DNA of 64,000 nucleotides from Lachnospiraceae bacterium (GTDB lineage Bacteria; Bacillota; Clostridia; Lachnospirales; Lachnospiraceae). Under the pieces are notes generated by a model. The model saw only the letters and a program-made list of their open reading frames with translations, had not been told where the DNA came from and made no database searches. Below are positions 1 through 64,000 of the stretch, in pieces (the stretch's first letter is position 1; every line of letters begins with the position of its first letter). Position numbers and translations under genes: made by a program. Location: NCBI GenBank assembly GCA_015057325.1, contig SVEQ01000002.1:248001-312000 (forward strand), written 5' to 3'.

Positions 1-254
1 GGCATATCGCCTGTAATAATTTCCGTACTGTCATGATACATTCCCATAACCGCCGCACGTTCAGCATTTATATTATTACCAAACTTCTTATTGGATATAA
101 GCGCAAGTGCATGAGCAATCATTCCAACCTCAAGAGAGTGTTCACTCAAGTTCTCCGGATACGAATTACGCATAAGAGCCCACCTGTTAATATATTTCAT
201 TCTGGATACCATCGCAAAGAACGAACTGCCCTCCGACTCATATTGTCTATCCAT
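1..254 (-). CDS. yfbR: 5'-deoxynucleotidase YfbR, 3'-truncated by window edge
   Basis: HD-domain phosphohydrolase that dephosphorylates deoxyribonucleoside 5'-monophosphates in the cytoplasm. The 84 visible residues are the N-terminus. They contain the family's [10 protein letters not shown] segment, the [15 protein letters not shown] helix (metal ligand His39) and [12 protein letters not shown] (His74-Asp75), closely following E. coli YfbR as remembered. The start is the ATG at 252-254, preceded by an AGGAGG box at 261-266. The stop lies to the left of the window. Its relation to the neighbouring CRISPR array appears to be adjacency only: a bidirectional-looking terminator at 366-397 lies between them. 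Confidence 0.9.
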
Positions 255-365
255 ACAATCTCCTCCTAATAAACATTTCCTATCTAATTATACAAATCAA
301 TAAACATCATTAGTATATCATTACATTATAGCTAATTCAAACATTTCGCAGAAATGTTTACACTA

Positions 366-397
366 AAAAAATCTGTCACCTACGTAACAGATTTTTT
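366..397. terminator. Hairpin terminator abutting CRISPR array
   Basis: Perfect 11-bp stem (AAAAAATCTGT / ACAGATTTTTT) with a 10-nt loop. The A-run on the left and T-run on the right make it plausible in both directions. The T-run ends at 397 and the first CRISPR repeat begins at 398, so it fits as the terminator of array transcription coming from the right. Confidence 0.75.
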
Positions 398-1170
398 GTG
401 TCAATGCCCTTACTCGGGCTTCTTCCATTTCTACCTCCTCGCTATTATGCATTGGAGCACCTGGATGGACAGTGTCAATGCCCTTACTCGGGCTTCTTCC
501 ATTTCTACACAAAACTAGCTTTATACATTATAGCAGGGTTTATTGTGTCAATGCCCTTACTCGGGCTTCTTCCATTTCTACGCATGATGCATATGATAAG
601 TTAATCGGAACATTATATGTGTCAATGCCCTTACTCGGGCTTCTTCCATTTCTACATGATATTTGAATCTAAATTTGAGGTAAGAAAAGAGGTGTCAATG
701 CCCTTACTCGGGCTTCTTCCATTTCTACAAGAGAAGAAGCCGGACAGACTCTACGTTAATACGGTGTCAATGCCCTTACTCGGGCTTCTTCCATTTCTAC
801 CTCTTGGCATTGATGATAATTACTATATTTATTATTTGTGTCAATGCCCTTACTCGGGCTTCTTCCATTTCTACGAAAAAGGAGGTAGATGTTATGAACA
901 CAGAGACAATGTGTCAATGCCCTTACTCGGGCTTCTTCCATTTCTACAGATTAATACAAAGATCTTTAGTATGATCTCAGATATGTGTCAATGCCCTTAC
1001 TCGGGCTTCTTCCATTTCTACCTCTTACTAAGAGAGAATTGAAAGTTATATCTAAGAATGTGTCAATGCCCTTACTCGGGCTTCTTCCATTTCTACGCTG
1101 AGAGAATGGCAGATGATCCTAAGCAGATGAAAAGTGTCAATGCCCTTACTCGGGCTTCTTCCATTTCTAC
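398..1170 (-). CRISPR. CRISPR array, 11 identical 37-bp repeats, 10 spacers
   Basis: Eleven repeats start at 398, 472, 545, 619, 692, 764, 838, 911, 985, 1060 and 1134. I found no difference between them. On the plus strand each begins gtgtcaatgccc and ends cttccatttctac. The ten spacers are 35-38 bp. Each repeat contains a GCCC / GGGC stem with a 6-nt loop. I place the array on the minus strand because a TTGATT-17-TATAAT promoter faces it from the right (1305-1333) and a terminator closes its left end. Read that way, the repeat runs GTAGAAATGG...GGGCATTGACAC, with the hairpin near the 3' end next to the spacer. This is the layout of type VI-A repeats, but type III cannot be excluded. No cas gene lies within the window. 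Confidence 0.97.
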
Positions 1171-1544
1171 CCTCGAACCCGCAAAGCCTTGATTTTACTA
1201 AGTACAATTCAGACACAATGCACATAATTGTCTGACAATTTAAATTTTCTGCTTTTTTGAGCTCATTTTTGGGGTTTTTACGAAAGACTATTAAATACTT
1301 GAATATTATACAACAATAACACAGAAAAATCAACATAACGCCTGTTGATTTGAACATATAAACACAAAAAAGATACTCTTGATGAGTATCCTTTCCCATC
1401 TAAAAGCAACGACCGAGCCGGCAGGCGAGAAGATCGAACTCTGTACGTCCCCTGAAACGTAGTAAAATCAAGGCTTTCAAGACTCTCTAATTCAAAATGA
1501 ACAACAAATGAACACAAATATTATAAAATGGACGATTAATCTCA
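1171..1544. other. CRISPR leader side and decayed junction sequence
   Basis: AT-rich 374-bp stretch with no convincing gene. It holds the leftward promoter at 1305-1333 and a small hairpin (TCAGACA / TGTCTGA) near 1211-1237. It also holds an 18-bp perfect inverted repeat: aaagccttgattttacta at 1183-1200 and its complement at 1460-1477. The segment TCGAACCCGC next to the last repeat equals part of the T-arm of the tRNA-Gly at 4666-4737. The end of the stretch (aatgaacaacaaatgaacaca) resembles sequence just downstream of the integrase remnant at about 4578-4600. Together these suggest leftover junctions of an integrated element. Confidence 0.5.
1305..1333 (-). promoter_or_regulatory. Promoter facing the CRISPR array
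   Basis: On the minus strand TTGATT (1333-1328) is separated by exactly 17 nt from a perfect TATAAT (1310-1305). Transcription would start near 1298, about 128 nt before the first repeat encountered, and run through the whole array to the terminator at 366-397. Nothing else lies in its path. Confidence 0.6.
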
Positions 1545-1727
1545 TCACGCTTTAATCGTCCATTCTACCCTGTTCTTATTAAAATATAATCTGACTGTCT
1601 TCATCTGACCAAACACCACGATATGAGTCTCTCCGTCTTCTGTCACACGAATTCTCATAGGTATAACCTTACCGGTATGGCAGTGTTGACAGATTACATC
1701 CAGATTCTCTCCTTCATATCTTCCCAT
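1545..1727 (-). CDS. Small CxxC protein, 60 aa, unknown function
   Basis: Begins MGRYEGENLDVICQHC, so there is a single CxxC pair (CQHC) near residue 12, followed by a beta-rich, charged C-terminus. It is too short to have two obvious metal pairs; a half zinc ribbon that dimerises is possible. The start is the ATG at 1725-1727, where AGAGG lies 8 nt upstream; an in-frame GTG three codons earlier lacks that spacing. I do not recognise the family. It lies between the CRISPR leader and the LRR gene in an otherwise accessory stretch, and may be cargo of the same island. Confidence 0.55.
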   Translation of the reverse strand: MGRYEGENLDVICQHCHTGKVIPMRIRVTEDGETHIVVFGQMKTVRLYFNKNRVEWTIKA

Positions 1728-1848
1728 AAGACACACCTCTTTCGTGCATCTTATTATAGAACACTCGTTCGGTTTCGTAAAGAGATGTTCATATCCATAA
1801 AAACAATACCATTAGGGTCTGTTTGTCAAGTGCAGACGTTTGTAAAAA

Positions 1849-1879
1849 CATAACCGGTACCTTAAAGATACCGGTTATG
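1849..1879 (-). terminator. Terminator of LRR surface-protein gene
   Basis: Perfect 11-bp stem (CATAACCGGTA / TACCGGTTATG), followed on the minus strand by TTTTT. It lies 9 bp beyond the second stop codon (1889-1891) of the LRR gene, which supports that stop being the original gene end. Confidence 0.8.
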
Positions 1880-1888
1880 CTTGAATAA

Positions 1889-3985
1889 TTATTTAACTAC
1901 AGCCTTTACTCCGATATTCTTCTTTGTAAAGAACTTCTTATACTTCTTAATGTATTTCTTATTTTCTTTCTTTGAACCTACTTTAACTTTAACAATAAGC
2001 TTCTTAACTTTAAGTCCCTTAAATGCATTCTTAACAGACTGCTTTGTAAGCTTCTTTGACTTAATTGTTATTGTCTTTACGTTAGAACCCTTAAACGCCT
2101 CTGGTGCAAGTGTTGTTACATTCTTTCCTATTGTTACTGTTGTAGCAGAACTGTTTTTAAGAGCTTCGGCTGATACTTCTGTAACCTCATACTTCTTACC
2201 ATCAACAGTTACAGTATCAGGTATAGTAACGCTCTTTGCTTTTGTGTTAGCAACGGCAGTATATGTAACTGTATTAGTTGTTGATGTTTCTTCTGATGTA
2301 ACCTCAAAAGTACCCTTCTTTTCAACAGTGACTTATTTAACTTTTTCTACAACCGTAGGTGTCTGAGTCGTTGTAGGAGTGGTTTCAGTAGGCTTTTGCT
2401 CTACATGTGTTTCGGGTTTTGCTTTTCTTGTAATGGCAATCTCTACACTTTCAGTCTCATAATTTCCTTTATCCGTGCCATTATATACAGCAGTTGCAGT
2501 TACCTCTTTACCAACTTCAAGTGCCTTATCTTTATCTGCATCAGCCCATTTCCAATTTGTAGGAAGTTCTACCCCATAAACTGAAGCAACTGCATATTCT
2601 ACCGTCTTCGTCGCATCAGGTTTATTAGGTGCTACCAGCGCCTTATTAATTTTAACCTCACCTATATAAGTTGCTTCTTTATCCTTATAATTTGTATCGC
2701 CAACAACCTTGTACCACACATAATAGGTCTTAGCATTATTTAATTTAGGTATCGCTAGTGTAAATAAGTTATCTGCAGGAGCAGTGCTTGCATCTGTTCC
2801 AACAGCATAGTACAATGTTCCGTTCATTACAGAACCCGCTGTAACTAGTGCCTGTGCCGATCCACTATAAGTCAGATTGGCCTTTGCTGTAGGTACAGTA
2901 ACAGTTACATTCGCCTTTGCGATAGTATAACCCACAGAAGCCGTGCTATCCTTTACCGTAATCTCAGCAATGTAGTCACCTGCATTTGTCGGTGCACCAT
3001 CAAGTGCACTGCCGCCCTTTGTATATGTATTACCACTCTTCGTGGCTGCAAAATACTTAATGCTGTTTTCAGCTACCGACAACCCAGTAAATGTATTAAA
3101 ATCAGAAAGTCCGGTCAATGTTGCCGCTTTGGCTTGTCCGTCATATGTAAGACTCGTTGGAGCAACAAGAGTCAATGTAGCAGATGGATTACTATTTGCA
3201 CAAGCCTCGCTATCGCATCCAGCAGTGATTGTCGCACCATCGGATAGATAAGATACGTTGTGTTTATAAACAAACGAGCCTATAATGCTAGATCCACTAA
3301 CTGTATACCGATCCCCGTTAGGCATATCTAATATAATCTGCGAACTATTAAATTTTGACTTATCAAAATTGCAAGGTAGAATTATCGTTGCAAGATTATC
3401 ACAACCCCGAAATGCATAATCGCCTATACTTGTTACGCTTGATGGGATTGTTATGCTTGTCATTCCTTCACAACTATAAAATGCATATTTACCTATACTT
3501 GTTACGCTTGACGGGATTGTTATGCTTGTTATTCCTGTACAATCTTGAAATGCACAATCACCTATACTTGTTACGCTTGATGGGATTGTTATGCTTGTCA
3601 TTCCTTCACAACTATAAAATGCAAAATCACCTATACTTGTTACACTTGACGGTATTGTTATGCTTGACAATTTTTTACAACTATAAAATGCTTTATCACC
3701 TATACTTGTTACACCATCTTCAATAACAACGGATGTAATGTCAGGTCTATAGTTTGTCCATGGACTAGAACTATTCATCGCACCAGTTCCTGAAATTGTA
3801 AGGATTAAACTAGAACTTGATGATGTTAATTTCCATGTTACATTATCACCACAAGTTCCACTATGAATTATTGTTTCCGCCTTCACATCCGCACTCAATC
3901 CCGGCACAAACAGTAAGCTTCCAATCACGAAGACTACTGCTAACATTAATTTCTTAATACCGGTTCGCATATTATTTCGTTCCAT
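1889..3985 (-). pseudogene. BspA-type leucine-rich repeat surface protein, split by in-frame TAA
   Basis: Secreted LRR protein. A signal peptide (about residues 1-37, ending LSADVKAE) is followed by five LRR_5/BspA units of 23 residues (about residues 83-205, consensus SITIPSSVTSIGDxAFxxC). Next come beta-sandwich modules resembling surface MBG/Ig-like domains and a threonine/proline-rich linker. Residue 550 is followed by TAA at 2333-2335. The same frame then stays open for another 147 codons to TAA at 1889-1891. This downstream part encodes the basic C-terminal module usual for these proteins, including AFKGSNVKTITIKSKKLTK and ending KKNIGVKAVVK. The terminator follows the second stop. So a single nonsense codon, a sequencing error, or readthrough divides one gene. 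The start ATG (3983-3985) has GGAGG 6 nt upstream. Confidence 0.85.
3411..3716 (-). repeat. Tandem near-identical 69-bp LRR-coding units
   Basis: Inside the LRR gene, 69-bp units differ from each other by only a few bases, and long stretches such as gcttgatgggattgttatgc recur exactly. Near-identity at the DNA level, not just the protein level, indicates recent expansion or homogenisation of the repeats. Confidence 0.85.
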
Positions 3986-4100
3986 TTTAATCCTCCATTT
4001 CTAATACATCCGCATTTATTTTTATCATCTATGAATAATTCTTTTAATACAGCGGTTATCCGCTATAATTCCAAGACATTATACTATATAAAATGAAAAA

Positions 4101-4547
4101 ATGCTACTTAACAATAGCATTTTTCATACATTAAAGTGCCAAGAAAACTCAGTTTTTTCAATACTTTACAGGAATCTTACAACGTCTGCTGTTATCGAAA
4201 TCCTTGATAATATCAAAAAGTTAAATGAACTTAACGGTTTTCCAACAGGTAAGGATGATTATATCTTCCTCAGGCAGTACAAAGGCAATATTGAAATGTG
4301 TACTCCAAGATGTTTTGATACTCGTTTACGAAGCTATTGCCACAAGGCAAATATGGACAAAGCCAAATCATGTCATGACATCAGAAGAACCACATTAACT
4401 AATCTCTACAAAAAAGGTGTTCCATTAAAAACCATACAATATATTGCTTGTCATTCCTCCTTAAGGCAAACAATGGTTTATTTAAAAATTACCGACGAAG
4501 ACCTGGATAACATGGGGGATTATTTCGAATTAATTAGTGTTAATTAA
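4101..4547 (+). pseudogene. Truncated tyrosine recombinase/integrase (C-terminal fragment)
   Basis: Encodes only the C-terminal half of a phage/ICE-type tyrosine recombinase. Visible are HDIRRTTLTNLYKKGVPLKT (the HxxR box), CHSSLRQT (second His) and MVYLKI (candidate nucleophile Tyr). The core-binding domain and the segment carrying the first catalytic Arg are missing. The first ~25 residues do not look like integrase, so the true homology begins near 4170. It faces the 3' end of tRNA-Gly at 4666, the usual position of an integrase relative to its attachment site. I read it as the relic of an element that integrated there. Confidence 0.75.
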
Positions 4548-4665
4548 ATCAAAACCCTTTAAAATCAATAATTTGGGGCAAATGAACAGCAATGAACACA
4601 TAAAACTATAAACATAAAAAAACGGAAAACCTTGATTTATAAGGATTTCCGCTTTAAAAAGTAAG

Positions 4666-4737
<72 letters not shown>

Positions 4738-4757
4738 ATTTCTTAACAACAGATAAG

Positions 4758-4786
4758 AATATAACATATCAAAATATGTTTGTCAA
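4758..4786 (-). promoter_or_regulatory. Promoter of tRNA-Gly
   Basis: Minus-strand TTGACA (4786-4781), 17 nt, TATATT (4763-4758). The predicted start is about 15 nt before the mature 5' end of the tRNA. Consensus -35 and spacing. Confidence 0.7.
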
Positions 4787-4805
4787 CAGAAAAAATTATA
4801 TTTTT

Positions 4806-5252
4806 TTAATATTCTAATTTTTTTCCAAGTGTAGGGTATACCATATAATCTGAAGTCTTATCTCCATAGAAAACTTCTACTCTGTTTTTTGATGCATCTA
4901 ACGTGTAATAATACTCATTTGATGGTATGGCATCTCCATGTGCATCCTTCTTGGCCTTTCCATATATAGAGTCACAAGCAAACGGTTTAAACACCTCTTC
5001 CTTGAATCTTGCGCCATCCATTGAATTAAGCGGATAGGGCGTTGTAGGATGTTCCACAGCAGCTTGAAATGCGTCATCATTAGTAACAGCTCTCATAATA
5101 GCTCCTGCAATTTCTGAACCTGTATCAACATCCGCCGATAATCTGGATCTGTTAATATACTTTATAAGGGCAGGTGCAAGCGCAGCTGAAAGTATTGCCA
5201 TTATCGCTATTACAATAATAATCTCTACAAGTGAAAAGCCTTTATTCTTCAT
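4806..5252 (-). CDS. Type IV prepilin-like protein
   Basis: A 148-aa prepilin. A five-residue leader MKNKG precedes the cleavage site G|FSLVEIIIVIAIMAILSAALAPALI, with Phe+1, Glu+5 and the hydrophobic N-terminal helix, and then a globular domain without disulfide cysteines. Prepilin peptidase would cleave and methylate it, and it would enter a pilus or pseudopilus. The start was chosen at 5250-5252 because GGAG lies upstream and it gives the canonical leader; the open frame extends further upstream without support. No peptidase, ATPase or platform protein lies in the window. It follows the 698-aa gene by 61 bp, with a hairpin between them. Confidence 0.85.
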   Translation of the reverse strand: MKNKGFSLVEIIIVIAIMAILSAALAPALIKYINRSRLSADVDTGSEIAGAIMRAVTNDDAFQAAVEHPTTPYPLNSMDGARFKEEVFKPFACDSIYGKAKKDAHGDAIPSNEYYYTLDASKNRVEVFYGDKTSDYMVYPTLGKKLEY

Positions 5253-5279
5253 TCTTTTTTCTCCTATAAGCAAAATATC

Positions 5280-5306
5280 AGGGGAAGACTTATTGGTTCT
5301 TCCCCT
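5280..5306 (-). terminator. Hairpin between 698-aa gene and prepilin gene
   Basis: A 9-bp stem (AGGGGAAGA / TCTTCCCCT) with a 9-nt loop. On the minus strand it is followed by the weak U-tract GATATTTTGC. Being only 8 bp after the upstream stop codon, it could be a partial terminator that sets the ratio of the two genes. Confidence 0.5.
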
Positions 5307-5313
5307 GTACATA

Positions 5314-7410
5314 TTATAATGTTATCATATCGTGATTAAGTTTTTTAATCGTCTGAAGAGTTTTGGTTCTGATCTCTTCTGCATCAAAAAGTGATAACAA
5401 TGAATCCTTATCAAACTTATTCTGCATAAGAATCTCTACCCAATCTTCAATATAGTTCTTAACAAACTCAACATTTTCAGGCGTACGGTCTTTTAAGTTA
5501 GACTCAATATTATTAATATGCTCTATTACCGTAGGCTCATTATTAACGCTGTTAACAGGCTTATCATCAGACTCATCAGAAAGTTCGATAACTTTACCGG
5601 TCTTTGTAATGATAACTCTCTTGTTAGGTTTTGTATCTGCTGTCGACTGATCTCCATCTCTGACAATCAACATTTCAACGACTCTAACAAGACATGCAAT
5701 ACTGTATGTACACTCTTCGTCTGATTGTGTTTCTCTTCCTTTGGTTTTGTACTGATTCCACAACCATTCAGACTTGCAAATCATCTCTTCAATTCCCGGA
5801 TGATTGTACATGCGGTTCACATCCATATTAACTGCTGATGTTACCGGCTTACCAAATCCAAACTTAGGTGCTACAGGAGCATCGTTCTTTGGAGAATCAT
5901 AACGAGATGGAAGACTAATCTTGTGATAAGTGTCATTGAACATCTTCTTAGCCTGCTCCATATCATATCCCGAACTCAATACAGGTTTTTCTCCACGGCT
6001 TAAGTTTCTAACCATATCTTCAGCAGCAAGGAATACGAGATGTTTCTGTCTATCCTCGAGCAACTGCTTAATCTCATAATTAGTCTTGCTCTTCTCAATA
6101 ATTGTATTCTTACGAACCTTAAACGCTTTAATCTTCTCTTTAACACTAAAGAACATCTTAAGAAGTGATGGGTTAGCATTGACATAATTACCAATCCAAT
6201 TAAGTTCTACATACTGATGCTCAATCTTATTAGAGATTTCATATACGTTATATCCATCAAATATAACATTGAGAGTTGTATATAAAAGATCAAGTATTTC
6301 GTACTTTTCTTCCCATGATCTTGTAGAAAGATCCTGGTTAACCAACTGCTTAATTCCGCAATCATAAAATACAAGATTGTACTCATAAAGTCCTTCAAAT
6401 ACATTACTCTTATCACTAAGCGACGCACCCGAACCTAAAATCTGAAGGTTCTTCTTCATATTCGGTTCATCCTCAATGTACTTGTAAACCTTTTTAACAA
6501 ATGCTGATACCTCAACCAAAAGGCTATCAATTCTCTTGTTATAAATGTCTTGTTTAGAAATAGCAGATATTACTGTACGGCTTAAAACGTTAGTATATTG
6601 TGTACTGTTGCAATTTCTGATAAGTTCCTTGAACTTGTCATATACTTTCATGTTGTCAACAGGGATATACTCTGCATTCAATCCATAGAACTCAAATGCT
6701 TTGTTATAATCCTTCTTTCTAATATAAGAATTAAATAATCCCATAGAGAACTGAATCTTATAATCGTTACCAACATGAGTATCTTCTACAAAATAGTCAA
6801 ACAACACTTCAAGGTTATTAAGGTATGACTCCGAATCGGATTCAGCAGGAACTATGTCCATCTCCATAACAACATTGATAAGGTCCATATAACCCATAAC
6901 CGCCTTGTCATAGGTAGCCGGACGATCATCTGCATCTGCAATCTGATAACATGTGTTTATCAAAAGAGGTGCAACTCTCTCTCCGATGAGTCTCATTGCA
7001 TCAGTAAATCCATCCAACTGATAAAGATAAATCAACCAAACGCTATAGCGATAGATACCTGTTGTATTGATAATTGCATCCGTATCAGACGGATCAATAT
7101 CTCCGTAAACAAACTTGAATAACGGTTCAATCCATTCTTCAATCTCATACTTGCCGGGTTTCTTGATATTCTCATCAACAAACTCAGACAACTCGTAAAG
7201 CTTGGTACATTGAGCCTTAACATCATCATCCACAAGCATAGCGGAAAGATCAAAGTTATGATCTTTAAGGTAGTCAATAACTAATGCATAGAACCCCTCT
7301 TCTACCTGCTCGTTCAAAAATCTTATCAACATCCCCTTATTTGAAGATGCTGCTATGGATATGATGTTCGTATCATTTCCATGTGTGACATTTGCCGGTA
7401 AATTCTGCAT
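5314..7410 (-). CDS. Uncharacterised 698-aa alpha-helical protein
   Basis: I do not recognise this family. There is no signal peptide and no membrane segment. The protein appears mainly helical and acidic, with solenoid-like stretches in the first 450 residues. A low-complexity region (about residues 515-545, rich in P, G, F) and a charged region (about 590-640) precede a C-terminal helical segment. No nucleotide-binding or catalytic motif stands out. The ATG at 7408-7410 follows GGAGG with good spacing. It is upstream of the prepilin gene on the same strand and likely cotranscribed. A cytoplasmic scaffold or a pilus-linked role is conceivable, but only from position. Confidence 0.8.
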   Translation of the reverse strand: MQNLPANVTHGNDTNIISIAASSNKGMLIRFLNEQVEEGFYALVIDYLKDHNFDLSAMLVDDDVKAQCTKLYELSEFVDENIKKPGKYEIEEWIEPLFKFVYGDIDPSDTDAIINTTGIYRYSVWLIYLYQLDGFTDAMRLIGERVAPLLINTCYQIADADDRPATYDKAVMGYMDLINVVMEMDIVPAESDSESYLNNLEVLFDYFVEDTHVGNDYKIQFSMGLFNSYIRKKDYNKAFEFYGLNAEYIPVDNMKVYDKFKELIRNCNSTQYTNVLSRTVISAISKQDIYNKRIDSLLVEVSAFVKKVYKYIEDEPNMKKNLQILGSGASLSDKSNVFEGLYEYNLVFYDCGIKQLVNQDLSTRSWEEKYEILDLLYTTLNVIFDGYNVYEISNKIEHQYVELNWIGNYVNANPSLLKMFFSVKEKIKAFKVRKNTIIEKSKTNYEIKQLLEDRQKHLVFLAAEDMVRNLSRGEKPVLSSGYDMEQAKKMFNDTYHKISLPSRYDSPKNDAPVAPKFGFGKPVTSAVNMDVNRMYNHPGIEEMICKSEWLWNQYKTKGRETQSDEECTYSIACLVRVVEMLIVRDGDQSTADTKPNKRVIITKTGKVIELSDESDDKPVNSVNNEPTVIEHINNIESNLKDRTPENVEFVKNYIEDWVEILMQNKFDKDSLLSLFDAEEIRTKTLQTIKKLNHDMITL

Positions 7411-7471
7411 TGTAACGCCTCCTTCTCATTGTTCCATTGTGAAATAAACAAATTTCACCAAGATAGTTTTA

Positions 7472-7500
7472 ATAATATCACAAATGCGAGTTATTTACAA
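7472..7500 (-). promoter_or_regulatory. Candidate promoter of the 698-aa gene
   Basis: Minus-strand TTGTAA (7500-7495), 17-nt spacer, TATTAT (7477-7472), about 62 bp before the start codon. Confidence 0.4.
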
Positions 7501-7563
7501 CAAAAAAATGAGCGTTTTTAGGTTATTTTTACAAAATCACATTGTTGACTTTTTACAAAATTA

Positions 7564-7592
7564 TTGCTTTTTGAAATGTTGCGTATTAAAAT
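7564..7592 (+). promoter_or_regulatory. Candidate promoter of the small acidic protein/hslO operon
   Basis: TTGCTT (7564-7569), 17-nt spacer, TAAAAT (7587-7592), followed 34 bp later by the first start codon with AAGGAGAGG in front. Confidence 0.4.
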
Positions 7593-7625
7593 GGAAACAT
7601 ATTAAATTGTAAAGGAGAGGTTTAT

Positions 7626-8012
7626 ATGGCAAAGAAAAAGAGTTTTATTGGTAAATTAATTGCTTTTACCACCACCGTTGCTGCAATCGGAGGCGTATGC
7701 TATGTTTTCCGCGATAAAATCAAAGAAAGCCAAGCTTTTAAAACCGCAACCGACAAAGCCGGAGATTTATACGGAACCATAAAAGATAAAATGAACCGTG
7801 ACGAAGAGGATTTCTTCTTTGATGATGATGATGATTTCTTTGAAGACGATATGGATGTTAACGACAATACAAGCCGCGAATACACATCTATTCCAACAAT
7901 AGACATTTCAAAGGATTCCGGTTCAGAACCTACCGCTTACGAAAACGAAGGATTATCCGATACATCTGAAGACCCTGATGTATTAGAGGAACAGGATAAA
8001 TTGGACAACTAA
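7626..8012 (+). CDS. Small membrane-anchored acidic protein (YtxH-like architecture)
   Basis: 128 aa. A basic N-terminus (MAKKKSFIGK) is followed by one hydrophobic segment (about residues 10-28), an amphipathic lysine-rich stretch, and an extremely acidic tail with runs of Asp/Phe (FFFDDDDDFFEDD, about residues 59-71). One helix with a helical/charged tail resembles YtxH-type proteins, but sequence similarity is not clear. The stop is 2 nt before the hslO start, so the two are translationally linked. A general stress link is inferred from that pairing only. Confidence 0.75.
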   Translation: MAKKKSFIGKLIAFTTTVAAIGGVCYVFRDKIKESQAFKTATDKAGDLYGTIKDKMNRDEEDFFFDDDDDFFEDDMDVNDNTSREYTSIPTIDISKDSGSEPTAYENEGLSDTSEDPDVLEEQDKLDN

Positions 8013-8014
8013 TT

Positions 8015-8884
8015 ATGAAAGATACTTTAATAACAGGAATGGCTGCAGATAACCAGGTTCGCTTCTTCTGTTCATATACAAAAGAGTTAACCGAAACAGC
8101 CAAAACAATTCACAACACAAGTCCGGTTGCAACAGCCGCATTGGGCAGACTTCTTACCGCGGGTGCAATGATGGGGAACATGTGCAAGAACGCTTCTGAT
8201 GTTCTTACTCTGCAAATACGTTGTGACGGTCCTATCGGAGGATTATTGGTAACTTCAAATGCACAATCCGAAGTCAAAGGATACGTTCACAACAGCGATG
8301 TGATGCTTCCTCCCAATTCAATCGGCAAGCTGGATGTCGGAGGTGCTTTAGGCAATGGCACCTTAAGTGTAATTAAGGATATTGGTTTAAAAGAACCCTA
8401 CGTAGGACAAACAACTCTCACAAGCGGGGAGATTGCTGAAGATTTGACATACTACTTTGCTACAAGCGAACAGATTCCAACATCCGTAGCACTTGGAGTA
8501 TTGATGAACAAAGACAACACCGTTAGACATGCCGGTGGTTTTATAATTCAGTTGTTGCCTTTTGCAGAAGACAGACTTATAACTGATTTAGAGAACAGAC
8601 TTAATAACTTCTCATCAATTACAAAGTTGATGGATAAGGGCATGACACCGACCGACATAATCAACGAACTATTCAAAGATTATTCAATTAATTTCACCGA
8701 TTCAACAACTCCTTGTTATAAATGCGATTGTTCTAAGGAACGTACCTACAAGGCAGTAATGAGTATCGGAAAGACAGAAATTGAAAAGATAATCAAAGAC
8801 AATGAACCAATAAATGTCGAATGTCATTTCTGCAAGAAATCCTATCGTTTCGATATCGACGACTTAAAATCAATGATTACATAA
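8015..8884 (+). CDS. hslO: Redox-regulated chaperonin Hsp33
   Basis: 289 aa, normal for the family. Hsp33 is a cytoplasmic holdase activated by oxidation. The N-terminal core begins MKDTLITGMAADNQVRFF and includes PVATAALGRLLTAGAMMG and a GPIGG loop. The zinc-binding redox switch is at the C-terminus: CYKCDC (Cys234, 237, 239; CxC) and CHFC (Cys270, 273; CxxC). It is the second gene of a two-gene plus-strand operon and is closed by the terminator at 8886-8916. Confidence 0.95.
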   Translation: MKDTLITGMAADNQVRFFCSYTKELTETAKTIHNTSPVATAALGRLLTAGAMMGNMCKNASDVLTLQIRCDGPIGGLLVTSNAQSEVKGYVHNSDVMLPPNSIGKLDVGGALGNGTLSVIKDIGLKEPYVGQTTLTSGEIAEDLTYYFATSEQIPTSVALGVLMNKDNTVRHAGGFIIQLLPFAEDRLITDLENRLNNFSSITKLMDKGMTPTDIINELFKDYSINFTDSTTPCYKCDCSKERTYKAVMSIGKTEIEKIIKDNEPINVECHFCKKSYRFDIDDLKSMIT

Positions 8885-8885
8885 A

Positions 8886-8916
8886 AAAAATCAGGAGACT
8901 TAATCTCCTGATTTTT
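8886..8916. terminator. Bidirectional terminator between hslO and autolysin gene
   Basis: Stem AATCAGGAGA / TCTCCTGATT with a 5-nt loop, flanked by an A-run on the left and a T-run on the right. It serves convergent genes on both sides. Confidence 0.85.
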
Positions 8917-8919
8917 CTT

Positions 8920-10797
8920 TTACTCTGCCGCCGGTAATGCACACGGAATATCGGGCATATTACTATAAACCGGTATGTAGAATATCATACTATCTGAAAT
9001 GATTCCCATTGTAGCATATGCATTTCTTGTGGTCATTCCTTCCGCAGAAGGTGCTTGAACATTAGTCATATACTGATGAGAATAAAGCTGTCTAGCATCT
9101 GTAGGATGAACATTAAACTTTTGGAAATATAATGTATCCTGACCTTTGTTAATATAGTTCTGTGCTATATATGAGGCACCACCTACAATGGATTTGTATG
9201 GGGTTGTCCAAGGTCTGCCATAAGTTGTAGCATTGGTACTTCCGCCTTTTGCCCAAAGAAGACCTTTCGCAACGGCATTTGATCCATCTGTAGCACCAAT
9301 ATTATAGAAATTATATATTCCTTCGTATCCTTTGTACAATCCGCTTGTAGAATTGGATCCGTTAATTCCGACTTCCTGTTTACTTCTCGCTGCAAGGAAA
9401 TACGGATTTGCACCGGAACTCTTACCTGCATCCATAAAGGCCTGAACATAACTTCCTGTTGTCACCAATCCTGTCGCAGTATCCGTAACACTGTAATTAC
9501 CACTCATAAATGTGTTCTTAAGAATACTTTCTACAACCGTACTGCTTTGATTGTCATCATATGATAATTTCTCAAACTGAAAAACACCTGCATCATTAAG
9601 GAAGTTTCTTGGATCCATGTAATATGCAATAACTTCAGGTGCAGCACTATACCAATTGCTTCCGTCAAATACTTTATATGTGTTAGTAGTCGCATCGTAA
9701 GCGCCCTCTGCTTTTGAAAGGTACGAAAGCGGTGCAAGACTTGCAACACCTTTTGGATAATTACTCTGTATGGTGTTACGTCCCACCACACATTCATTGG
9801 CAACAGCCGTATTCCAATCAAGTCCTGTATTAATTGCTACAAAATTCCAATTCGGATAACTTTGTCTTAACGCTCTGATACCGGCCTGATAACTTACCGG
9901 AAATGCTGCAACCTGTTTTTCAAAATCTGCATCAGGAACAAGTGCAGGATTATCAACCTTCTTCTCTTCCTGTTTTTCTTCTTCAGACTTTTTGCCTATT
10001 GTTATGTATTCCTTTGCAACATATCCCAAAACCTCTTTCGATTTGTATGTTGTCTTTATCTTATACCAATTCCCCGAATCAGAAACCACCGTAACCGTAT
10101 GACCCTTTGGAAGAGTACATACTATTTCACTGGCTGTAGAAGCTTTTTTTCTAACATTTAGATAACTGGTAACCTTATTATTAACGTAGCCTTCCTGCTC
10201 GCTAACCGTCGTAGTAGTCGCAGCCTTAGGAGTTTTTACATCTATATAACTGCCTAAAACATATCCTGTCTTTGTAGCCCCGCCATATGTAACATTAATC
10301 TTATACCAGTATTTACCGGCAGATTTTTTGATACTTAATACTGTTGTTTTTGTGTTACCCGGTATTTTAATAAGAGATTTCGCCGTTGTTTTTGCACTTT
10401 TCCTTACATTCAATGACGTTGCAACCTTGTTATTAACAACACCTGTAGGCTTCGAAACCTTCTTGATGTATGCGGAACTAATATAACCTGTTTTTGTTTT
10501 TCCGGACTCAAGAGTAGTTTTACATTTGTACCATGTTACACCATACGTTTTGACATAACCTAAAATCGTAACATTCGTATTGCCCGCGACCATTCCATAA
10601 CTCTTATATTTTGTTCCTGCTTTCTTTCTTATGTTAACCCTAGATTTAGTTGTAGCAGGATAAGATATTACCGATTTACACGTCACAGCAGCCTCAGTAT
10701 GCAACGAACACTTTGGAACAAACATTACCGAAACAAATAACACGAGCGCGAAAAGCAGTATTCTTTTAGCTGAATATTCTTTCGTATTTCTTATCAT
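8920..10797 (-). CDS. Secreted SH3b-domain N-acetylglucosaminidase (autolysin)
   Basis: 625 aa. A signal peptide (residues 1-36, ending LHTEAA) precedes three bacterial SH3 domains (about residues 40-110, 120-190 and 200-270, each with an NVRKKA/LNVRK-type strand). A Lys/Glu linker leads to a C-terminal glucosaminidase domain (about 290-620). Family hallmarks there include NPYFLAARSKQEVGINGS, with the likely catalytic Glu in KQEVG, and GIYNFYNIGATDGSNAVAKGL. It should cleave between GlcNAc and MurNAc in peptidoglycan outside the cell, with the SH3 domains binding the wall. It appears to be monocistronic. Confidence 0.9.
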   Translation of the reverse strand: MIRNTKEYSAKRILLFALVLFVSVMFVPKCSLHTEAAVTCKSVISYPATTKSRVNIRKKAGTKYKSYGMVAGNTNVTILGYVKTYGVTWYKCKTTLESGKTKTGYISSAYIKKVSKPTGVVNNKVATSLNVRKSAKTTAKSLIKIPGNTKTTVLSIKKSAGKYWYKINVTYGGATKTGYVLGSYIDVKTPKAATTTTVSEQEGYVNNKVTSYLNVRKKASTASEIVCTLPKGHTVTVVSDSGNWYKIKTTYKSKEVLGYVAKEYITIGKKSEEEKQEEKKVDNPALVPDADFEKQVAAFPVSYQAGIRALRQSYPNWNFVAINTGLDWNTAVANECVVGRNTIQSNYPKGVASLAPLSYLSKAEGAYDATTNTYKVFDGSNWYSAAPEVIAYYMDPRNFLNDAGVFQFEKLSYDDNQSSTVVESILKNTFMSGNYSVTDTATGLVTTGSYVQAFMDAGKSSGANPYFLAARSKQEVGINGSNSTSGLYKGYEGIYNFYNIGATDGSNAVAKGLLWAKGGSTNATTYGRPWTTPYKSIVGGASYIAQNYINKGQDTLYFQKFNVHPTDARQLYSHQYMTNVQAPSAEGMTTRNAYATMGIISDSMIFYIPVYSNMPDIPCALPAAE

Positions 10798-10888
10798 TTG
10801 AACATCCTCATCATCGAATTATCTAGACATAATTTTACATAATATAGTTACATAATACTATAATTTTACATTTTATGCAATAATTTTA

Positions 10889-11791
10889 TTATTTTGCATC
10901 ATTTGTCTGCCTTGTGTACAGTATATTATATTCGTTCTGTCCGTCCTCATCATTAGGATATGCCTCTATGAATTCCTTGGACTTTTCAAATGCAGTATTA
11001 TAATCCTTTATTTTCTCATAATAAACAATCTCGTCATACATAAGTTCTCTTTCACCCATCTTGTCATCTGACTGTTTACCCTTTTCAATGTATTCAAGTG
11101 CCTTATCCAATTCATTCTCATCTAATGCAATTGCTGCATATTGAGCGTACATAAAACTGTTCATTTCATGCATACTCATAAAAGCATCATAATACTGCTG
11201 CATTTTGCCGGCTTCACCCAATTGCCCGTAGCAACTTCCAACATATAATACCAAATCAGTGTTACCGTCTTCATACGCCTTTAACAATTTATCAAGTGCC
11301 TGCTCATAATCGCCTTCATCATACAAATACAAACCGTTTGCTATATCTTCTTTCTTTGAAACATCTTCCAAAAAAGTTTCATTTTTTTTCTTGTCGGCTG
11401 TCCACAATTTGATTTTCCCATACTCCTTGCAAGCCAAACCATATTCTCCGATATTGATATAACAGTCCGCCATGTAAAGCCTTATATCATTATCAAAATC
11501 AGCAAGTAACGGTAAACTTGGGCTAACTGCTTCGCCGAACAAATCAAGTGCCCCCTGATAATCACCTTCGTCATACAACGAAACAGCCTTTTTCTTCATG
11601 GTGTATTTAACCCCAAATAAAACTGCATAAACAACAAAAATAAAAGAGAATACAATTATCAATAATCTAATAACTCCTGATAATGTAGCCCTTTTCTTCT
11701 TCTTTTTTTTCTTTTTGGGTTTATTATAATTGGGTATTTCATAAATACCATACATATCATACTTGTTTTGTTTACGTCTTCTTCTGCTCAT
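10889..11791 (-). CDS. Membrane-anchored TPR protein
   Basis: 300 aa. A very basic cytoplasmic N-terminus (MSRRRRKQNK and later a run of eight lysines) is followed by one transmembrane helix (about residues 40-62, IRLLIIVFSFIFVVYAVLFGV). The rest is an extracytoplasmic region of tetratricopeptide units such as AVSLYDEGDYQGALDLFGEA and GLYLYDEGDYEQALDKLLKAYE. It probably acts as an assembly platform at the membrane; the partner is unknown. The start at 11789-11791 has AGGAG 5 nt upstream; the longer open frame lacks such support. Confidence 0.75.
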   Translation of the reverse strand: MSRRRRKQNKYDMYGIYEIPNYNKPKKKKKKKKRATLSGVIRLLIIVFSFIFVVYAVLFGVKYTMKKKAVSLYDEGDYQGALDLFGEAVSPSLPLLADFDNDIRLYMADCYINIGEYGLACKEYGKIKLWTADKKKNETFLEDVSKKEDIANGLYLYDEGDYEQALDKLLKAYEDGNTDLVLYVGSCYGQLGEAGKMQQYYDAFMSMHEMNSFMYAQYAAIALDENELDKALEYIEKGKQSDDKMGERELMYDEIVYYEKIKDYNTAFEKSKEFIEAYPNDEDGQNEYNILYTRQTNDAK

Positions 11792-11850
11792 TTCTACTCC
11801 TGCCATATATTGATATCGACTATTATATAACAACTATATATAGAAAGTCA

Positions 11851-11879
11851 AAAGGACCGGTCCAATCAACCGATCCTTT
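11851..11879 (-). terminator. Terminator of carD-like gene
   Basis: 11-position stem (AAAGGACCGGT / ACCGATCCTTT) with one mismatch and a T-rich tract after it on the minus strand. It lies 5 bp past the stop codon of the CarD gene. Confidence 0.7.
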
Positions 11880-11884
11880 CAGCT

Positions 11885-12406
11885 TCATGATGCTGATGCC
11901 ATGTCTTTTAATGACATTCTGTGAAGGATAAAATCCTCCACCTCATCCTTGCTAATTTTCAAACTAACTGCAAACTCACCAAACAAACAATCCTTCGCCT
12001 GCTTAAGATAACGCTCATCACACGCAGACATCTTCTTGCCAAGTGCAAGTCTCTCTTCTTTTCTCTTAGTTACTGTATTGATAATACGTATCAATTCTTT
12101 GCAATCACACGTTTTGATTGCCTCTTTGTAAGCAAGCTCTCTTTTCTTGTCATCAGTAACCACAATCTCTTCGAAATCTTTGAAATCATCAATCAAATTA
12201 CATGCATCCTGCTTACTAATTACAGATCTCATAACAACCTTCTTGTTGTCTACCGGAGTAAATACCCTGCTGCCTTTCGTGTACAGCGGTGATAACGTAT
12301 AGTATTCTTTGTCGCTATCTATACCGCTCATTTCCATAGGTCCGATCTGCTCGACCTTGCATACGCCACTCATGCCGTATACTACATAATCACCGATTTT
12401 AAACAT
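11885..12406 (-). CDS. CarD/CdnL family transcription regulator
   Basis: 173 aa, typical length. The N-terminal RNA-polymerase-interacting domain (about residues 1-60) begins MFKIGDYVVYGMSGVCKVEQI and contains YYTLSPLY and VFTPVDN. A helical C-terminal domain (about 70-173) would contact promoter DNA at the upstream edge of the bubble. CarD-type proteins bind the polymerase beta subunit and stabilise open complexes. The start has AGAGGAG in front. It is flanked by terminators on both sides and so likely forms its own transcription unit. Confidence 0.9.
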   Translation of the reverse strand: MFKIGDYVVYGMSGVCKVEQIGPMEMSGIDSDKEYYTLSPLYTKGSRVFTPVDNKKVVMRSVISKQDACNLIDDFKDFEEIVVTDDKKRELAYKEAIKTCDCKELIRIINTVTKRKEERLALGKKMSACDERYLKQAKDCLFGEFAVSLKISKDEVEDFILHRMSLKDMASAS

Positions 12407-12616
12407 GCTTCTCCTCTCTTTCTAAATGCTAAAAACCAACTCTTTCCAAATACAATAATAGCAAAAAAAGGTACCTTATGTAAGACCTTTTTTCCTGTTT
12501 TGACCTTTTTCTGCATTTTTCACAATTCTATAATTATTTTTATGCAACATTACAATATCGACATTTTTCGTTCAGTAATATTTTTCCACTTTTTTAGCAT
12601 TTTATTCAAATAAAAT

Positions 12617-12645
12617 AGCACCTTGACCATATAGTCCAAGGTGCT
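12617..12645 (-). terminator. Terminator of degV-like gene
   Basis: 9-bp stem (AGCACCTTG / CAAGGTGCT) followed on the minus strand by ATTTTATTTG, about 20 bp after the DegV stop codon. Confidence 0.75.
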
Positions 12646-12665
12646 GCAAAAGTGCATTTTTGTTT

Positions 12666-13559
12666 TTATTTATCATACTTTTTAAGTAGGCCAATTCCAA
12701 GCGGGTACGGCCCTGTATGCACGCCAATCATTGCTCCGATTTGGAATAAATCAATGTCGTCTTTGTTGGAATATTCCTTAAGTGACGCAACAAGTTCTTT
12801 TCTAAACTCCACCGCTTCATCATAATCATATCCGTATCCTATGACTATTTCATAATCATCCGGTGATTCGTTAACCTCTTTAAAATGTTCTCTTGTTTTA
12901 TCAATTATTTTCTGTATAGACTTCTTTCTGCTTCTGGCTATTCCAAACGGAAATATCTCGCCCTCTTTAAGTATTATCATTGGACGAATCTTTAACGCAT
13001 TAACTGCAACCTTCATCACCTTACCGACTCTTCCGCCGTGAATAAGATAATCCATATTGCCTACAGTGAAAATGATTCTTCCCGTGACCTTGATTCTCTC
13101 TATGTTATCAACAACTGCCTCGTAACTTAAGCCGTTTTCCTGCATTCTGCATGCCTCAAGCACAAGAATTCCCTGCAATACAGTATTAACCATTGCATCT
13201 ATCACAGTAATCTTCGCATCCGGATACTCCTCAAGTATAACATCTTTAGCTGTTGACGCCGAATTATACGAGCCCGAAAACTTAGTAGTTATACAGATAC
13301 ATATTATGTCCTTATCTTCCTTGACATATGGGGTAAATGCCTGAATATAGTCATCTACCGAAGGAAGCGATGTTTTAGGAAATATATCAGGATTATCAAT
13401 CATTCTCTGATAGAACTCTCTAACCTCAATTTCAACATTTTCTTTAAAATAGTTTTCATTATCAAATGATACATAAAACGGAACTACATGTAATCCCTTT
13501 TCTTTAACAAGCTCCTTTGAAATGTCACACGAACTATCTGTAATAATCTGATATGCCAT
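12666..13559 (-). CDS. DegV family fatty-acid-binding protein
   Basis: 297 aa, family-typical. The N-terminus MAYQIITDSSCDISKELVKE carries the TDSSCDL signature; later motifs are TKFSGSYNSA, GRVGK and VHTGPYPLGIGLLKK. Known DegV proteins (FakB type) bind a fatty acid and can present it to a kinase partner for phospholipid synthesis. No FakA is visible here, so substrate and partner are open. Single-gene unit with its own terminator. Confidence 0.9.
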   Translation of the reverse strand: MAYQIITDSSCDISKELVKEKGLHVVPFYVSFDNENYFKENVEIEVREFYQRMIDNPDIFPKTSLPSVDDYIQAFTPYVKEDKDIICICITTKFSGSYNSASTAKDVILEEYPDAKITVIDAMVNTVLQGILVLEACRMQENGLSYEAVVDNIERIKVTGRIIFTVGNMDYLIHGGRVGKVMKVAVNALKIRPMIILKEGEIFPFGIARSRKKSIQKIIDKTREHFKEVNESPDDYEIVIGYGYDYDEAVEFRKELVASLKEYSNKDDIDLFQIGAMIGVHTGPYPLGIGLLKKYDK

Positions 13560-13668
13560 AATTAATTATCTCCAAACCCACTTACTTCGTATACATAGTA
13601 TCAAATACTACCTAACATAAAGTACTATACCATATTTTTTTGTTTTGTAAAACCTTTTTTATAAAAAA

Positions 13669-13691
13669 AGAACCTGTCATAAACAGGTTCT
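13669..13691 (-). terminator. Terminator of pyrE/small membrane protein operon
   Basis: Perfect 9-bp stem (AGAACCTGT / ACAGGTTCT), 5-nt loop, and a long T-run following on the minus strand. It lies 15 bp past the stop of the 50-aa gene. Confidence 0.85.
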
Positions 13692-13706
13692 AATTCATTA
13701 GTATTG

Positions 13707-13859
13707 CTAGAAAGTTATTTCCTTTCTATCCATAAGAAGCTTTCCACCGTGTATAATCTGCATTGTGCCAATAGCAACACCAAGCACAACCAGAATAACA
13801 CCAAACGTTATGTTCCATGCACCGGTCTTACCCATTGTCTTGTAAATCTTTTCGTTCAT
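13707..13859 (-). CDS. 50-aa single-span membrane protein downstream of pyrE
   Basis: A short open frame missed by length cut-offs. It begins MNEKIYKTMGKTGAWNITFG and continues with a hydrophobic span (about residues 16-37, including VILVVLGVAIG) and a basic C-terminus (KLLMDRKEITF). The ATG at 13857-13859 has GGAGG upstream, and the gene ends between pyrE and a strong terminator, so it is evidently translated. The function is unknown. Its position right behind pyrE suggests cotranscription, not necessarily a role in pyrimidine synthesis. Confidence 0.75.
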   Translation of the reverse strand: MNEKIYKTMGKTGAWNITFGVILVVLGVAIGTMQIIHGGKLLMDRKEITF

Positions 13860-13880
13860 CTCGCACCTCCACACAATTAA

Positions 13881-14555
13881 TTATTTTACTCCATACTGCT
13901 CATAGTATGCGTCTATTGATTTCTTAAGTGTATCGTCGATGATAACATTTCCTTTGTATGGTTTATTATATAAATGTTCCACTACCTCTTCCATTGTTAC
14001 AATTGATGTTGTAGGAAAACCGTATTTCTCCTCAATCTCTTTAAGTGCAGACTTACTTCCCTGTCCACGCTCCATACGGTCAACAGAAACTACCATTCCT
14101 ACAATCTCAACATTTCCCTGTGCCTTGATGATAGGAAGTGTTTCCTCAATAGATGTTCCCGCTGTTGTAACGTCCTCAATAATAACGACCTTGTCACCGT
14201 CTTCAATAGGACTTCCAAGCAAAATACCCTTATCGCCATGATCCTTAACTTCTTTGCGGTTTGAGCAATAACGAATATCCTCATCAAATCTCTCTGCAAT
14301 AGCCATTGTAGTTGCAACACTTAACGGTATTCCTTTGTATGCAGGTCCAAATAATACATCAAAACCTGTACCAAACTCACTGTTAATTGCCTCTGCATAA
14401 TACTCTCCAAGTCTTCTTAACTGAGAACCTGTTCTGTAAAATCCTGTGTTTACAAAAAATGGTGTGTTACGTCCGCTCTTTGTAACAAAATCTCCAAACT
14501 TAAGTACGTTACAGTCTATCATAAACTCGATAAACTCTTTCTTATATTGTTCCAT
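13881..14555 (-). CDS. pyrE: Orotate phosphoribosyltransferase
   Basis: 224 aa. Converts orotate and PRPP to OMP in UMP synthesis. Visible motifs are FGPAYKGIPLSVATTMAIAE (substrate loop) and VVIIEDVTTAGTSIEE (PRPP-binding motif, acidic pair ED). The start has AAGGAG upstream. It is followed after 21 bp by a 50-aa membrane protein and a terminator. Another pyrimidine gene (carB) is about 48 kb away, so the pathway genes are dispersed. Confidence 0.95.
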   Translation of the reverse strand: MEQYKKEFIEFMIDCNVLKFGDFVTKSGRNTPFFVNTGFYRTGSQLRRLGEYYAEAINSEFGTGFDVLFGPAYKGIPLSVATTMAIAERFDEDIRYCSNRKEVKDHGDKGILLGSPIEDGDKVVIIEDVTTAGTSIEETLPIIKAQGNVEIVGMVVSVDRMERGQGSKSALKEIEEKYGFPTTSIVTMEEVVEHLYNKPYKGNVIIDDTLKKSIDAYYEQYGVK

Positions 14556-14627
14556 GTGTGTGTCTCCTTATCTTTTACATTTCATTATGGGTCATTTTAT
14601 CACAAACAATAAAATGTATCAACTATA

Positions 14628-14776
14628 GTATAGGTACGCGTGAACGTTCAGCTCCTTTCCGCTTCGCTTCAAGTCGCTGTTCGTTGCACTCACCCAGTCT
14701 TGAGTAGAACTTGTCTCTTACAAAGTCTTTGACTTTGACGAGACTACTTCTTCTCAAGACCGCGTTCACGCTATAC
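14628..14776. repeat. 149-bp imperfect palindromic element overlapping an ABC-transporter stop codon
   Basis: Outer arms GTATAG...GCGTGAACG (14628-14646) pair with CGTTCACGCTATAC (14763-14776), with a 4-nt bulge. A nested hairpin stacks GTCTTGAG / CTCAAGAC (14697-14704 and 14753-14760), GTCTC / GAGAC, and CAAAGTC / GACTTTG around a TTT loop. The right arm contains the last codons and TGA stop (14766-14768) of the upstream ABC gene, so the element supplied the gene end. It may act as a terminator or mRNA-stabilising structure, or be a miniature repeat. Confidence 0.7.
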
Positions 14777-16616
14777 GTTCAAACTGTGAATTATACAACT
14801 CTGCATAGAATCCATTCTTTTCGATGAGTTCATCGTGGCTTCCCTGTTCTATAATGTCGCCGTCCTTCATAACAAGAATTACATCTGCATCTCGTATTGT
14901 TGATAATCTGTGTGCAATTACAAAACTTGTTCTTCCTCGCATCAAATTGTCCATAGCCTTCTGGATTCTTACTTCTGTTCTCGTATCTACCGAAGAAGTT
15001 GCCTCATCAAGAATGAGAAGCTTCTTGTCTGCAAGAATTGCTCTGGCAATAGTAAGCAACTGTTTCTGTCCCTGCGAAACATTGGTTGCCTCCTCATTAA
15101 GTTCCATATTGTATCCGCCAGGCAAGGTCTGGATGAAATGGTGCGCATGTGCAGCTTTGGCTGCCTCAATGACCTCTTCGTCCGTTGCATCAAGACGGCC
15201 ATATCTGATATTCTCCATTATGGTACCTTTGAAAAGCCATGTGTCCTGCAATACCATTCCGAATGCATTTCTAACCTCATCTTTATCGTATTCCTTAACA
15301 TTTACACCATCAATGAAAATGTCGCCGGAATTAAGGTCGTAAAATCTCATGAGCATCTTAACAAGTGTCGTCTTACCCGCTCCCGTAGGACCGACAATCG
15401 CAACCTTCTGGCCCGCCTTAACATTTGCCGAGAAATCCTTAATGATAATCTTGTCAGGATAGTAACCGAAACATACATGTGAAAATGATACATCACCTTT
15501 AATTTCATCTATTGACTTATCCGTGTGATTATCCGACTTCATAGTCTCTTCAGGCTCATCTAACAGAACAAATACTCGTTCTGCTGCCGCCATTGTAGAT
15601 TGCAGCATGTTTGAAATCTGTGCCACCTGCTGAATTGGCTGTGTAAACTGTCTAACATACTGAATAAATGACTGTATATCACCAACCTCAATGACTTTCT
15701 TAATGCTTAGATAACCACCTAAGATTACAACTCCGACATAACCCAAGTTACCAACAAACACCATAATAGGCTGTGTCATTCCCGATATAAACTGTGCCTT
15801 CCAGGCACTGTTATAAAGACGTTCATTTGTCTCGTTAAACTCCTTTAAAACTTCCTCTTCGCGAGTGAAAAGTTTAACTACATTGTGTCCACCGAAGTTT
15901 TCTTCTATTTGGCCATTAACCTCGCCAAGATAATTCTGCTGAGCTACAAAATATTTCTGCGACTTTGAAAAGATTAATGCAATTCCGATTCCTGATATCG
16001 GTAAAAGTAAAAGTGCCACCAGCGTCATCATAGGCGAGATTGTAAGCATCATTATCAAAACACCTATCAACGTCGCAACCGATGATATCAACTGTGTTAC
16101 CGACTGATTTAATCCCTGGGTTAACGTATCAACATCATTGGTAATTCTTGAAAGAACATCTCCTACCGTGTTCTTATCGTAGTAATTCATGGGAAGTCTG
16201 TTAATCTTTTGTGCAATTTCCTTCCTCATTCCATAAGCTATTTTCTGAACGATATTAGCCATAATCAATCCTTGAATATAGCTCATAATCATAGAGAAGA
16301 AGTAAAGTCCTATAAGTATCAACACGATTTTGCCAAGTTTTGTAAAATCAATGCCTGCACCACCGGAAAGCTTATTTACCAAGCCGTTAAATATTTCTGT
16401 TGTAGCCTTTCCCAAAACCTTGGGACCCAATATATTAAATATCGTTGAGAGAGTCGTTAATATCGCTACAAATATAAGTAATCCATGATACTTGGAAATA
16501 TATTCCATTAACTTCTTAAATGTTCCCTTAAAATCTTTTGGTTTTTCGACCGGACCATGAGGTCCTCTTCCATGTCCGCCGGGTCTTGCCGGTCGTTTTT
16601 TCATTTCCTCTGCCAT
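14766..16616 (-). CDS. Heterodimeric ABC exporter, catalytically complete half
   Basis: 616 aa. Six transmembrane helices (about residues 45-345) are followed by a nucleotide-binding domain. Walker A is GPTGAGKTT (near residue 410) and Walker B is LLILDEATSS with catalytic Glu. The signature is NVSQGQ instead of SGGQ, and the switch His is in IAHRLST. A partner gene starts 25 bp upstream. The asymmetry (intact Walker B here, degenerate in the partner) is the known pattern of BmrCD/LmrCD/TM287-288-type multidrug exporters. The N-terminus is basic and Gly/Pro-rich. The final codons lie in a palindromic element. Confidence 0.9.
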   Translation of the reverse strand: MAEEMKKRPARPGGHGRGPHGPVEKPKDFKGTFKKLMEYISKYHGLLIFVAILTTLSTIFNILGPKVLGKATTEIFNGLVNKLSGGAGIDFTKLGKIVLILIGLYFFSMIMSYIQGLIMANIVQKIAYGMRKEIAQKINRLPMNYYDKNTVGDVLSRITNDVDTLTQGLNQSVTQLISSVATLIGVLIMMLTISPMMTLVALLLLPISGIGIALIFSKSQKYFVAQQNYLGEVNGQIEENFGGHNVVKLFTREEEVLKEFNETNERLYNSAWKAQFISGMTQPIMVFVGNLGYVGVVILGGYLSIKKVIEVGDIQSFIQYVRQFTQPIQQVAQISNMLQSTMAAAERVFVLLDEPEETMKSDNHTDKSIDEIKGDVSFSHVCFGYYPDKIIIKDFSANVKAGQKVAIVGPTGAGKTTLVKMLMRFYDLNSGDIFIDGVNVKEYDKDEVRNAFGMVLQDTWLFKGTIMENIRYGRLDATDEEVIEAAKAAHAHHFIQTLPGGYNMELNEEATNVSQGQKQLLTIARAILADKKLLILDEATSSVDTRTEVRIQKAMDNLMRGRTSFVIAHRLSTIRDADVILVMKDGDIIEQGSHDELIEKNGFYAELYNSQFERIA

Positions 16617-16641
16617 TGTCCATCCTCCTTTCTGCCGATTA

Positions 16642-18702
16642 TTACGCTTTTGCTATCTGACTTTCAGCAATCTGCTGATATATTTCACTGTTCTTCATAA
16701 GTTCGTCATGCGTTCCGCTATCTACAATCCTTCCATCCTCTAATACAAGAATCTTGTCCGCATGCATGATAGTACTTATTCTCTGTGCAACAATCAAAAC
16801 CGTTGCATCCTTGACTTTTTCTTTGAGTGCACGTCTAAGTGCAGCATCCGTCTTATAATCAAGGGCTGAAAAACTGTCATCAAAAATGTATACCTTAGGT
16901 TTCTTTGCTATCGCTCTTGCAATTGCAAGACGCTGTTTTTGTCCGCCCGATACATTGTTACCACCCTGAGCAACAGCAAAATCATATTTGTTTTCTTTCT
17001 CCTCTATGAACTCTGTAGCCTGTGCTATCTCTGCAGCATCAGTTACTTCTTCATCAGAGGCACTCGCATTACCAAAACGGATGTTAGATGCGATAGTTCC
17101 TGAAAAGAGCGTACCTTTTTGCGGAACAAAACCTATTTCCTTTCTAAGCTCTTTCATCTTAACATCTCTTATATCCACGCCGTCAATCGTTATACTTCCT
17201 TCTCTTACGTCATAAAGTCTCGGTATAAGATTAATCAACGTTGATTTACCACATCCCGTACTTCCTATAATTGCTGTAGTCTTGCCACCTTCTGCTGTAA
17301 AGTCGATATCGCAAAGAGCATCTTCATCAGCACCCGGGTATGCAAAGGAAACATGTGAGAACTTAATCTCGCCTTTACCCTTCGGAATATCTACTGCATT
17401 ATCCTTATCAAGTATAAGTGTCTTAGAAGTAAGTACTTCATCGATTCTGTCTGCAGCAACCGCTGCTCTTGGAAGAATAATCGCAACTACCGATATGAAC
17501 AGGAAACTCATAACAATATGTATTGCATATACGATAAACGCCATCATTTCACCAACCTGAAGCGAACCGGCATCAATTTTACCTGCACCAACCCATACAA
17601 TCAAAACACTTACGCCATTCATTATAAACATCATTGTAGGAAGCATAAGCGCCATGGATCCGGAAGTAAAAAGCTGTGTACTCATAAGGTCTTTACTTGC
17701 CTTGTCAAAACGATTCTCTTCGTAATCCTCTCTTCCAAACGCTCTGATTACAGGAAGACCTGTAAGTATCTCACGTGATACAAGGTTAAGACCATCAATA
17801 AGTTTCTGCATCATCTTAAACTTCGGCATTGCTACCAGCATAAGTATAGCAATAACAAAAATAACTGCCGCAACAGCAACTACAACTGTCCAGCCCATGC
17901 TTGCCGCATTGTGAATAACCTTAAGTATTGCACCTCCACCCATAATGGGAGCAAACACCACAATTCGGAAAAATACTGTCAAAACCATCTGTACCTGCTG
18001 AATATCATTTGTACATCTTGTTATAAGTGATGACGTTGCAAACTCGTTAATCTCGGCATTCGAAAAGCTCATTACCTTAGAGAAAACTTTTCTTCTGACA
18101 TCTTTTGCAGTATATGCTGCAAGTCTTGACGACAAAAATCCAACTATGATACTAATCAAAAGAGCAAGTATTGCAAGGCTTAACATTTTAACAGCCATCT
18201 TTTTAAGATAGTTCATCTGATAATGATGCATGTCAATGTTAAGCTTCTCATACTCTGCCTGGACAAATGATACACCTGCTGCTTCTAACATATATTCAGG
18301 ATATGCCTGTGCCTTTTGTTTAACAAGCTCAGGTGTTGCATTTGAGGCTTCCGGCATCAATAGCATCATTTCCGGAATAAGCATTGCTTCTTTGAGTTCA
18401 TCTAATTCCTCATCAGAAAGGCTGCTCAAATCAGCAGTAAACACATCCTCCTTATCGACATAATATTTCTCGACAAGTTTTTGTTCGTCATCAGACATAA
18501 AAAGTTTTAACTTATCAAGCGTATCAGCCGTAATCTTTTCCGGTATCGGGTATTCAACACCCTTACTCTGTATTCCGACATCTACAATATCTGATGTATA
18601 ATCAGGCAGCGTCAACTCACAGAATACTTGAACGAATAATAGCAGTATTATAAATATAACTATATACCACTTGTCTTTTGCAAACTTCAATACTTTAAAC
18701 AT
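16642..18702 (-). CDS. Heterodimeric ABC exporter, degenerate half
   Basis: 686 aa. The first transmembrane helix (about residues 12-32) is followed by an extended extracytoplasmic loop of roughly 120 residues (about 35-160), the remaining helices, then the nucleotide-binding domain. Walker A is GSTGCGKST near residue 480 and the signature NVSGGQ is canonical. The Walker B region reads VYIFDDSFSALD, with Asp in place of the catalytic Glu, and the switch region reads VAQRIST, with Gln in place of His. It therefore forms the non-hydrolysing site with its partner 25 bp downstream. The large extracytoplasmic loop is unusual and may gate or bind substrate. Start has AAGGAG. Confidence 0.9.
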   Translation of the reverse strand: MFKVLKFAKDKWYIVIFIILLLFVQVFCELTLPDYTSDIVDVGIQSKGVEYPIPEKITADTLDKLKLFMSDDEQKLVEKYYVDKEDVFTADLSSLSDEELDELKEAMLIPEMMLLMPEASNATPELVKQKAQAYPEYMLEAAGVSFVQAEYEKLNIDMHHYQMNYLKKMAVKMLSLAILALLISIIVGFLSSRLAAYTAKDVRRKVFSKVMSFSNAEINEFATSSLITRCTNDIQQVQMVLTVFFRIVVFAPIMGGGAILKVIHNAASMGWTVVVAVAAVIFVIAILMLVAMPKFKMMQKLIDGLNLVSREILTGLPVIRAFGREDYEENRFDKASKDLMSTQLFTSGSMALMLPTMMFIMNGVSVLIVWVGAGKIDAGSLQVGEMMAFIVYAIHIVMSFLFISVVAIILPRAAVAADRIDEVLTSKTLILDKDNAVDIPKGKGEIKFSHVSFAYPGADEDALCDIDFTAEGGKTTAIIGSTGCGKSTLINLIPRLYDVREGSITIDGVDIRDVKMKELRKEIGFVPQKGTLFSGTIASNIRFGNASASDEEVTDAAEIAQATEFIEEKENKYDFAVAQGGNNVSGGQKQRLAIARAIAKKPKVYIFDDSFSALDYKTDAALRRALKEKVKDATVLIVAQRISTIMHADKILVLEDGRIVDSGTHDELMKNSEIYQQIAESQIAKA

Positions 18703-18744
18703 TGTTATCTCCTTCCAGATTTATCTTTGCAAGAACATGCAAAA

Positions 18745-18770
18745 GCAGGAAAGCCATTAAACTTTCCTGC
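18745..18770 (-). terminator. Terminator of the sugar-binding/GGDEF gene
   Basis: 9-bp stem (GCAGGAAAG / CTTTCCTGC) followed on the minus strand by TTTT. It separates the diguanylate cyclase gene from the ABC exporter genes. Confidence 0.7.
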
Positions 18771-18798
18771 CTCCCCTCATAAGTAAACCACTTAGTTT

Positions 18799-21132
18799 CT
18801 AACTTTTCTTATATCCCTCTTTGTAGAGCACTTTCTTCTTGCTCTTTTTTTCTTTGTAAAGTTCTGCATCGGCTTTGTTAAGAATCTGATCTATATTGTT
18901 CTCTTTACCAATCACAAACTCATATGTTCCTATACTCATGCTGACAAGATATGGTTTGTCGCTTGAATTATTCATTTCTCTAAGATATGTTCGTATTCTG
19001 TCTTTAATAACATCTCCGAAATTATCTTCCGCGATAAGAGCAAATGCTGCAAACTCGTCACCACCCATTCGTGCGACAACATCCGATTGTCTAAACGATT
19101 GTACAATTGCCTTACCAATTGTCTTCAAAGCAAAATCACCGTCATCATGTCCAAACTCATCATTGACAATCTTCAAATTGTCCATATCGGCATACACAAC
19201 AAGTGCTTTTTTACCCTGATAAACCTCTGCTTCCATGACCGTCTTAACCCTGTCAAGGAAACCACGACGATTATATATTCCTGTAAGCGGATCTGATTTG
19301 CTTATCTCGTCCAAAACCTTATTGGTAGCAACCGATTGCGCAAGGCTTTCCTCCAATTCGAGTTTGAGTGCATTCTGTTTCTTCATCATATCAAGCACTT
19401 CCATAGAAACGCTTATCTGACACGCAAGCTGTGATGCATATCTGTATTTATCAAGATCGGTCTCAATAAACATCATGCCATATTGCGTTTCACCGGAATA
19501 AAGCGGTGTCACAAGCATATTAAATCTTCTGTCACTCGGAATGTAAGCCTGTGTAAATATATTGTTAAAATCAACTTGTCTTTCTTTGTCCTCGTATAAA
19601 AACATACGATTTCTGTCATAATAAGCTTTTAGATTAATTTTCTCCGGTGGCTGCCACTCTTGACCATCCTTATGTACAATTCCTTCATCATACTCAAAAA
19701 TGTAGCCGGACTCAGCTTCCATTCTTCTGAACTTCTCAATGATTGTATAGTATTTCTTCTTCTCCTCACCGGAAAATTGAAGCATATCTCTTGTGATATT
19801 AGTCAATACGATCTCAAATATTTTGCTTTTCTCATCATTCGCAAGTTTCTTATTCATTATTGATGTCATAAGATTCTGATTAACTTTGGTCATGAAGCTT
19901 GCAAGCAGTAATCTGTCTTTCTCCCTTGTAAGAAGACGGTCCAAACAATCCTGCATAACAAAACTTAATTTGAGGAAATTGTTAATATCTATGTATCCAT
20001 TCTCATAAGTTGCAAAGAATCTGGCATATACACCTCTAAATTCTTCTTCGTTAATATCAAGCGTTCCGTCTTTGCCAACCAAACTGAAGAAGTACGCAAA
20101 GTACTCCTTGACAGCCTGTCTCATTTCAATAGTATGCTTACTTTCATAGAAAAAATTAAAGTACTTGTCAAATACCTGCTCGGCAACCTGTTCAACGCGT
20201 CCTTGTTGTATCTCTGTAGCCATTGCCTCGCCTTCGCTTACTTCATATAAATCATCACCACAGCCACACGAATTCATGGTTAATAACTTAGAATCCACAT
20301 ACGCCTTAACCTCATTCCTGTCAACAACGTTGGCACATTCCATCATAGCTCTGTAAGCAAGTTCCTTGATATCTGACTTAACAGTTGTTAGATGCGGCTC
20401 TAACAGCATTGCAACAGGACTGTTATCAAAACCTGTAACCAATACGTCTTTTCCGGGCACAAGTCCATGCTTTTCAAGAACTTTATATACACCAACAGCC
20501 ATCTGATCATTAGCACAAACTATCGCCTCTATGTCAGGATGTCTATCTAATAACTTCTCTGCTTCCTCCTCGCAGAACTCCGAAAAATTACCATACACTA
20601 CCCAATCATCCGTACATTCGAGTCCATGAGTATCCATAGTTTGAGTATATACTTCAAGTCTTTCTCTCGCATCCTGATTAGTTTCTATCGGGCCACTGAC
20701 AAAACCAATCTTTTTGCATTTGTGATGTTCTATCAAATGAAGTATAACCTCTTCAAGTCCGGCCTTATTATTAATTGCCACGCTTGAATATCCACGCTCT
20801 TCTCCTGCTAAAAGAATAATCGGAGTATTCTGACCTAGTGACTTCAAAAACTTTCTTCTTTCCTTTTCATTCAAAAAAGAAGTTATAGAACCATATTCTA
20901 ATATTATTGCATCAAAACCGTGGGATTTGGTCAACGAATAGAGGGTGTTGTACTGATAACGATAACAATTGGCATCGTAATCATCATACACTGCATCCTT
21001 GATTCCTGCCGGAAGAATAAAAAGATTGGCATCAATTTCTTTTGCACCTAAGAATGCTCCTTCACATACTGCATATGAAAACTCATTCTCAAACATTGAT
21101 ATATAAAGTGCGATATTCATTCGCTTACTCAT
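18799..21132 (-). CDS. Cytoplasmic periplasmic-binding-fold/GGDEF diguanylate cyclase
   Basis: 777 aa with no signal peptide or membrane helix. An N-terminal LacI/periplasmic-binding-like domain (about residues 5-290; KKIGFVSGP, VCANDQMAVGVYKVL and DVLVTGFDNSPVA are typical) lacks the DNA-binding helix-turn-helix. A helical and GAF-like middle (about 300-590) leads to a C-terminal GGDEF domain (about 605-770). The active site is MGGDEF, preceded by RQSD, an RxxD inhibitory site at the right distance. It should make c-di-GMP in response to an intracellular ligand. The start was chosen at 21130-21132, with GAGG 6 nt upstream; an in-frame GTG four codons earlier lies within the RBS. Confidence 0.88.
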   Translation of the reverse strand: MSKRMNIALYISMFENEFSYAVCEGAFLGAKEIDANLFILPAGIKDAVYDDYDANCYRYQYNTLYSLTKSHGFDAIILEYGSITSFLNEKERRKFLKSLGQNTPIILLAGEERGYSSVAINNKAGLEEVILHLIEHHKCKKIGFVSGPIETNQDARERLEVYTQTMDTHGLECTDDWVVYGNFSEFCEEEAEKLLDRHPDIEAIVCANDQMAVGVYKVLEKHGLVPGKDVLVTGFDNSPVAMLLEPHLTTVKSDIKELAYRAMMECANVVDRNEVKAYVDSKLLTMNSCGCGDDLYEVSEGEAMATEIQQGRVEQVAEQVFDKYFNFFYESKHTIEMRQAVKEYFAYFFSLVGKDGTLDINEEEFRGVYARFFATYENGYIDINNFLKLSFVMQDCLDRLLTREKDRLLLASFMTKVNQNLMTSIMNKKLANDEKSKIFEIVLTNITRDMLQFSGEEKKKYYTIIEKFRRMEAESGYIFEYDEGIVHKDGQEWQPPEKINLKAYYDRNRMFLYEDKERQVDFNNIFTQAYIPSDRRFNMLVTPLYSGETQYGMMFIETDLDKYRYASQLACQISVSMEVLDMMKKQNALKLELEESLAQSVATNKVLDEISKSDPLTGIYNRRGFLDRVKTVMEAEVYQGKKALVVYADMDNLKIVNDEFGHDDGDFALKTIGKAIVQSFRQSDVVARMGGDEFAAFALIAEDNFGDVIKDRIRTYLREMNNSSDKPYLVSMSIGTYEFVIGKENNIDQILNKADAELYKEKKSKKKVLYKEGYKKS

Positions 21133-21154
21133 AACATACCTCACGTATAAAAAA

Positions 21155-21186
21155 ATACCATGAAACAGTATAACATTTCATGGTAT
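21155..21186. terminator. Terminator after tetR-family gene
   Basis: Perfect 11-bp stem (ATACCATGAAA / TTTCATGGTAT) flanked by A- and T-runs, so it is usable from both sides. It ends the MMPL/heptad/TetR operon. Confidence 0.85.
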
Positions 21187-21249
21187 TTTTTTCAATGTAT
21201 TTCACCTCTCTAAACAGGCTAAAATATTTAATTTTTTGTGAACATTCTG

Positions 21250-21855
21250 TTAATCCACAATCGTATATGACTGTATCATTTGACGTATAACCGGGTATAG
21301 TTCTTTCTTAAGTTCAGGTAGTTCAACCGGCTGTTTAAACAGAATTACCGAGTATGCCGTCGAGCTTACCAGTTCAACAATAAGGAAAAGAAGCATTTCA
21401 ACATTCCTGATTTTGCCGTCGGTAAGTTCGTTAAACTTTCCGATAATATCAATCTGCCCATCACTGTCGTAGACCTGCACATGTTCCATCGAATGTCTGA
21501 ACAATCCCCAACTTAAGTTTTTGAATATAAACTTAAGCAATATCTTATTATCATCCAACTGATCTAGAACATTATCAATTATAAAGATGATTTTGTCGTC
21601 AAACTCTTCAATGTCACTTGCTTCCAAGTCTTCAATCGCTCTTTCAAATACCTGTGTTGCTTTTCTCCTTATAAGGTAATCTCTTACCTCATATTTATCT
21701 TTAAAATATAGGTAAAATGTTCCCTTTGCAAGCTCGGCTTTTTTCATAATATCAGCAATCGAAGTATCATTTATACCGTTATTAATAAACAATGAAAATG
21801 CTGAATTGACTATTGCATCTTTTTTCTTTTTCTTGTTTTCTTCGACTTTACCCAT
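21250..21855 (-). CDS. TetR family transcriptional regulator
   Basis: 201 aa. An N-terminal helix-turn-helix (about residues 10-55: DAIVNSAFSLFINNGINDTS and then AKGTFYLYFKDKYE) and a helical ligand domain. It is the last gene of an operon whose promoter carries two near-identical TGACCA/TGGTCA palindromes, so it very probably represses its own operon, including the MMPL exporter. It follows the heptad-repeat gene by 43 bp. Confidence 0.92.
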   Translation of the reverse strand: MGKVEENKKKKKDAIVNSAFSLFINNGINDTSIADIMKKAELAKGTFYLYFKDKYEVRDYLIRRKATQVFERAIEDLEASDIEEFDDKIIFIIDNVLDQLDDNKILLKFIFKNLSWGLFRHSMEHVQVYDSDGQIDIIGKFNELTDGKIRNVEMLLFLIVELVSSTAYSVILFKQPVELPELKKELYPVIRQMIQSYTIVD

Positions 21856-21898
21856 CTAATCATCCTTTAAGTTAATCAAATCCAGTCTTTAGAAACAT

Positions 21899-24001
21899 CT
21901 ACTCTTCTGTCTTTATCTCTGCAGTCTGGAAAATGAACTTAACCTTTCCGTCCATTCCGTCCGCAACACCTGAAAATGTCTTATACTGTCCTGCTTTGCC
22001 TGTAAGAGAATCCAAACGATCAAGTACAGTTTTAACCTTGCTGTTATATTCTCTCTTAAGCTTGTCTGTACCTTCGTCCTTGAACTTGCTCATTCCTTCA
22101 GATAACTTATCTGATCCGTCAGAAAGCTTACCGATACCTTCTGTTACTTTACCGGTTGCTGTATCCAGATCTGCTGCACCTTTTGACAATTTCTTTGCAC
22201 CCTTTGAAAGATCTGCGGCACCTGTTGTTAATGATTTCGTGTTTGATGTAAGTTGACCTATACCGCTTGTAAGAAGCGAACCGCTCTTTTCAAGAGTATC
22301 AGCACCTTTTGTAAGTGCATCATTGTTCTCACTCAACTTATTAATTCCCTCATATAAACCAGCAATACCTCCGGTAACAGTCGTGATACCGGCACTTATT
22401 TCTTTATCATATCCAATCAATGTTGTTCCGCCGGAAGAAAGACCTTGCGAATCAACAGTTGAATATAATTGATTAAGACCGCCAAATATCTTTTTAACAC
22501 CTTTTGAGTAATATCCGTCAATGGTTTTGTAACCGCCATCAATTCCTTGGGCCGCCTGCTTGACTGTTCCCTGTACTGTAGCAGCTGCAGTCAAATCAGC
22601 AATAGCTTGAGCAATAGCACCTTTTTCCGTGTCACTAAGACTTGTATTACTTTTCAAAACCGTCAAAGCCTGAATAGATGTCGTGTAGTCTGTATCAAGA
22701 GAAAGTCCCTGTATTGCATCATTTCCGGTCTTTAAATATCCTATTCCGGTTTCCATATTAGTTGTAACATCCGCTGTACCGTCATTTAATGTCTTAAGGT
22801 TGGCAACTACTGCATTTACACCGCTTACGTAACTGTTTAACCCTGCTGAAAACGCACTGTACTTTGCAGGGAAATCCTTTGCACCTTCATTTAACTGCTT
22901 AGCACCTTCCGCAACCTGCTTTTCACCTGCAACGTATGCCTTGACACCTGACGCAAGACTGTTGGTTCCTGTTACAAACTGTGATGCACCGTCTGTTACC
23001 GACTTAACACCATTTGTATATTTTGTAATTCCTGTCGAGAGTTTGCCTGCACCTTTTGAAAGACTTCCTGCACCGTCTTTAAGACTCCCCACACCATTTG
23101 CATAAGTTTTGAAATTATCCTTAAGTGTGCCTATTCCTTCTGAAAGAGTATCAGTTCCGGATACCAACGATTCTGAAGCATCATCAAGTTTGTCAAGTGC
23201 ATCCTCCAAATCATCCATATCGCTGTTCTCGTCAAGGTCTATACTTGAGAACTCATCGGCCGTAGCAACAGTATATATGGACGAAAGTTCAAAATCAACA
23301 GCATCTGCTGTAATTGTTACCGTATCACTTAAATGTTTTTCAAGTTTCTCTCTTGTATCATCTGCAACTTCCAAGCTGTCAAACAATCCCGGCATACCAT
23401 ATGCAACAAGAATCTGGTTACTTCCCTCGGATACAAGTTTTCCCTGACTTACTTCCACATTACTGAAGTTATCCACAGGAAGAATAACTGCCGATGCCAT
23501 AAGGAATGGATTCTGAAGTGTTGTCTCTTCTCCATCTACTGTGTCCTTGTAAGATGTGTTGTTAATGTATTTGATTGTAATCTCCACCTTACCGGACTTG
23601 CCTGCCAAATCCTCAGGTTTAATGTCCTTACCGTCAAGCTTATAAGATACTTGCATAGCTACAGGTGGCTTCTCATTGGTTGTTCCCTGATAATAAATGT
23701 CGGCATCATTTGCCTTCCATGTCAAACTATCGCCGTTTTCGGTAAACTCCTCGTTACCCTTAACATTTTTAATGTCCTTAAGCGTTGACTTATCCTTAAT
23801 CTCACCGTTTCCTGTTACATTCTTAAGCCAATCCGAAACCGTCACACTCTTAACATCGCCCGTTGCCGTCTGAGTAACGTAAACTGTTTCTTCCTTTTCA
23901 ACACTTTCCGCAGCATAAGTAGTTGTTACAGGACTAACTACAAGACCTGCCACCATTGCTGCCGTAAGTGTAACCGCCGTAATACGTTTCAATGATTTCA
24001 T
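21899..24001 (-). CDS. Secreted X-X-X-Leu-X-X-Gly heptad-repeat protein (YhgE/Pip-related)
   Basis: 700 aa. A signal peptide (residues 1-31; ends TTYAAE) and a beta-rich domain (about 35-250) precede long arrays with Leu/Gly heptads such as LSEGIGTLKDNFKTYANGVGS and LSKGAADLDTATGKVTEGIGK. These form an extended helical or coiled-coil stalk. The C-terminal membrane helices of full YhgE proteins are absent. Between an MMPL transporter and TetR it is probably a cell-surface accessory of that exporter. The start was chosen at 23999-24001, where AAGGAGG is optimally placed. Confidence 0.85.
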   Translation of the reverse strand: MKSLKRITAVTLTAAMVAGLVVSPVTTTYAAESVEKEETVYVTQTATGDVKSVTVSDWLKNVTGNGEIKDKSTLKDIKNVKGNEEFTENGDSLTWKANDADIYYQGTTNEKPPVAMQVSYKLDGKDIKPEDLAGKSGKVEITIKYINNTSYKDTVDGEETTLQNPFLMASAVILPVDNFSNVEVSQGKLVSEGSNQILVAYGMPGLFDSLEVADDTREKLEKHLSDTVTITADAVDFELSSIYTVATADEFSSIDLDENSDMDDLEDALDKLDDASESLVSGTDTLSEGIGTLKDNFKTYANGVGSLKDGAGSLSKGAGKLSTGITKYTNGVKSVTDGASQFVTGTNSLASGVKAYVAGEKQVAEGAKQLNEGAKDFPAKYSAFSAGLNSYVSGVNAVVANLKTLNDGTADVTTNMETGIGYLKTGNDAIQGLSLDTDYTTSIQALTVLKSNTSLSDTEKGAIAQAIADLTAAATVQGTVKQAAQGIDGGYKTIDGYYSKGVKKIFGGLNQLYSTVDSQGLSSGGTTLIGYDKEISAGITTVTGGIAGLYEGINKLSENNDALTKGADTLEKSGSLLTSGIGQLTSNTKSLTTGAADLSKGAKKLSKGAADLDTATGKVTEGIGKLSDGSDKLSEGMSKFKDEGTDKLKREYNSKVKTVLDRLDSLTGKAGQYKTFSGVADGMDGKVKFIFQTAEIKTEE

Positions 24002-24048
24002 AATTATTCCTCCTTCAAAATATACCAAAATACATTATCTACTTCTAA

Positions 24049-26145
24049 TTATTCAGCCTTTGCTGTTTTATTCAACACCTTTACATGACGAAGACTCCAT
24101 GTTGTCTTGCAAATAATCGGATCAAATATCCACAACATTGCAGGAAGTAAAGTTACTACTACAAACACACTTATTACCGCTCCACGTGCAAGCAATGTAC
24201 ATATTGAAGCTATCATATCAATACTTGAGTAAAGCGTTATACCAAATGTTGAAGCAAAGAAGCACGAACCACTTGTTATTATTGACTTGATAGAAGTCTT
24301 ATGTGCAATGGAAACCGCCTCTTTCTTGCTCTTTCCAAGTCCTCTTTCTTTGATATATCTGCTTGTCATAAGAATAGCATAATCAACTGTTGCACCAAGC
24401 TGAATACTTCCGATTACGATACTTGCAACGAAAACAAGTGGCGTATTGAAGTAATACGGAAATGCCATATTAACATTTATTGCAAACTCAATGACAAGTA
24501 CCAAAATTATAGGAAGTGATATTGACTTAAATGTAAACAAAATGATTACAAATATTGCTGCAATGGAAAGATAATTAACTCTCTTCAAATCCACATTGGT
24601 CGTATCCATCAAATCCTTTGTAAGAGGCGCTTCGCCGATTACCATTGACGACTCATCAACATCCTTTGCTATCTTTGTGAGTTTTGCTATCTGCTCATTA
24701 ACCTCGTCAGATGCAGTCGCATAATTAGAACAAACAAACATCAACTCATAATTGTCACTTGAAAGCATCTCTTTGTACTTATCAGGAATCATTGTTTCAG
24801 GTACATCAGCACCGAGAACTGAGTTCATTCCAATTACCCATTTGACTCCGTCAACCTTCTTCATTTCATCAATTGCTTTGTTTTTCTCTGTAGAATCAAG
24901 TCCTGACGGAAGCATTACTATATGCATAACACTCATATTGAACTCTTCTTTAAGTTTTTCGTTAGCCACTGAGGAAGGAAGATCCTTTGGAAGTCCTCTA
25001 TCCAAATCATAGTATATTTCTACATTATTGCTGCCATGAAGTGCAGGGATTGCAATTAATATAAACAACACAACCGCAATAAACCTATACTTCAATATAA
25101 AATCCGAAAGTTTGTGAAACTCCGGCATCAACTCCTTGTGACTGTATTTTTCAATCTGTTTATCAAATACCAAAATCAAGCAAGGAAGAACTGTTACACA
25201 GACGATAACTCCAAGTAACACACCCTTTGACATTACAAGTCCAAGATCACGACCGAGTGCAAAAGTCATTACGCATAATGCCATAAATCCCGCAACTGTT
25301 GTAAGCGAGCTTCCGCATACAGAAACAAATGTGTTAGATATCGCATGTGCCATTGCTCTTTCCTTGTCATCAGGATATTTCAACTTATTCGCCCTGTAAC
25401 TTTCTAACAGGAATATCGAATAATCCATCGTTACACCAAGTTGTAAAACTGCAGTAAGTGCTGTTGTGATGTAACTTGTTTCACCAAGGAAAAAATTGGT
25501 TCCAAGGTTATATAATACCGCAAGACCGATTCCCGATAAGAATATAACAGGTGTAAAAAATGAATCCATTGTAAGTAACAAAACCACCAAGGTGGATATT
25601 GCTGCTATAACAACATATATAGGAATCTGTGAAAGTGCCAAATCCTTAACATCCGTTACGAGTGCTGTCATACCTGACACAAAACACTTCTCGCTGACAA
25701 CCTTTCTAATCTCCGTAACTGCATTCATGGAATTGTCTGCTGATGTAGTATCATCAAAGAGTGCAATCATCATTGTTGCATCTCCGTTAAAGATTGCATC
25801 CCTATATTTTTCAGGAAGCATCTCTTTTGGAATTGTAATATCCATAACGCTGTCATACCATATAACATTTTCAACGTGGTCAATATTAAGTATTTCTTCT
25901 TTTAGGGCGCTTATATCTTTCATTTCCATGCCTTCAACAATTATCATGGAAAATCCGCCCATTCCAAACTCATCAACCATTATGTTCTGTCCGGAAACGG
26001 TTTCCAAAGAGTCCGGCAGGTAACTTAACAAATCATAATTGGTTCTCGTCTTTATCATTCCGATTATTGAAGGAATAATAAGTAAAATGCTCAAAATGAT
26101 AATAATTGCTTTATGTTTTGTAATCCATTTTCCAACTGCTATCAT
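24049..26145 (-). CDS. MMPL/RND-superfamily exporter
   Basis: 698 aa, twelve predicted transmembrane helices in two similar halves, each with a large extracytoplasmic loop after the first helix. Internal duplication shows in VLQLGVTMDYSIFLLESYRANK in the first half and IQLGATVDYAILMTSRYIKER in the second, with Asp-Tyr pairs in the proton-relay helix. MMPL proteins export lipids or hydrophobic compounds using the proton gradient. It is first in a three-gene operon with a heptad-repeat protein and TetR and is controlled by the operators at 26214-26271. The substrate cannot be told. Confidence 0.9.
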   Translation of the reverse strand: MIAVGKWITKHKAIIIILSILLIIPSIIGMIKTRTNYDLLSYLPDSLETVSGQNIMVDEFGMGGFSMIIVEGMEMKDISALKEEILNIDHVENVIWYDSVMDITIPKEMLPEKYRDAIFNGDATMMIALFDDTTSADNSMNAVTEIRKVVSEKCFVSGMTALVTDVKDLALSQIPIYVVIAAISTLVVLLLTMDSFFTPVIFLSGIGLAVLYNLGTNFFLGETSYITTALTAVLQLGVTMDYSIFLLESYRANKLKYPDDKERAMAHAISNTFVSVCGSSLTTVAGFMALCVMTFALGRDLGLVMSKGVLLGVIVCVTVLPCLILVFDKQIEKYSHKELMPEFHKLSDFILKYRFIAVVLFILIAIPALHGSNNVEIYYDLDRGLPKDLPSSVANEKLKEEFNMSVMHIVMLPSGLDSTEKNKAIDEMKKVDGVKWVIGMNSVLGADVPETMIPDKYKEMLSSDNYELMFVCSNYATASDEVNEQIAKLTKIAKDVDESSMVIGEAPLTKDLMDTTNVDLKRVNYLSIAAIFVIILFTFKSISLPIILVLVIEFAINVNMAFPYYFNTPLVFVASIVIGSIQLGATVDYAILMTSRYIKERGLGKSKKEAVSIAHKTSIKSIITSGSCFFASTFGITLYSSIDMIASICTLLARGAVISVFVVVTLLPAMLWIFDPIICKTTWSLRHVKVLNKTAKAE

Positions 26146-26213
26146 TTTATCGCTCTCCTTTCAGCTTTCTATTTAGGGCTGTTCCTTTGCTTTTTACCCT
26201 AATCTCTCAAAAA

Positions 26214-26226
26214 TGAACATTGGTCA
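26214..26226 (-). promoter_or_regulatory. Downstream TetR operator (O2)
   Basis: TGAACATTGGTCA, one change from the perfect palindrome of O1. It lies about 20 nt past the predicted transcription start, 45 bp centre to centre from O1. Confidence 0.65.
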
Positions 26227-26243
26227 TTTTTTCTTCATTTAGA

Positions 26244-26272
26244 AATATACTACAAAAATGACCATTGGTCAA
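26244..26272 (-). promoter_or_regulatory. Promoter of the MMPL/heptad/tetR operon
   Basis: Minus-strand TTGACC (26272-26267), 17-nt spacer, TATATT (26249-26244). The -35 element overlaps operator O1, so repressor binding would block polymerase directly. Confidence 0.7.
26259..26271 (-). promoter_or_regulatory. Upstream TetR operator (O1)
   Basis: Perfect 13-bp palindrome TGACCATTGGTCA sitting on the -35 box. Pairing with the near-copy O2 makes it the likely binding site of the TetR protein encoded last in the operon. Confidence 0.7.
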
Positions 26273-26304
26273 TACTTTATTTTTCATTTTTTCTTTTTAA
26301 CGCA

Positions 26305-26340
26305 AAAAAGCGCCGCAAAGCCTTGGCTTTACGACGCTTT
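26305..26340 (-). terminator. Terminator of htrA gene
   Basis: Long stem AAAGCG-CG-AAAGCC / GGCTTT-CG-CGCTTT with two mismatches and a TT loop, followed on the minus strand by a T-run. It lies 11 bp past the HtrA stop. Confidence 0.85.
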
Positions 26341-26350
26341 CACACTTATT

Positions 26351-27895
26351 TTATCTGTTGAAATATTCTTCAAACTGGCGGAAGAAATCTTCAGGGTCAA
26401 CTTCCTGGTATCCGTTCTCACCTTCATTATACTCTTCGTATCCGTCTTCATCCTCAGAAGGGATTTCCTCTGTTGTACTCTTCTTTTCCTTCTTTTTGTC
26501 TGACTCCGGCATATCCTTTTTGGCACCAAGAGTTACGGTTAAGGTAATTTCCTTATACTCACCCTTCTCGTTGTTACGCTGAACAACCATGGTCACCTCT
26601 TCACCGGCCTGTTTCTTTGAAAGAATACTCTGAAGTTCTTCCATACTTGAGACATCTCTGTCACCAAACTTTGTGATAATATCTCCTGCTTTAAGTCCAC
26701 ATTTATCAGCAGGTGAGTCCTCCAAAATCTTTGAAACATATACACCATTAGGCATGTTAAACTGCTCTGCGTATTCATCAGTAATGTTATTACCGTTAAT
26801 ACCAAGATATCCCTGTTCGTCTTCTTTGATTACCTTCTCATCCATAAGGTCATTGATAATCGGAATTGCTTTCGAAATAGGAATTGCATATCCCATTCCC
26901 TCAACTGTACTGTCAACATATTTCATTGTATTAATTCCGATAACCTCGCCCTTGCCGTTAAGAAGAGCGCCACCACTATTACCCGGATTGATTGCTGCAT
27001 CAGTCTGAAGAAGCTTCATCTTCTTGCCGTCCGCATCAACCTCTCTGTCTAATGCACTGATGTATCCAACGGTTACAGACTGACCGTAACCTAATGCGTT
27101 ACCGATTGCAATTGCAGGCTCACCAACTCTTAAATCATCAGAAGAACCAAGTGCTGCAACCTTAATCTTATCTAGAGTTCCCTCTTCCATATCATCAATA
27201 TCTATAGCAACTACCGCAAGGTCCATGGCCTCATCGACACCCTTAACCTTAGCTTCTACTGCAGTATCATCGCTAAATGATACCGTAAGTTCTTTTGCAC
27301 CATCTATGACATGGTTGTTAGTTGCTACCAAAATCTCATCATCAGTCTTACCGATTATAATTCCGGAACCTGCGCCCTGAACTTCCTGCTCATATGACTG
27401 GAACCATGAACGAACAACCTGGACTGACGTATTGGTAATGGATACAATTGAAGGCATTACCTCTTCTGCAACATCTGCAACATCACTTTCTGTTTTGTTG
27501 TCCTTCATTCCCGCATCAGCAGTTGTAACAGTCTTAACTTCTGCTGTTTTAGTTGTTTTATTGACAGTCTTATTACCGATAGCATTAACACCAACCATTA
27601 TTCCACCGGCTATAATACCAAACGCTGCGGCTTTTCCAACAAATGCGAGCACTTTAATTCCATTGCCTGAACCCTTCTTCTTTTCTTTCTTTTTCTTAGG
27701 CTGCTGCGCCGTGGTTGTTCCGCCGTAATTATTACCGGTATAATTGTTCTGTCCGTAATTGTAAGTACTCTGATAGTTGTTACTCTGATATGATGTACTC
27801 TCTGTGCTTCCTTCCGTTTGACTTTTACTTGTTGTTTCTACAACACTCTCCGTTACATCTGCAACAACTTCATTGTTATTGGTTTCATTTTCCAT
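26351..27895 (-). CDS. HtrA/DegP-like membrane serine protease
   Basis: 514 aa. A Q/N/T-rich cytoplasmic N-terminus with a Lys-rich stop segment, one transmembrane helix (about residues 80-104), a trypsin-like protease domain, one PDZ domain (about 375-460) and an acidic C-terminal tail. The catalytic triad is His195 (NNHVIDG), Asp225 (MDLAVV) and Ser307 (NPGNSGGALL). It degrades or refolds misfolded proteins on the outer face of the membrane. It forms a single-gene unit closed by a strong terminator. Confidence 0.95.
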   Translation of the reverse strand: MENETNNNEVVADVTESVVETTSKSQTEGSTESTSYQSNNYQSTYNYGQNNYTGNNYGGTTTAQQPKKKKEKKKGSGNGIKVLAFVGKAAAFGIIAGGIMVGVNAIGNKTVNKTTKTAEVKTVTTADAGMKDNKTESDVADVAEEVMPSIVSITNTSVQVVRSWFQSYEQEVQGAGSGIIIGKTDDEILVATNNHVIDGAKELTVSFSDDTAVEAKVKGVDEAMDLAVVAIDIDDMEEGTLDKIKVAALGSSDDLRVGEPAIAIGNALGYGQSVTVGYISALDREVDADGKKMKLLQTDAAINPGNSGGALLNGKGEVIGINTMKYVDSTVEGMGYAIPISKAIPIINDLMDEKVIKEDEQGYLGINGNNITDEYAEQFNMPNGVYVSKILEDSPADKCGLKAGDIITKFGDRDVSSMEELQSILSKKQAGEEVTMVVQRNNEKGEYKEITLTVTLGAKKDMPESDKKKEKKSTTEEIPSEDEDGYEEYNEGENGYQEVDPEDFFRQFEEYFNR

Positions 27896-28061
27896 AATAA
27901 AAACCTACCTTTCATATACGGACATTTACACTTCTTGTTATCGCGTATTTTCCGCCCGCAAATTATTTATCGTATGAATGATATATTAAATCGATTTTGT
28001 GACCAAATTGTGACAAAACTTTTTTTCTTTTGTGATTATTACATTGAAACAGCATTGAAAA

Positions 28062-28083
28062 AAGAGGACTTACCAGTCCTCTT
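28062..28083 (-). terminator. Terminator overlapping a stop codon
   Basis: Stem AAGAGGAC / GTCCTCTT with a 6-nt loop, followed on the minus strand by TTTTTT. The loop and right arm encode the last residues and TAA of the 89-aa gene, so coding and termination signals share the same bases. Confidence 0.8.
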
Positions 28084-28339
28084 CTATAACATGAAAATCA
28101 AGATAATCAAACTCTATATCCTCTACAAAACTGTCTTTTGTAAATCTTGTTCTTGAGCGTCTGATAAAATCCTCTTTGTTACTTTCTAACCATATAGGCT
28201 TTGCCAGATCAAACTCATAACACATTTCATCGAGTGCCTGAAACACCTTCTTGGTTCGGGATAAGTTATAATCATAATTTTCCACCACGATATCTTTTAT
28301 CAGGTGGTTATCCTTCATCAGTTTTCCCCAGATACGCAT
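28070..28339 (-). CDS. Conserved-looking 89-aa protein, unknown function
   Basis: Begins MRIWGKLMKDNHLIKDIVVE, then a mixed alpha/beta acidic sequence containing LDEMCYEFDLAKPIWL and RRSRTRFTKDSF, ending HVIEEDW. No family recognised. It starts 18 bp after the 2-hydroxyacyl-CoA dehydratase-like gene and ends inside a terminator, so it is the last gene of that operon. Confidence 0.75.
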   Translation of the reverse strand: MRIWGKLMKDNHLIKDIVVENYDYNLSRTKKVFQALDEMCYEFDLAKPIWLESNKEDFIRRSRTRFTKDSFVEDIEFDYLDFHVIEEDW

Positions 28340-28357
28340 TTATACAATCCTTTTCTT

Positions 28358-29647
28358 CTATTTCTCTTCTCTTGCAACCGCAAGCATAAGCTTAATACGG
28401 TTCTCCTGATTAACTTTGGTCGCACCCGGATCGTAATCGATTGGCACAATATTTGCCTGAGGATATATCTCCTTAACCTTACGAATCATTCCCTTACCTA
28501 CAATATGGTTAGGCAGACAACCAAACGGCTGAGCACAAATAACATTCTCATAACCTGATTCTGAAAGTTCTAACATCTCTGCTGTAAGCAGCCAGCCCTC
28601 GCCCATCTTGTTACCAAGACCCACAACGCCCTTGATAAGCTCTTTGATATGAGCATACTTTGAAGGTGGCATAAAATCACTGTACTTTGAAACGCTGTCA
28701 TAGAGCATCCCCTCTAACATCTCGCAGTATTTCATGAGTGCCTGAACAACTTTCTTCTTTGCTATATTACCACCGTAAAGATTAATATCTTCAATACGGT
28801 TATCAATCTTAAACATCATAAAGCCCATTACGCCCGGAACCATAACCTCGCAATCCTGCTCAACCAAGAAATTCTCAAGGTCATTGTTGGCCATTGACGA
28901 ATACTTAACGTAAATCTCTCCTACAATTCCAACCTTAGTCTTAGGCACCTTATTAAGCTCAATCTTAGCAAAGTCCTCTACGATTGCACGCATGTTTTTC
29001 TCCATGCCTTTAGGTGTGTAGCCCTTGCGGTGACGAAACTGATTAGAAAGCTCCTTTACCCATTTTGAAATAAGTTCGTCAGCCTCTCCCTTGTTAACCT
29101 CATAAGAGCGCACCTGATTCTTCAAAAGCATGAAAAGGTCACCATATGTAAGTCCGATAAGAGCCTGGTAAAGCATTTCCAAAGTAAGCTTAAATCCGCT
29201 ATTGCTCTCAAGACCTGATAAGTTAAGTGAAATAACAGGAACCTGAGAAAGTCCGGCCTTTGCCAATGCCTTTCTTAACAAATGAATATAATTAGAAGCA
29301 CGACATCCTCCACCTGTTTGAGTTATCATAAGTGCAACTTTATTAACATCATACTTACCACTCTGAAGTGCACTTATCATCTGTCCGATTACAAGAAGTG
29401 CCGGATAACAGGTGTCGTTATGAACATATTTAAGTCCTGTATCAACAACGCGTCTGCCTGTATTCTTCAAAAGTGCAACCTTATATCCGTTCTGAAGGAA
29501 TATGTTTCTAAGCAACTTGAAATGAACCGGCAACATATCCGGAATAAGAATTGTGTAATCCTTTTTCATTTCCTTTGTAAACTCAACTCTTCCATCCACA
29601 GACGTATTAATTGCATTATCCAAAGAAACATTTATATCTTCACTCAC
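28358..29647 (-). CDS. 2-hydroxyacyl-CoA dehydratase-like / activase-related protein (DUF2229-type)
   Basis: 429 aa. It resembles the HgdB/DUF2229 family linked with (R)-2-hydroxyacyl-CoA dehydratase activators: KDYTILIPDMLPVHFKLLRNI, VHNDTCYPALLVIGQ, and QTGGGCRASNY, whose Cys residues could hold an iron-sulfur cluster. It uses a GTG start (29645-29647) with GGAGG 8 nt upstream. It lies 20 bp behind the two-domain activase gene, forming a pair seen in many clostridia. No dehydratase with a recognisable substrate is nearby, so the reaction is unknown. Confidence 0.8.
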   Translation of the reverse strand: MSEDINVSLDNAINTSVDGRVEFTKEMKKDYTILIPDMLPVHFKLLRNIFLQNGYKVALLKNTGRRVVDTGLKYVHNDTCYPALLVIGQMISALQSGKYDVNKVALMITQTGGGCRASNYIHLLRKALAKAGLSQVPVISLNLSGLESNSGFKLTLEMLYQALIGLTYGDLFMLLKNQVRSYEVNKGEADELISKWVKELSNQFRHRKGYTPKGMEKNMRAIVEDFAKIELNKVPKTKVGIVGEIYVKYSSMANNDLENFLVEQDCEVMVPGVMGFMMFKIDNRIEDINLYGGNIAKKKVVQALMKYCEMLEGMLYDSVSKYSDFMPPSKYAHIKELIKGVVGLGNKMGEGWLLTAEMLELSESGYENVICAQPFGCLPNHIVGKGMIRKVKEIYPQANIVPIDYDPGATKVNQENRIKLMLAVAREEK

Positions 29648-29667
29648 GCGTTTTTCCTCCTTCTTAG

Positions 29668-32595
29668 CTATTTCCCAGCCTTTTGCTTCGTAGCAGCAAA
29701 CAAACTTCTAAGTCTTATCTTAACCGCACCGAGATTGGTAATCTCGTCAATCTTAATCTGCGTATAAATGCGGCCCTTTTCTTCAAGAATTCGTCTGACC
29801 TCATCAGTTGTAATAGCATCAACACCACAACCAAATGATACAAGCTGAACAAGATTCAAATTAACATTATCTGAATCTGCAACATACTCTGCCGCCGCAT
29901 ACATTCTCGAATGATACATCCACTGATTTAATACCTTAGTTCTTACAGGCTGCGCCATATCCGATACGGAATCCTCCGTAATTACAACCGCACCCAAATC
30001 ACAAATAAGCTTGTTAATTCCATGATTAATTTCCGGATCCAAGTGGTATGGTCTTCCGGCGAGAACAATAATCGGTCGGTTTTCGCGGTTAGCTATACGC
30101 AAAAACTTTCTTCCTTCCATACGAACAAGTCTCATATGCTTATCATACTCTTCATACGCATAGTTACAAGCCATTGCAACATCCGAGAACTTCATCTTAC
30201 CAAAATGCTGCTCCATAAGAGCATGGAACTTCTTGGTGAAGTCTTTTCTTCTATGTATTCCCAAATATTCGTATATAAACTTAACATCACGAAGAGCCTT
30301 GACATTGCCCTCCAAAACCTCCGGATAATATGCAACTACCGGACAGTTATAGTGGTTGTCACCAAGTCCCTCATCAAAATTATACGACAAACATGGATAG
30401 AATATCGCATCTACATCTTCCTTAAGTAATGCCTCGATATGACCATGCATAAGCTTTGCAGGGAAGCATACCGTATCAGACGGAATCGTATGCTGACCGC
30501 TTAAGTACAAGCTTCTCGAAGAATTAGGCGATGTGACAACATTAAAACCAAGTCTTGTAAAGAGTGCATACCAGAACGGCAACAACTCATACATATTAAG
30601 TCCCATCGGTATTCCGATAGTTCCTCTTGCTTTCGACTTAGGAATTGCTGATTTCCTATACTCCTCCAAAAGATTGAGTTTATACGAATACAAATCATAC
30701 TGCGGTCCCTCGGCTTTTTTAGCTGTTGGCTTATCACATCTGTTACCGCTTATGAATCTTCTTCCGTTGTCAAAAATATTAATTGTAAGCTTACAATGAT
30801 TGCTACAACCGTTACATGTTGTCATTTTGATTTCGTGAGTAAATGCTGCTAAACCGTCAGCATCAAGCACATTACTTTTGCCGGTGCTGTTCTCCATAGC
30901 ATACAATGCACATCCAAAAGCTCCCATAATTCCTGCCATTTCAGGACGAACAACATCATGTCCTATCTCCTGCTCAAACGCACGAAGAACAGCATTGTTA
31001 AGGAAGGTTCCTCCCTGAACAACTATATGCTCACCAAGTTGCTTTGCAGAAGCGGCACGAATAACTTTATAAAGGGCATTCTTAACGACCGAAATCGAAA
31101 GACCTGCCGAAATATTCTCAATTGTTGCTCCGTCTTTCTGGGCCTGCTTAACTGATGAGTTCATGAATACAGTACATCTCGAGCCCAAATCAACCGGCTT
31201 ATCCGCAAAAAGACCAAGCTTTGCAAACTCCTCAATTCCATAGCCGAGTGCTCCCGCAAATGTCTGCAAGAACGAACCACAACCTGAAGAACATGCTTCA
31301 TTAAGGAATATATTGTCAATTGCATTATTTCTAATCTGGAAACACTTAATATCCTGTCCGCCGATATCAATAATAAAATCAACATCCGGCTGGAACTTCT
31401 TAGCTGCCGTAAAGTGAGCAACTGTCTCAACTATACCAAAGTCAACACCAAAGGCGTTCATGATCATTTCCTCACCGTAACCTGTTACAGCGGAAGCATC
31501 AATATGAATATCAGGATACTGCTTATACAAATCCTGCAAAAACTCTTTGATAATAGGAACCGGATTACCTCCGTTTGGAAGATAACGTGAACAGAGAATG
31601 TTAGCATCCTCGTCAATAACAACAGCCTTAACCGTTGTTGAGCCTGCATCTATTCCAAGGAATGCATGTCCTGAAAGTGTATCAACATTCTTGATATGGT
31701 CAGAGTTTTTCTTATGTCTTTTAACAAACTCATCATACTCTTTCTCTGATGTAAATAACGGCTTACAACTCGCATAACCGCCTGTTGCGGTATAACCGTC
31801 AATCTTCTTAATAAGTTCATCAATAACAAAATACTTATTATCTTTCTTAAGTGCAGCACCCATTGCAACAAAATAAAGTGAGTTGTCCGGTGCAATACCC
31901 TCAAGCTTTAATGTCTTATCAAATGCTTTTCTAAGTTCTGAAAGGAAAGTAAGAGGTCCACCAAGATATACAACCTTGCCTTCAATCTCACGTCCCTGGG
32001 CAAGACCTGCAATAGTCTGGTTAACTACCGCATAGAAAATACTTGCAGAAATATCGTTCTTCTGAGCGCCCTGATTAAGAAGCGGCTGAACATCGGACTT
32101 TGCAAAAACTCCACAACGGCTGGCTATAGTATAAATCTTCTCATAGTTTGCCGCTGCCTCATTCATCTGTCCTGCTTCCATATTAAGAAGCGTAGCCATC
32201 TGATCAATAAATGCTCCCGTACCACCGGCACAAGAACCATTCATTCTGACCTCAAGCCCATCTGTAAGGAACAATATCTTGGCATCCTCACCACCAAGTT
32301 CTATAACCACATCTGTTCCCGGAATAAGTTTATTAACTGCAACTCTTGTTGCATATACTTCTTGCTCAAACGGAATACCCAAAGTATCGGCAATACCCAT
32401 TCCTGCCGAACCTGATATTGTCAAACATACTTCTTTCTCATCAGGAAACTTCTCCTTAATATCCGAAAGCATGTGTACTGTCTTATCTGTAATTTGAGAA
32501 AAATGACGCTGATAATCCTTGTAGACGATCTGATCGTTATCATCTAATACAACACATTTTAATGTTGTGGAACCCACATCTAAACCAATTCTCAT
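29668..32595 (-). CDS. Two-domain acyl-CoA dehydratase activase (BcrAD/BadFG type)
   Basis: 975 aa. Two ASKHA ATPase domains in tandem: domain 1 starts GLDVGSTTLKCVVLDD and has NGSCAGGTGAFIDQM; domain 2 starts near residue 315 with GIDAGSTTVKAVVIDE and has EACSSGCGSFLQTFAG. The conserved Cys residues would ligate a [4Fe-4S] cluster between subunits. A C-terminal DUF2229-type region (about 640-970) contains CNGCSNHC and YPCLSYNF. Such proteins use ATP to inject a low-potential electron into a partner enzyme. The next gene downstream is a related 429-aa protein, likely the partner. Confidence 0.88.
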   Translation of the reverse strand: MRIGLDVGSTTLKCVVLDDNDQIVYKDYQRHFSQITDKTVHMLSDIKEKFPDEKEVCLTISGSAGMGIADTLGIPFEQEVYATRVAVNKLIPGTDVVIELGGEDAKILFLTDGLEVRMNGSCAGGTGAFIDQMATLLNMEAGQMNEAAANYEKIYTIASRCGVFAKSDVQPLLNQGAQKNDISASIFYAVVNQTIAGLAQGREIEGKVVYLGGPLTFLSELRKAFDKTLKLEGIAPDNSLYFVAMGAALKKDNKYFVIDELIKKIDGYTATGGYASCKPLFTSEKEYDEFVKRHKKNSDHIKNVDTLSGHAFLGIDAGSTTVKAVVIDEDANILCSRYLPNGGNPVPIIKEFLQDLYKQYPDIHIDASAVTGYGEEMIMNAFGVDFGIVETVAHFTAAKKFQPDVDFIIDIGGQDIKCFQIRNNAIDNIFLNEACSSGCGSFLQTFAGALGYGIEEFAKLGLFADKPVDLGSRCTVFMNSSVKQAQKDGATIENISAGLSISVVKNALYKVIRAASAKQLGEHIVVQGGTFLNNAVLRAFEQEIGHDVVRPEMAGIMGAFGCALYAMENSTGKSNVLDADGLAAFTHEIKMTTCNGCSNHCKLTINIFDNGRRFISGNRCDKPTAKKAEGPQYDLYSYKLNLLEEYRKSAIPKSKARGTIGIPMGLNMYELLPFWYALFTRLGFNVVTSPNSSRSLYLSGQHTIPSDTVCFPAKLMHGHIEALLKEDVDAIFYPCLSYNFDEGLGDNHYNCPVVAYYPEVLEGNVKALRDVKFIYEYLGIHRRKDFTKKFHALMEQHFGKMKFSDVAMACNYAYEEYDKHMRLVRMEGRKFLRIANRENRPIIVLAGRPYHLDPEINHGINKLICDLGAVVITEDSVSDMAQPVRTKVLNQWMYHSRMYAAAEYVADSDNVNLNLVQLVSFGCGVDAITTDEVRRILEEKGRIYTQIKIDEITNLGAVKIRLRSLFAATKQKAGK

Positions 32596-32684
32596 TGTTA
32601 TACCTCATTTTCTTTTGTATATGAAATAAATACTTAATTATATTTCGCGATTTTTCTACATTTATCGCACCAAACAGACATATT

Positions 32685-33422
32685 CTAACCCAAATTATCG
32701 GTTTTCGCAAGTCCATTTTCTTCCACTCTCATGTGCGAAAACAAACTATTACTTACTGCCGTCATCATTCGTTTCTTTGTGCCCGGTGCGTGTTTTTCCA
32801 TGCCATTTAGCAATTCTCTTACATACGTTCTCTCCGTCATCTTATCATAAGGGCATGGATTTTTAATAACCGTAACATCCTGCTCGCTTGCAAAATTCTT
32901 TGCCGCTGCGGCTGGTACATAAATCATAGGACGTATAAGTGTCAAACACGTATCGTCATATCTTGTCACAGGCTCAAACGAAGAAAAACGTCCCTCATAC
33001 ATGAGAGACAACATTACCGTTTCAACAACATCATCCCGATTGTGAGCATAAGCCATCATATTACAACCAAACTTAACAGCTGCCTCACCAAAAGCACCCT
33101 TTCTAAGTCTTGCACACAACGAGCATCCTTTTCCTTCTAACATTTGTGATATCTTCGTCTTTTCAACGTGATACTCGACATTTAATTTTTTACAAACATT
33201 TGCTATGGGCGAAGTATCAAATCCTTCGTAACCGAGGTCAACAGTAATTGCCACAATATCAAACTTTTTCGGATAAAAACTTCTTAGCCCACTAAGCGCA
33301 TAAAGAAGCGTATAGGAATCTTTGCCGCCGGACATACCGACGGCAATCTTATCCCCTTCTTCTATCATATTGTAATCGTCCACAGCCTGTCTTACATAAC
33401 TGTATAGTTTCTGTAGTTTCAT
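32685..33422 (-). CDS. TtcA-like tRNA thiolation/PP-loop ATPase
   Basis: 245 aa. N-terminal PP-loop GMSGGKDSYTLL (about residues 29-40) and CSLCARLRKGAF with a CxxC pair (about 110), as in TtcA. The third TtcA cysteine motif is reduced to NPCPYDKMTERTYV. It probably activates a tRNA base with ATP for sulfur insertion (2-thiocytidine by analogy), but this short variant may modify another position. It begins 9 bp after the RND pump gene ends and is likely cotranscribed, though the functional link is unclear. Confidence 0.82.
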   Translation of the reverse strand: MKLQKLYSYVRQAVDDYNMIEEGDKIAVGMSGGKDSYTLLYALSGLRSFYPKKFDIVAITVDLGYEGFDTSPIANVCKKLNVEYHVEKTKISQMLEGKGCSLCARLRKGAFGEAAVKFGCNMMAYAHNRDDVVETVMLSLMYEGRFSSFEPVTRYDDTCLTLIRPMIYVPAAAAKNFASEQDVTVIKNPCPYDKMTERTYVRELLNGMEKHAPGTKKRMMTAVSNSLFSHMRVEENGLAKTDNLG

Positions 33423-33431
33423 AACGACACC

Positions 33432-36400
33432 TTAATTATTCTCTGCTTTTTTCTTATCCTTATTAAATATTTCATATATACAAGGAACTACCACGAGTGT
33501 AAGTATTGTTCCGTAAATAAGTCCACCGATAACGACAAGTGCCATAGGTTGTGCCATGTCGGCACCCATTCCGATTCCCGCTGCCAATGTTGAAAGACCA
33601 AGTATTGTTGTAAGAGCTGTCATAACAATCGGACGCAAACGATGTCTTCCGGTTGTCACAATTGCCTCATCTATTAGCATACCCTCTTCACGAAGCTGGT
33701 TAACACTATCAACAAACACGATACCGTTATTAACAATGATACCTGCAAGCATTACCATACCAACCATCGCTATAATACTAACATCTTTACCTGCAACAAA
33801 CAATGCTGCAAAACCACCGGTAAATGCAAGAGGAAGTGTAAAGAGTATGATAAATGGGCTCTTAAACGACTGGAACTGTGCAACCATAATAAGATACATG
33901 AACGCTATCGCAAGAAGCATCATAAGCATAATCTGTCCAAGCGCTTCCATAACGGTTTCATTTTCTCCGTCATACGAAATCGAGTAACCTGCCGGAAGTG
34001 ACATATTATTAACAACCTTTGTTACCTCATTAGATACTGCTGTTGTTGTATATCCGTCAGCAATCTGACCTGTAACAGTAATGTATCTTACCTGGTTAAG
34101 TCTGTTAATTGAAGATAGAGAATCCGCATCCTTAACGTCAGCAAGCTTTCCGACTTTGACCTCTTTCTCCTCTTCGCCCTGTTTGCCGGAAATCTCAATA
34201 TCCTCAACATCCTTGATTGTATAGTTTTCACTGTCTTCTAATTTGACATATACAGGATAATCCTTTTCGTCGGTTGAAAGCGTTGTCGCACTTGTTCTCT
34301 CTGCAAGTTTTCCCTGCACTTCCTGATAAACCTGTGCAACCGTAAGTCCGTAAGACGCCGCCTTTGTCTTGTCGACAACCATTCTGTATTCAGGTGTCGT
34401 TTCGGCAAGTCCGTTATCAACATCAATTAGTCCGTCAATCTCACTTACCTTTTCGCCTACCTGTTTAGCTATCTCTTCAAGCTTGTCGATATCTTTTCCT
34501 TTGACCTGAATTACTACTCCCGAAGACATCAAAGCACTCATATCCATTGTAGAAGCAGATACAGAAACCTCGCAATCAAAGCCTTTTGTCTTTTCTTCAA
34601 TCATATCGGCTATTTCTTCATTGGTATGATTTTTATCTTCTTTACACTCAATGTAATAAGTTACCGTTGACACGTCATCATTTTCACCAAGTCCTACCAT
34701 TGACATACCGTTTCCGCCAAGCATCGCTCCTACCGTCTTAATGTCATCAATGGAAAGAACGGTATCGATAACCTTGTCAGACATCTCTGCCGTTTCCTCC
34801 AAGGTCTTTGCTTCCTTAGGCATTGTGATTGACATTTCCATCTGAGGCGAATCCATACTCGGGAAGAATGAGAAGCCTCTTGTAAGTTCAATTAAAGTCA
34901 TGCCGACAAACAAACCAAGTGCAATAATAAGCACTATAAACTTATGTCTTAAAACCTTTGGAAGTATTGATGCGTACCAGTCACTGATTCGGTTAACAAG
35001 TTTGTTCTCCTTCTCGTTAACAGACTCAAAAGTTCTTGAAGCAACCATTGGAACAAATGTTATAGCAACCACCAAACTAGCAAAAAGCGAATATGCAATC
35101 GTAAGTCCCATATCTGTAAACAACTGTCTTGTAATACCACTTGTAAATACTATAGGAAGGAACACGCACACGGTGGTGAGCGTTGAAGCCGTAATCGCCC
35201 CTACCATCTGGTTAGCACCCTTAATTGCAGCTTCTTTGACCGCATAACCTTCACTTCTCAATCTATATATGTTCTCAATTACGACAATCGAGTTATCAAC
35301 AAGCATTCCGACACCAAGCGCAAGTCCCGAAAGTGATACTACATTCAAGGTTACATTTGAGAAGTACATAAGCACGACCGCAAATACAACCGAAACCGGA
35401 ATGGATACGGCAATAATACCCGTAGGCCTTATATCCTTTAAGAAGAACAAAAGAATTATTATCGCCAGAAAAGCACCCAGCAAAAGATTCTTAATAACAG
35501 AGCTGCTTACTAAGTCAATATATATTCCCTGATCCATCATTGCCGTAAATGATACCGAAGAATCTTCCTTTGTAATCTCATCAAACTTGTCCTTAACGCT
35601 GTCTGCAACCGCCTTGGTTGAATACTCATTTTGCTTTGCTATAGACAAAATGATTCCCGGGTTCTCATTGACTTTTGTATATAACTTATCACTGTTATTC
35701 TCTATAAAAACATCAGCAACATCAGAAAGTTTGATAGGGTCAACCCCATCCATATTCATATCAAGTAATACAAAGTCAGATAAACTTTCAACATCGTCAA
35801 ACTTCTCTCCGACACGTACTAGATAATCAACATCATCTTCCGTTACGTATCCCGCAGGATAATCAAAGTTTTGTGCAGTAAGTACTCCCTTGATTAACTC
35901 ATCTGTAATAATAGTATTTAAGTCTGCACCTTCATAAGCGGCATCTTTTGCATCGTTTAGTTCATTTTCTTTTTCCGAAAGTTCGCTCTCACCTTGCGAG
36001 ATTTCTGCTTTTGCAGATGCCATATTGATATTTGTTTCATTCTCTTTTTCTTTTAATGTTGTATAACCTTTATCAAGTTGTTTCTTTCCCGAATTAATCT
36101 TGCTTTCAGCGTCGGTAATTTTCTTTTTGCCCTTTTCAATTTCCGAAAGCCCCGTCTTTAACTGAGTAAGATTAGACTGAAGAGTTGCAATATAAGCAGG
36201 AAGTGAAGCAAATGTAAGTGCATTTCCCTCTACATCTTTCTGCTCGGAAATTTTGGCTTCCATTGTAGCAAGTGCCCCTTTAACAGTCTCTAACTGTGCC
36301 TGCATAGCAACGTCATCAGGATTTGCAGCAACCGCCATTTCAAGTTGTTGTTTCTGAGCAGATAGAGTCTCATAACTTGTAAGCAACTGATTCAAAGAAT

Positions 36401-37256
36401 TTATCGCCGACTCTAATTGAGTTTTCTGGGTTTTTAACTCTTTTTCCTGTTTTTCAAGTTCTGCCTTGGCACTCTTAATATCCTTTTCATTATTCAACAA
36501 TTCGTATCTTGCGCTGTTAATCTTACTTTCCGCCTTGGCAAACTCTTTGCTGGCAGTCTTAGCTCCGCTTTCTAACTGACTCTTTCCACTTGATATCTTA
36601 TTCTTTCCGTCTTTTAATGCCTCTTCGGCATCCGCAAACTTATCATCAAGTGCCGCAACAACCGCTTTATTGACTTCTTTTACTTTGTCTTTTCTAACGA
36701 TAACCTGAACAGATTCCTCAACCGAACCCATTACAGTAACACTCGCAACACCTTCAACCCCCTCAACTTCCGGTGTTACGGTATCATTTACATATTCCGA
36801 AAGTTCTACTATATCTGTATCACTTTTATCAACTGCCGCAATCATAACAGGAAGCATATTCGGATTAAGTTTAAGTATTATCGGATTGCCTACCGACTCA
36901 TCAAAATAACCCTTTATCTGATCAAGTTTTTCACGCATGTCGATGGTGGCCGCATCCATATTGGCATCAGAATTAAACTCAAGAATTACCATAGAGTAGT
37001 TTTCCGAAGAGATAGACTGTACATTCTTAACATTGTCTATCGTTGCAACCGTCTGCTCAATAGGTCTTGTTACGCTCATTTCAACGCTTTCAGGACTGGC
37101 ACCGGGATAGGTTGTCATTACAACCGCATAAGGAAGCTCTATGGACGGTAATAAATCCACAGTCATTCTCGTATAAACTACTATTCCCAAAATCAAAACA
37201 AGAATTATGCCGACAATAATTGTATAGGCACGTTTCACACTAAACTTCGAAATCAT
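33432..37256 (-). CDS. RND-family efflux permease with large coiled-coil insert (SwrC/AcrB-like)
   Basis: 1274 aa, longer than the usual ~1030. The N-terminus (ISKFSVKRAYTIIVGIILVL, DLLPSIELPYAVVMTTYPGASPESVE) is typical of RND pumps. TM clusters lie at about residues 590-780 and 1100-1265, with LGVGMLVDNSIVVIENIYR as the proton-relay helix motif. An extra segment of about 230 residues (roughly 205-440), rich in Lys/Glu/Gln/Ala with Leu/Ala heptads, forms a long coiled coil within the first extracytoplasmic loop. No membrane-fusion protein is encoded nearby. The substrate is unknown; SwrC exports surfactin-like compounds. Confidence 0.88.
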   Translation of the reverse strand: MISKFSVKRAYTIIVGIILVLILGIVVYTRMTVDLLPSIELPYAVVMTTYPGASPESVEMSVTRPIEQTVATIDNVKNVQSISSENYSMVILEFNSDANMDAATIDMREKLDQIKGYFDESVGNPIILKLNPNMLPVMIAAVDKSDTDIVELSEYVNDTVTPEVEGVEGVASVTVMGSVEESVQVIVRKDKVKEVNKAVVAALDDKFADAEEALKDGKNKISSGKSQLESGAKTASKEFAKAESKINSARYELLNNEKDIKSAKAELEKQEKELKTQKTQLESAINSLNQLLTSYETLSAQKQQLEMAVAANPDDVAMQAQLETVKGALATMEAKISEQKDVEGNALTFASLPAYIATLQSNLTQLKTGLSEIEKGKKKITDAESKINSGKKQLDKGYTTLKEKENETNINMASAKAEISQGESELSEKENELNDAKDAAYEGADLNTIITDELIKGVLTAQNFDYPAGYVTEDDVDYLVRVGEKFDDVESLSDFVLLDMNMDGVDPIKLSDVADVFIENNSDKLYTKVNENPGIILSIAKQNEYSTKAVADSVKDKFDEITKEDSSVSFTAMMDQGIYIDLVSSSVIKNLLLGAFLAIIILLFFLKDIRPTGIIAVSIPVSVVFAVVLMYFSNVTLNVVSLSGLALGVGMLVDNSIVVIENIYRLRSEGYAVKEAAIKGANQMVGAITASTLTTVCVFLPIVFTSGITRQLFTDMGLTIAYSLFASLVVAITFVPMVASRTFESVNEKENKLVNRISDWYASILPKVLRHKFIVLIIALGLFVGMTLIELTRGFSFFPSMDSPQMEMSITMPKEAKTLEETAEMSDKVIDTVLSIDDIKTVGAMLGGNGMSMVGLGENDDVSTVTYYIECKEDKNHTNEEIADMIEEKTKGFDCEVSVSASTMDMSALMSSGVVIQVKGKDIDKLEEIAKQVGEKVSEIDGLIDVDNGLAETTPEYRMVVDKTKAASYGLTVAQVYQEVQGKLAERTSATTLSTDEKDYPVYVKLEDSENYTIKDVEDIEISGKQGEEEKEVKVGKLADVKDADSLSSINRLNQVRYITVTGQIADGYTTTAVSNEVTKVVNNMSLPAGYSISYDGENETVMEALGQIMLMMLLAIAFMYLIMVAQFQSFKSPFIILFTLPLAFTGGFAALFVAGKDVSIIAMVGMVMLAGIIVNNGIVFVDSVNQLREEGMLIDEAIVTTGRHRLRPIVMTALTTILGLSTLAAGIGMGADMAQPMALVVIGGLIYGTILTLVVVPCIYEIFNKDKKKAENN

Positions 37257-37309
37257 AACAGTTTCCTTTCCATTTATTTTTCAATTAATATAGTAGCAAG
37301 ACACACAAA

Positions 37310-37936
37310 TCAACATATAACATATTCAGGATCTGTGCGCTTAAGTCCTGACCTTGCAGCCGTCGCTTCAGTAATTTTCTTCTCAATGTATTCAACATCA
37401 TCAACAGGAACATCTGCTGTTATGACAACATTTTCTTCATAAGAAGTATCTCGTATTCCTATTGCCTCCTGTCCAAGAATATACTGTATCTTACCAAGGT
37501 CATTGTAATTGGTTGTAATTTCCAAAGGAATTACACATCTTTTTGTTACTATCTCCGTGTCGTTAATGCATGCCTTAGCGGCCTCCGTGTAACTTCTGAC
37601 AAGTCCTCCGGTTCCAAGCAAGGTTCCGCCAAAATATCTTGTCACAACAATACATACATTGTGAAGTCCGTTTCCTGTCATAACCTCAAGTATTGGTTTA
37701 CCGGCAGTTCCCGAAGGTTCACCATCATCAGAAAACCTCTGTATCTGCTTATCATCGCCAACACTATATGCCGAGCAATTATGTCTTGCGTCATAATGTT
37801 TCTTTTTGATTTGAGCGATAAATGATTCCGCCTCCTCTTCGCTTTCAACATGACGCACATAACCTATAAATCTGGATTTCTTCTCAACGTACTCGCCAAT
37901 TCCTTCTTCTATTACTGTTTTATATTCATTTTCCAT
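37310..37936 (-). CDS. YigZ/IMPACT family protein
   Basis: 208 aa. The N-terminal UPF0029 domain contains KKSRFIGYVRHVESEEEAESFI, DARHNCSAYSVG, FSDDGEPSGTAGKPIL and RYFGGTLLGTGGLVRSY, all diagnostic of the family. A ferredoxin-like C-terminal domain follows. The eukaryotic relative IMPACT modulates translation signalling; the bacterial role is unsettled, with nucleic-acid binding proposed. Likely monocistronic. Confidence 0.92.
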   Translation of the reverse strand: MENEYKTVIEEGIGEYVEKKSRFIGYVRHVESEEEAESFIAQIKKKHYDARHNCSAYSVGDDKQIQRFSDDGEPSGTAGKPILEVMTGNGLHNVCIVVTRYFGGTLLGTGGLVRSYTEAAKACINDTEIVTKRCVIPLEITTNYNDLGKIQYILGQEAIGIRDTSYEENVVITADVPVDDVEYIEKKITEATAARSGLKRTDPEYVIC

Positions 37937-38057
37937 AACAATTCTCCCATAGAGTCTTTGCGACTTTCAAACTCATAAAAATAATTTTATCATAGAAATG
38001 TGTAATCGAAAACAAATTTTGAAATACTGATTAAAGATAGCATTTTATGGTTATATT

Positions 38058-38066
38058 TGGTATAAT
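38058..38066 (+). promoter_or_regulatory. Extended -10 promoter of PBP1A gene
   Basis: TGGTATAAT, a perfect -10 with the TG dinucleotide of extended -10 promoters, 23 bp before the chosen start codon. The -35 region is poor. Confidence 0.5.
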
Positions 38067-38088
38067 AAAGGTTCTAAGGAGGCAGACC

Positions 38089-40917
38089 ATGAATTATTCA
38101 AAACGTAATACAGAAAAAAAGCAGAAAAAATTGGTATCAAAGCACTCCAAAAACAGAAACAAATTAGTTTATTACTTATATAAATGTATGATTTTTGGGT
38201 TTTTGCTTTGTGTTGTATCCGGAATTGCCGCCGGACTTGGCATGTTTCGTGCCATAATAGATAAAGCACCGGATATATCTGAAATACAGGACAGTGTACA
38301 GTTAGAAGGATTTCAGACAACCATATACGATCAGGACGGCAAAGAAATCACTACTCTTTCAACCGCCAATTCCAATCGTGTATACGTTGAATATGAGAAC
38401 ATCCCAGACAAACTCATCAATGCATTTATTGCAATAGAGGATGAACGTTATTGGGAACATAACGGTGTAGATGCAAGAGGTATTCTTCGTGCATTCTTTA
38501 AAGGTGTCAAAGACAGAAACTTCTCTCAGGGTGCTTCTACAATCACTCAGCAGCTTATTAAGAACCAGGTGTTCAATGTCGGTCTTAACGAATCAACCTT
38601 CATGGATTCCTTAAAAAGAAAGATACAGGAACAGTACCTTGCTATCGAACTTGAAAAGAAAGTAGACAAAAAAAATATATTGGAACTATATCTTAACGCA
38701 ATATATTTAGGACAAGGTTCTAACGGTGTTCAAACCGCATCGGAAACCTACTTTGGCAAAGAAGATTTGAACGAACTTACATTATCGGAATGTGCAGTCA
38801 TAGCTGCTATAACACAAAGTCCTACAATGTACGATCCGGTTCTCTACCCGGAGAACAATCAGACCAGAAAAAATATTGTACTACAGAAGATGCTCGAACA
38901 AAATCTCATTACTCAAGCCGAGTACGACACAGCAATGTCTGATGATGTTTACTCAAGAATCTCTTTAAACAGAGACGAAAAAACAGCCACCAAAACTTAT
39001 AACTCATACTATATCGATTCAGTCATTAATGCACTGTCTAACCAGCTTGTAGAAGAACGCGGTTATTCAGAAACACAGGCTTACAACACGGTATACTCCG
39101 GTGGACTTTCAATATACATCAATCAGGACGAAGAAATCCAAAAGATATGTGATGAAGAAATCAATAATCCGGATAATTATCCAAAAACAACCAGTGTAGC
39201 ACTTAATTACGCATTAACACTTACAGACCCAAAAAGCGGTGATTTACACAACTATTCCAGCGGTCATCTAATCAAATACTACGCTGAAAAAACAGGCAAT
39301 GCAAAATACAATCTTATATACTCAAGTGAAGAAACCGCTCGTGCGGCGGCTGATGAATTTAAACATGCAATGATTGAAAAAACAGGCTACAAAGAACTTG
39401 CAGAGAGTTTTTCAACCACGATACAGCCTCAATCTTCCTTTGTAATACTCGATCAGTCAACAGGATTTGTTAAGGCCATCTGTGGTGGCCGCGGCGAAAA
39501 GAACGGTAACCTTACTCTCAACCGTGCTACCGATTCAAAAAGACAGCCGGGATCAACATTTAAGGTTTTGGCAGCATACGTTCCCGCTCTTGATAATGCC
39601 GGAATGACCCTTGCCACATCATTCATGGATGAGCCGTTAAGTTACAGTAACGGAACACCGGTTAATAACTGGTACGGTGGATATCGAGGTCAGAACACCA
39701 TAAGAACAGCCATCAAAGATTCGATGAACATAATTACAGTCAAATGTTTCCAGCAGGTAACACCTCAAGTTGGATATGACTATTTATGCAACATGGGTAT
39801 TACCACACTTAGAAACGGTTCCGTATCAATCAACGGAATTGCCGAAAACGACATTAACGAGTCAATGTGTCTTGGAGGACTTACAGAAGGCGTAACCAAC
39901 TTAGAGCTTACAGGTGCGTATGCATCAATAGCAAACATGGGCGGATATATCAAGCCTACCTTCTACTCTAAAGTACTTGACCACGATGGAAATATTTTAA
40001 TTGATAACACACCAAAGAAGAAACAGGTAATGAAAGAAACCACCGCATGGCTTATCAATAACGCAATGCAAGATGTTGTCAAATCCGGAACCGGTACTGC
40101 AGCAAGATTATCCAGCGGAATGGTTGTTGCGGGCAAAACCGGAACCACATCCAGCAACTATGATTATTGGTTCTGCGGCTCAACACCTTTCTATACTGCA
40201 AGTATTTGGATGGGATACGATTCCAACACTGATTTTTCTAACAGTAATCTTCACAAGGTTATATGGCGCAAGATTATGGATAAGATAATCGAAGTAAAAG
40301 GATTAGACACATCCGCAGAGTTTCCAAAACCCGGAGATATTGTTACAGAAAAAGTATGTGCAAGTTCCGGTATGCTTCCTGTTCCTAACCAATGTAACAG
40401 CGTAATTACGGAATACTTTGCAAAAGGAACGGTTCCAAAAGAATCCTGCGATCTCCACCAGACAGTGGTTCTTTGTGATAAAACTCATTACAAAGCTACC
40501 GAATACTGTCCTCATACTACAGCATATCATTATACTGTAGATGATACAGGTGCAATCAAACTTAAGGATGCTGACTTTGATCCGCCTGATGGATTTATGG
40601 AGACATACTGTCATGTACACAAAAATAAAAACAAAAAAGACAACTCTGAGGGTTCATCCGGAAAAAACTTCCATATCGACACAAGCGTTGACGGAGACGG
40701 TACAATATCAGGTCCGGTAAATGCCAAAGCAGGAGAGACAATAACTCTTACGTTTAATGCAAATCCGGGTTCTAAGATATACAGTGTAGTTGTAGATGGA
40801 GTAGTTATTGGCAATATTTCAAGTTACACATTTGAAAACATTTCAGCTAACCACGAGATTATGGTTATCTTTGTTTCAGACGAAACCATTGATTCCGAAC
40901 CGGCATCCGGAGGTTAA
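38089..40917 (+). CDS. Class A penicillin-binding protein (PBP1A type)
   Basis: 942 aa. Basic cytoplasmic N-terminus, one transmembrane helix (about residues 28-50), glycosyltransferase-51 domain (about 75-250) with EDERYWEHNGVDARG carrying the catalytic Glu and QGASTITQQLIKN, and a transpeptidase domain (about 450-740) with STFK (nucleophile Ser), SMN and KTGTT. The C-terminal extension (about 840-942) contains an InlB-repeat-like beta domain ending in strands such as SYTFENISANHEIMVIFV. It polymerises and cross-links peptidoglycan. The start at 38089 was chosen because AAGGAGG lies 8 nt upstream. The only large plus-strand gene in the window's centre. Confidence 0.95.
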   Translation: MNYSKRNTEKKQKKLVSKHSKNRNKLVYYLYKCMIFGFLLCVVSGIAAGLGMFRAIIDKAPDISEIQDSVQLEGFQTTIYDQDGKEITTLSTANSNRVYVEYENIPDKLINAFIAIEDERYWEHNGVDARGILRAFFKGVKDRNFSQGASTITQQLIKNQVFNVGLNESTFMDSLKRKIQEQYLAIELEKKVDKKNILELYLNAIYLGQGSNGVQTASETYFGKEDLNELTLSECAVIAAITQSPTMYDPVLYPENNQTRKNIVLQKMLEQNLITQAEYDTAMSDDVYSRISLNRDEKTATKTYNSYYIDSVINALSNQLVEERGYSETQAYNTVYSGGLSIYINQDEEIQKICDEEINNPDNYPKTTSVALNYALTLTDPKSGDLHNYSSGHLIKYYAEKTGNAKYNLIYSSEETARAAADEFKHAMIEKTGYKELAESFSTTIQPQSSFVILDQSTGFVKAICGGRGEKNGNLTLNRATDSKRQPGSTFKVLAAYVPALDNAGMTLATSFMDEPLSYSNGTPVNNWYGGYRGQNTIRTAIKDSMNIITVKCFQQVTPQVGYDYLCNMGITTLRNGSVSINGIAENDINESMCLGGLTEGVTNLELTGAYASIANMGGYIKPTFYSKVLDHDGNILIDNTPKKKQVMKETTAWLINNAMQDVVKSGTGTAARLSSGMVVAGKTGTTSSNYDYWFCGSTPFYTASIWMGYDSNTDFSNSNLHKVIWRKIMDKIIEVKGLDTSAEFPKPGDIVTEKVCASSGMLPVPNQCNSVITEYFAKGTVPKESCDLHQTVVLCDKTHYKATEYCPHTTAYHYTVDDTGAIKLKDADFDPPDGFMETYCHVHKNKNKKDNSEGSSGKNFHIDTSVDGDGTISGPVNAKAGETITLTFNANPGSKIYSVVVDGVVIGNISSYTFENISANHEIMVIFVSDETIDSEPASGG

Positions 40918-40934
40918 TAACCCTATGTAGTCAT

Positions 40935-40962
40935 AGTACCGAGCCTTATATGGCTCGGTACT
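40935..40962. terminator. Bidirectional terminator between PBP1A and spoVAE
   Basis: 11-bp stem AGTACCGAGCC / GGCTCGGTACT with a 6-nt loop and TTTTTATTTT after it on the plus strand. It ends only 3 bp from the spoVAE stop, so it probably serves that gene too. Confidence 0.8.
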
Positions 40963-40964
40963 TT

Positions 40965-41321
40965 TTATTTTGTCATTTTCGGTTGGAATACAATCGATGC
41001 AATATACGCAAATACCAAGGCTGCAGATGTTCCTACTGCTGCCATTTTAAATCCGCCTCTAAAAAGACCTATAAGTCCATCATGGTCTATAGCCTCCTTT
41101 ATTCCCTTCCAAAGATTATAACCAAATCCCGTAAGCGGAACAGAGGCACCGCTCCCCGCATAATCAAGCAAAGGTTCATATAACTGCAAAGCACCAAGCA
41201 CCGCACCTGTACAAACCAAAAGAACCATTATTCTTCCGGGCATAAGTTTTGTTTTTTCCATTAATATCTGCGATATCATGCAAATAGTTCCACCCACTGC
41301 AAATGCTTTAACATATTCCAT
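40965..41321 (-). CDS. spoVAE: Stage V sporulation protein AE
   Basis: 118 aa, membrane protein with about four hydrophobic segments. MEYVKAFAVGGTICMISQILMEKT, the LMPGRIMV loop and SVPLTGFGYNLWKG are typical of SpoVAE (AEB). SpoVA proteins form the inner spore membrane channel for dipicolinic acid. It is 22 bp after spoVAD. The third core member, spoVAC, is not upstream. Confidence 0.9.
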   Translation of the reverse strand: MEYVKAFAVGGTICMISQILMEKTKLMPGRIMVLLVCTGAVLGALQLYEPLLDYAGSGASVPLTGFGYNLWKGIKEAIDHDGLIGLFRGGFKMAAVGTSAALVFAYIASIVFQPKMTK

Positions 41322-41343
41322 AATCCATCACCCTTTCTTAAAA

Positions 41344-42387
41344 CTAATCAACTGTCTGAACTCTTCTTTCTATAACAATACCGTGTGCAATCCCCGGAAC
41401 GGATTGTCCTTCATTAAAACTAACTGTTGAAAGAAGTGCACCCGTCGGGACAAATAGAATTCTCTCTATCTCGCCGGATTTTATATCATTAAGCAACTTA
41501 CCACAAAGCGTAACAGCCGAACATGCACATCCCGATCCACCTGCGTGAGTATCCTGCTTCTCATCGTCATATATTTCCATTCCGCAATCCATATGCACCT
41601 TTGAGATATCGATTCCCTGATCATTTAGTAGTTTACATAATATTTCTTTTCCAACAACTCCCAAATCTCCCGTAACAATTTTATCATAGTAATCAGGACT
41701 CCTTTTAAAATCCTGAAAATGCTGATAGATCAAATCTGCAGCCGCAGGCGCCATACAAGCCCCCATATTAAGTGAATCCTTAATTCCATAATCAACAACC
41801 TTACCTGTAGTTATTCCCGTTATCATTACATCTCCAAAATCTCTTGATAAAACTAAGGCTCCACTTCCGGTAACCGTCCACGTTGAAGACATTGGCCGCT
41901 GATTTCCGTATTCAAGAGGGAAACGAAACTGTTTTTCCGCACCACCAAAATGGCTTGAGACTGCGGCAATTACAGCATTGGCATAACCGCCGTTTATCGT
42001 CATTGCACCAAGTGCCATAGCCTCTCCCATTGTTGAGCATGCTCCATATAATCCAAATAATGGGATATTAATATCCATTACTCCAAAGGTTGTCGCAATA
42101 AGTTGTCCCAACAAATCACCTGCGAAAAGGTATCTTATATCCGTAGTCTTTAGCTTTGCCTTGTTTATTGCAAGTAAGACTGTCTCCTTAAGCATTTCAC
42201 TTTCGCCTTCCTCCCATGAATCCTTACCAAATGTTGCATCCTCCGCAATTCTGTCAAAAGTATCCTTAAGCGGTCCCTCTCCTTCTTTGGGACCCACAAT
42301 GCAAGCCGATGACATTATATATACCGGCTTTTCAAAACAAATACTTTGCTTTCCCCTTTGTATACCGTTATTAACCAACTCGCACAT
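41344..42387 (-). CDS. spoVAD: Stage V sporulation protein AD
   Basis: 347 aa with a thiolase-like fold; SpoVAD binds dipicolinic acid at the spore inner membrane. Motifs include PVYIMSSACIVGPKEGEGPL, DATFGKDSWEEGESEML, GLYGACSTMGEAMALGAM, and HAGGSGCACSAVTLCGKLL near the C-terminus. The start at 42385-42387 was chosen for GGAGGT upstream; this removes 20 unsupported residues and matches the usual length of about 338. A terminator at 42422-42453 separates it from the preceding gene, leaving only about 34 bp for a promoter. Confidence 0.93.
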   Translation of the reverse strand: MCELVNNGIQRGKQSICFEKPVYIMSSACIVGPKEGEGPLKDTFDRIAEDATFGKDSWEEGESEMLKETVLLAINKAKLKTTDIRYLFAGDLLGQLIATTFGVMDINIPLFGLYGACSTMGEAMALGAMTINGGYANAVIAAVSSHFGGAEKQFRFPLEYGNQRPMSSTWTVTGSGALVLSRDFGDVMITGITTGKVVDYGIKDSLNMGACMAPAAADLIYQHFQDFKRSPDYYDKIVTGDLGVVGKEILCKLLNDQGIDISKVHMDCGMEIYDDEKQDTHAGGSGCACSAVTLCGKLLNDIKSGEIERILFVPTGALLSTVSFNEGQSVPGIAHGIVIERRVQTVD

Positions 42388-42421
42388 CAAACCACCTCCA
42401 TAGTTATCGTTTTGGGCATTT

Positions 42422-42453
42422 AAAAAGGTGCTACCTTGTGGTAACACCTTTTT
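42422..42453 (-). terminator. Terminator upstream of spoVAD
   Basis: Stem AAAAAGGTG-TACC / GGTA-CACCTTTTT around a 4-nt loop with one mismatch, with a U-tract on the minus strand. It ends the CbiT-like gene. Confidence 0.8.
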
Positions 42454-42501
42454 CTAATTACAGTATCTGCAAACTATATGTAATTATTCACAAAACACAA
42501 T

Positions 42502-43416
42502 CTATTCAGATGCCTGACCTGAAATCATCCAAGGCGATGGCTGAGCAACCATTATACTTCTGTTATTGCCCTTTGATACAGAAATCTGAAGTACCTCTGT
42601 CTGAGTGATGTTGTGTTTTTCAAAAATGTTCTTAATATTAACAACCATATCAAGCTCTAATGTATAAATGATAAACTGCATGTTAGGGTTAATTTTTTTA
42701 AGAACGGTAATTTCCTCCTCAAGTCTTTTTGAGGCTACAATAAATGATAATCTGGGTGTAGGAACATTGGACAGATTCTCCTCTGTAACACCGGGTATAA
42801 TCTCAATATTGTGAACACCGAACTTACTTACATTATCCTGCATTGCGCGCATGTCACGCTCATCCGGTTCAACCGCAATAATAGTTCCTTCACTAGCCTC
42901 TATGGCTGCTTCTATAGCAACGCTTTCACCCGATACTATACAAATAGTATCTCCGACATCACATGAAAGCTTATTCATGATTACCGCACGAATCTCATGT
43001 CCTACATAATTAACCGAACCCTTTGTAAAGAACTCATTCTTAATACCGTAACGAGAAGCTTCTCTTGTATTCTCATTTATCACAAAGATTACAACAGGTT
43101 CAGTAATCTTTTTGTCCATGAATTCCTTAACCTTACAATTCTCTACTTTATTATCTGAAGAAAGACCATATCCTATCCACATATCAAGATCGCCATAATC
43201 TCCCTCCCAAAGTTCATAGAACAAATCCGGCTGACTTTCATCAGCAAAAATCATAACACGCTTATGAGTCTCTATTGTTGGAAGAACATTCTTCTTCTTT
43301 CCACATATATTGAGCATCTTAATCTTTTCAGGGCTCACGTCCATCCTCTGTGCAAAGTTCCCGACCCAATTAAGCATCTCCGCACTTGTGTAAATTTCAG
43401 TTCCACTAAAAGCCAT
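42502..43416 (-). CDS. CbiT-like methyltransferase-fold protein, probably non-canonical
   Basis: 304 aa. The C-terminal half (about residues 135-300) follows the layout of precorrin C15-methyltransferase CbiT: GDTICIVSGESVAIEAAIEA, then GTIIAVEPDERDMRAMQDNV and FGVHNIEIIPG. However, the glycine-rich SAM loop (usually VGxGxGxxS) has become VSGESVA, so SAM binding is doubtful. The N-terminal ~130 residues may be a decayed tetrapyrrole-methylase-like domain. No cobalamin gene is nearby; it lies just upstream of spoVAD, separated by a terminator. Alternative reading: a divergent SAM-dependent enzyme of unknown target. Confidence 0.6.
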   Translation of the reverse strand: MAFSGTEIYTSAEMLNWVGNFAQRMDVSPEKIKMLNICGKKKNVLPTIETHKRVMIFADESQPDLFYELWEGDYGDLDMWIGYGLSSDNKVENCKVKEFMDKKITEPVVIFVINENTREASRYGIKNEFFTKGSVNYVGHEIRAVIMNKLSCDVGDTICIVSGESVAIEAAIEASEGTIIAVEPDERDMRAMQDNVSKFGVHNIEIIPGVTEENLSNVPTPRLSFIVASKRLEEEITVLKKINPNMQFIIYTLELDMVVNIKNIFEKHNITQTEVLQISVSKGNNRSIMVAQPSPWMISGQASE

Positions 43417-43514
43417 AACAACCGCCTCCTGTCAACATAATAAGTGTATTTATATTTTACCTCAAATAGTTCGAATTTACAAGTAATGCATATATTGTAT
43501 GCACGCTATCAAAC

Positions 43515-45236
43515 TTATCCCATAGCCGCTTTCATACGCTTCTTATTATCATACATTATAGCATCAGCCTCTCGTATCGCTTCTATCGGTTTGATATAGT
43601 TTTCCTCATCACTATGAACATAACCGCATGCAGCAGATACGGGAAATTCAAAACTTCCGCTTGCGTTCTCTTCGTCCATGTCTTTGTTAAATGCATCTAT
43701 TTTCTCTAGCGCCAGTTTCTCGTCTCCGAACACGCAGGCTACAAACTCATCGCCACCCCATCTTGCACAGAAAGCATCGTCCATGAAATGTGCTTTGATA
43801 TGTTTTGCAATAGTCTTGAGCAATCTGTCACCTGTTTCGTGACCATACTTATCATTGGCAACCTTTAAGTAATTAAGATCGATGAATATCATAGTATACT
43901 CTTTGACGCCCTCTGCTTCCATATCATCAATTCTTCTGTAGCATTCCGCTCTGTTAGCCATCTGTGTAAGTGCATCGTTAAACGCCAACAACATAAGCTG
44001 TTCTTTTTCTATCTTATTCATATATTCCTCTGCCGATACAGAGACAAGATAAATAAATAGTGAAAACGCTATTATAAGTATTCCTACGGAACTTAGTCCA
44101 TGTGTTGCAAACCATGCTTTCTTCGCAACGTATTTGGTGAGGTTAAATCTCACCAGCTCCATTATTCCACACATTATGGATATCAATATTCCATATCTCA
44201 AAATAAAAATATACCGATTGTTGTTCTTGCTTACACCATAGAAAAGTGCCAAAACGAGCATTAACATCAATACTCCCATAAGTGCATGAAGATACTTAAG
44301 CATATCCGAGTAGTTAAGCTGTATTGAGGACAATTCTATAACTGTTGCAACCAAATAAAATGCATCAAACACCATAGAAAGATATGTTACTATTCTCTTA
44401 AATAATTTCTTATCAATAACCATATATATAAATACGGTTAGCGGTATTGATGACATATATAGCGAATAGTACTCTATTTTCGCGTTAAACTCCTCGTTAC
44501 CTATAACAAATCTAAACATCCCAAGACTTCCGAAAAACCATGAATTAATCAAAAACTCAAACAAAGCTATAGGGAGTCCGAGTTGTAATTTCTTCAGACT
44601 AATGCTTCTAACTGTAAAATATAATATACAAATAATAGAAAGAACCATTAACGAAAGTGACGACGAATAAATAACACTCTGCCTACTTAAAACATTCTTC
44701 CAACTCTGGTTAGCAGGGAGAATTCCAACCTTACTCAAATCCGAAGATGGTTTGTTAACTACCGCTGTAATATCAAGCATAAGCTGTTTGGAAGGCGCAT
44801 CATCCGGAAGCATTATTTCATATACTCTTGCTCCGTAATGAGCTGACATATTATCGGGATTATATTCATCCTTGTATATACACTCATCGTCAAGATACAC
44901 GTCAACAATTGAGTTATACAGAGGAATATAAAGCTCCGAGCCGCAAGAAAAAGCATCTTGGGGTATATCAATATATACCTTTACTTTCTCACCTTTTTTA
45001 GTCGCACCGTACTCTCCTGCCTCAATATGTTCTACCCGACCATCATTGTGATATGCATCAACCGACATGTGATCTTTGAGCGAATAGAAATCATCAAACT
45101 TGATGTCGTTAAACGCAAAAAATACAATCATGAAAGTCAGCCAGAGTGTAAGAGCGATAACTATAGTTCTCGGCAGCCTCATCATATCTATCTTATTATT
45201 CTTTTCCGCTTTTTTCTTATCTTTTCCTTCTGTCAT
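43515..45236 (-). CDS. Membrane diguanylate cyclase with 7-helix sensor (7TMR-DISM-like)
   Basis: 573 aa. One N-terminal transmembrane helix (about residues 25-47), an extracytoplasmic beta-rich domain (about 50-190), about seven further helices (about 195-400) and a GGDEF domain (about 410-570). The active site is FCARWGGDEFVACVF; no RxxD inhibitory site precedes it. It synthesises c-di-GMP in response to an outside signal. Its start codon overlaps the end of the preceding gene by 20 bp, so the genes are translationally coupled. Last gene of a four-gene sensor operon. Confidence 0.88.
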   Translation of the reverse strand: MTEGKDKKKAEKNNKIDMMRLPRTIVIALTLWLTFMIVFFAFNDIKFDDFYSLKDHMSVDAYHNDGRVEHIEAGEYGATKKGEKVKVYIDIPQDAFSCGSELYIPLYNSIVDVYLDDECIYKDEYNPDNMSAHYGARVYEIMLPDDAPSKQLMLDITAVVNKPSSDLSKVGILPANQSWKNVLSRQSVIYSSSLSLMVLSIICILYFTVRSISLKKLQLGLPIALFEFLINSWFFGSLGMFRFVIGNEEFNAKIEYYSLYMSSIPLTVFIYMVIDKKLFKRIVTYLSMVFDAFYLVATVIELSSIQLNYSDMLKYLHALMGVLMLMLVLALFYGVSKNNNRYIFILRYGILISIMCGIMELVRFNLTKYVAKKAWFATHGLSSVGILIIAFSLFIYLVSVSAEEYMNKIEKEQLMLLAFNDALTQMANRAECYRRIDDMEAEGVKEYTMIFIDLNYLKVANDKYGHETGDRLLKTIAKHIKAHFMDDAFCARWGGDEFVACVFGDEKLALEKIDAFNKDMDEENASGSFEFPVSAACGYVHSDEENYIKPIEAIREADAIMYDNKKRMKAAMG

Positions 45237-46878
45237 TTCTACCCCTATAAAACTCCTCTTTATCCTTGTACATCATATCATCAGCACGCTTAAATACGTC
45301 CTTATACGCTTCATCCTCATCCTGAATATATGACACTCCACCTTTAGATACGGCAAGGTTATGATCATATCTGACATTCTGTTCATTAAATACTCTCACT
45401 TCTTCATCAAAAACCTTGAAATATTCTGCGATATTGTCATCATCCTGATTTTCAATAACAACAATAAATTCATCACCACCGATACGGAACACATTCTCTG
45501 CAGAAAACACCCGTTTCATAATATCTGCTGCATCGGTTATCAACATATCTCCGTATTCGTGTCCGAGATTATCATTGACATTCTTAAGACCGTTAACATC
45601 AAAAACAATTACAATAAATGCTGCCATACCCTCGGATATCTTCTCATCCATTCGTTTCACGACATCCATATAAGCCGCTTTGTTACCAACACCTGTCATT
45701 GCATCCGAATAAGCCTGCGAGTGTATGTAAGAAAAATACTCTCTAATCTCAAGTGCCATTTTCGATACGCTCTTTGCAAGTGTTCCTATCTCATCACCCG
45801 ACCTATAAGTAATTGCCGTATTAAGCTCGCCTTTTGCAATTCTGGTTGATGCTTTGGTTAGTTCTCGTATCGGCAATACAATTATAACCATAAGACGCCA
45901 GAAAATAGCAAACACCGTTGCAAGAACTATACAAAAAATTGCAAACATCTGTATCTTCATACTTTTTGAAATTCGCATTATCTGATCTTCCGGCACACAA
46001 ACCGCAAGTACCATATCATTGTCAAGATTACCCGCCATTATACGATAATCTGCACTTTTCCATACACATTTATGCATTTTTCTCTTCGAAGCTTCCTGAG
46101 GGGTCAGGTATTTTGCAGTAGCCCTCATATCAGAATTAAATCTCTTCATCTCAACACCGTCAGGATATTCTCTGTGGTAAAGAATATCACCATCATCACT
46201 TAAAAGAAACGCAAAACCATCCTTATAATCTACAGAATCTATTATAGTATTGATAGATGACATTTTGATATCCATTCCTACAACTCCGACAAAAGCATTA
46301 GATTTGTATATTGGAATGACATAAGACATCATGTAAACATTAATATTCTTATTGTGATACGGTTTCACCCACGTTGCAGCACCTTTTTCTAGCGGTTCAT
46401 AATACCACGCAACAAAATCTCTATCCGTCTTAGTATACTGACTAATATCTGCAGGTTCAACACTGACAAGTTCGCCATTACTGTTTACCGTCATAAAAAC
46501 ACCGGAGGTAGAGCCAAACTTATCCGGTTCCGGTCTGAAATAAACAGCAGCCACATTCCCTACAAGTCCGCCAACATCTGCACATTTATCAGCTAAATCT
46601 GCATAAAAACCATTCTTATATTCGGTATTAGAACGCAGGAGTCTCGTATCCAAATTATTATTGATATATTTTTCCAATTCTCTTGTACCGTTCTCCACTC
46701 TGTTAAAATCACTGTTAAGAGCATAAATTTTCTCGTTAACAATCATTTTCATGGACGCAGATATATCCTCTTCAATCGCCTTATTAAGCAAATGAATACT
46801 TACATAGGACATAAGCGCAAACAGTCCTAACATTGAACCAAATATTAATAAGAATAATTTCGTTCTAATTGAACGCAT
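45217..46878 (-). CDS. Cache-HAMP-GGDEF diguanylate cyclase
   Basis: 553 aa. Transmembrane helix (about residues 8-28), double-Cache-like extracytoplasmic domain (about 35-305), second helix (about 308-330), HAMP (about 330-385) and GGDEF domain (about 395-550). The active site is FRIGGDEFIVVIE; an inhibitory RxxD is not apparent. Senses a small molecule outside and makes c-di-GMP. It starts 12 bp after the next upstream sensor gene and overlaps the following one. Confidence 0.9.
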   Translation of the reverse strand: MRSIRTKLFLLIFGSMLGLFALMSYVSIHLLNKAIEEDISASMKMIVNEKIYALNSDFNRVENGTRELEKYINNNLDTRLLRSNTEYKNGFYADLADKCADVGGLVGNVAAVYFRPEPDKFGSTSGVFMTVNSNGELVSVEPADISQYTKTDRDFVAWYYEPLEKGAATWVKPYHNKNINVYMMSYVIPIYKSNAFVGVVGMDIKMSSINTIIDSVDYKDGFAFLLSDDGDILYHREYPDGVEMKRFNSDMRATAKYLTPQEASKRKMHKCVWKSADYRIMAGNLDNDMVLAVCVPEDQIMRISKSMKIQMFAIFCIVLATVFAIFWRLMVIIVLPIRELTKASTRIAKGELNTAITYRSGDEIGTLAKSVSKMALEIREYFSYIHSQAYSDAMTGVGNKAAYMDVVKRMDEKISEGMAAFIVIVFDVNGLKNVNDNLGHEYGDMLITDAADIMKRVFSAENVFRIGGDEFIVVIENQDDDNIAEYFKVFDEEVRVFNEQNVRYDHNLAVSKGGVSYIQDEDEAYKDVFKRADDMMYKDKEEFYRGRNDRRKR

Positions 46879-46890
46879 CCCTACATCCTC

Positions 46891-48267
46891 CTAATTTCTC
46901 TTGACGCCGTCGCCACCCATTTCCTTAACCAGATAGCAAGCCTGTGTTGCTCTGTGATAATTCTTCTTAATCTTATCGGCAAGCCTGACCTCTGTAATGC
47001 CTACTGACACAGTAACCCTGCCTTCCTTCGCAACTTTCTTACAGAACTCTTTGCATATCTCATGTCCAAATTCAACAGACCATTCTGACAATACAACGAA
47101 TTCATCTCCGCCCCAGCGGAAGATTTCCCCCTTATCACCAAAAGATTCCTTGGCAAGTTCAACAACATTTACCAAAACATCATTGCCTTCCAAAGTATCA
47201 TTGGCCTCTTTAAAGTAATCAATATCAAACACTACCATGGACTTATAGATTGTCGTGTTAAATACTCCACGCTCTCCGTATATATTCTTAAAGAAATTAC
47301 GGTTAGGCAAGCCTGTCAAACCATCAATTTCATTATCTGCCCCTTTACCATATCCAAATACTTGTTCTCTTCGTCCCAAAATCATAACACCGGTAATTAC
47401 CGTTGTTATATAAACAATCAGGCTGGCAATAAGAAATGTATAGTCAAATCCGGAAGAGAAAAATTTCTCATTGTCCTTATCAACTATAAGAAACCAGTCG
47501 GCTTCTTCCATGTATCTCGTGATGGAATATCCATTAATTCCGACTTTCTCATACTGATAATCATCTGTTTTTTTAAACGATCCATTCTCGATATGCAACG
47601 CCTTGATATTAGCCTCATTAACATCCAATTGAACAAGACCCATATCATCGACCAAGGAAATCTTTACTTTGTAAGAGTCCTCATATTGTTTCAACAGTTC
47701 CTGCATTCTCTTAACCGTAATTCCTACACCGCACACTCCAATGACATTATGAGATTTGTCGTATATCTTTGAATCAACGAAAACCGTCAGCTGATCATCA
47801 TTATTCTCGTCTACATCCACCTCAACTAACATATCATTCTCACTTTTGATGAATGCATCATACCATATGTCATGAGTATCTTTTTCCGTGTCGACTATCT
47901 TGCTAAGTCCCATATCTGTATAATATCTCTTTGTATAATCCGAAATTATAAAGATTGAATCAAAAGTGCATACTTCATTAAGTCCCATTAAATATGACTG
48001 CATCAAAGGTATGGCTTCGTTCTTCGAATAGTCCATCTCATGAATAAGAAAATCCTTCATAAGCCAGTTATCAGCCATTGTTTTTGAAACTATAATAGGC
48101 TTTTCCAGCTCAACCCTCACTCCATCATATATGCGATCAGTTGTCAATATACTGTTCTCTTTTTCGTATTTGTCCCCATATGCAATACGTCTGTAATAAA
48201 CAATATTGGAAATTATACATACAATGGATATTATGATTATATATATTAATATTTTTTTCTTTTTCAT
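46891..48267 (-). CDS. Cache-GGDEF diguanylate cyclase
   Basis: 458 aa. N-terminal helix (about residues 5-24), extracytoplasmic Cache-type domain (about 35-270), second helix (about 278-298) and GGDEF domain (about 315-455) with FRWGGDEFVVLSE. No HAMP and no clear RxxD site. Part of the same tightly spaced operon (12-bp gaps on both sides). Confidence 0.88.
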   Translation of the reverse strand: MKKKKILIYIIIISIVCIISNIVYYRRIAYGDKYEKENSILTTDRIYDGVRVELEKPIIVSKTMADNWLMKDFLIHEMDYSKNEAIPLMQSYLMGLNEVCTFDSIFIISDYTKRYYTDMGLSKIVDTEKDTHDIWYDAFIKSENDMLVEVDVDENNDDQLTVFVDSKIYDKSHNVIGVCGVGITVKRMQELLKQYEDSYKVKISLVDDMGLVQLDVNEANIKALHIENGSFKKTDDYQYEKVGINGYSITRYMEEADWFLIVDKDNEKFFSSGFDYTFLIASLIVYITTVITGVMILGRREQVFGYGKGADNEIDGLTGLPNRNFFKNIYGERGVFNTTIYKSMVVFDIDYFKEANDTLEGNDVLVNVVELAKESFGDKGEIFRWGGDEFVVLSEWSVEFGHEICKEFCKKVAKEGRVTVSVGITEVRLADKIKKNYHRATQACYLVKEMGGDGVKRN

Positions 48268-48279
48268 ATGTCCACCCGC

Positions 48280-49590
48280 TTATTCATTAACAAGATTCTC
48301 TGCCATCAGTATAACGCTAATAAGTTCTCCGTCATCATCCCGTTCAACCGGTGTAAAACGTATACCATACTTCTCATTCTTATTACTAACAAACATCTTG
48401 GATATAACAATTTTATCCTCCAAGCGTTCGTTAAGAGTAGATAAATTAATAAAATCAAACACAACGCTTTTGTACCTGACATCTGTAATCGCATCCATGA
48501 TTACTCGTATCGTATATTGCGCATTACCATTATCATCACTAATAAGCATCTTAATCTCAGGATTAATATCTGCCATTTCTGTAAGTGTATTATCTTTAAG
48601 ATTGATTAAATAAGCAAAATCATATATGTTTGCCAACGAGTTCTTTTGACGATATAAATGTGCTTCGTTAAGCTGTTGCTTCCTCATGCTCAAAATAAAA
48701 CTTACCAAAATAGTAAATATTATTATCAATGCAATAATAAAAACTATAAGCATTATTCCTGTAGAACCCAGTACATCTCCCGCTCCGATAACAGCTATTG
48801 TTTTCCAACCGTTTCCTACATCAGCAGACAATGCGACATAGCGCTTACCCTCATAACTTACAATCGCATAATCAGTACTTTTTTTTGTCATTTTATCAGA
48901 GAATTTCCCACCTATACCATCCTCGTCATTACGGTAGTTCTTGCCAAGTTCGCTTACTTCTGAATGAGCTACAACCATTCCAGCAGAATCTAGAATCATG
49001 CCGTACTTCCAACCATTTTTGATTGTCGCTTCTTCCAAAAGTCTTTGCATTCCATCAAGAGTAATATCCATAGAAATAACATCTTCTCCGTCAGGAAGTA
49101 ATTTACTTAAAGACATTGCAACACTTTGTGTTTGCAAATCTACATAAGGCGACACATATGCCACTTCGCCGCCGGCTTCACATGCGTCCACGTACCAGGG
49201 ACGCTCCGTGGGCACAAAGTCATCATCAGGAACCCATCCTACTCCATCTAAGTACTCACCACTTATATAGCCATAGAAACCCGTAAAATATCTATTAATG
49301 GTAGTTCCATATATTGTTGATTCTTTCTCGAGAAATTGCAGAATCTCTTTATTAGATGCTTCTTCCCGTTGCATATCCTCAACAGTTTGCGAAATGAGTC
49401 TGATTGCATCAGCACTTTCCACAAGAAGATAATTGAAGTCCATTGCCGCCTTCATTACTTCCTTCTGCTTTCCGGATATGGCATTATCTCTTACGCGAGA
49501 ATATAGCACATAGAAATTAACAGATAATATAAGAAATATTAAAATAAAAAGAGTAATACACTTACCCCAAAAGTTTCTGTCTGCCTTCAT
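48280..49590 (-). CDS. Double-Cache sensor protein without an output domain
   Basis: 436 aa. Helix (about residues 9-30), large double-Cache domain (about 35-275, with GWVPDDDFVPTERPWY and then AYVSPYVDLQTQSVAMSLSK), second helix (about 280-305) and a cytoplasmic PAS-like segment (about 315-430, LANIYDFAYLINLKDNTLTEM). It stops there: no GGDEF, kinase or methyl-accepting domain. It is the first gene of the operon with three diguanylate cyclases, so it may act by pairing with them. The start at 49588-49590 has GGGGAGAG upstream. Confidence 0.85.
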   Translation of the reverse strand: MKADRNFWGKCITLFILIFLILSVNFYVLYSRVRDNAISGKQKEVMKAAMDFNYLLVESADAIRLISQTVEDMQREEASNKEILQFLEKESTIYGTTINRYFTGFYGYISGEYLDGVGWVPDDDFVPTERPWYVDACEAGGEVAYVSPYVDLQTQSVAMSLSKLLPDGEDVISMDITLDGMQRLLEEATIKNGWKYGMILDSAGMVVAHSEVSELGKNYRNDEDGIGGKFSDKMTKKSTDYAIVSYEGKRYVALSADVGNGWKTIAVIGAGDVLGSTGIMLIVFIIALIIIFTILVSFILSMRKQQLNEAHLYRQKNSLANIYDFAYLINLKDNTLTEMADINPEIKMLISDDNGNAQYTIRVIMDAITDVRYKSVVFDFINLSTLNERLEDKIVISKMFVSNKNEKYGIRFTPVERDDDGELISVILMAENLVNE

Positions 49591-49639
49591 ATACTGCTCT
49601 CCCCAATACCCTAAAAAATAAAATAATCCCCATATGCGC

Positions 49640-49648
49640 ATTATAACA
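49640..49648 (-). promoter_or_regulatory. Extended -10 promoter of the sensor operon
   Basis: Minus-strand TGTTATAAT, a perfect -10 with the TGN extension, about 50 bp before the first sensor's start codon; the -35 is weak. Confidence 0.5.
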
Positions 49649-49683
49649 CATTTTCAAGTATAATACAGTAAAATTTGCAAAAA

Positions 49684-49728
49684 TTGAGGGGACAAAACAC
49701 ACTCATAATGCGCGTCTTGTCCCCTCAA
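49684..49728 (-). terminator. Terminator of the sugar ABC operon
   Basis: 12-bp stem TTGAGGGGACAA / TTGTCCCCTCAA with a 21-nt loop, followed on the minus strand by TTTTT. It closes the xylFGH-type operon. Confidence 0.75.
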
Positions 49729-49759
49729 AATATATGAGGAAGGTTTTTTGTGAGCTATA

Positions 49760-50947
49760 TTATTTCTTTCTTGTTCTTACATCAAATGCAACCGCAATAA
49801 TGAAGATTATACCTTTTACAATATACTGATAAGAAATATCAACACCCATAAGGTTCATTCCGTTTGTAAGTGACATTATTACCAATGCACCGATGATTGT
49901 ATTGGTTACTCGTCCGATACCACCACTTACTGCAACACCACCGATGTATGATGATGCAATAGCGTCCATCTCAAATCCAAGTCCGGCTGTCGGAGTTGCT
50001 GACTGAAGTCTTGATGCGTATAAAACACCACCAAGTGCAGCCATAACGCTGACAGAACAGAATGCGAACAATGTTACGTTCTTAACATTGATACCTGAAA
50101 GTTCAGCAGCCTGTGCATTACCACCAATACCGTAGATAGCACGACCAAGTTTTGTTTTATTCAACATGTAGTTATAGATAAGAAGAACAACTCCTACGAT
50201 AACTGCTGTCCAAGGAAGTCCCTGATATTTAGCAAGTGTCCATATTATAACCATAATGATTGCTGATATAACAACAAGCTTTGCTACGAATATCGGTGTA
50301 GATGTAACATCAAAGTTGTATTTTAATTTATTTTTTCTTGTCTTTATTTCAGAGAATATCATCAATACCGCAATCACAATACCGATTATTAAAGTAAGAA
50401 CATGTATACTACCATCAGTAATATCCGGAATAAATCCATTTGATAACGCATTGAATCCTTCGTTCGGAATGATAATTGTTCCTGTCTCCTGTAATGAAAG
50501 ATTAAGAAGACCTCTGAATATGAACATTCCCGCAAGGGTCGCTACGAAGGCCGGAACCCCGACTCTTGTAACAAGAAGACCTTGGTAAAGACCAACTAAA
50601 AGTCCAAGTACAAGAACAATAAGTATTGCAAGCCATTCATTGACGTTATATTTTGTCATCAGTATCGCTGCAACCGCTCCGCAGAAACCTGCAACATAAC
50701 CTACTGAAAGATCAATATGTACAATAATAAGTATGATTGTCATACCAATTGCCATTACAGCAACATAACCTGCCTGATTAATAAGATTCGATATATTTCT
50801 GGCTTGTAAAAATCCACCACCAGTTTTGAATGCGAAAAATCCCATGATGAGTACAAGTGCAATGTACATCATATAATCACGGATATTGGATTTTAATAGA
50901 GTAACAATTTCCTGGCCTAAACCGCCAGCTTGTTTATTCTCACCCAT
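49760..50947 (-). CDS. xylH: Sugar ABC transporter permease (XylH/GguB type)
   Basis: 395 aa, ten or so transmembrane helices. AIGMTIILIIVHIDLSVGYVAGFCGA and RAIYGIGGNAQAAELSGINVKN (the loop contacting the ATPase) and ASSYIGGVAVSGGIGRV are family signatures of the ribose/xylose/galactose permeases. It transports a monosaccharide together with the ATPase gene 46 bp upstream and the binding protein. The xylose assignment rests on the neighbouring three-component regulator and is an inference. Confidence 0.88.
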   Translation of the reverse strand: MGENKQAGGLGQEIVTLLKSNIRDYMMYIALVLIMGFFAFKTGGGFLQARNISNLINQAGYVAVMAIGMTIILIIVHIDLSVGYVAGFCGAVAAILMTKYNVNEWLAILIVLVLGLLVGLYQGLLVTRVGVPAFVATLAGMFIFRGLLNLSLQETGTIIIPNEGFNALSNGFIPDITDGSIHVLTLIIGIVIAVLMIFSEIKTRKNKLKYNFDVTSTPIFVAKLVVISAIIMVIIWTLAKYQGLPWTAVIVGVVLLIYNYMLNKTKLGRAIYGIGGNAQAAELSGINVKNVTLFAFCSVSVMAALGGVLYASRLQSATPTAGLGFEMDAIASSYIGGVAVSGGIGRVTNTIIGALVIMSLTNGMNLMGVDISYQYIVKGIIFIIAVAFDVRTRKK

Positions 50948-50993
50948 TTTAATGACCTCCTTAGTTATATATTAATCTCGTTTATTGTTTTTA

Positions 50994-52520
50994 TTATGAT
51001 TTAATAGCCATCGCCATTACTTTCTCTTCTGTTGCTTCTTCAATCGACAACTCACCGGTAATAGTTCCCTCACTCATTACGTAGAGCCTGTCACTCATTC
51101 CCAATACCTCTGGAAGTTCTGAAGAAATCATAATGATACTCATTCCCTCATCTACAAGCTTATTCATAAGAGAATATATTTCAAACTTAGCACCTACATC
51201 AATACCACGCGTAGGTTCGTCAAGTATAAGAACATTAGGTCCCGCAAACATCCATTTTGCAATCTGAACCTTCTGCTGATTACCACCACTTAAGTTACCA
51301 ACTTTCTGCTCGATAGATGGTGCCTTAATGTTGATTGAATCCTTATAACGATTAGCTACATTAATTTCTTCATTCTCATTGATTGCTATTCCTTCAACTA
51401 ATGCTTCAAGATTTGCAATCGTTATGTTATACCTTATATCCTGCATAAGTATAAGACCGTTTCCTTTTCGATCCTCGGTTACATATGCAAGGCCTTGATT
51501 AATCGCTTCCTTAGGATGCTTGAATCTAACTTCTTTTCCATCCATGAAAAGCTTTCCATTTGTAATCTTATAGCCTGTAGGATTTCCGAAAATACTAAGT
51601 GCAAGTTCCGTTCTTCCTGCTCCCATAAGACCCTGGATTCCGACAATCTCACCCTTTCTGACATTGATATTAACACTATGTAATATCTCCCTGTTCTTTG
51701 CCGGGTCAAATACTGTCCAATCCTTAAGTTCTAACGCCTTTTCGCCGAACTCTTTCTTTTCTCTCTTAGGATAAATATTATCCATTTCTCGACCAACCAT
51801 GTGTTTGATGATTTCTGCTTCCTCGATAGTTCTCTCGGTTGCATCTAATGAACAAATTGTTGATCCATCTCTAAGTACTGTTATCGTATCTGCTATTGCA
51901 GTTATTTCCCTTAATTTGTGAGAGATCATGATACATGTTACACCCTGGTTCTTCAACTCTCTCAACAGTTGAAGGAGATTCTGACTATCATCCTCATTAA
52001 GTGAGGCTGTAGGCTCATCAAGTATCAATAATTTAACATTTTTACTAAGTGCTTTGGCAATCTCAACAAGCTGCTGATTACCAACTCCAAGTTCTTTTAC
52101 CTTCATCGAAGGGTCTGCTTTTAATTTAACTTTCTCAAGCATCTTTGATGCCTGCACTATTGTTTCATTCCAATCGATTGCTTTACCCTTAACAATCTCA
52201 TGTCCAAAATATATATTTTCGTAAAGTGAAAGTTCCGGTATAAGTGCAAGTTCCTGATATATAATAACTATTCCTTTTGCTTCGCTGTCTGCGATTTTCT
52301 TGAAAGCCTGAACTTCTCCGTTATAAACAATATCTCCCGAATATGTTCCATGAGGATACACTCCGGACAATACTTTCATAAGAGTGGACTTTCCTGCACC
52401 GTTTTCACCCACAAGACAGTGGATTTCTCCACGTTTTACTTTAAAATTAACATTATCTAACGCTTTAACGCCCGGAAACTCTTTGACTATACCCTTCATT
52501 TCCAGTATGTAATCGCTCAT
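50994..52520 (-). CDS. xylG: Sugar ABC transporter ATPase, two nucleotide-binding domains
   Basis: 508 aa. Two fused ABC domains: the first with GENGAGKSTLMKVLSG and ILDEPTASLNEDD; the second, from about residue 265, with the degenerate P-loop GLMGAGRTELALSIFG, signature LSGGNQQKVQIAKW and VLILDEPTRGIDVGAK. This arrangement is typical of XylG/RbsA/MglA. The start at 52518-52520 was chosen for GGGAGG upstream. A GC-rich hairpin lies between it and the binding-protein gene. Confidence 0.92.
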   Translation of the reverse strand: MSDYILEMKGIVKEFPGVKALDNVNFKVKRGEIHCLVGENGAGKSTLMKVLSGVYPHGTYSGDIVYNGEVQAFKKIADSEAKGIVIIYQELALIPELSLYENIYFGHEIVKGKAIDWNETIVQASKMLEKVKLKADPSMKVKELGVGNQQLVEIAKALSKNVKLLILDEPTASLNEDDSQNLLQLLRELKNQGVTCIMISHKLREITAIADTITVLRDGSTICSLDATERTIEEAEIIKHMVGREMDNIYPKREKKEFGEKALELKDWTVFDPAKNREILHSVNINVRKGEIVGIQGLMGAGRTELALSIFGNPTGYKITNGKLFMDGKEVRFKHPKEAINQGLAYVTEDRKGNGLILMQDIRYNITIANLEALVEGIAINENEEINVANRYKDSINIKAPSIEQKVGNLSGGNQQKVQIAKWMFAGPNVLILDEPTRGIDVGAKFEIYSLMNKLVDEGMSIIMISSELPEVLGMSDRLYVMSEGTITGELSIEEATEEKVMAMAIKS

Positions 52521-52542
52521 AGGAATCCTCCCTTCAAAGATT

Positions 52543-52565
52543 CGCCGGCTTGTTATAAGCCGGCG
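52543..52565 (-). other. Intercistronic hairpin between sugar-binding protein and ATPase genes
   Basis: Perfect 9-bp GC-rich stem CGCCGGCTT / AAGCCGGCG with a 5-nt loop and no real U-tract after it. Likely protects the upstream binding-protein mRNA or partially stops transcription, so that more binding protein than ATPase is made. Confidence 0.65.
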
Positions 52566-52581
52566 TTTCTTCATTAATATA

Positions 52582-53760
52582 TTACTCTAATCCTGTAAAC
52601 TCAGATGCCTCATAGTATCCTGAATCGATAAGTGCATCCTTAACATTGTCTTTTGTTACAACTACGATTGCTGTCTGCTTAGCAGGAACATCAATCTTCT
52701 CATTGTTGTAAGTAGAATCTGTTGCAGGCTCCTTATCATCAAGAATGTCTACAGCCATTGCTACTGAGTCAGCTGCCAATGTTCTTGTATCCTTGAATAC
52801 TGTCATTGACTGCTTACCATCAATAATGTACTGAACTGAAGCCTTCTCTGAATCCTGACCTGTGATAACATAGCTTGATACATCTTTATCTGATGCAAAT
52901 ACATCTGCGATAGAACGAGCTGTACCATCGTTAGGTGCTAATACAAGAACATCACCTTTCATGTCAGAACCTACTGCTGTAAGATGAGCCTCTGCTTTAG
53001 ACTTAGCTACGTTGAAATCCCAATCTGTTGTAACCTGACCGATAATCTTACCAATCTCTTCTCTTGAAAGCTCAGCCTTATCCTGTAAAGCCTCAGCCTC
53101 TGATGAGTTAGCAATCTTGAATGTTCCGTCAGCTACCTTAGGCTGAAGAACGCTCCAAGCACCCTCGAAGAAGATGAATGCGTTGTTATCTGTTGCAGCC
53201 CCTGCGAAGAGGTAAAGAGGGATATCGCTTCCTGAAGGAGCGTTATCGATTAAGTACTGACCCTGAGCAGCACCTACTGCAAAACTGTCAAATGTTACAT
53301 AGTAATCAACTGCATCTGTACCTGTGATAAGACGGTCATAAGCGATAACCTTAACGCCTGCATCTTTTGCTTCCTCAACTGCTGCTGAAGCTGCCGCACC
53401 ATCCTGTGCACAGATAATTAATACTTTGATACCCTTTGAGATTAATGTTTCAACATTAGTCTTCTCTGTTGCAGAAGAACCCTGGCTGAATAATACCTGG
53501 TTTGTAAATCCTGCATCGCCCAAGATTGTTTCGAACTGTTTCTGATCCTGTAACCATCTTGGCTCATCCTTTGTAGGTAATACGATACCTACCTGAATGT
53601 CACCGCTTGCTGATGAATCATCGTTTGATGCCTCAGCTGCTGTTGTGTCGTTACCTGAATCCTTAGCATCTCCTGATGCTGGTGCTCCGGATCCGCATCC
53701 TGTGGCGAGACCCATAACCATTGTTGCCGCCAGTAAGAAACTTAAAACTTTTTTCTTCAT
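52582..53760 (-). CDS. xylF: Sugar ABC transporter substrate-binding lipoprotein (XylF/ChvE type)
   Basis: 392 aa. Lipoprotein signal with lipobox LATGC (Cys22), a Ser/Asp-rich linker, then a periplasmic-binding-fold domain starting IQVGIVLPTKDEPRWLQDQK, with LISKGIKVLIICAQDGAA and KVIAYDRLITGTDAVDYYVTFD resembling XylF/ChvE. It captures a monosaccharide outside and passes it to the permease. First gene of the operon, with its own extended -10 promoter and direct-repeat site upstream. Confidence 0.9.
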   Translation of the reverse strand: MKKKVLSFLLAATMVMGLATGCGSGAPASGDAKDSGNDTTAAEASNDDSSASGDIQVGIVLPTKDEPRWLQDQKQFETILGDAGFTNQVLFSQGSSATEKTNVETLISKGIKVLIICAQDGAAASAAVEEAKDAGVKVIAYDRLITGTDAVDYYVTFDSFAVGAAQGQYLIDNAPSGSDIPLYLFAGAATDNNAFIFFEGAWSVLQPKVADGTFKIANSSEAEALQDKAELSREEIGKIIGQVTTDWDFNVAKSKAEAHLTAVGSDMKGDVLVLAPNDGTARSIADVFASDKDVSSYVITGQDSEKASVQYIIDGKQSMTVFKDTRTLAADSVAMAVDILDDKEPATDSTYNNEKIDVPAKQTAIVVVTKDNVKDALIDSGYYEASEFTGLE

Positions 53761-53803
53761 TTTACATACCTCCGTAAAAAATGTTTTTTATTGGGTTGAG
53801 TTA

Positions 53804-53812
53804 AATATAACA
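53804..53812 (-). promoter_or_regulatory. Extended -10 promoter of xylF
   Basis: Minus-strand TGTTATATT, about 44 bp before the start codon, with no good -35 at the proper distance. That is expected if an activator bound just upstream recruits polymerase. Confidence 0.5.
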
Positions 53813-53830
53813 CCATTCATACTTCAATAA

Positions 53831-53857
53831 CTTGTCTCTTGCTGTTAATTCTTGTCT
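53831..53857 (-). promoter_or_regulatory. Candidate YesN/AraC activator site upstream of xylF
   Basis: Direct repeat AGACAAG at 53857-53851 and 53837-53831, start to start exactly 20 bp, about two helical turns. The proximal copy covers the -35 region of the xylF promoter. AraC-family proteins bind such tandem half-sites on one face of DNA. Confidence 0.55.
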
Positions 53858-53914
53858 TCCTATAGGACGAAATCGTACTGCCTAGCATATTATTGCTCTT
53901 AATTTGTGCTAAAC

Positions 53915-53950
53915 AAAAAAGTGCTAGCCCAATAACTTGGACCGGCACCT
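53915..53950 (-). terminator. Terminator of the sensor/regulator operon
   Basis: On the minus strand GTGC...CCAA / TTGG...GCAC followed by TTTTTTG, directly after the response-regulator stop. It separates this operon from xylF. Confidence 0.65.
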
Positions 53951-53954
53951 TTCC

Positions 53955-55559
53955 TTATTCCTTGCCTTCCTTATATTCTGAAGGGGTTACGCCCACATTC
54001 TTCTTAAATGTTCGACTAAAATAATTGGCATCGGAATATCCGACTTCCATACAAATCTCTTTCATACTCTTTGAAGAATTACGTAACAACTGCTTTGCTT
54101 TTTCTATTCTTATATTGGTCAGATACTCAATAAACGTACTTCCCGTTCGCTTCTTAAACAGTTTACTGAAATAGTAAGGACTTATATTAAGTTCCTTAGA
54201 TACATCATCAAGAATCAGATCCTTTGAATAGTTTTCTTCTATATATAACTGTGAGTTTTTAATTATATCCACACTGGTCTCGTCCTTTTTTGTAAGGATG
54301 TTGTGGCATACATTGGCAATCTTTGACAAAAACCACTCATTTAACTGTTCCATCGACTGCATGTTCATTACAGTATCAAGATACTCACTTCTCATATTAA
54401 ATCGATAGACCATCTGACTGTTTTCAAATCCGATTGTTTCCGCTCTTAATACAAACTCAAGGACTTTAAGTTTGATATCCTTTTCATTCTGTATGTGATT
54501 GGTTATCATCCAATCAAAAAACTCGTTAGCGTAATATGAGGCACGATTAACATTACCTTCCTCGATGTTCTTAAACAATGCCTTTTCCGTATCCATCGGA
54601 TAATCTTCCTCATAATTGCGAGTGGTGGTTATATCCTTAACATGAACAACCGAATCCGAACTGTTATAAGAAAGCGAACGCATAGCACCATTATACGATT
54701 CCGACAAATTATCGAGTTCCTCAATTGCTCCTACACCAACCCTGAATCTGGCATCAAACATTTTTCTAAGTTCTCTTGCCATTTTTCTTGCTTTCTCGAT
54801 TACCGAAACTCGAAGTTCATACTCATCATCTGGATTTGGAATACTCATTGGAACAAAAACCAAAATCATGTTACCCATCATCGCACCGACACAGCAATCG
54901 AAGAACGTCTTTATAGCATCCTTAATTCTCGAATACTCTTTTTGGAGTCGTACACTGGTTCCGATTGTATTCTCCATTTTATCCTTATCGCCTGCTTCAC
55001 CAAACTGAATCGACATTATAAAACCGGCATTATCCTCAATTCCTAAAAGAGTTCTGAAATTATTAAGTTCATCTTCCCCGCTATTCTGGTAGATAAGTGA
55101 ATAAATGAATCCATTCTCGATAATAGGTGTGACAATCTCAAGCTTTTCTTTGTTGGCCAGATCCTCACTTCTTTTAATCTTAGTCTGATCAACCTTTTCC
55201 ATAGCCTTCTTCAAGGTTGCAACTATTGTATCTTTATCTATTGGCTTGTTAAGATATTCAAGAACGCCAATGTCTATTGCATCCTTTGCATAATCAAACT
55301 TCACAAAAGCGCTTACTACAATGAAAAGAATGCCATCATTGCTTTTTCTTATCTCTCTCATTGCTTCAATACCATTAATTCCCGGCATCTGAATATCCAT
55401 GAAAACGATATCCGGTCTGAAGTATTCTGCTGTCTCAATTACTTTTCTTCCGGTATTGGCACATTCAATCACACATTTTTCCGGAAAATTATTCTCAATT
55501 ATGAACTTTAATGCATCAATAACTATACTTTCGTCATCAGCTATTAATATCTTATACAT
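53955..55559 (-). CDS. YesN-type response regulator, receiver plus AraC domain
   Basis: 534 aa. N-terminal receiver (about residues 1-120) with DDE acidic pocket (ILIADDESIV), phosphoacceptor Asp55 (FMDIQMPG) and Lys in YLNKPID. A middle region (about 130-420) is of unknown fold. The C-terminal AraC DNA-binding domain (about 430-530) has DLILDDVSKELNISPYYFSK and the second helix-turn-helix MKEICMEVGYSDANYFSRTF. Overlaps the kinase gene by 8 bp. Probable activator of the adjacent xylFGH operon. Confidence 0.92.
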   Translation of the reverse strand: MYKILIADDESIVIDALKFIIENNFPEKCVIECANTGRKVIETAEYFRPDIVFMDIQMPGINGIEAMREIRKSNDGILFIVVSAFVKFDYAKDAIDIGVLEYLNKPIDKDTIVATLKKAMEKVDQTKIKRSEDLANKEKLEIVTPIIENGFIYSLIYQNSGEDELNNFRTLLGIEDNAGFIMSIQFGEAGDKDKMENTIGTSVRLQKEYSRIKDAIKTFFDCCVGAMMGNMILVFVPMSIPNPDDEYELRVSVIEKARKMARELRKMFDARFRVGVGAIEELDNLSESYNGAMRSLSYNSSDSVVHVKDITTTRNYEEDYPMDTEKALFKNIEEGNVNRASYYANEFFDWMITNHIQNEKDIKLKVLEFVLRAETIGFENSQMVYRFNMRSEYLDTVMNMQSMEQLNEWFLSKIANVCHNILTKKDETSVDIIKNSQLYIEENYSKDLILDDVSKELNISPYYFSKLFKKRTGSTFIEYLTNIRIEKAKQLLRNSSKSMKEICMEVGYSDANYFSRTFKKNVGVTPSEYKEGKE

Positions 55560-57036
55560 TCTGTTTCTCCTTTATATCCTTCGGAATAAAAAGTGCAACC
55601 TCCGTACCCATATTAGGACCAACACTTGTTATCTCTATAACATCATCACTATTATAGAAGTTTCTCATTCTCATTATAACATTATCTATGCCGATTCCAC
55701 CCTCTTTGTCGGAATCAATTTTATCTGAAGTCTCATTGTTCATTATTCGATTGATCACCTCTGCAGGCATACCCAAACCGTTGTCTCTTACGGAAATAAC
55801 AATGTTATCATCTTCTTCCGTAACGGAAACATCAATCCTCTTCTCCCATTCTACTTCAGGGAAACCATGCTTAATACAGTTTTCAACTATCGGCTGTAAT
55901 ATCATACCCGGAATACTTACATTAAGCAAGGACTCATCAACATTCTTGTTGTAGACAAGTTCTCCGGAATAGCGTACATTTATAATGTATATATAGTCAT
56001 CAACTATCTTTAATTCCTCCCCGATAGAAGATGTGTGATCATTCTGTTTTATCTTAAATCTGAAGAAATCCGCCACCTTATGAATATACTTATATGTCTT
56101 ATCGGCATTCTCCATCATAGCAAGCTGCGCACCGGCATTTAACGTATTAAACAAAAAATGCGGATTAATCTGCGCCTGCAAGTATTTAAGCTGTGCATCT
56201 TTGACCGCTGTTTCCATTCGGATGGATTGTTCCCTTAAAGCACTTTCCGTCTCCATACTCTTTCTAAACTTCTCAATGTAATCCTTAAGACTTATTACCA
56301 TCTGGTTAAATGAACGGTTAACTATACCTATTTCATTTACCGAACTTGACTCTACAAGCATTACATCAAGATTACCGTTTCCGACTTCAGTCGCAGTGTC
56401 GGCAAGTTTTCTGAGCGGTTCTGTAAGTCGCTTTATCATAAGAAGCAAAACACATATATCCAATCCGCCTGTCAGCAAAAGGATGACTATATATATGATT
56501 TCAGTATACTTTGTTAAACTGAGCATATTCTTGTACGAAAGTGAATTGTTATGAAACATTGTGTTGTTCAAATCCGTCATATATGCAGTCATATACTCGT
56601 ATATTTTATTCGCGTTTGTTTGATAGTTTTGATACTTTTCTATATTTCTGGTCTTTTTTGCAAGCACCGCCTGATTAACATACATAACATAACTGTCCGA
56701 CATATTATACAAACTGTTTTCTCTGACATCCATCTCCGTCATCGGATATACATGCTTATATCTGTCGATAAGTTCCTTATATGACTCAACATCATTATAA
56801 AACTTATTAAGTATATTCTCATCCTTTGAATTAATATACTCTTGCATTTCCAGCTGAAGACTGTCTAGCTTATCTCTTATTTCCATCAGCTGTCTGTTTC
56901 CATCATAGGCTCCATCAACATTATCAATGATGGATTTCATGTTTTGGAAAATAAACAAATTAACTACAAACATCAAGCAAAATGTTACGAGAAATATATA
57001 TACTATTTGGTCACGAAACGATCTTCTACTCCTCAT
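55552..57036 (-). CDS. LytS/YesM-type sensor histidine kinase
   Basis: 494 aa. Two transmembrane helices (about residues 12-30 and 175-195) flank a helical extracytoplasmic domain, followed by HAMP (about 197-250), a His_kinase segment with QAQINPHFLFNTLN (phosphorylated His), and an HATPase domain with VENCIKHGF (N box) and RDNGLGMPAE (G1 box). It is between a membrane-anchored sugar-binding protein and the response regulator, overlapping both genes, which signals a three-component system. Confidence 0.93.
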   Translation of the reverse strand: MRSRRSFRDQIVYIFLVTFCLMFVVNLFIFQNMKSIIDNVDGAYDGNRQLMEIRDKLDSLQLEMQEYINSKDENILNKFYNDVESYKELIDRYKHVYPMTEMDVRENSLYNMSDSYVMYVNQAVLAKKTRNIEKYQNYQTNANKIYEYMTAYMTDLNNTMFHNNSLSYKNMLSLTKYTEIIYIVILLLTGGLDICVLLLMIKRLTEPLRKLADTATEVGNGNLDVMLVESSSVNEIGIVNRSFNQMVISLKDYIEKFRKSMETESALREQSIRMETAVKDAQLKYLQAQINPHFLFNTLNAGAQLAMMENADKTYKYIHKVADFFRFKIKQNDHTSSIGEELKIVDDYIYIINVRYSGELVYNKNVDESLLNVSIPGMILQPIVENCIKHGFPEVEWEKRIDVSVTEEDDNIVISVRDNGLGMPAEVINRIMNNETSDKIDSDKEGGIGIDNVIMRMRNFYNSDDVIEITSVGPNMGTEVALFIPKDIKEKQNV

Positions 57037-58042
57037 TTAGATACCTCTCGACATTATCTTTAGTAACAATTGTATCCTCAACAATAATATGCTCATTTAT
57101 ATTTCCTGTTTTTAGATAATTGGTCATAGAATCAATACACATCATTCCGGCCTGTGATGCATCCGCATCAACAAGCGCAGAAAAATAACCATCCTTAACA
57201 GCCTTAAGCAATGAACCGGTAATACCGGTACCAATAATCTGTGCATCCGGTGAAAGCGAGTAATCTTTTATTGCCTGATACATCATCTGCGTATCTCTTT
57301 CATTCATACATATAACAATATCTGGTTGTAACGCTTTCGAACTTAAGATGTCATCTATCTTATTCATAAATCTGAAATTAAGTGTGCCATCAACTTCTTC
57401 TTCAATGAAATCAACATCCAAATGATTACCTTCGTATTGAAGAGTTTCTTTTATACCGTTTATAATCTCGTTTGTTCCTTCATCTGCATTATCATCTACA
57501 AGAACCATAACTTTAGGAGTTCTTGTTTTGGTAATATCAATAATAATACGGCCGTATTCTCTTCCCAAATCATACTGACCAAGTTCGACAAAGGATTTTC
57601 TTCTGCTGCCCGGACAATCCGTTAAAATTGTAATTATCGGTGTTTCTTCATTACTTGTTTCATTTATACTATCTTTTAATGCTTCATCATCCGATGCTTC
57701 AACAAATATTCCATCAGCCTTCATAGCAGCCGCCATTTTGACATAATCAGAATTAGTGTAGCTTAAATTAAGACTCTCTTTAAGTCTCTCCACGTATATT
57801 CCGCGAGGCTTACCGTATTCCCTTGCCTGCTCATATATATGATTGGCTGTATAAGAATCCTCGGATTTACTGATAAAAATATAGTGATAGTTATAAGTAG
57901 TCTCATCTTCAGATAAACTTTTAAATTTAATATGAACAAATACAAAAATCCCGATAATAATGAGTAATAACGCAAGTAGAAATACTACCATTCTTATCTC
58001 GTATTTGTCTGCTAGCAGTCTTGCCTTTTTGTGTTCATTCAT
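57026..58042 (-). CDS. Membrane-anchored sugar-binding sensor (XylFII-like)
   Basis: 338 aa. Uncleaved N-terminal transmembrane anchor (about residues 15-37, VVFLLALLLIIIGIFVFVHI) and a periplasmic-binding-like domain (about 50-330) with MAAAMKADGIFVEASD, GREYGRIIIDI and GTGITGSLLKAVKDGYFSALVD. It has no lipobox, unlike the transporter's own binding protein. In Clostridium beijerinckii, XylFII of this design activates the LytS kinase when bound to xylose. The start at 58040-58042 has GAGG upstream. It overlaps the kinase gene by 11 bp. Confidence 0.85.
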   Translation of the reverse strand: MNEHKKARLLADKYEIRMVVFLLALLLIIIGIFVFVHIKFKSLSEDETTYNYHYIFISKSEDSYTANHIYEQAREYGKPRGIYVERLKESLNLSYTNSDYVKMAAAMKADGIFVEASDDEALKDSINETSNEETPIITILTDCPGSRRKSFVELGQYDLGREYGRIIIDITKTRTPKVMVLVDDNADEGTNEIINGIKETLQYEGNHLDVDFIEEEVDGTLNFRFMNKIDDILSSKALQPDIVICMNERDTQMMYQAIKDYSLSPDAQIIGTGITGSLLKAVKDGYFSALVDADASQAGMMCIDSMTNYLKTGNINEHIIVEDTIVTKDNVERYLNEE

Positions 58043-58076
58043 CACATATACCTCAAGCACCTTGACTATTTCAAAA

Positions 58077-58113
58077 AAACGGAACCGCATATACTTCATA
58101 CATGGTTCCGTTT
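58077..58113 (-). terminator. Terminator of glnN
   Basis: 10-bp stem AAACGGAACC / GGTTCCGTTT with a 17-nt loop, followed on the minus strand by a T-run, 25 bp after the glnN stop. No separate strong promoter for the sensor operon was found between it and 58042, so partial readthrough may matter. Confidence 0.7.
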
Positions 58114-58137
58114 AATAATTACAAAACAATAACAGTT

Positions 58138-60252
58138 TTATGCGTAGAACAGAATATCCTCATACTGAGGGAATGGCCAATATTCTTTGCCGACAAGTTC
58201 TTCCAATCTATCAGCCGGCTTTCTGACCTTGCTCATAGCTGCAAACACATCATTATAGAAGCAATGTGCCGCTTTCTCCATATCGCCCTCTAAAGCGATT
58301 GCCTTCTCATCAAGTTCTTCAAGCTCTTTGGTACGTGCAATAAGTTCCTTAAGTTCCTTGGCAATTTCCTTAAGCACATCCTCCTGAACAGAAGTATCTA
58401 TTCCGATTGCTTTTAATTCATTAACACCTTTTGCTGTATCTGCCTCATACTTCATAACAGCAGGAACAATCTGCTTCTTGACCATATCAAGCATAGTCTT
58501 TGCTTCGATATTAATCTGCTTTGAGTAATTCTCATAGTATATCTCAGCACGAGACTTAAGTTCTGCCTTTGATAATACATTGAACTTCTCAAACATTGCA
58601 ATGTTATCATCATTCTCATAAGCCTTAACAGCATCAACAAGACATTTGATATTAGGAAGTCCACGTTTTTCGGCTTCCTTAACCCACTCATCGGAATATC
58701 CGTCACCGTTAAATACTATTCTCTTATGCTTTCCGATAAGTTCTTTTATCTTGTCATGAACAGCCATTTCAAAGTTATCTGCCTTCTCAAGATCATCCGC
58801 CACCTGGCATAATGCATCTGCAACGATAGTGTTAAGAATTATATTCGGTGTTGCAATAGACTGCGTTGAGCCCACCATACGGAACTCAAACTTATTACCT
58901 GTAAATGCAAATGGTGATGTACGGTTTCTGTCTGTTGCATCCTGCATAAATGAAGGAAGTGTTGAAACTCCCGATTCATATGTCTTACCCTGTATTGAGC
59001 TTGTAGCCTCTCCTGTTGTATCAAGCTGTTTTAATACATCATCAAGCTGCTCACCAAGATATACGGAAATGATTGCCGGTGGTGCCTCATTTGCACCAAG
59101 TCTGTGGTCATTTCCCGGTGATGATGCCGAAAGTCTTAACAAATCAGCATGCTCATCAACAGCCTTAAGTATTGTTGTAAGGAACAATAAGAACTGTACA
59201 TTCTCATGAGGTGTTTTACCCGGCTCTAAAAGATTAATGCCGTCGTCCGTTCCTATTGACCAGTTGTTGTGCTTACCTGAACCATTTACACCCTCAAAAG
59301 GCTTCTCATGTAAAAGACAAGCAAGATTGTGATGCTCTGCAACACGCTTCATTGTCTCCATTATAAGCTGATTGTGATCTGTTCCTATATTAGTTGTTGC
59401 ATATATGGGTGCCAACTCATGCTGGCAAGGTGCAACCTCGTTATGCTGTGTTTTTGCAGATATTCCAAGCTTCCACAATTCGATATTTAAGTCATGCATA
59501 TACGAAAGAACTCTGCGTCTTACCGAACCGAAATAGTGATCGTCTAATTCCTGACCTTTTGGAGGCATTGCACCAAACAAAGTACGTCCCGTAAAAATAA
59601 GATCCTTTCTCTTATCAAAATCGTCCTTATCAACAAGGAAATATTCCTGTTCAGGTCCTACGTATGTAACAACACTCTTAGAAGTTGTGTTACCAAAAAG
59701 CTTAAGTATTCTCATAGCCTGAGTACTTACCGCTTCTACCGAACGCAAAAGAGGAATCTTCTTATCAAGTGCCTCTCCTGTATATGAAGAAAATGCTGTC
59801 GGAATGCAAAGTACAGTAGTTCCGTCCGGTGATTCCTTAACAAATGCAGGGGACGTGCAATCCCAAGCTGTATAGCCTCTGGCTTCATTTGTTGCTCGAA
59901 GTCCGCCTGAAGGGAATGAAGAAGCATCCGGTTCGCCCTTGATAAGCTCCTTGCCGGAAAAGTCCATCATAACCTTACCGTCACCTGTTGGGTTGATAAA
60001 TGAATCATGCTTTTCAGCAGTAATGCCGGTCATAGGCTGGAACCAATGTGTATAATGTGTCGCTCCTTTTTCAATAGCCCAATCCTTCATTGCATTAGCA
60101 ACAGTATCTGCTATTGCCGGATTAAGTTCTTTGCCAAGTTCAATTGTCTTCTTAAGTTCTTTGTAAACAGCCTTTGGAAGACGCTCTCTCATTGCAGCAT
60201 CATTAAACACGTTAGAACCGAAAATCTCTGTAACATTAACATTATCGTTCAT
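58138..60252 (-). CDS. glnN: Glutamine synthetase type III
   Basis: 704 aa, normal for GSIII and far longer than GSI. N-terminal GSIII domain with [20 protein letters not shown] and [21 protein letters not shown]. The catalytic core includes [19 protein letters not shown] (metal Glu), [19 protein letters not shown] and [15 protein letters not shown] (substrate His). It makes glutamine from glutamate, ammonium and ATP and forms a large cytoplasmic oligomer. A terminator-like hairpin in its leader and an ANTAR regulator gene just upstream suggest antitermination control. Start ATG has AAGGAG. Confidence 0.96.
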
Positions 60253-60273
60253 AATCTTTACTCCTTATGAAGA

Positions 60274-60301
60274 AAGGGTATTCTCAAGCGAGAACACCCT
60301 T
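60274..60301 (-). promoter_or_regulatory. Terminator-like hairpin in glnN leader (possible ANTAR target)
   Basis: In the minus-strand transcript AAGGGUGUUCUC pairs with GAGAAUACCCUU (12 bp, one G-U) around GCUU, followed by a short U/C-rich stretch and then the glnN ribosome binding site. It sits about 30 nt after the predicted transcription start. The preceding gene encodes an ANTAR antiterminator, so this is a candidate attenuator; the U-tract is weak. Confidence 0.5.
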
Positions 60302-60334
60302 ATAATTTTATATATATCCGCTTCAACAGTTAAT

Positions 60335-60363
60335 AATATAAACCAATTAATATCAAAAATCAA
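60335..60363 (-). promoter_or_regulatory. Promoter of glnN
   Basis: Minus-strand TTGATT (60363-60358), 17-nt spacer, TATATT (60340-60335). Gives a leader of about 75 nt that contains the hairpin at 60274-60301. Confidence 0.6.
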
Positions 60364-60377
60364 GTTTTTTGTGATTT

Positions 60378-60968
60378 TCAATCTCCCCACTTGTCTATTA
60401 TCTCTTCTGCAAGTATTTTCTTGGATATACATCTGTTCATAGACTCTTTTACTATATAACTGTGAGCCTCTTCTTCTGTCATATTTTCATTGGCAATTAG
60501 GAACCATTTCGCCTTGTTAATAATACGCTGCTCGCGTAATTTATCCTCAGTTGTCGAGAGTCTGTTCTCCAACTCAAGAATCTTATTCCTGTCGGCAACG
60601 AGATGTCTTATGCACTGACTGATTGTTCTTCCATTGATTGGCTTTGAAACCGCAATGATGCCGTAGTCTATAACATGTTCTGCAACATCATCAGCTATCT
60701 CGCCCGGGGTAACAAGCAATATACCCGCTGAAGTTCTTGTTGCAACGTCTATCGAAAACTCAACTCCCATATCATCAGGAAGAGGTGTATTAATTACAAC
60801 AATGTCGTATCCTCTTGCCAGCAACTGTCGTTGTGCATGTGAAATACTCTTTGCAATATCTATTACATCGAACTGTGCTCTTGGAAGCACGCGTTTCACC
60901 AGCGTATTAAATTGTTCAGCAGCAGATACTATCAACAACGAGTACTGCCTGTCTGTCTTTCTGTCCAT
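60378..60968 (-). CDS. ANTAR-domain antitermination regulator with pseudo-receiver
   Basis: 196 aa. The N-terminal receiver-like domain (about residues 1-120) lacks phosphorylation residues: the acidic pocket reads LLIVSAAEQF and the phosphoacceptor position is Asn60 (VVINTPLPDD). A coiled linker (about 125-145, ELENRLSTTEDKLREQ) leads to a C-terminal ANTAR RNA-binding domain (about 145-190, INKAKWFLIANENMTEEEAHSYI and then SMNRCISKKILAEEII). ANTAR proteins bind paired RNA hairpins and prevent termination. Lies between the GlnA-like gene and glnN. The ATG at 60966-60968 has a poor RBS; a GTG three codons earlier is an alternative. Confidence 0.88.
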   Translation of the reverse strand: MDRKTDRQYSLLIVSAAEQFNTLVKRVLPRAQFDVIDIAKSISHAQRQLLARGYDIVVINTPLPDDMGVEFSIDVATRTSAGILLVTPGEIADDVAEHVIDYGIIAVSKPINGRTISQCIRHLVADRNKILELENRLSTTEDKLREQRIINKAKWFLIANENMTEEEAHSYIVKESMNRCISKKILAEEIIDKWGD

Positions 60969-61020
60969 ACACTTCACCCGAAACGTAAATTTATCGTTCT
61001 ATCCTTTTCTTTCTTATAGA

Positions 61021-62193
61021 CTATCTTGTATAACTTTCAACAAGTTCTTTTGGAAGAATAGCATTGATAAAATCACTACCTGCCGCAACCTTGCTTGCCT
61101 CTTTTTTGGAGGTAGGAAGAAAGATTCCGTCAGGATCCATTTCTTTTGGAAGCGAAAGCTTATTCTCAATACCGTAAAGAGCTGCATGAATAAGTAATGC
61201 ATACGCAAGATACGGATTACTAAGCGCATCCGGCGAACGAAGCTCGATAAACGGCTTACCTTTAATCTTTGAAATATATATAAGTCCCGTCTCATCCGCA
61301 CCGGACCAGTTAATTCTGTCAGGTGCCGTTCCTGTTCCAAATCTTGCATAAGAACTGTCTGACGGATTGAGGAACAATGTCATATCGGAAATCTTATCGA
61401 TTATTCCAGCTGCGATATAATCACTTACATCTGTTCCGTCGTTGCTTTCTGCAAAAATATTGATATGATATCCGTTACCCGGCTTATCCTCAAGAGGAAC
61501 CGGCGAGAAATCAGCATACAAACCGTTTCTGTCAGCAACAGTACTTACAACCATCTTAAATGTAGTCATCTGGTCTGCAGCCTTAACCGGCTTACCGTAA
61601 TGGAAGTCTATCTCATTTTGTCCCGGGCCGCTTTCATGGTGAGAGCGTTCCGGTATAAGTCCCATTTTCTCTATTGTAAGACATATTTCTCTTCTAATAT
61701 TCTCGCCTTTGTCTGCAGGTGCAATATCCATATATCCGGCATCATCATATGGCTGTTTTGTTATATTGCCATCATCATCCTTCTTAAACAGATAAAACTC
61801 TGCCTCTGAACTGAAATGAAACTGTATGCCGGCCTGTTTTGCCTTCTTAACCGCATTTTTAAGAATAGTTCTAGTGTCAGCAACAAAAGGTTCTCCATCT
61901 GCAGTGCAAACATCACAAAACATTCTGATAACACGTCCGCTATCCGGGCGCCATGGAAGAACAGAGAGCGTTGACGCATCAGGCTTAAGATACAAATTAG
62001 CACCCTTGCATCCCTCAAAACCAACGATTCCATGCGGATTAATCGGTATTCCATCCTCAAATGCCTTACCAATCTCCGAAGGCATAATTGAAATATTCTT
62101 CTGAACACCGAATGCATCCCTGAATGCGAGTCTTATGAACTTGGCATCCTCTCTTTCAATATATTCAAGTATTTCTTCTAATGTCTCGTTCAT
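61021..62193 (-). CDS. Short GlnA-like protein, probably not a normal glutamine synthetase
   Basis: 390 aa versus about 440 for GSI. The fold markers are clear: IRLAFRDAFGVQKNISI, SSEAEFYLFK (metal Glu), ERSHHESGPGQNEIDFHYG, GNGYHINIF (substrate His), ELRSPDALSNPYLAYALL. However, the ammonium-site loop FDGSSIEGF is replaced by NPHGIVGFEG (no Asp), the Glu flap (NSYKRLVPGYEAP) by SSYARFGTGTAPDRI (no Glu), and the C-terminal ~50 residues are absent. A gamma-glutamyl ligase with another amine substrate, or a nitrogen sensor, fits better. It is followed after 52 bp by the ANTAR gene. Start has GAGGAG. Confidence 0.82.
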   Translation of the reverse strand: MNETLEEILEYIEREDAKFIRLAFRDAFGVQKNISIMPSEIGKAFEDGIPINPHGIVGFEGCKGANLYLKPDASTLSVLPWRPDSGRVIRMFCDVCTADGEPFVADTRTILKNAVKKAKQAGIQFHFSSEAEFYLFKKDDDGNITKQPYDDAGYMDIAPADKGENIRREICLTIEKMGLIPERSHHESGPGQNEIDFHYGKPVKAADQMTTFKMVVSTVADRNGLYADFSPVPLEDKPGNGYHINIFAESNDGTDVSDYIAAGIIDKISDMTLFLNPSDSSYARFGTGTAPDRINWSGADETGLIYISKIKGKPFIELRSPDALSNPYLAYALLIHAALYGIENKLSLPKEMDPDGIFLPTSKKEASKVAAGSDFINAILPKELVESYTR

Positions 62194-62245
62194 ATGTATC
62201 TCCTCTCTTTTCTATCAAATCTTGCTGTTTAGTTACATTTTAAAA

Positions 62246-62857
62246 ACGGACGCATACTTATTTTTAAATGTATCATGTTCATGTATGCCTGATTGTCCGG
62301 ATATAAGAGTTTCTAGGTATTACGGAAAAGTTTTCTTATATTACGCGGCACTGTTCCAATTCGACATCCTGTCTCAATGGAACATGCCGAACATCCATGT
62401 TCGGCAACCGCTGTCTATTCAACGTAATACCAAGAAACTCTAATATCCTACCAAATGTCAAACATGAATCATAATACATTAAAACCAAGTATGCTGTCTG
62501 TCGGCTTAAAATGTAGCCAAACAGCCAATACGTAGCGTCCACTATGATGCGAGCCGCCTGCGGCGAGTCGCGTCCCTTGGCTGATTTGATGCACTTTCGT
62601 ACATAACGAAACAGCGTGAGATTATCTGTGTGTGCAATATCCTGTGGAATATGGTAGGTGTTTAGAGGTTGTTGGTATGCCGTGATTAACATAGCGATGC
62701 GAGCCATGGATGGCGAGCAAGGCATCATTGAGCCACGATGGCGAATTGATAGCCGGTCGCGTATTATAAGAAAGTGTTGTCGGCATACCTACAACCTCTT
62801 AGCACCGGACATTCTGACACAGGATATGCATACATCTGATAATCTATACGCGTCCGT
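62246..62857 (-). ncRNA. 612-bp nearly symmetric inverted-repeat element, candidate structured RNA
   Basis: Fills most of a 693-bp gap between carB and the GlnA-like gene. Outer arms start with ACGGACGC at 62246 and its complement ending at 62857, and match over about 60 bp imperfectly. Each half then holds a 136-nt hairpin: 62306-62441 (AGAGTTTCTAGGTATTACG arm) and 62664-62799 (AGAGGTTGTTGGTATGCCG arm), each 19-bp stem with one mismatch and the two stems similar to each other. Inside the first is a perfect 10-bp hairpin at 62385-62406. The centre (62553-62564) is GCCGC-CT-GCGGC. On the minus strand the outer stem ends in TTTTT (62246-62242), suiting RNA release. A palindromic mobile element is the alternative. 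Confidence 0.5.
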
Positions 62858-62886
62858 CATATATAAAAGTGTATTAAACAGCAATT

Positions 62887-64000
62887 TTATATTACGGAAA
62901 TTTCCGGTATAACCTCTTCAAGTACATCAAGAAGTATGCGTACCGTATCAAGCGATGTAAACATTGTAACTCCGTTTCTAACCGCACACTGTCTGATAGC
63001 CACACCGTCTTCATAGTGGATACCCGAAAGTATGGCACGTGTATTGATTATGTAACTTACATATCCTGCCTGAATAGAACGGATAACCTCATCACTTCCG
63101 TCACTTAATTTACCGCGAAGTCTTGTTCTTATTCCGTTATTCTTAAGGAAGGTTGCTGTTCCTACGGTTGCCTCGATATTAAATCCAAGCTTGTAGAAAC
63201 GACGAACAAGCGGAAGTGCCTCCTCTTTATCCTCATCAGCAAGCGTAACCATAACTGTTCCGTAATCCTTCATCTTGATTCCGGAAGCCTGAAGTGCTTT
63301 ATATAATGCACGCTTTAGCTTTCTGTCATAACCGATAGCCTCACCGGTTGATTTCATTTCCGGTGAAAGATAAGCATCCATACCATTTAACTTCTCAAAT
63401 GAGAATGCCGGTGCCTTAACATACCAGAACTGCTTTGGTGCAGGCACAAGATCTGTTATACCCTGCTCCTTAAGACTGATACCAAGCATAGCCTTGGTTG
63501 CAATATCAACAAGTGAAAATCCTGTTGACTTAGAAAGGAATGGTACACTTCTTGAAGCTCTTGGGTTAACCTCAATTATATATACGTTATCTTCCTTATC
63601 TACGATAAACTGGATATTGAAAAGTCCGACTATTCCAACGCCAAGTCCAATCTTAGTTGTATATTCAAGAATTGTATCCTTGACTTTATCTGATATTGAA
63701 AATGGTGGATAGACACTTGTACTGTCTCCGGAATGTACACCGGTACGCTCAACAAGCTCCATAATTCCCGGAAGGAATACTTCCTTACCGTCGCATATCG
63801 CATCTATCTCTACTTCTTTACCAACGACATATTTATCAACAAGTACCGGCTTATCAACGTCAACTTCAACGGCGTTCTTTAAGTAATGTCTCAACATTTC
63901 TTCGTTAGCAACGATTTCCATTGCACGTCCGCCAAGTACAAATGAAGGTCTTACAAGTACAGGATATCCAATCTTAGCCGCCACTTTCACGCCGCTCTCG
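62887..64000 (-). CDS. carB: Carbamoyl-phosphate synthase large subunit, 5' end outside window
   Basis: The visible 370 residues are the C-terminal third. The second ATP-grasp domain contains IGYPVLVRPSFVLGGRAMEIV, GVHSGDSTSVYPPFSIS and YIIEVNPRASRSVPFLSK, followed by the allosteric MGS-like domain (about the last 140 residues, GFNIEATVGTATFLKNNGI and then GVAIRQCAVRNG). The frame stays open through 64000. CarB makes carbamoyl phosphate for pyrimidines and arginine together with CarA. No terminator follows the stop other than the inverted-repeat element. Confidence 0.96.
   Translation of the reverse strand, partial: ESGVKVAAKIGYPVLVRPSFVLGGRAMEIVANEEMLRHYLKNAVEVDVDKPVLVDKYVVGKEVEIDAICDGKEVFLPGIMELVERTGVHSGDSTSVYPPFSISDKVKDTILEYTTKIGLGVGIVGLFNIQFIVDKEDNVYIIEVNPRASRSVPFLSKSTGFSLVDIATKAMLGISLKEQGITDLVPAPKQFWYVKAPAFSFEKLNGMDAYLSPEMKSTGEAIGYDRKLKRALYKALQASGIKMKDYGTVMVTLADEDKEEALPLVRRFYKLGFNIEATVGTATFLKNNGIRTRLRGKLSDGSDEVIRSIQAGYVSYIINTRAILSGIHYEDGVAIRQCAVRNGVTMFTSLDTVRILLDVLEEVIPEISVI

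Follow-up and report, generated by a model that had tools for sequence, protein, structure and literature searches.

A probable stand-alone type III-D CRISPR array and the coding-strand preference of its spacers in a Lachnospiraceae genome

The array, its leader and its direction of transcription

The window, by which we mean the whole stretch of 64,000 nucleotides that was analysed, corresponds to positions 248001-312000 of contig C9 in a genome of 3.05 Mb that is 99.3% complete. At positions 398-1170 it carries a CRISPR array of 11 identical 37-nt repeats (GTAGAAATGGAAGAAGCCCGAGTAAGGGCATTGACAC) and 10 spacers of 35-38 nt, with the minus strand as the crRNA strand. The array of the original prediction is real, and the peptides quoted there are present on the plus strand. 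When up to three mismatches were allowed, the repeat had 22 matches in the genome, at five places that we read as four arrays: the window array, single arrays on C10 and C6, and a fourth that begins or ends on C20 and has its other part at the beginning of C6. This fourth seems to be one array split by a contig break. As the C20 and C6 ends carry the same sequence, one repeat among the 22 matches was probably counted twice. The repeat is present in two of 26 genomes of the genus, G006 among them. Several near-identical small-ORF units lie between two of the III-D arrays (L009 3200-4560), where the assembly has a short N run, and the window itself encodes, at 2333-3985, a leucine-rich-repeat protein of the BspA type whose repeat units are in tandem.

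The leader lies to the right of the array, on the minus strand at 1171..1340, as found by an alignment of six leaders and a search for their core motif. Aligned were the leaders of the four III-D arrays of this genome, including the window array, and of two arrays of G006, which belongs to the same genus. The leader core, GTAAAATCAAGGCTTT, varies by at most one mismatch within the genome; at this threshold its remaining matches in the genome are the three other leaders and a single site on C14. The leader start is also repeated in inverted form over 21 bases, with arms at 1183-1203 and 1457-1477 that are 95% complementary. A promoter-like site on the minus strand of the leader (1305..1333; TTGATT, 17 nt, TATAAT) has 10 of 12 matches and points left, and TATAAT is common to the leaders of the window, C20/C6a and C6b arrays. 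Alone, this site is weak, as the promoter consensus scan gave 10 promoter-like sites against 6.5 expected.

At the distal end of the array, a terminator-type hairpin with a T run occupies 358..400 on the minus strand, with an RNA fold of -17.3 kcal/mol and a z of -6.66. The consensus scan did not list this hairpin, whose stem is AT-rich; a similar hairpin with a T run is found at the C6 array. The window repeats are all identical, and in the sister arrays degenerate end repeats mark the distal end in crRNA orientation. The sole exception is a leader-side repeat copy in L066 with 12 mismatches, which looks spurious. The leader on the right, the strong terminator hairpin on the left and the degenerate repeats of the sister arrays together indicate leftward transcription, as originally predicted; the crRNAs are hence minus-strand, and the plus strand gives the sequence of their targets. 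The repeat ends in ATTGACAC after a short GCCC/GGGC hairpin, which fits a predicted 8-nt crRNA handle derived from the 3′ end of the repeat. This sequence resembles the usual type III handle.

The CRISPR system behind the array

The C10 array is located downstream of III-D effector genes on the same strand, and its leader-proximal repeat is identical to the window repeat. The effector genes are ordered Cas10d, Csm3-like Cas7, Csx10-type Cas5, second Cas7, Csx19, TIGR03986 Cas7 and Csx20. About 7 kb upstream of Cas10, and separated from it by other genes, C10 also carries a Cas6 gene. Several of these gene calls rest on PADLOC models, with NCBIfam scores under the cut-off. Cas10d (L021:15540-17033) matched its PADLOC model with an E of 7e-120 and no NCBIfam model at E 1e-5; the Csx10-type Cas5 (L010:1644-3266) matched PADLOC Cas5_IIId with an E of 1e-54 and NCBIfam Csx10 with 84.6 bits, under the cut-off of 177.3; and Csx19 (L010:4509-4925) matched its PADLOC model with an E of 4e-31 and scored 29.3 bits in NCBIfam, under the cut-off of 35. 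All three Cas7/Csm3-like genes (L010:1036, 3263 and 4910) were called Cas7_IIId by PADLOC, and only the last exceeded the NCBIfam cut-off, as TIGR03986. The 742-aa Cas7 alone, used as a query against genome contigs, found no relative. The genome therefore holds Cas10d, a Csx10-type Cas5, several Cas7/Csm3-like proteins and Csx19 next to the repeat and leader of the window array.

The original prediction of an RNA-targeting system had named type VI or type III. The Cas13a model NF038188 had no match in this genome, and the same model does find the L115 protein. Since the window repeat and leader adjoin the III-D operon on C10 and the Cas13a model has no match, we assign the array to type III-D and not to type VI-A, so that only the type III half of the prediction is supported. 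It could be argued that the array is an orphan without a working effector, or that it serves a type VI system: by eye we saw no cas-like gene among ORFs of at least 100 aa over 8 kb on the left side or of at least 60 aa over 15 kb on the right side (two of these proteins were also scanned), and the repeats of a related VI-A system are similar (L115). We regard this as very improbable, however, given that an identical repeat and a shared leader adjoin III-D effectors and that Cas13a is not matched. Next to the C6 III-D array (L009 445-2441) are genes for a CARF protein, which would fit cyclic-oligoadenylate signalling, and for a protein of 442 aa that scored above cut-off for no family.

Strand preference of the spacers

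All ten window spacers had been read as possibly antisense to coding sequence, with frames open on the plus strand. Open frames proved uninformative, as 10/10 spacers are open on the plus strand and 10/10 on the minus strand, and the caution with which they had been offered was justified. The plus strand was also said to be purine-rich in most spacers; its purine content is above 0.5 in seven of the ten and at or below 0.5 in three. We therefore turn to a codon model trained on 412 long ORFs, in which each spacer's coding likelihood, as a sum over frames, is compared between the target strand and the crRNA strand. In this model 80% of true sense 36-mers are positive, and in the later comparison with control arrays 79% of true coding pieces. 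Nine of the ten window spacers are sense on the plus strand, with a log-ratio sum of 29.9 and a sign-flip p of 0.0017. The exception is spacer 2, one of those described as membrane helices, with a log ratio of -0.40. With a model trained without this genome, all ten are sense, compared with nine for the own-genome model. The III-D arrays of the genome taken together have 17/19 sense spacers, or 18/19 when the model is trained without this genome. The target strand of spacer 7 (875..910, crRNA on the minus strand) carries GGAGG and then ATG, i.e. a ribosome-binding site and a start codon. Spacer 10 (1097..1133, minus strand) is leader-proximal and presumably the newest; its target strand reads AERMADDPKQMK, with a log ratio of 5.81.

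To widen the sample, a Csx20 profile was used to find 45 loci in named records, and arrays of the same repeat family at these loci were joined with those of this genome and of G006. In a first count, 71 of 85 distinct spacers in the III-D repeat family were sense. After 16 spacers from the same genomes were added, the count was 84/101, similar to that of true coding DNA. The sense fraction q, estimated from a mixture with limits that treat the spacers as independent, was 0.96 (0.87-1.00). When 101 true sense pieces were drawn at random five times, q ranged from 0.86 to 0.99, so this estimate is unable to separate 0.9 from 1.0. DNA-targeting control arrays (I-C, I-B, II and V-A) from four of these genomes had 63/118 sense spacers and a q of 0.51 (0.39-0.63); their orientation rests on the repeat families to which they belong. 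Spacers with other repeats near Csx20, presumed to be type III, were sense in 36 of 58 cases (q 0.69). The III-D set differs from both the DNA-targeting and the other presumed type III sets, with likelihood-ratio statistics of 31.5 and 9.3. The consistent orientation that was originally claimed thus holds as a statistical strand preference, in the window as well as in the III-D family.

A second set was obtained by a pattern search of 397 genomes of the family, 12 of which had a match. Of its 47 new spacers 36 were sense, with a q of 0.85 (0.71-0.95); without the nine spacers from the already-used genome of L067 the figures were 28/38 and 0.85 (0.68-0.95). In the combined 148 III-D spacers, 120 were sense (123 with the model trained without this genome) and q was 0.91 (0.84-0.97). 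A bootstrap over the 23 genomes is the safer range and gave a sense fraction of 0.83-0.99, with a positive summed score in 19 of them. When seven spacers flanked by a repeat with at least seven mismatches were dropped, 81/94 were sense. Duplicate spacers were counted once and L051 was excluded, since L040/G006 is the identical contig; arrays already counted recur in L114 and in parts of L116, L122 and L152, and for G296, 11 were read among 25 repeats counted. Individual arrays vary. The III-D arrays L040 (1/3), L063 (2/4), L079 (2/4) and L161 (3/7) have no lean; single controls scatter, with I-C array L124 leaning strongly (16/20) and I-C array L117 the opposite way (16/42). In a related genome, a VI-A array, likewise of an RNA-targeting type, has no lean (2/6).

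Such a lean might reflect base composition only, that is, purine richness of one strand unrelated to coding. The target strands of the 85 III-D spacers do average 58.9% purine, and shuffled spacers still reach 64.7 of 180.5 log-ratio units. Nevertheless, these 85 spacers stand at a z of 4.71 over their shuffles, close to the mean of 5.37 for true sense pieces and far from the 0.23 for random strands. For the window alone the z is 2.78, where the range was 0.25 to 3.06 for ten sets of ten true sense pieces and -1.65 to 1.87 for ten sets of random strand; the strand signal of the window exceeds base composition. A Shine-Dalgarno sequence followed by ATG is likewise confined to one strand in the III-D sets: it occurs on the target strand of 5/85 spacers and the crRNA strand of 0/85 in the first set, and in the second on 3/47 (one of them a weak match) and 0/47. 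In the other presumed type III arrays it was found once on each strand (n = 58). The strand of these gene starts is what is informative: at the genomic rate of 3.7%, about 3 of the 85 spacers would carry one by chance where 5 do, and we claim no enrichment. An explanation by composition only is thus most unlikely.

Spacers 4 and 5, which occupy 656..763 on the minus strand with the repeat between them, have AAGAG in common at their ends. Joined at AAGAG, they form one plus-strand frame, which we read by hand as MIFESKFEVRKEKKPDRLYVNT. L055 has two pairs of neighbouring spacers with six bases in common. At least five common end bases were found in 3 of 76 neighbouring III-D pairs compared with 0.38 expected (permutation, P 0.005), and in 0/109 pairs of the DNA-targeting controls and 0/48 of the other presumed type III arrays. 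The second set had no such overlap in 35 pairs. We treat the overlap as a lead and not as a result; if real, it would mean that neighbours are drawn from one stretch of one strand. The overlapping pairs were also read as peptides of 22 and 23 aa. By tblastn these gave one match (E 5, in a longer GC-rich frame, rejected) and none, respectively, and neither matched PHROGs.

The sense calls are assignments from codon statistics, and searches of phages, plasmids, genus genomes and IMG/VR found no protospacers. Among the matches listed for the window array against phages and plasmids by blastn (40 of 136, 20 of 21 and 30 of 136 records), all had an E of 2 or worse. This search, which covered the window array out of an own-genome set with nine other spacers, had been proposed with the original prediction as a check of protospacer strand; the matches listed were at chance level. 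Four other III-D arrays searched against phages at an E limit of 0.5 gave one match, to a Helicobacter phage (E 0.2). The 26 genomes of the genus contained no credible protospacer. The best match outside an array, in G009 (E 0.004 per genome), is gapped and antisense to an ordinary gene, and matches in G018 (spacer 7, E 0.007) and G001 (E 0.012) fall in a stretch common to both, at an ATG without Shine-Dalgarno; all were judged to be chance. In IMG/VR each of eight patterns had 0 matches. They represented five window spacers (3, 5, 7, 9 and 10), one C10 spacer and two from other genomes, and allowed exact matches or third-base changes only, so that drifted targets escape.

Selection, directed acquisition and known systems

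Spacers that face the wrong way are of no use to a type III system, and what keeps them from accumulating is not settled. With about nine in ten spacers facing the right way, the newest included, this lineage is suited to separating directed acquisition from selection, and the codon-model test gives the targeting strand for arrays without known targets. The likeliest cause of the bias, we infer, is selection for spacers that match mRNA. The window array is transcribed leftward from its own leader, and the transcript would be processed by the Cas6 encoded on C10. The III-D complex would then bind invader mRNA through crRNAs antisense to the coding strand, an orientation indicated statistically. 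DNA copies of either strand could enter the array, and only crRNAs matching a transcript would protect the cell, so that nearly only those would be retained. Taken as a whole, a stand-alone, leftward III-D array with crRNAs antisense to coding strands, biased by selection at interference, is the reading in which we have good though not full confidence.

If useless spacers were purged slowly, the new ones should be less biased. Leader-proximal, i.e. newest, spacers were sense in 23/25 cases, and in another count in 31/37 compared with 92/111 for the rest. The newest spacers are thus equally biased, which counts against simple purging, although any spacer that became fixed may have come through selection by then. 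The same observation would suit a different explanation, in which a Cas1-Cas2 linked to a reverse transcriptase (RT) and primase-polymerase (PrimPol) copies RNA and integrates it in a set orientation, making spacers antisense from the start. Enzymes of these kinds prime and copy RNA, according to the available text of PMC10415136, and five sister genomes (L055, L063, L119, L122 and L123) have III-D loci with Cas1, Cas2, RT and primase-polymerase. There the RT is fused to PrimPol in four loci and to Cas2 in one, and never to Cas1. The shared ends of one-strand neighbours in the first set also point this way, as do the strand effects at uptake in an RT-free III-A system that are reported in a review (PMC9048733). 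Several features of the sister loci were observed in passing. In L063 (3408-6944) Cas2 is joined to the RT N-terminus and the primase-polymerase is split across two ORFs. CHKCI004 (L115 7557-15098 and L116) combines a III-D system that has Cas1, Cas2 and RT-PrimPol with a VI-A system that has an RT-Cas1 fusion and Cas13a, the two with similar repeats. In G423 the III-D-linked cas1 is broken by a TAG (L114 8161-9131), and by eye no RT was seen in 19 kb.

The genome of the window itself argues against directed acquisition. The only cas1 found there belongs to a type V-A locus on C17 (L014 14415-19886) that also encodes Cas4 and Cas12a; its Cas1 is of type V, and the adjoining array has six repeats of a different sequence. 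Neither RT nor PrimPol was found beside this cas1, and the two RTs in the genome have no cas neighbours among the ORFs read by eye; the spacers are sense-biased all the same. These RTs (L098 6441-8335 and L099 8059-8769, one adjoining a 331-aa partner gene) are retron- or defence-like by appearance only. Across genomes, RT-linked and not-RT-linked sets are alike, with 39/48 and 45/53 sense spacers (likelihood-ratio statistic 0.06); this genome was searched for RTs as a whole, and the others in which no RT was seen were judged on less than the whole sequence. Furthermore, the end overlap is gone in the second set. In the published text available to us, a Marinomonas III-B system acquires spacers in either orientation (PMC5576922), RT-active type III systems have no strand bias at the adaptation stage except in rRNA genes, and the bias in Thermus is put down to selection (both PMC9048733). 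On balance, these published data favour selection. Because the RT-linked set is no more biased and this genome lacks such a module, directed acquisition is a minority reading, which we hold to be unlikely. Rather doubtful, too, is its extension to the clostridial III-D lineage, in which RNA prespacers would be integrated in one orientation, sometimes as two adjoining pieces with 5-6 common end bases. If true, every new spacer would at once be a working antisense guide, unlike in the RT systems of the papers cited here, which take up both orientations.

The C10 operon has the gene set of type III-D (Cas10d, Csx10-like Cas5, a Cas7 series and Csx19), and its repeat and leader are common to the window array. 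In contrast to that arrangement, the window array is a solitary one on a different contig, and the one cas1 of the genome belongs to a type V-A locus. RNA targeting and a similar repeat hairpin are shared with type VI-A systems with RT-Cas1, as far as described in the available text of Toro et al. 2019 (PMC6753606), whereas the effector there is Cas13a, whose model is without a match here. Type III adaptation that is linked to an RT and a CAPP primase-polymerase (PMC10415136, PMC8211822; a III-D RT-Cas1 from Vibrio vulnificus is cited there) resembles the sister III-D loci in their Cas1, Cas2, RT and PrimPol. However, this module was not seen in the genome of the window, and the sister RTs are not fused to Cas1. 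In the literature searched on type III, Cas13 and strand bias we recognised no paper on strand bias in III-D, and the term III-D is absent from the available text of Vink et al. 2021 (PMC8482600). That text gives an average of 65% coding-strand spacers for type III arrays and 88% for a Moraxella III-B system. The lean is alike here, at about 0.91 (0.84-0.97) by codon model and without mapped protospacers, and looks like the known type III tendency in an unusually strong form.
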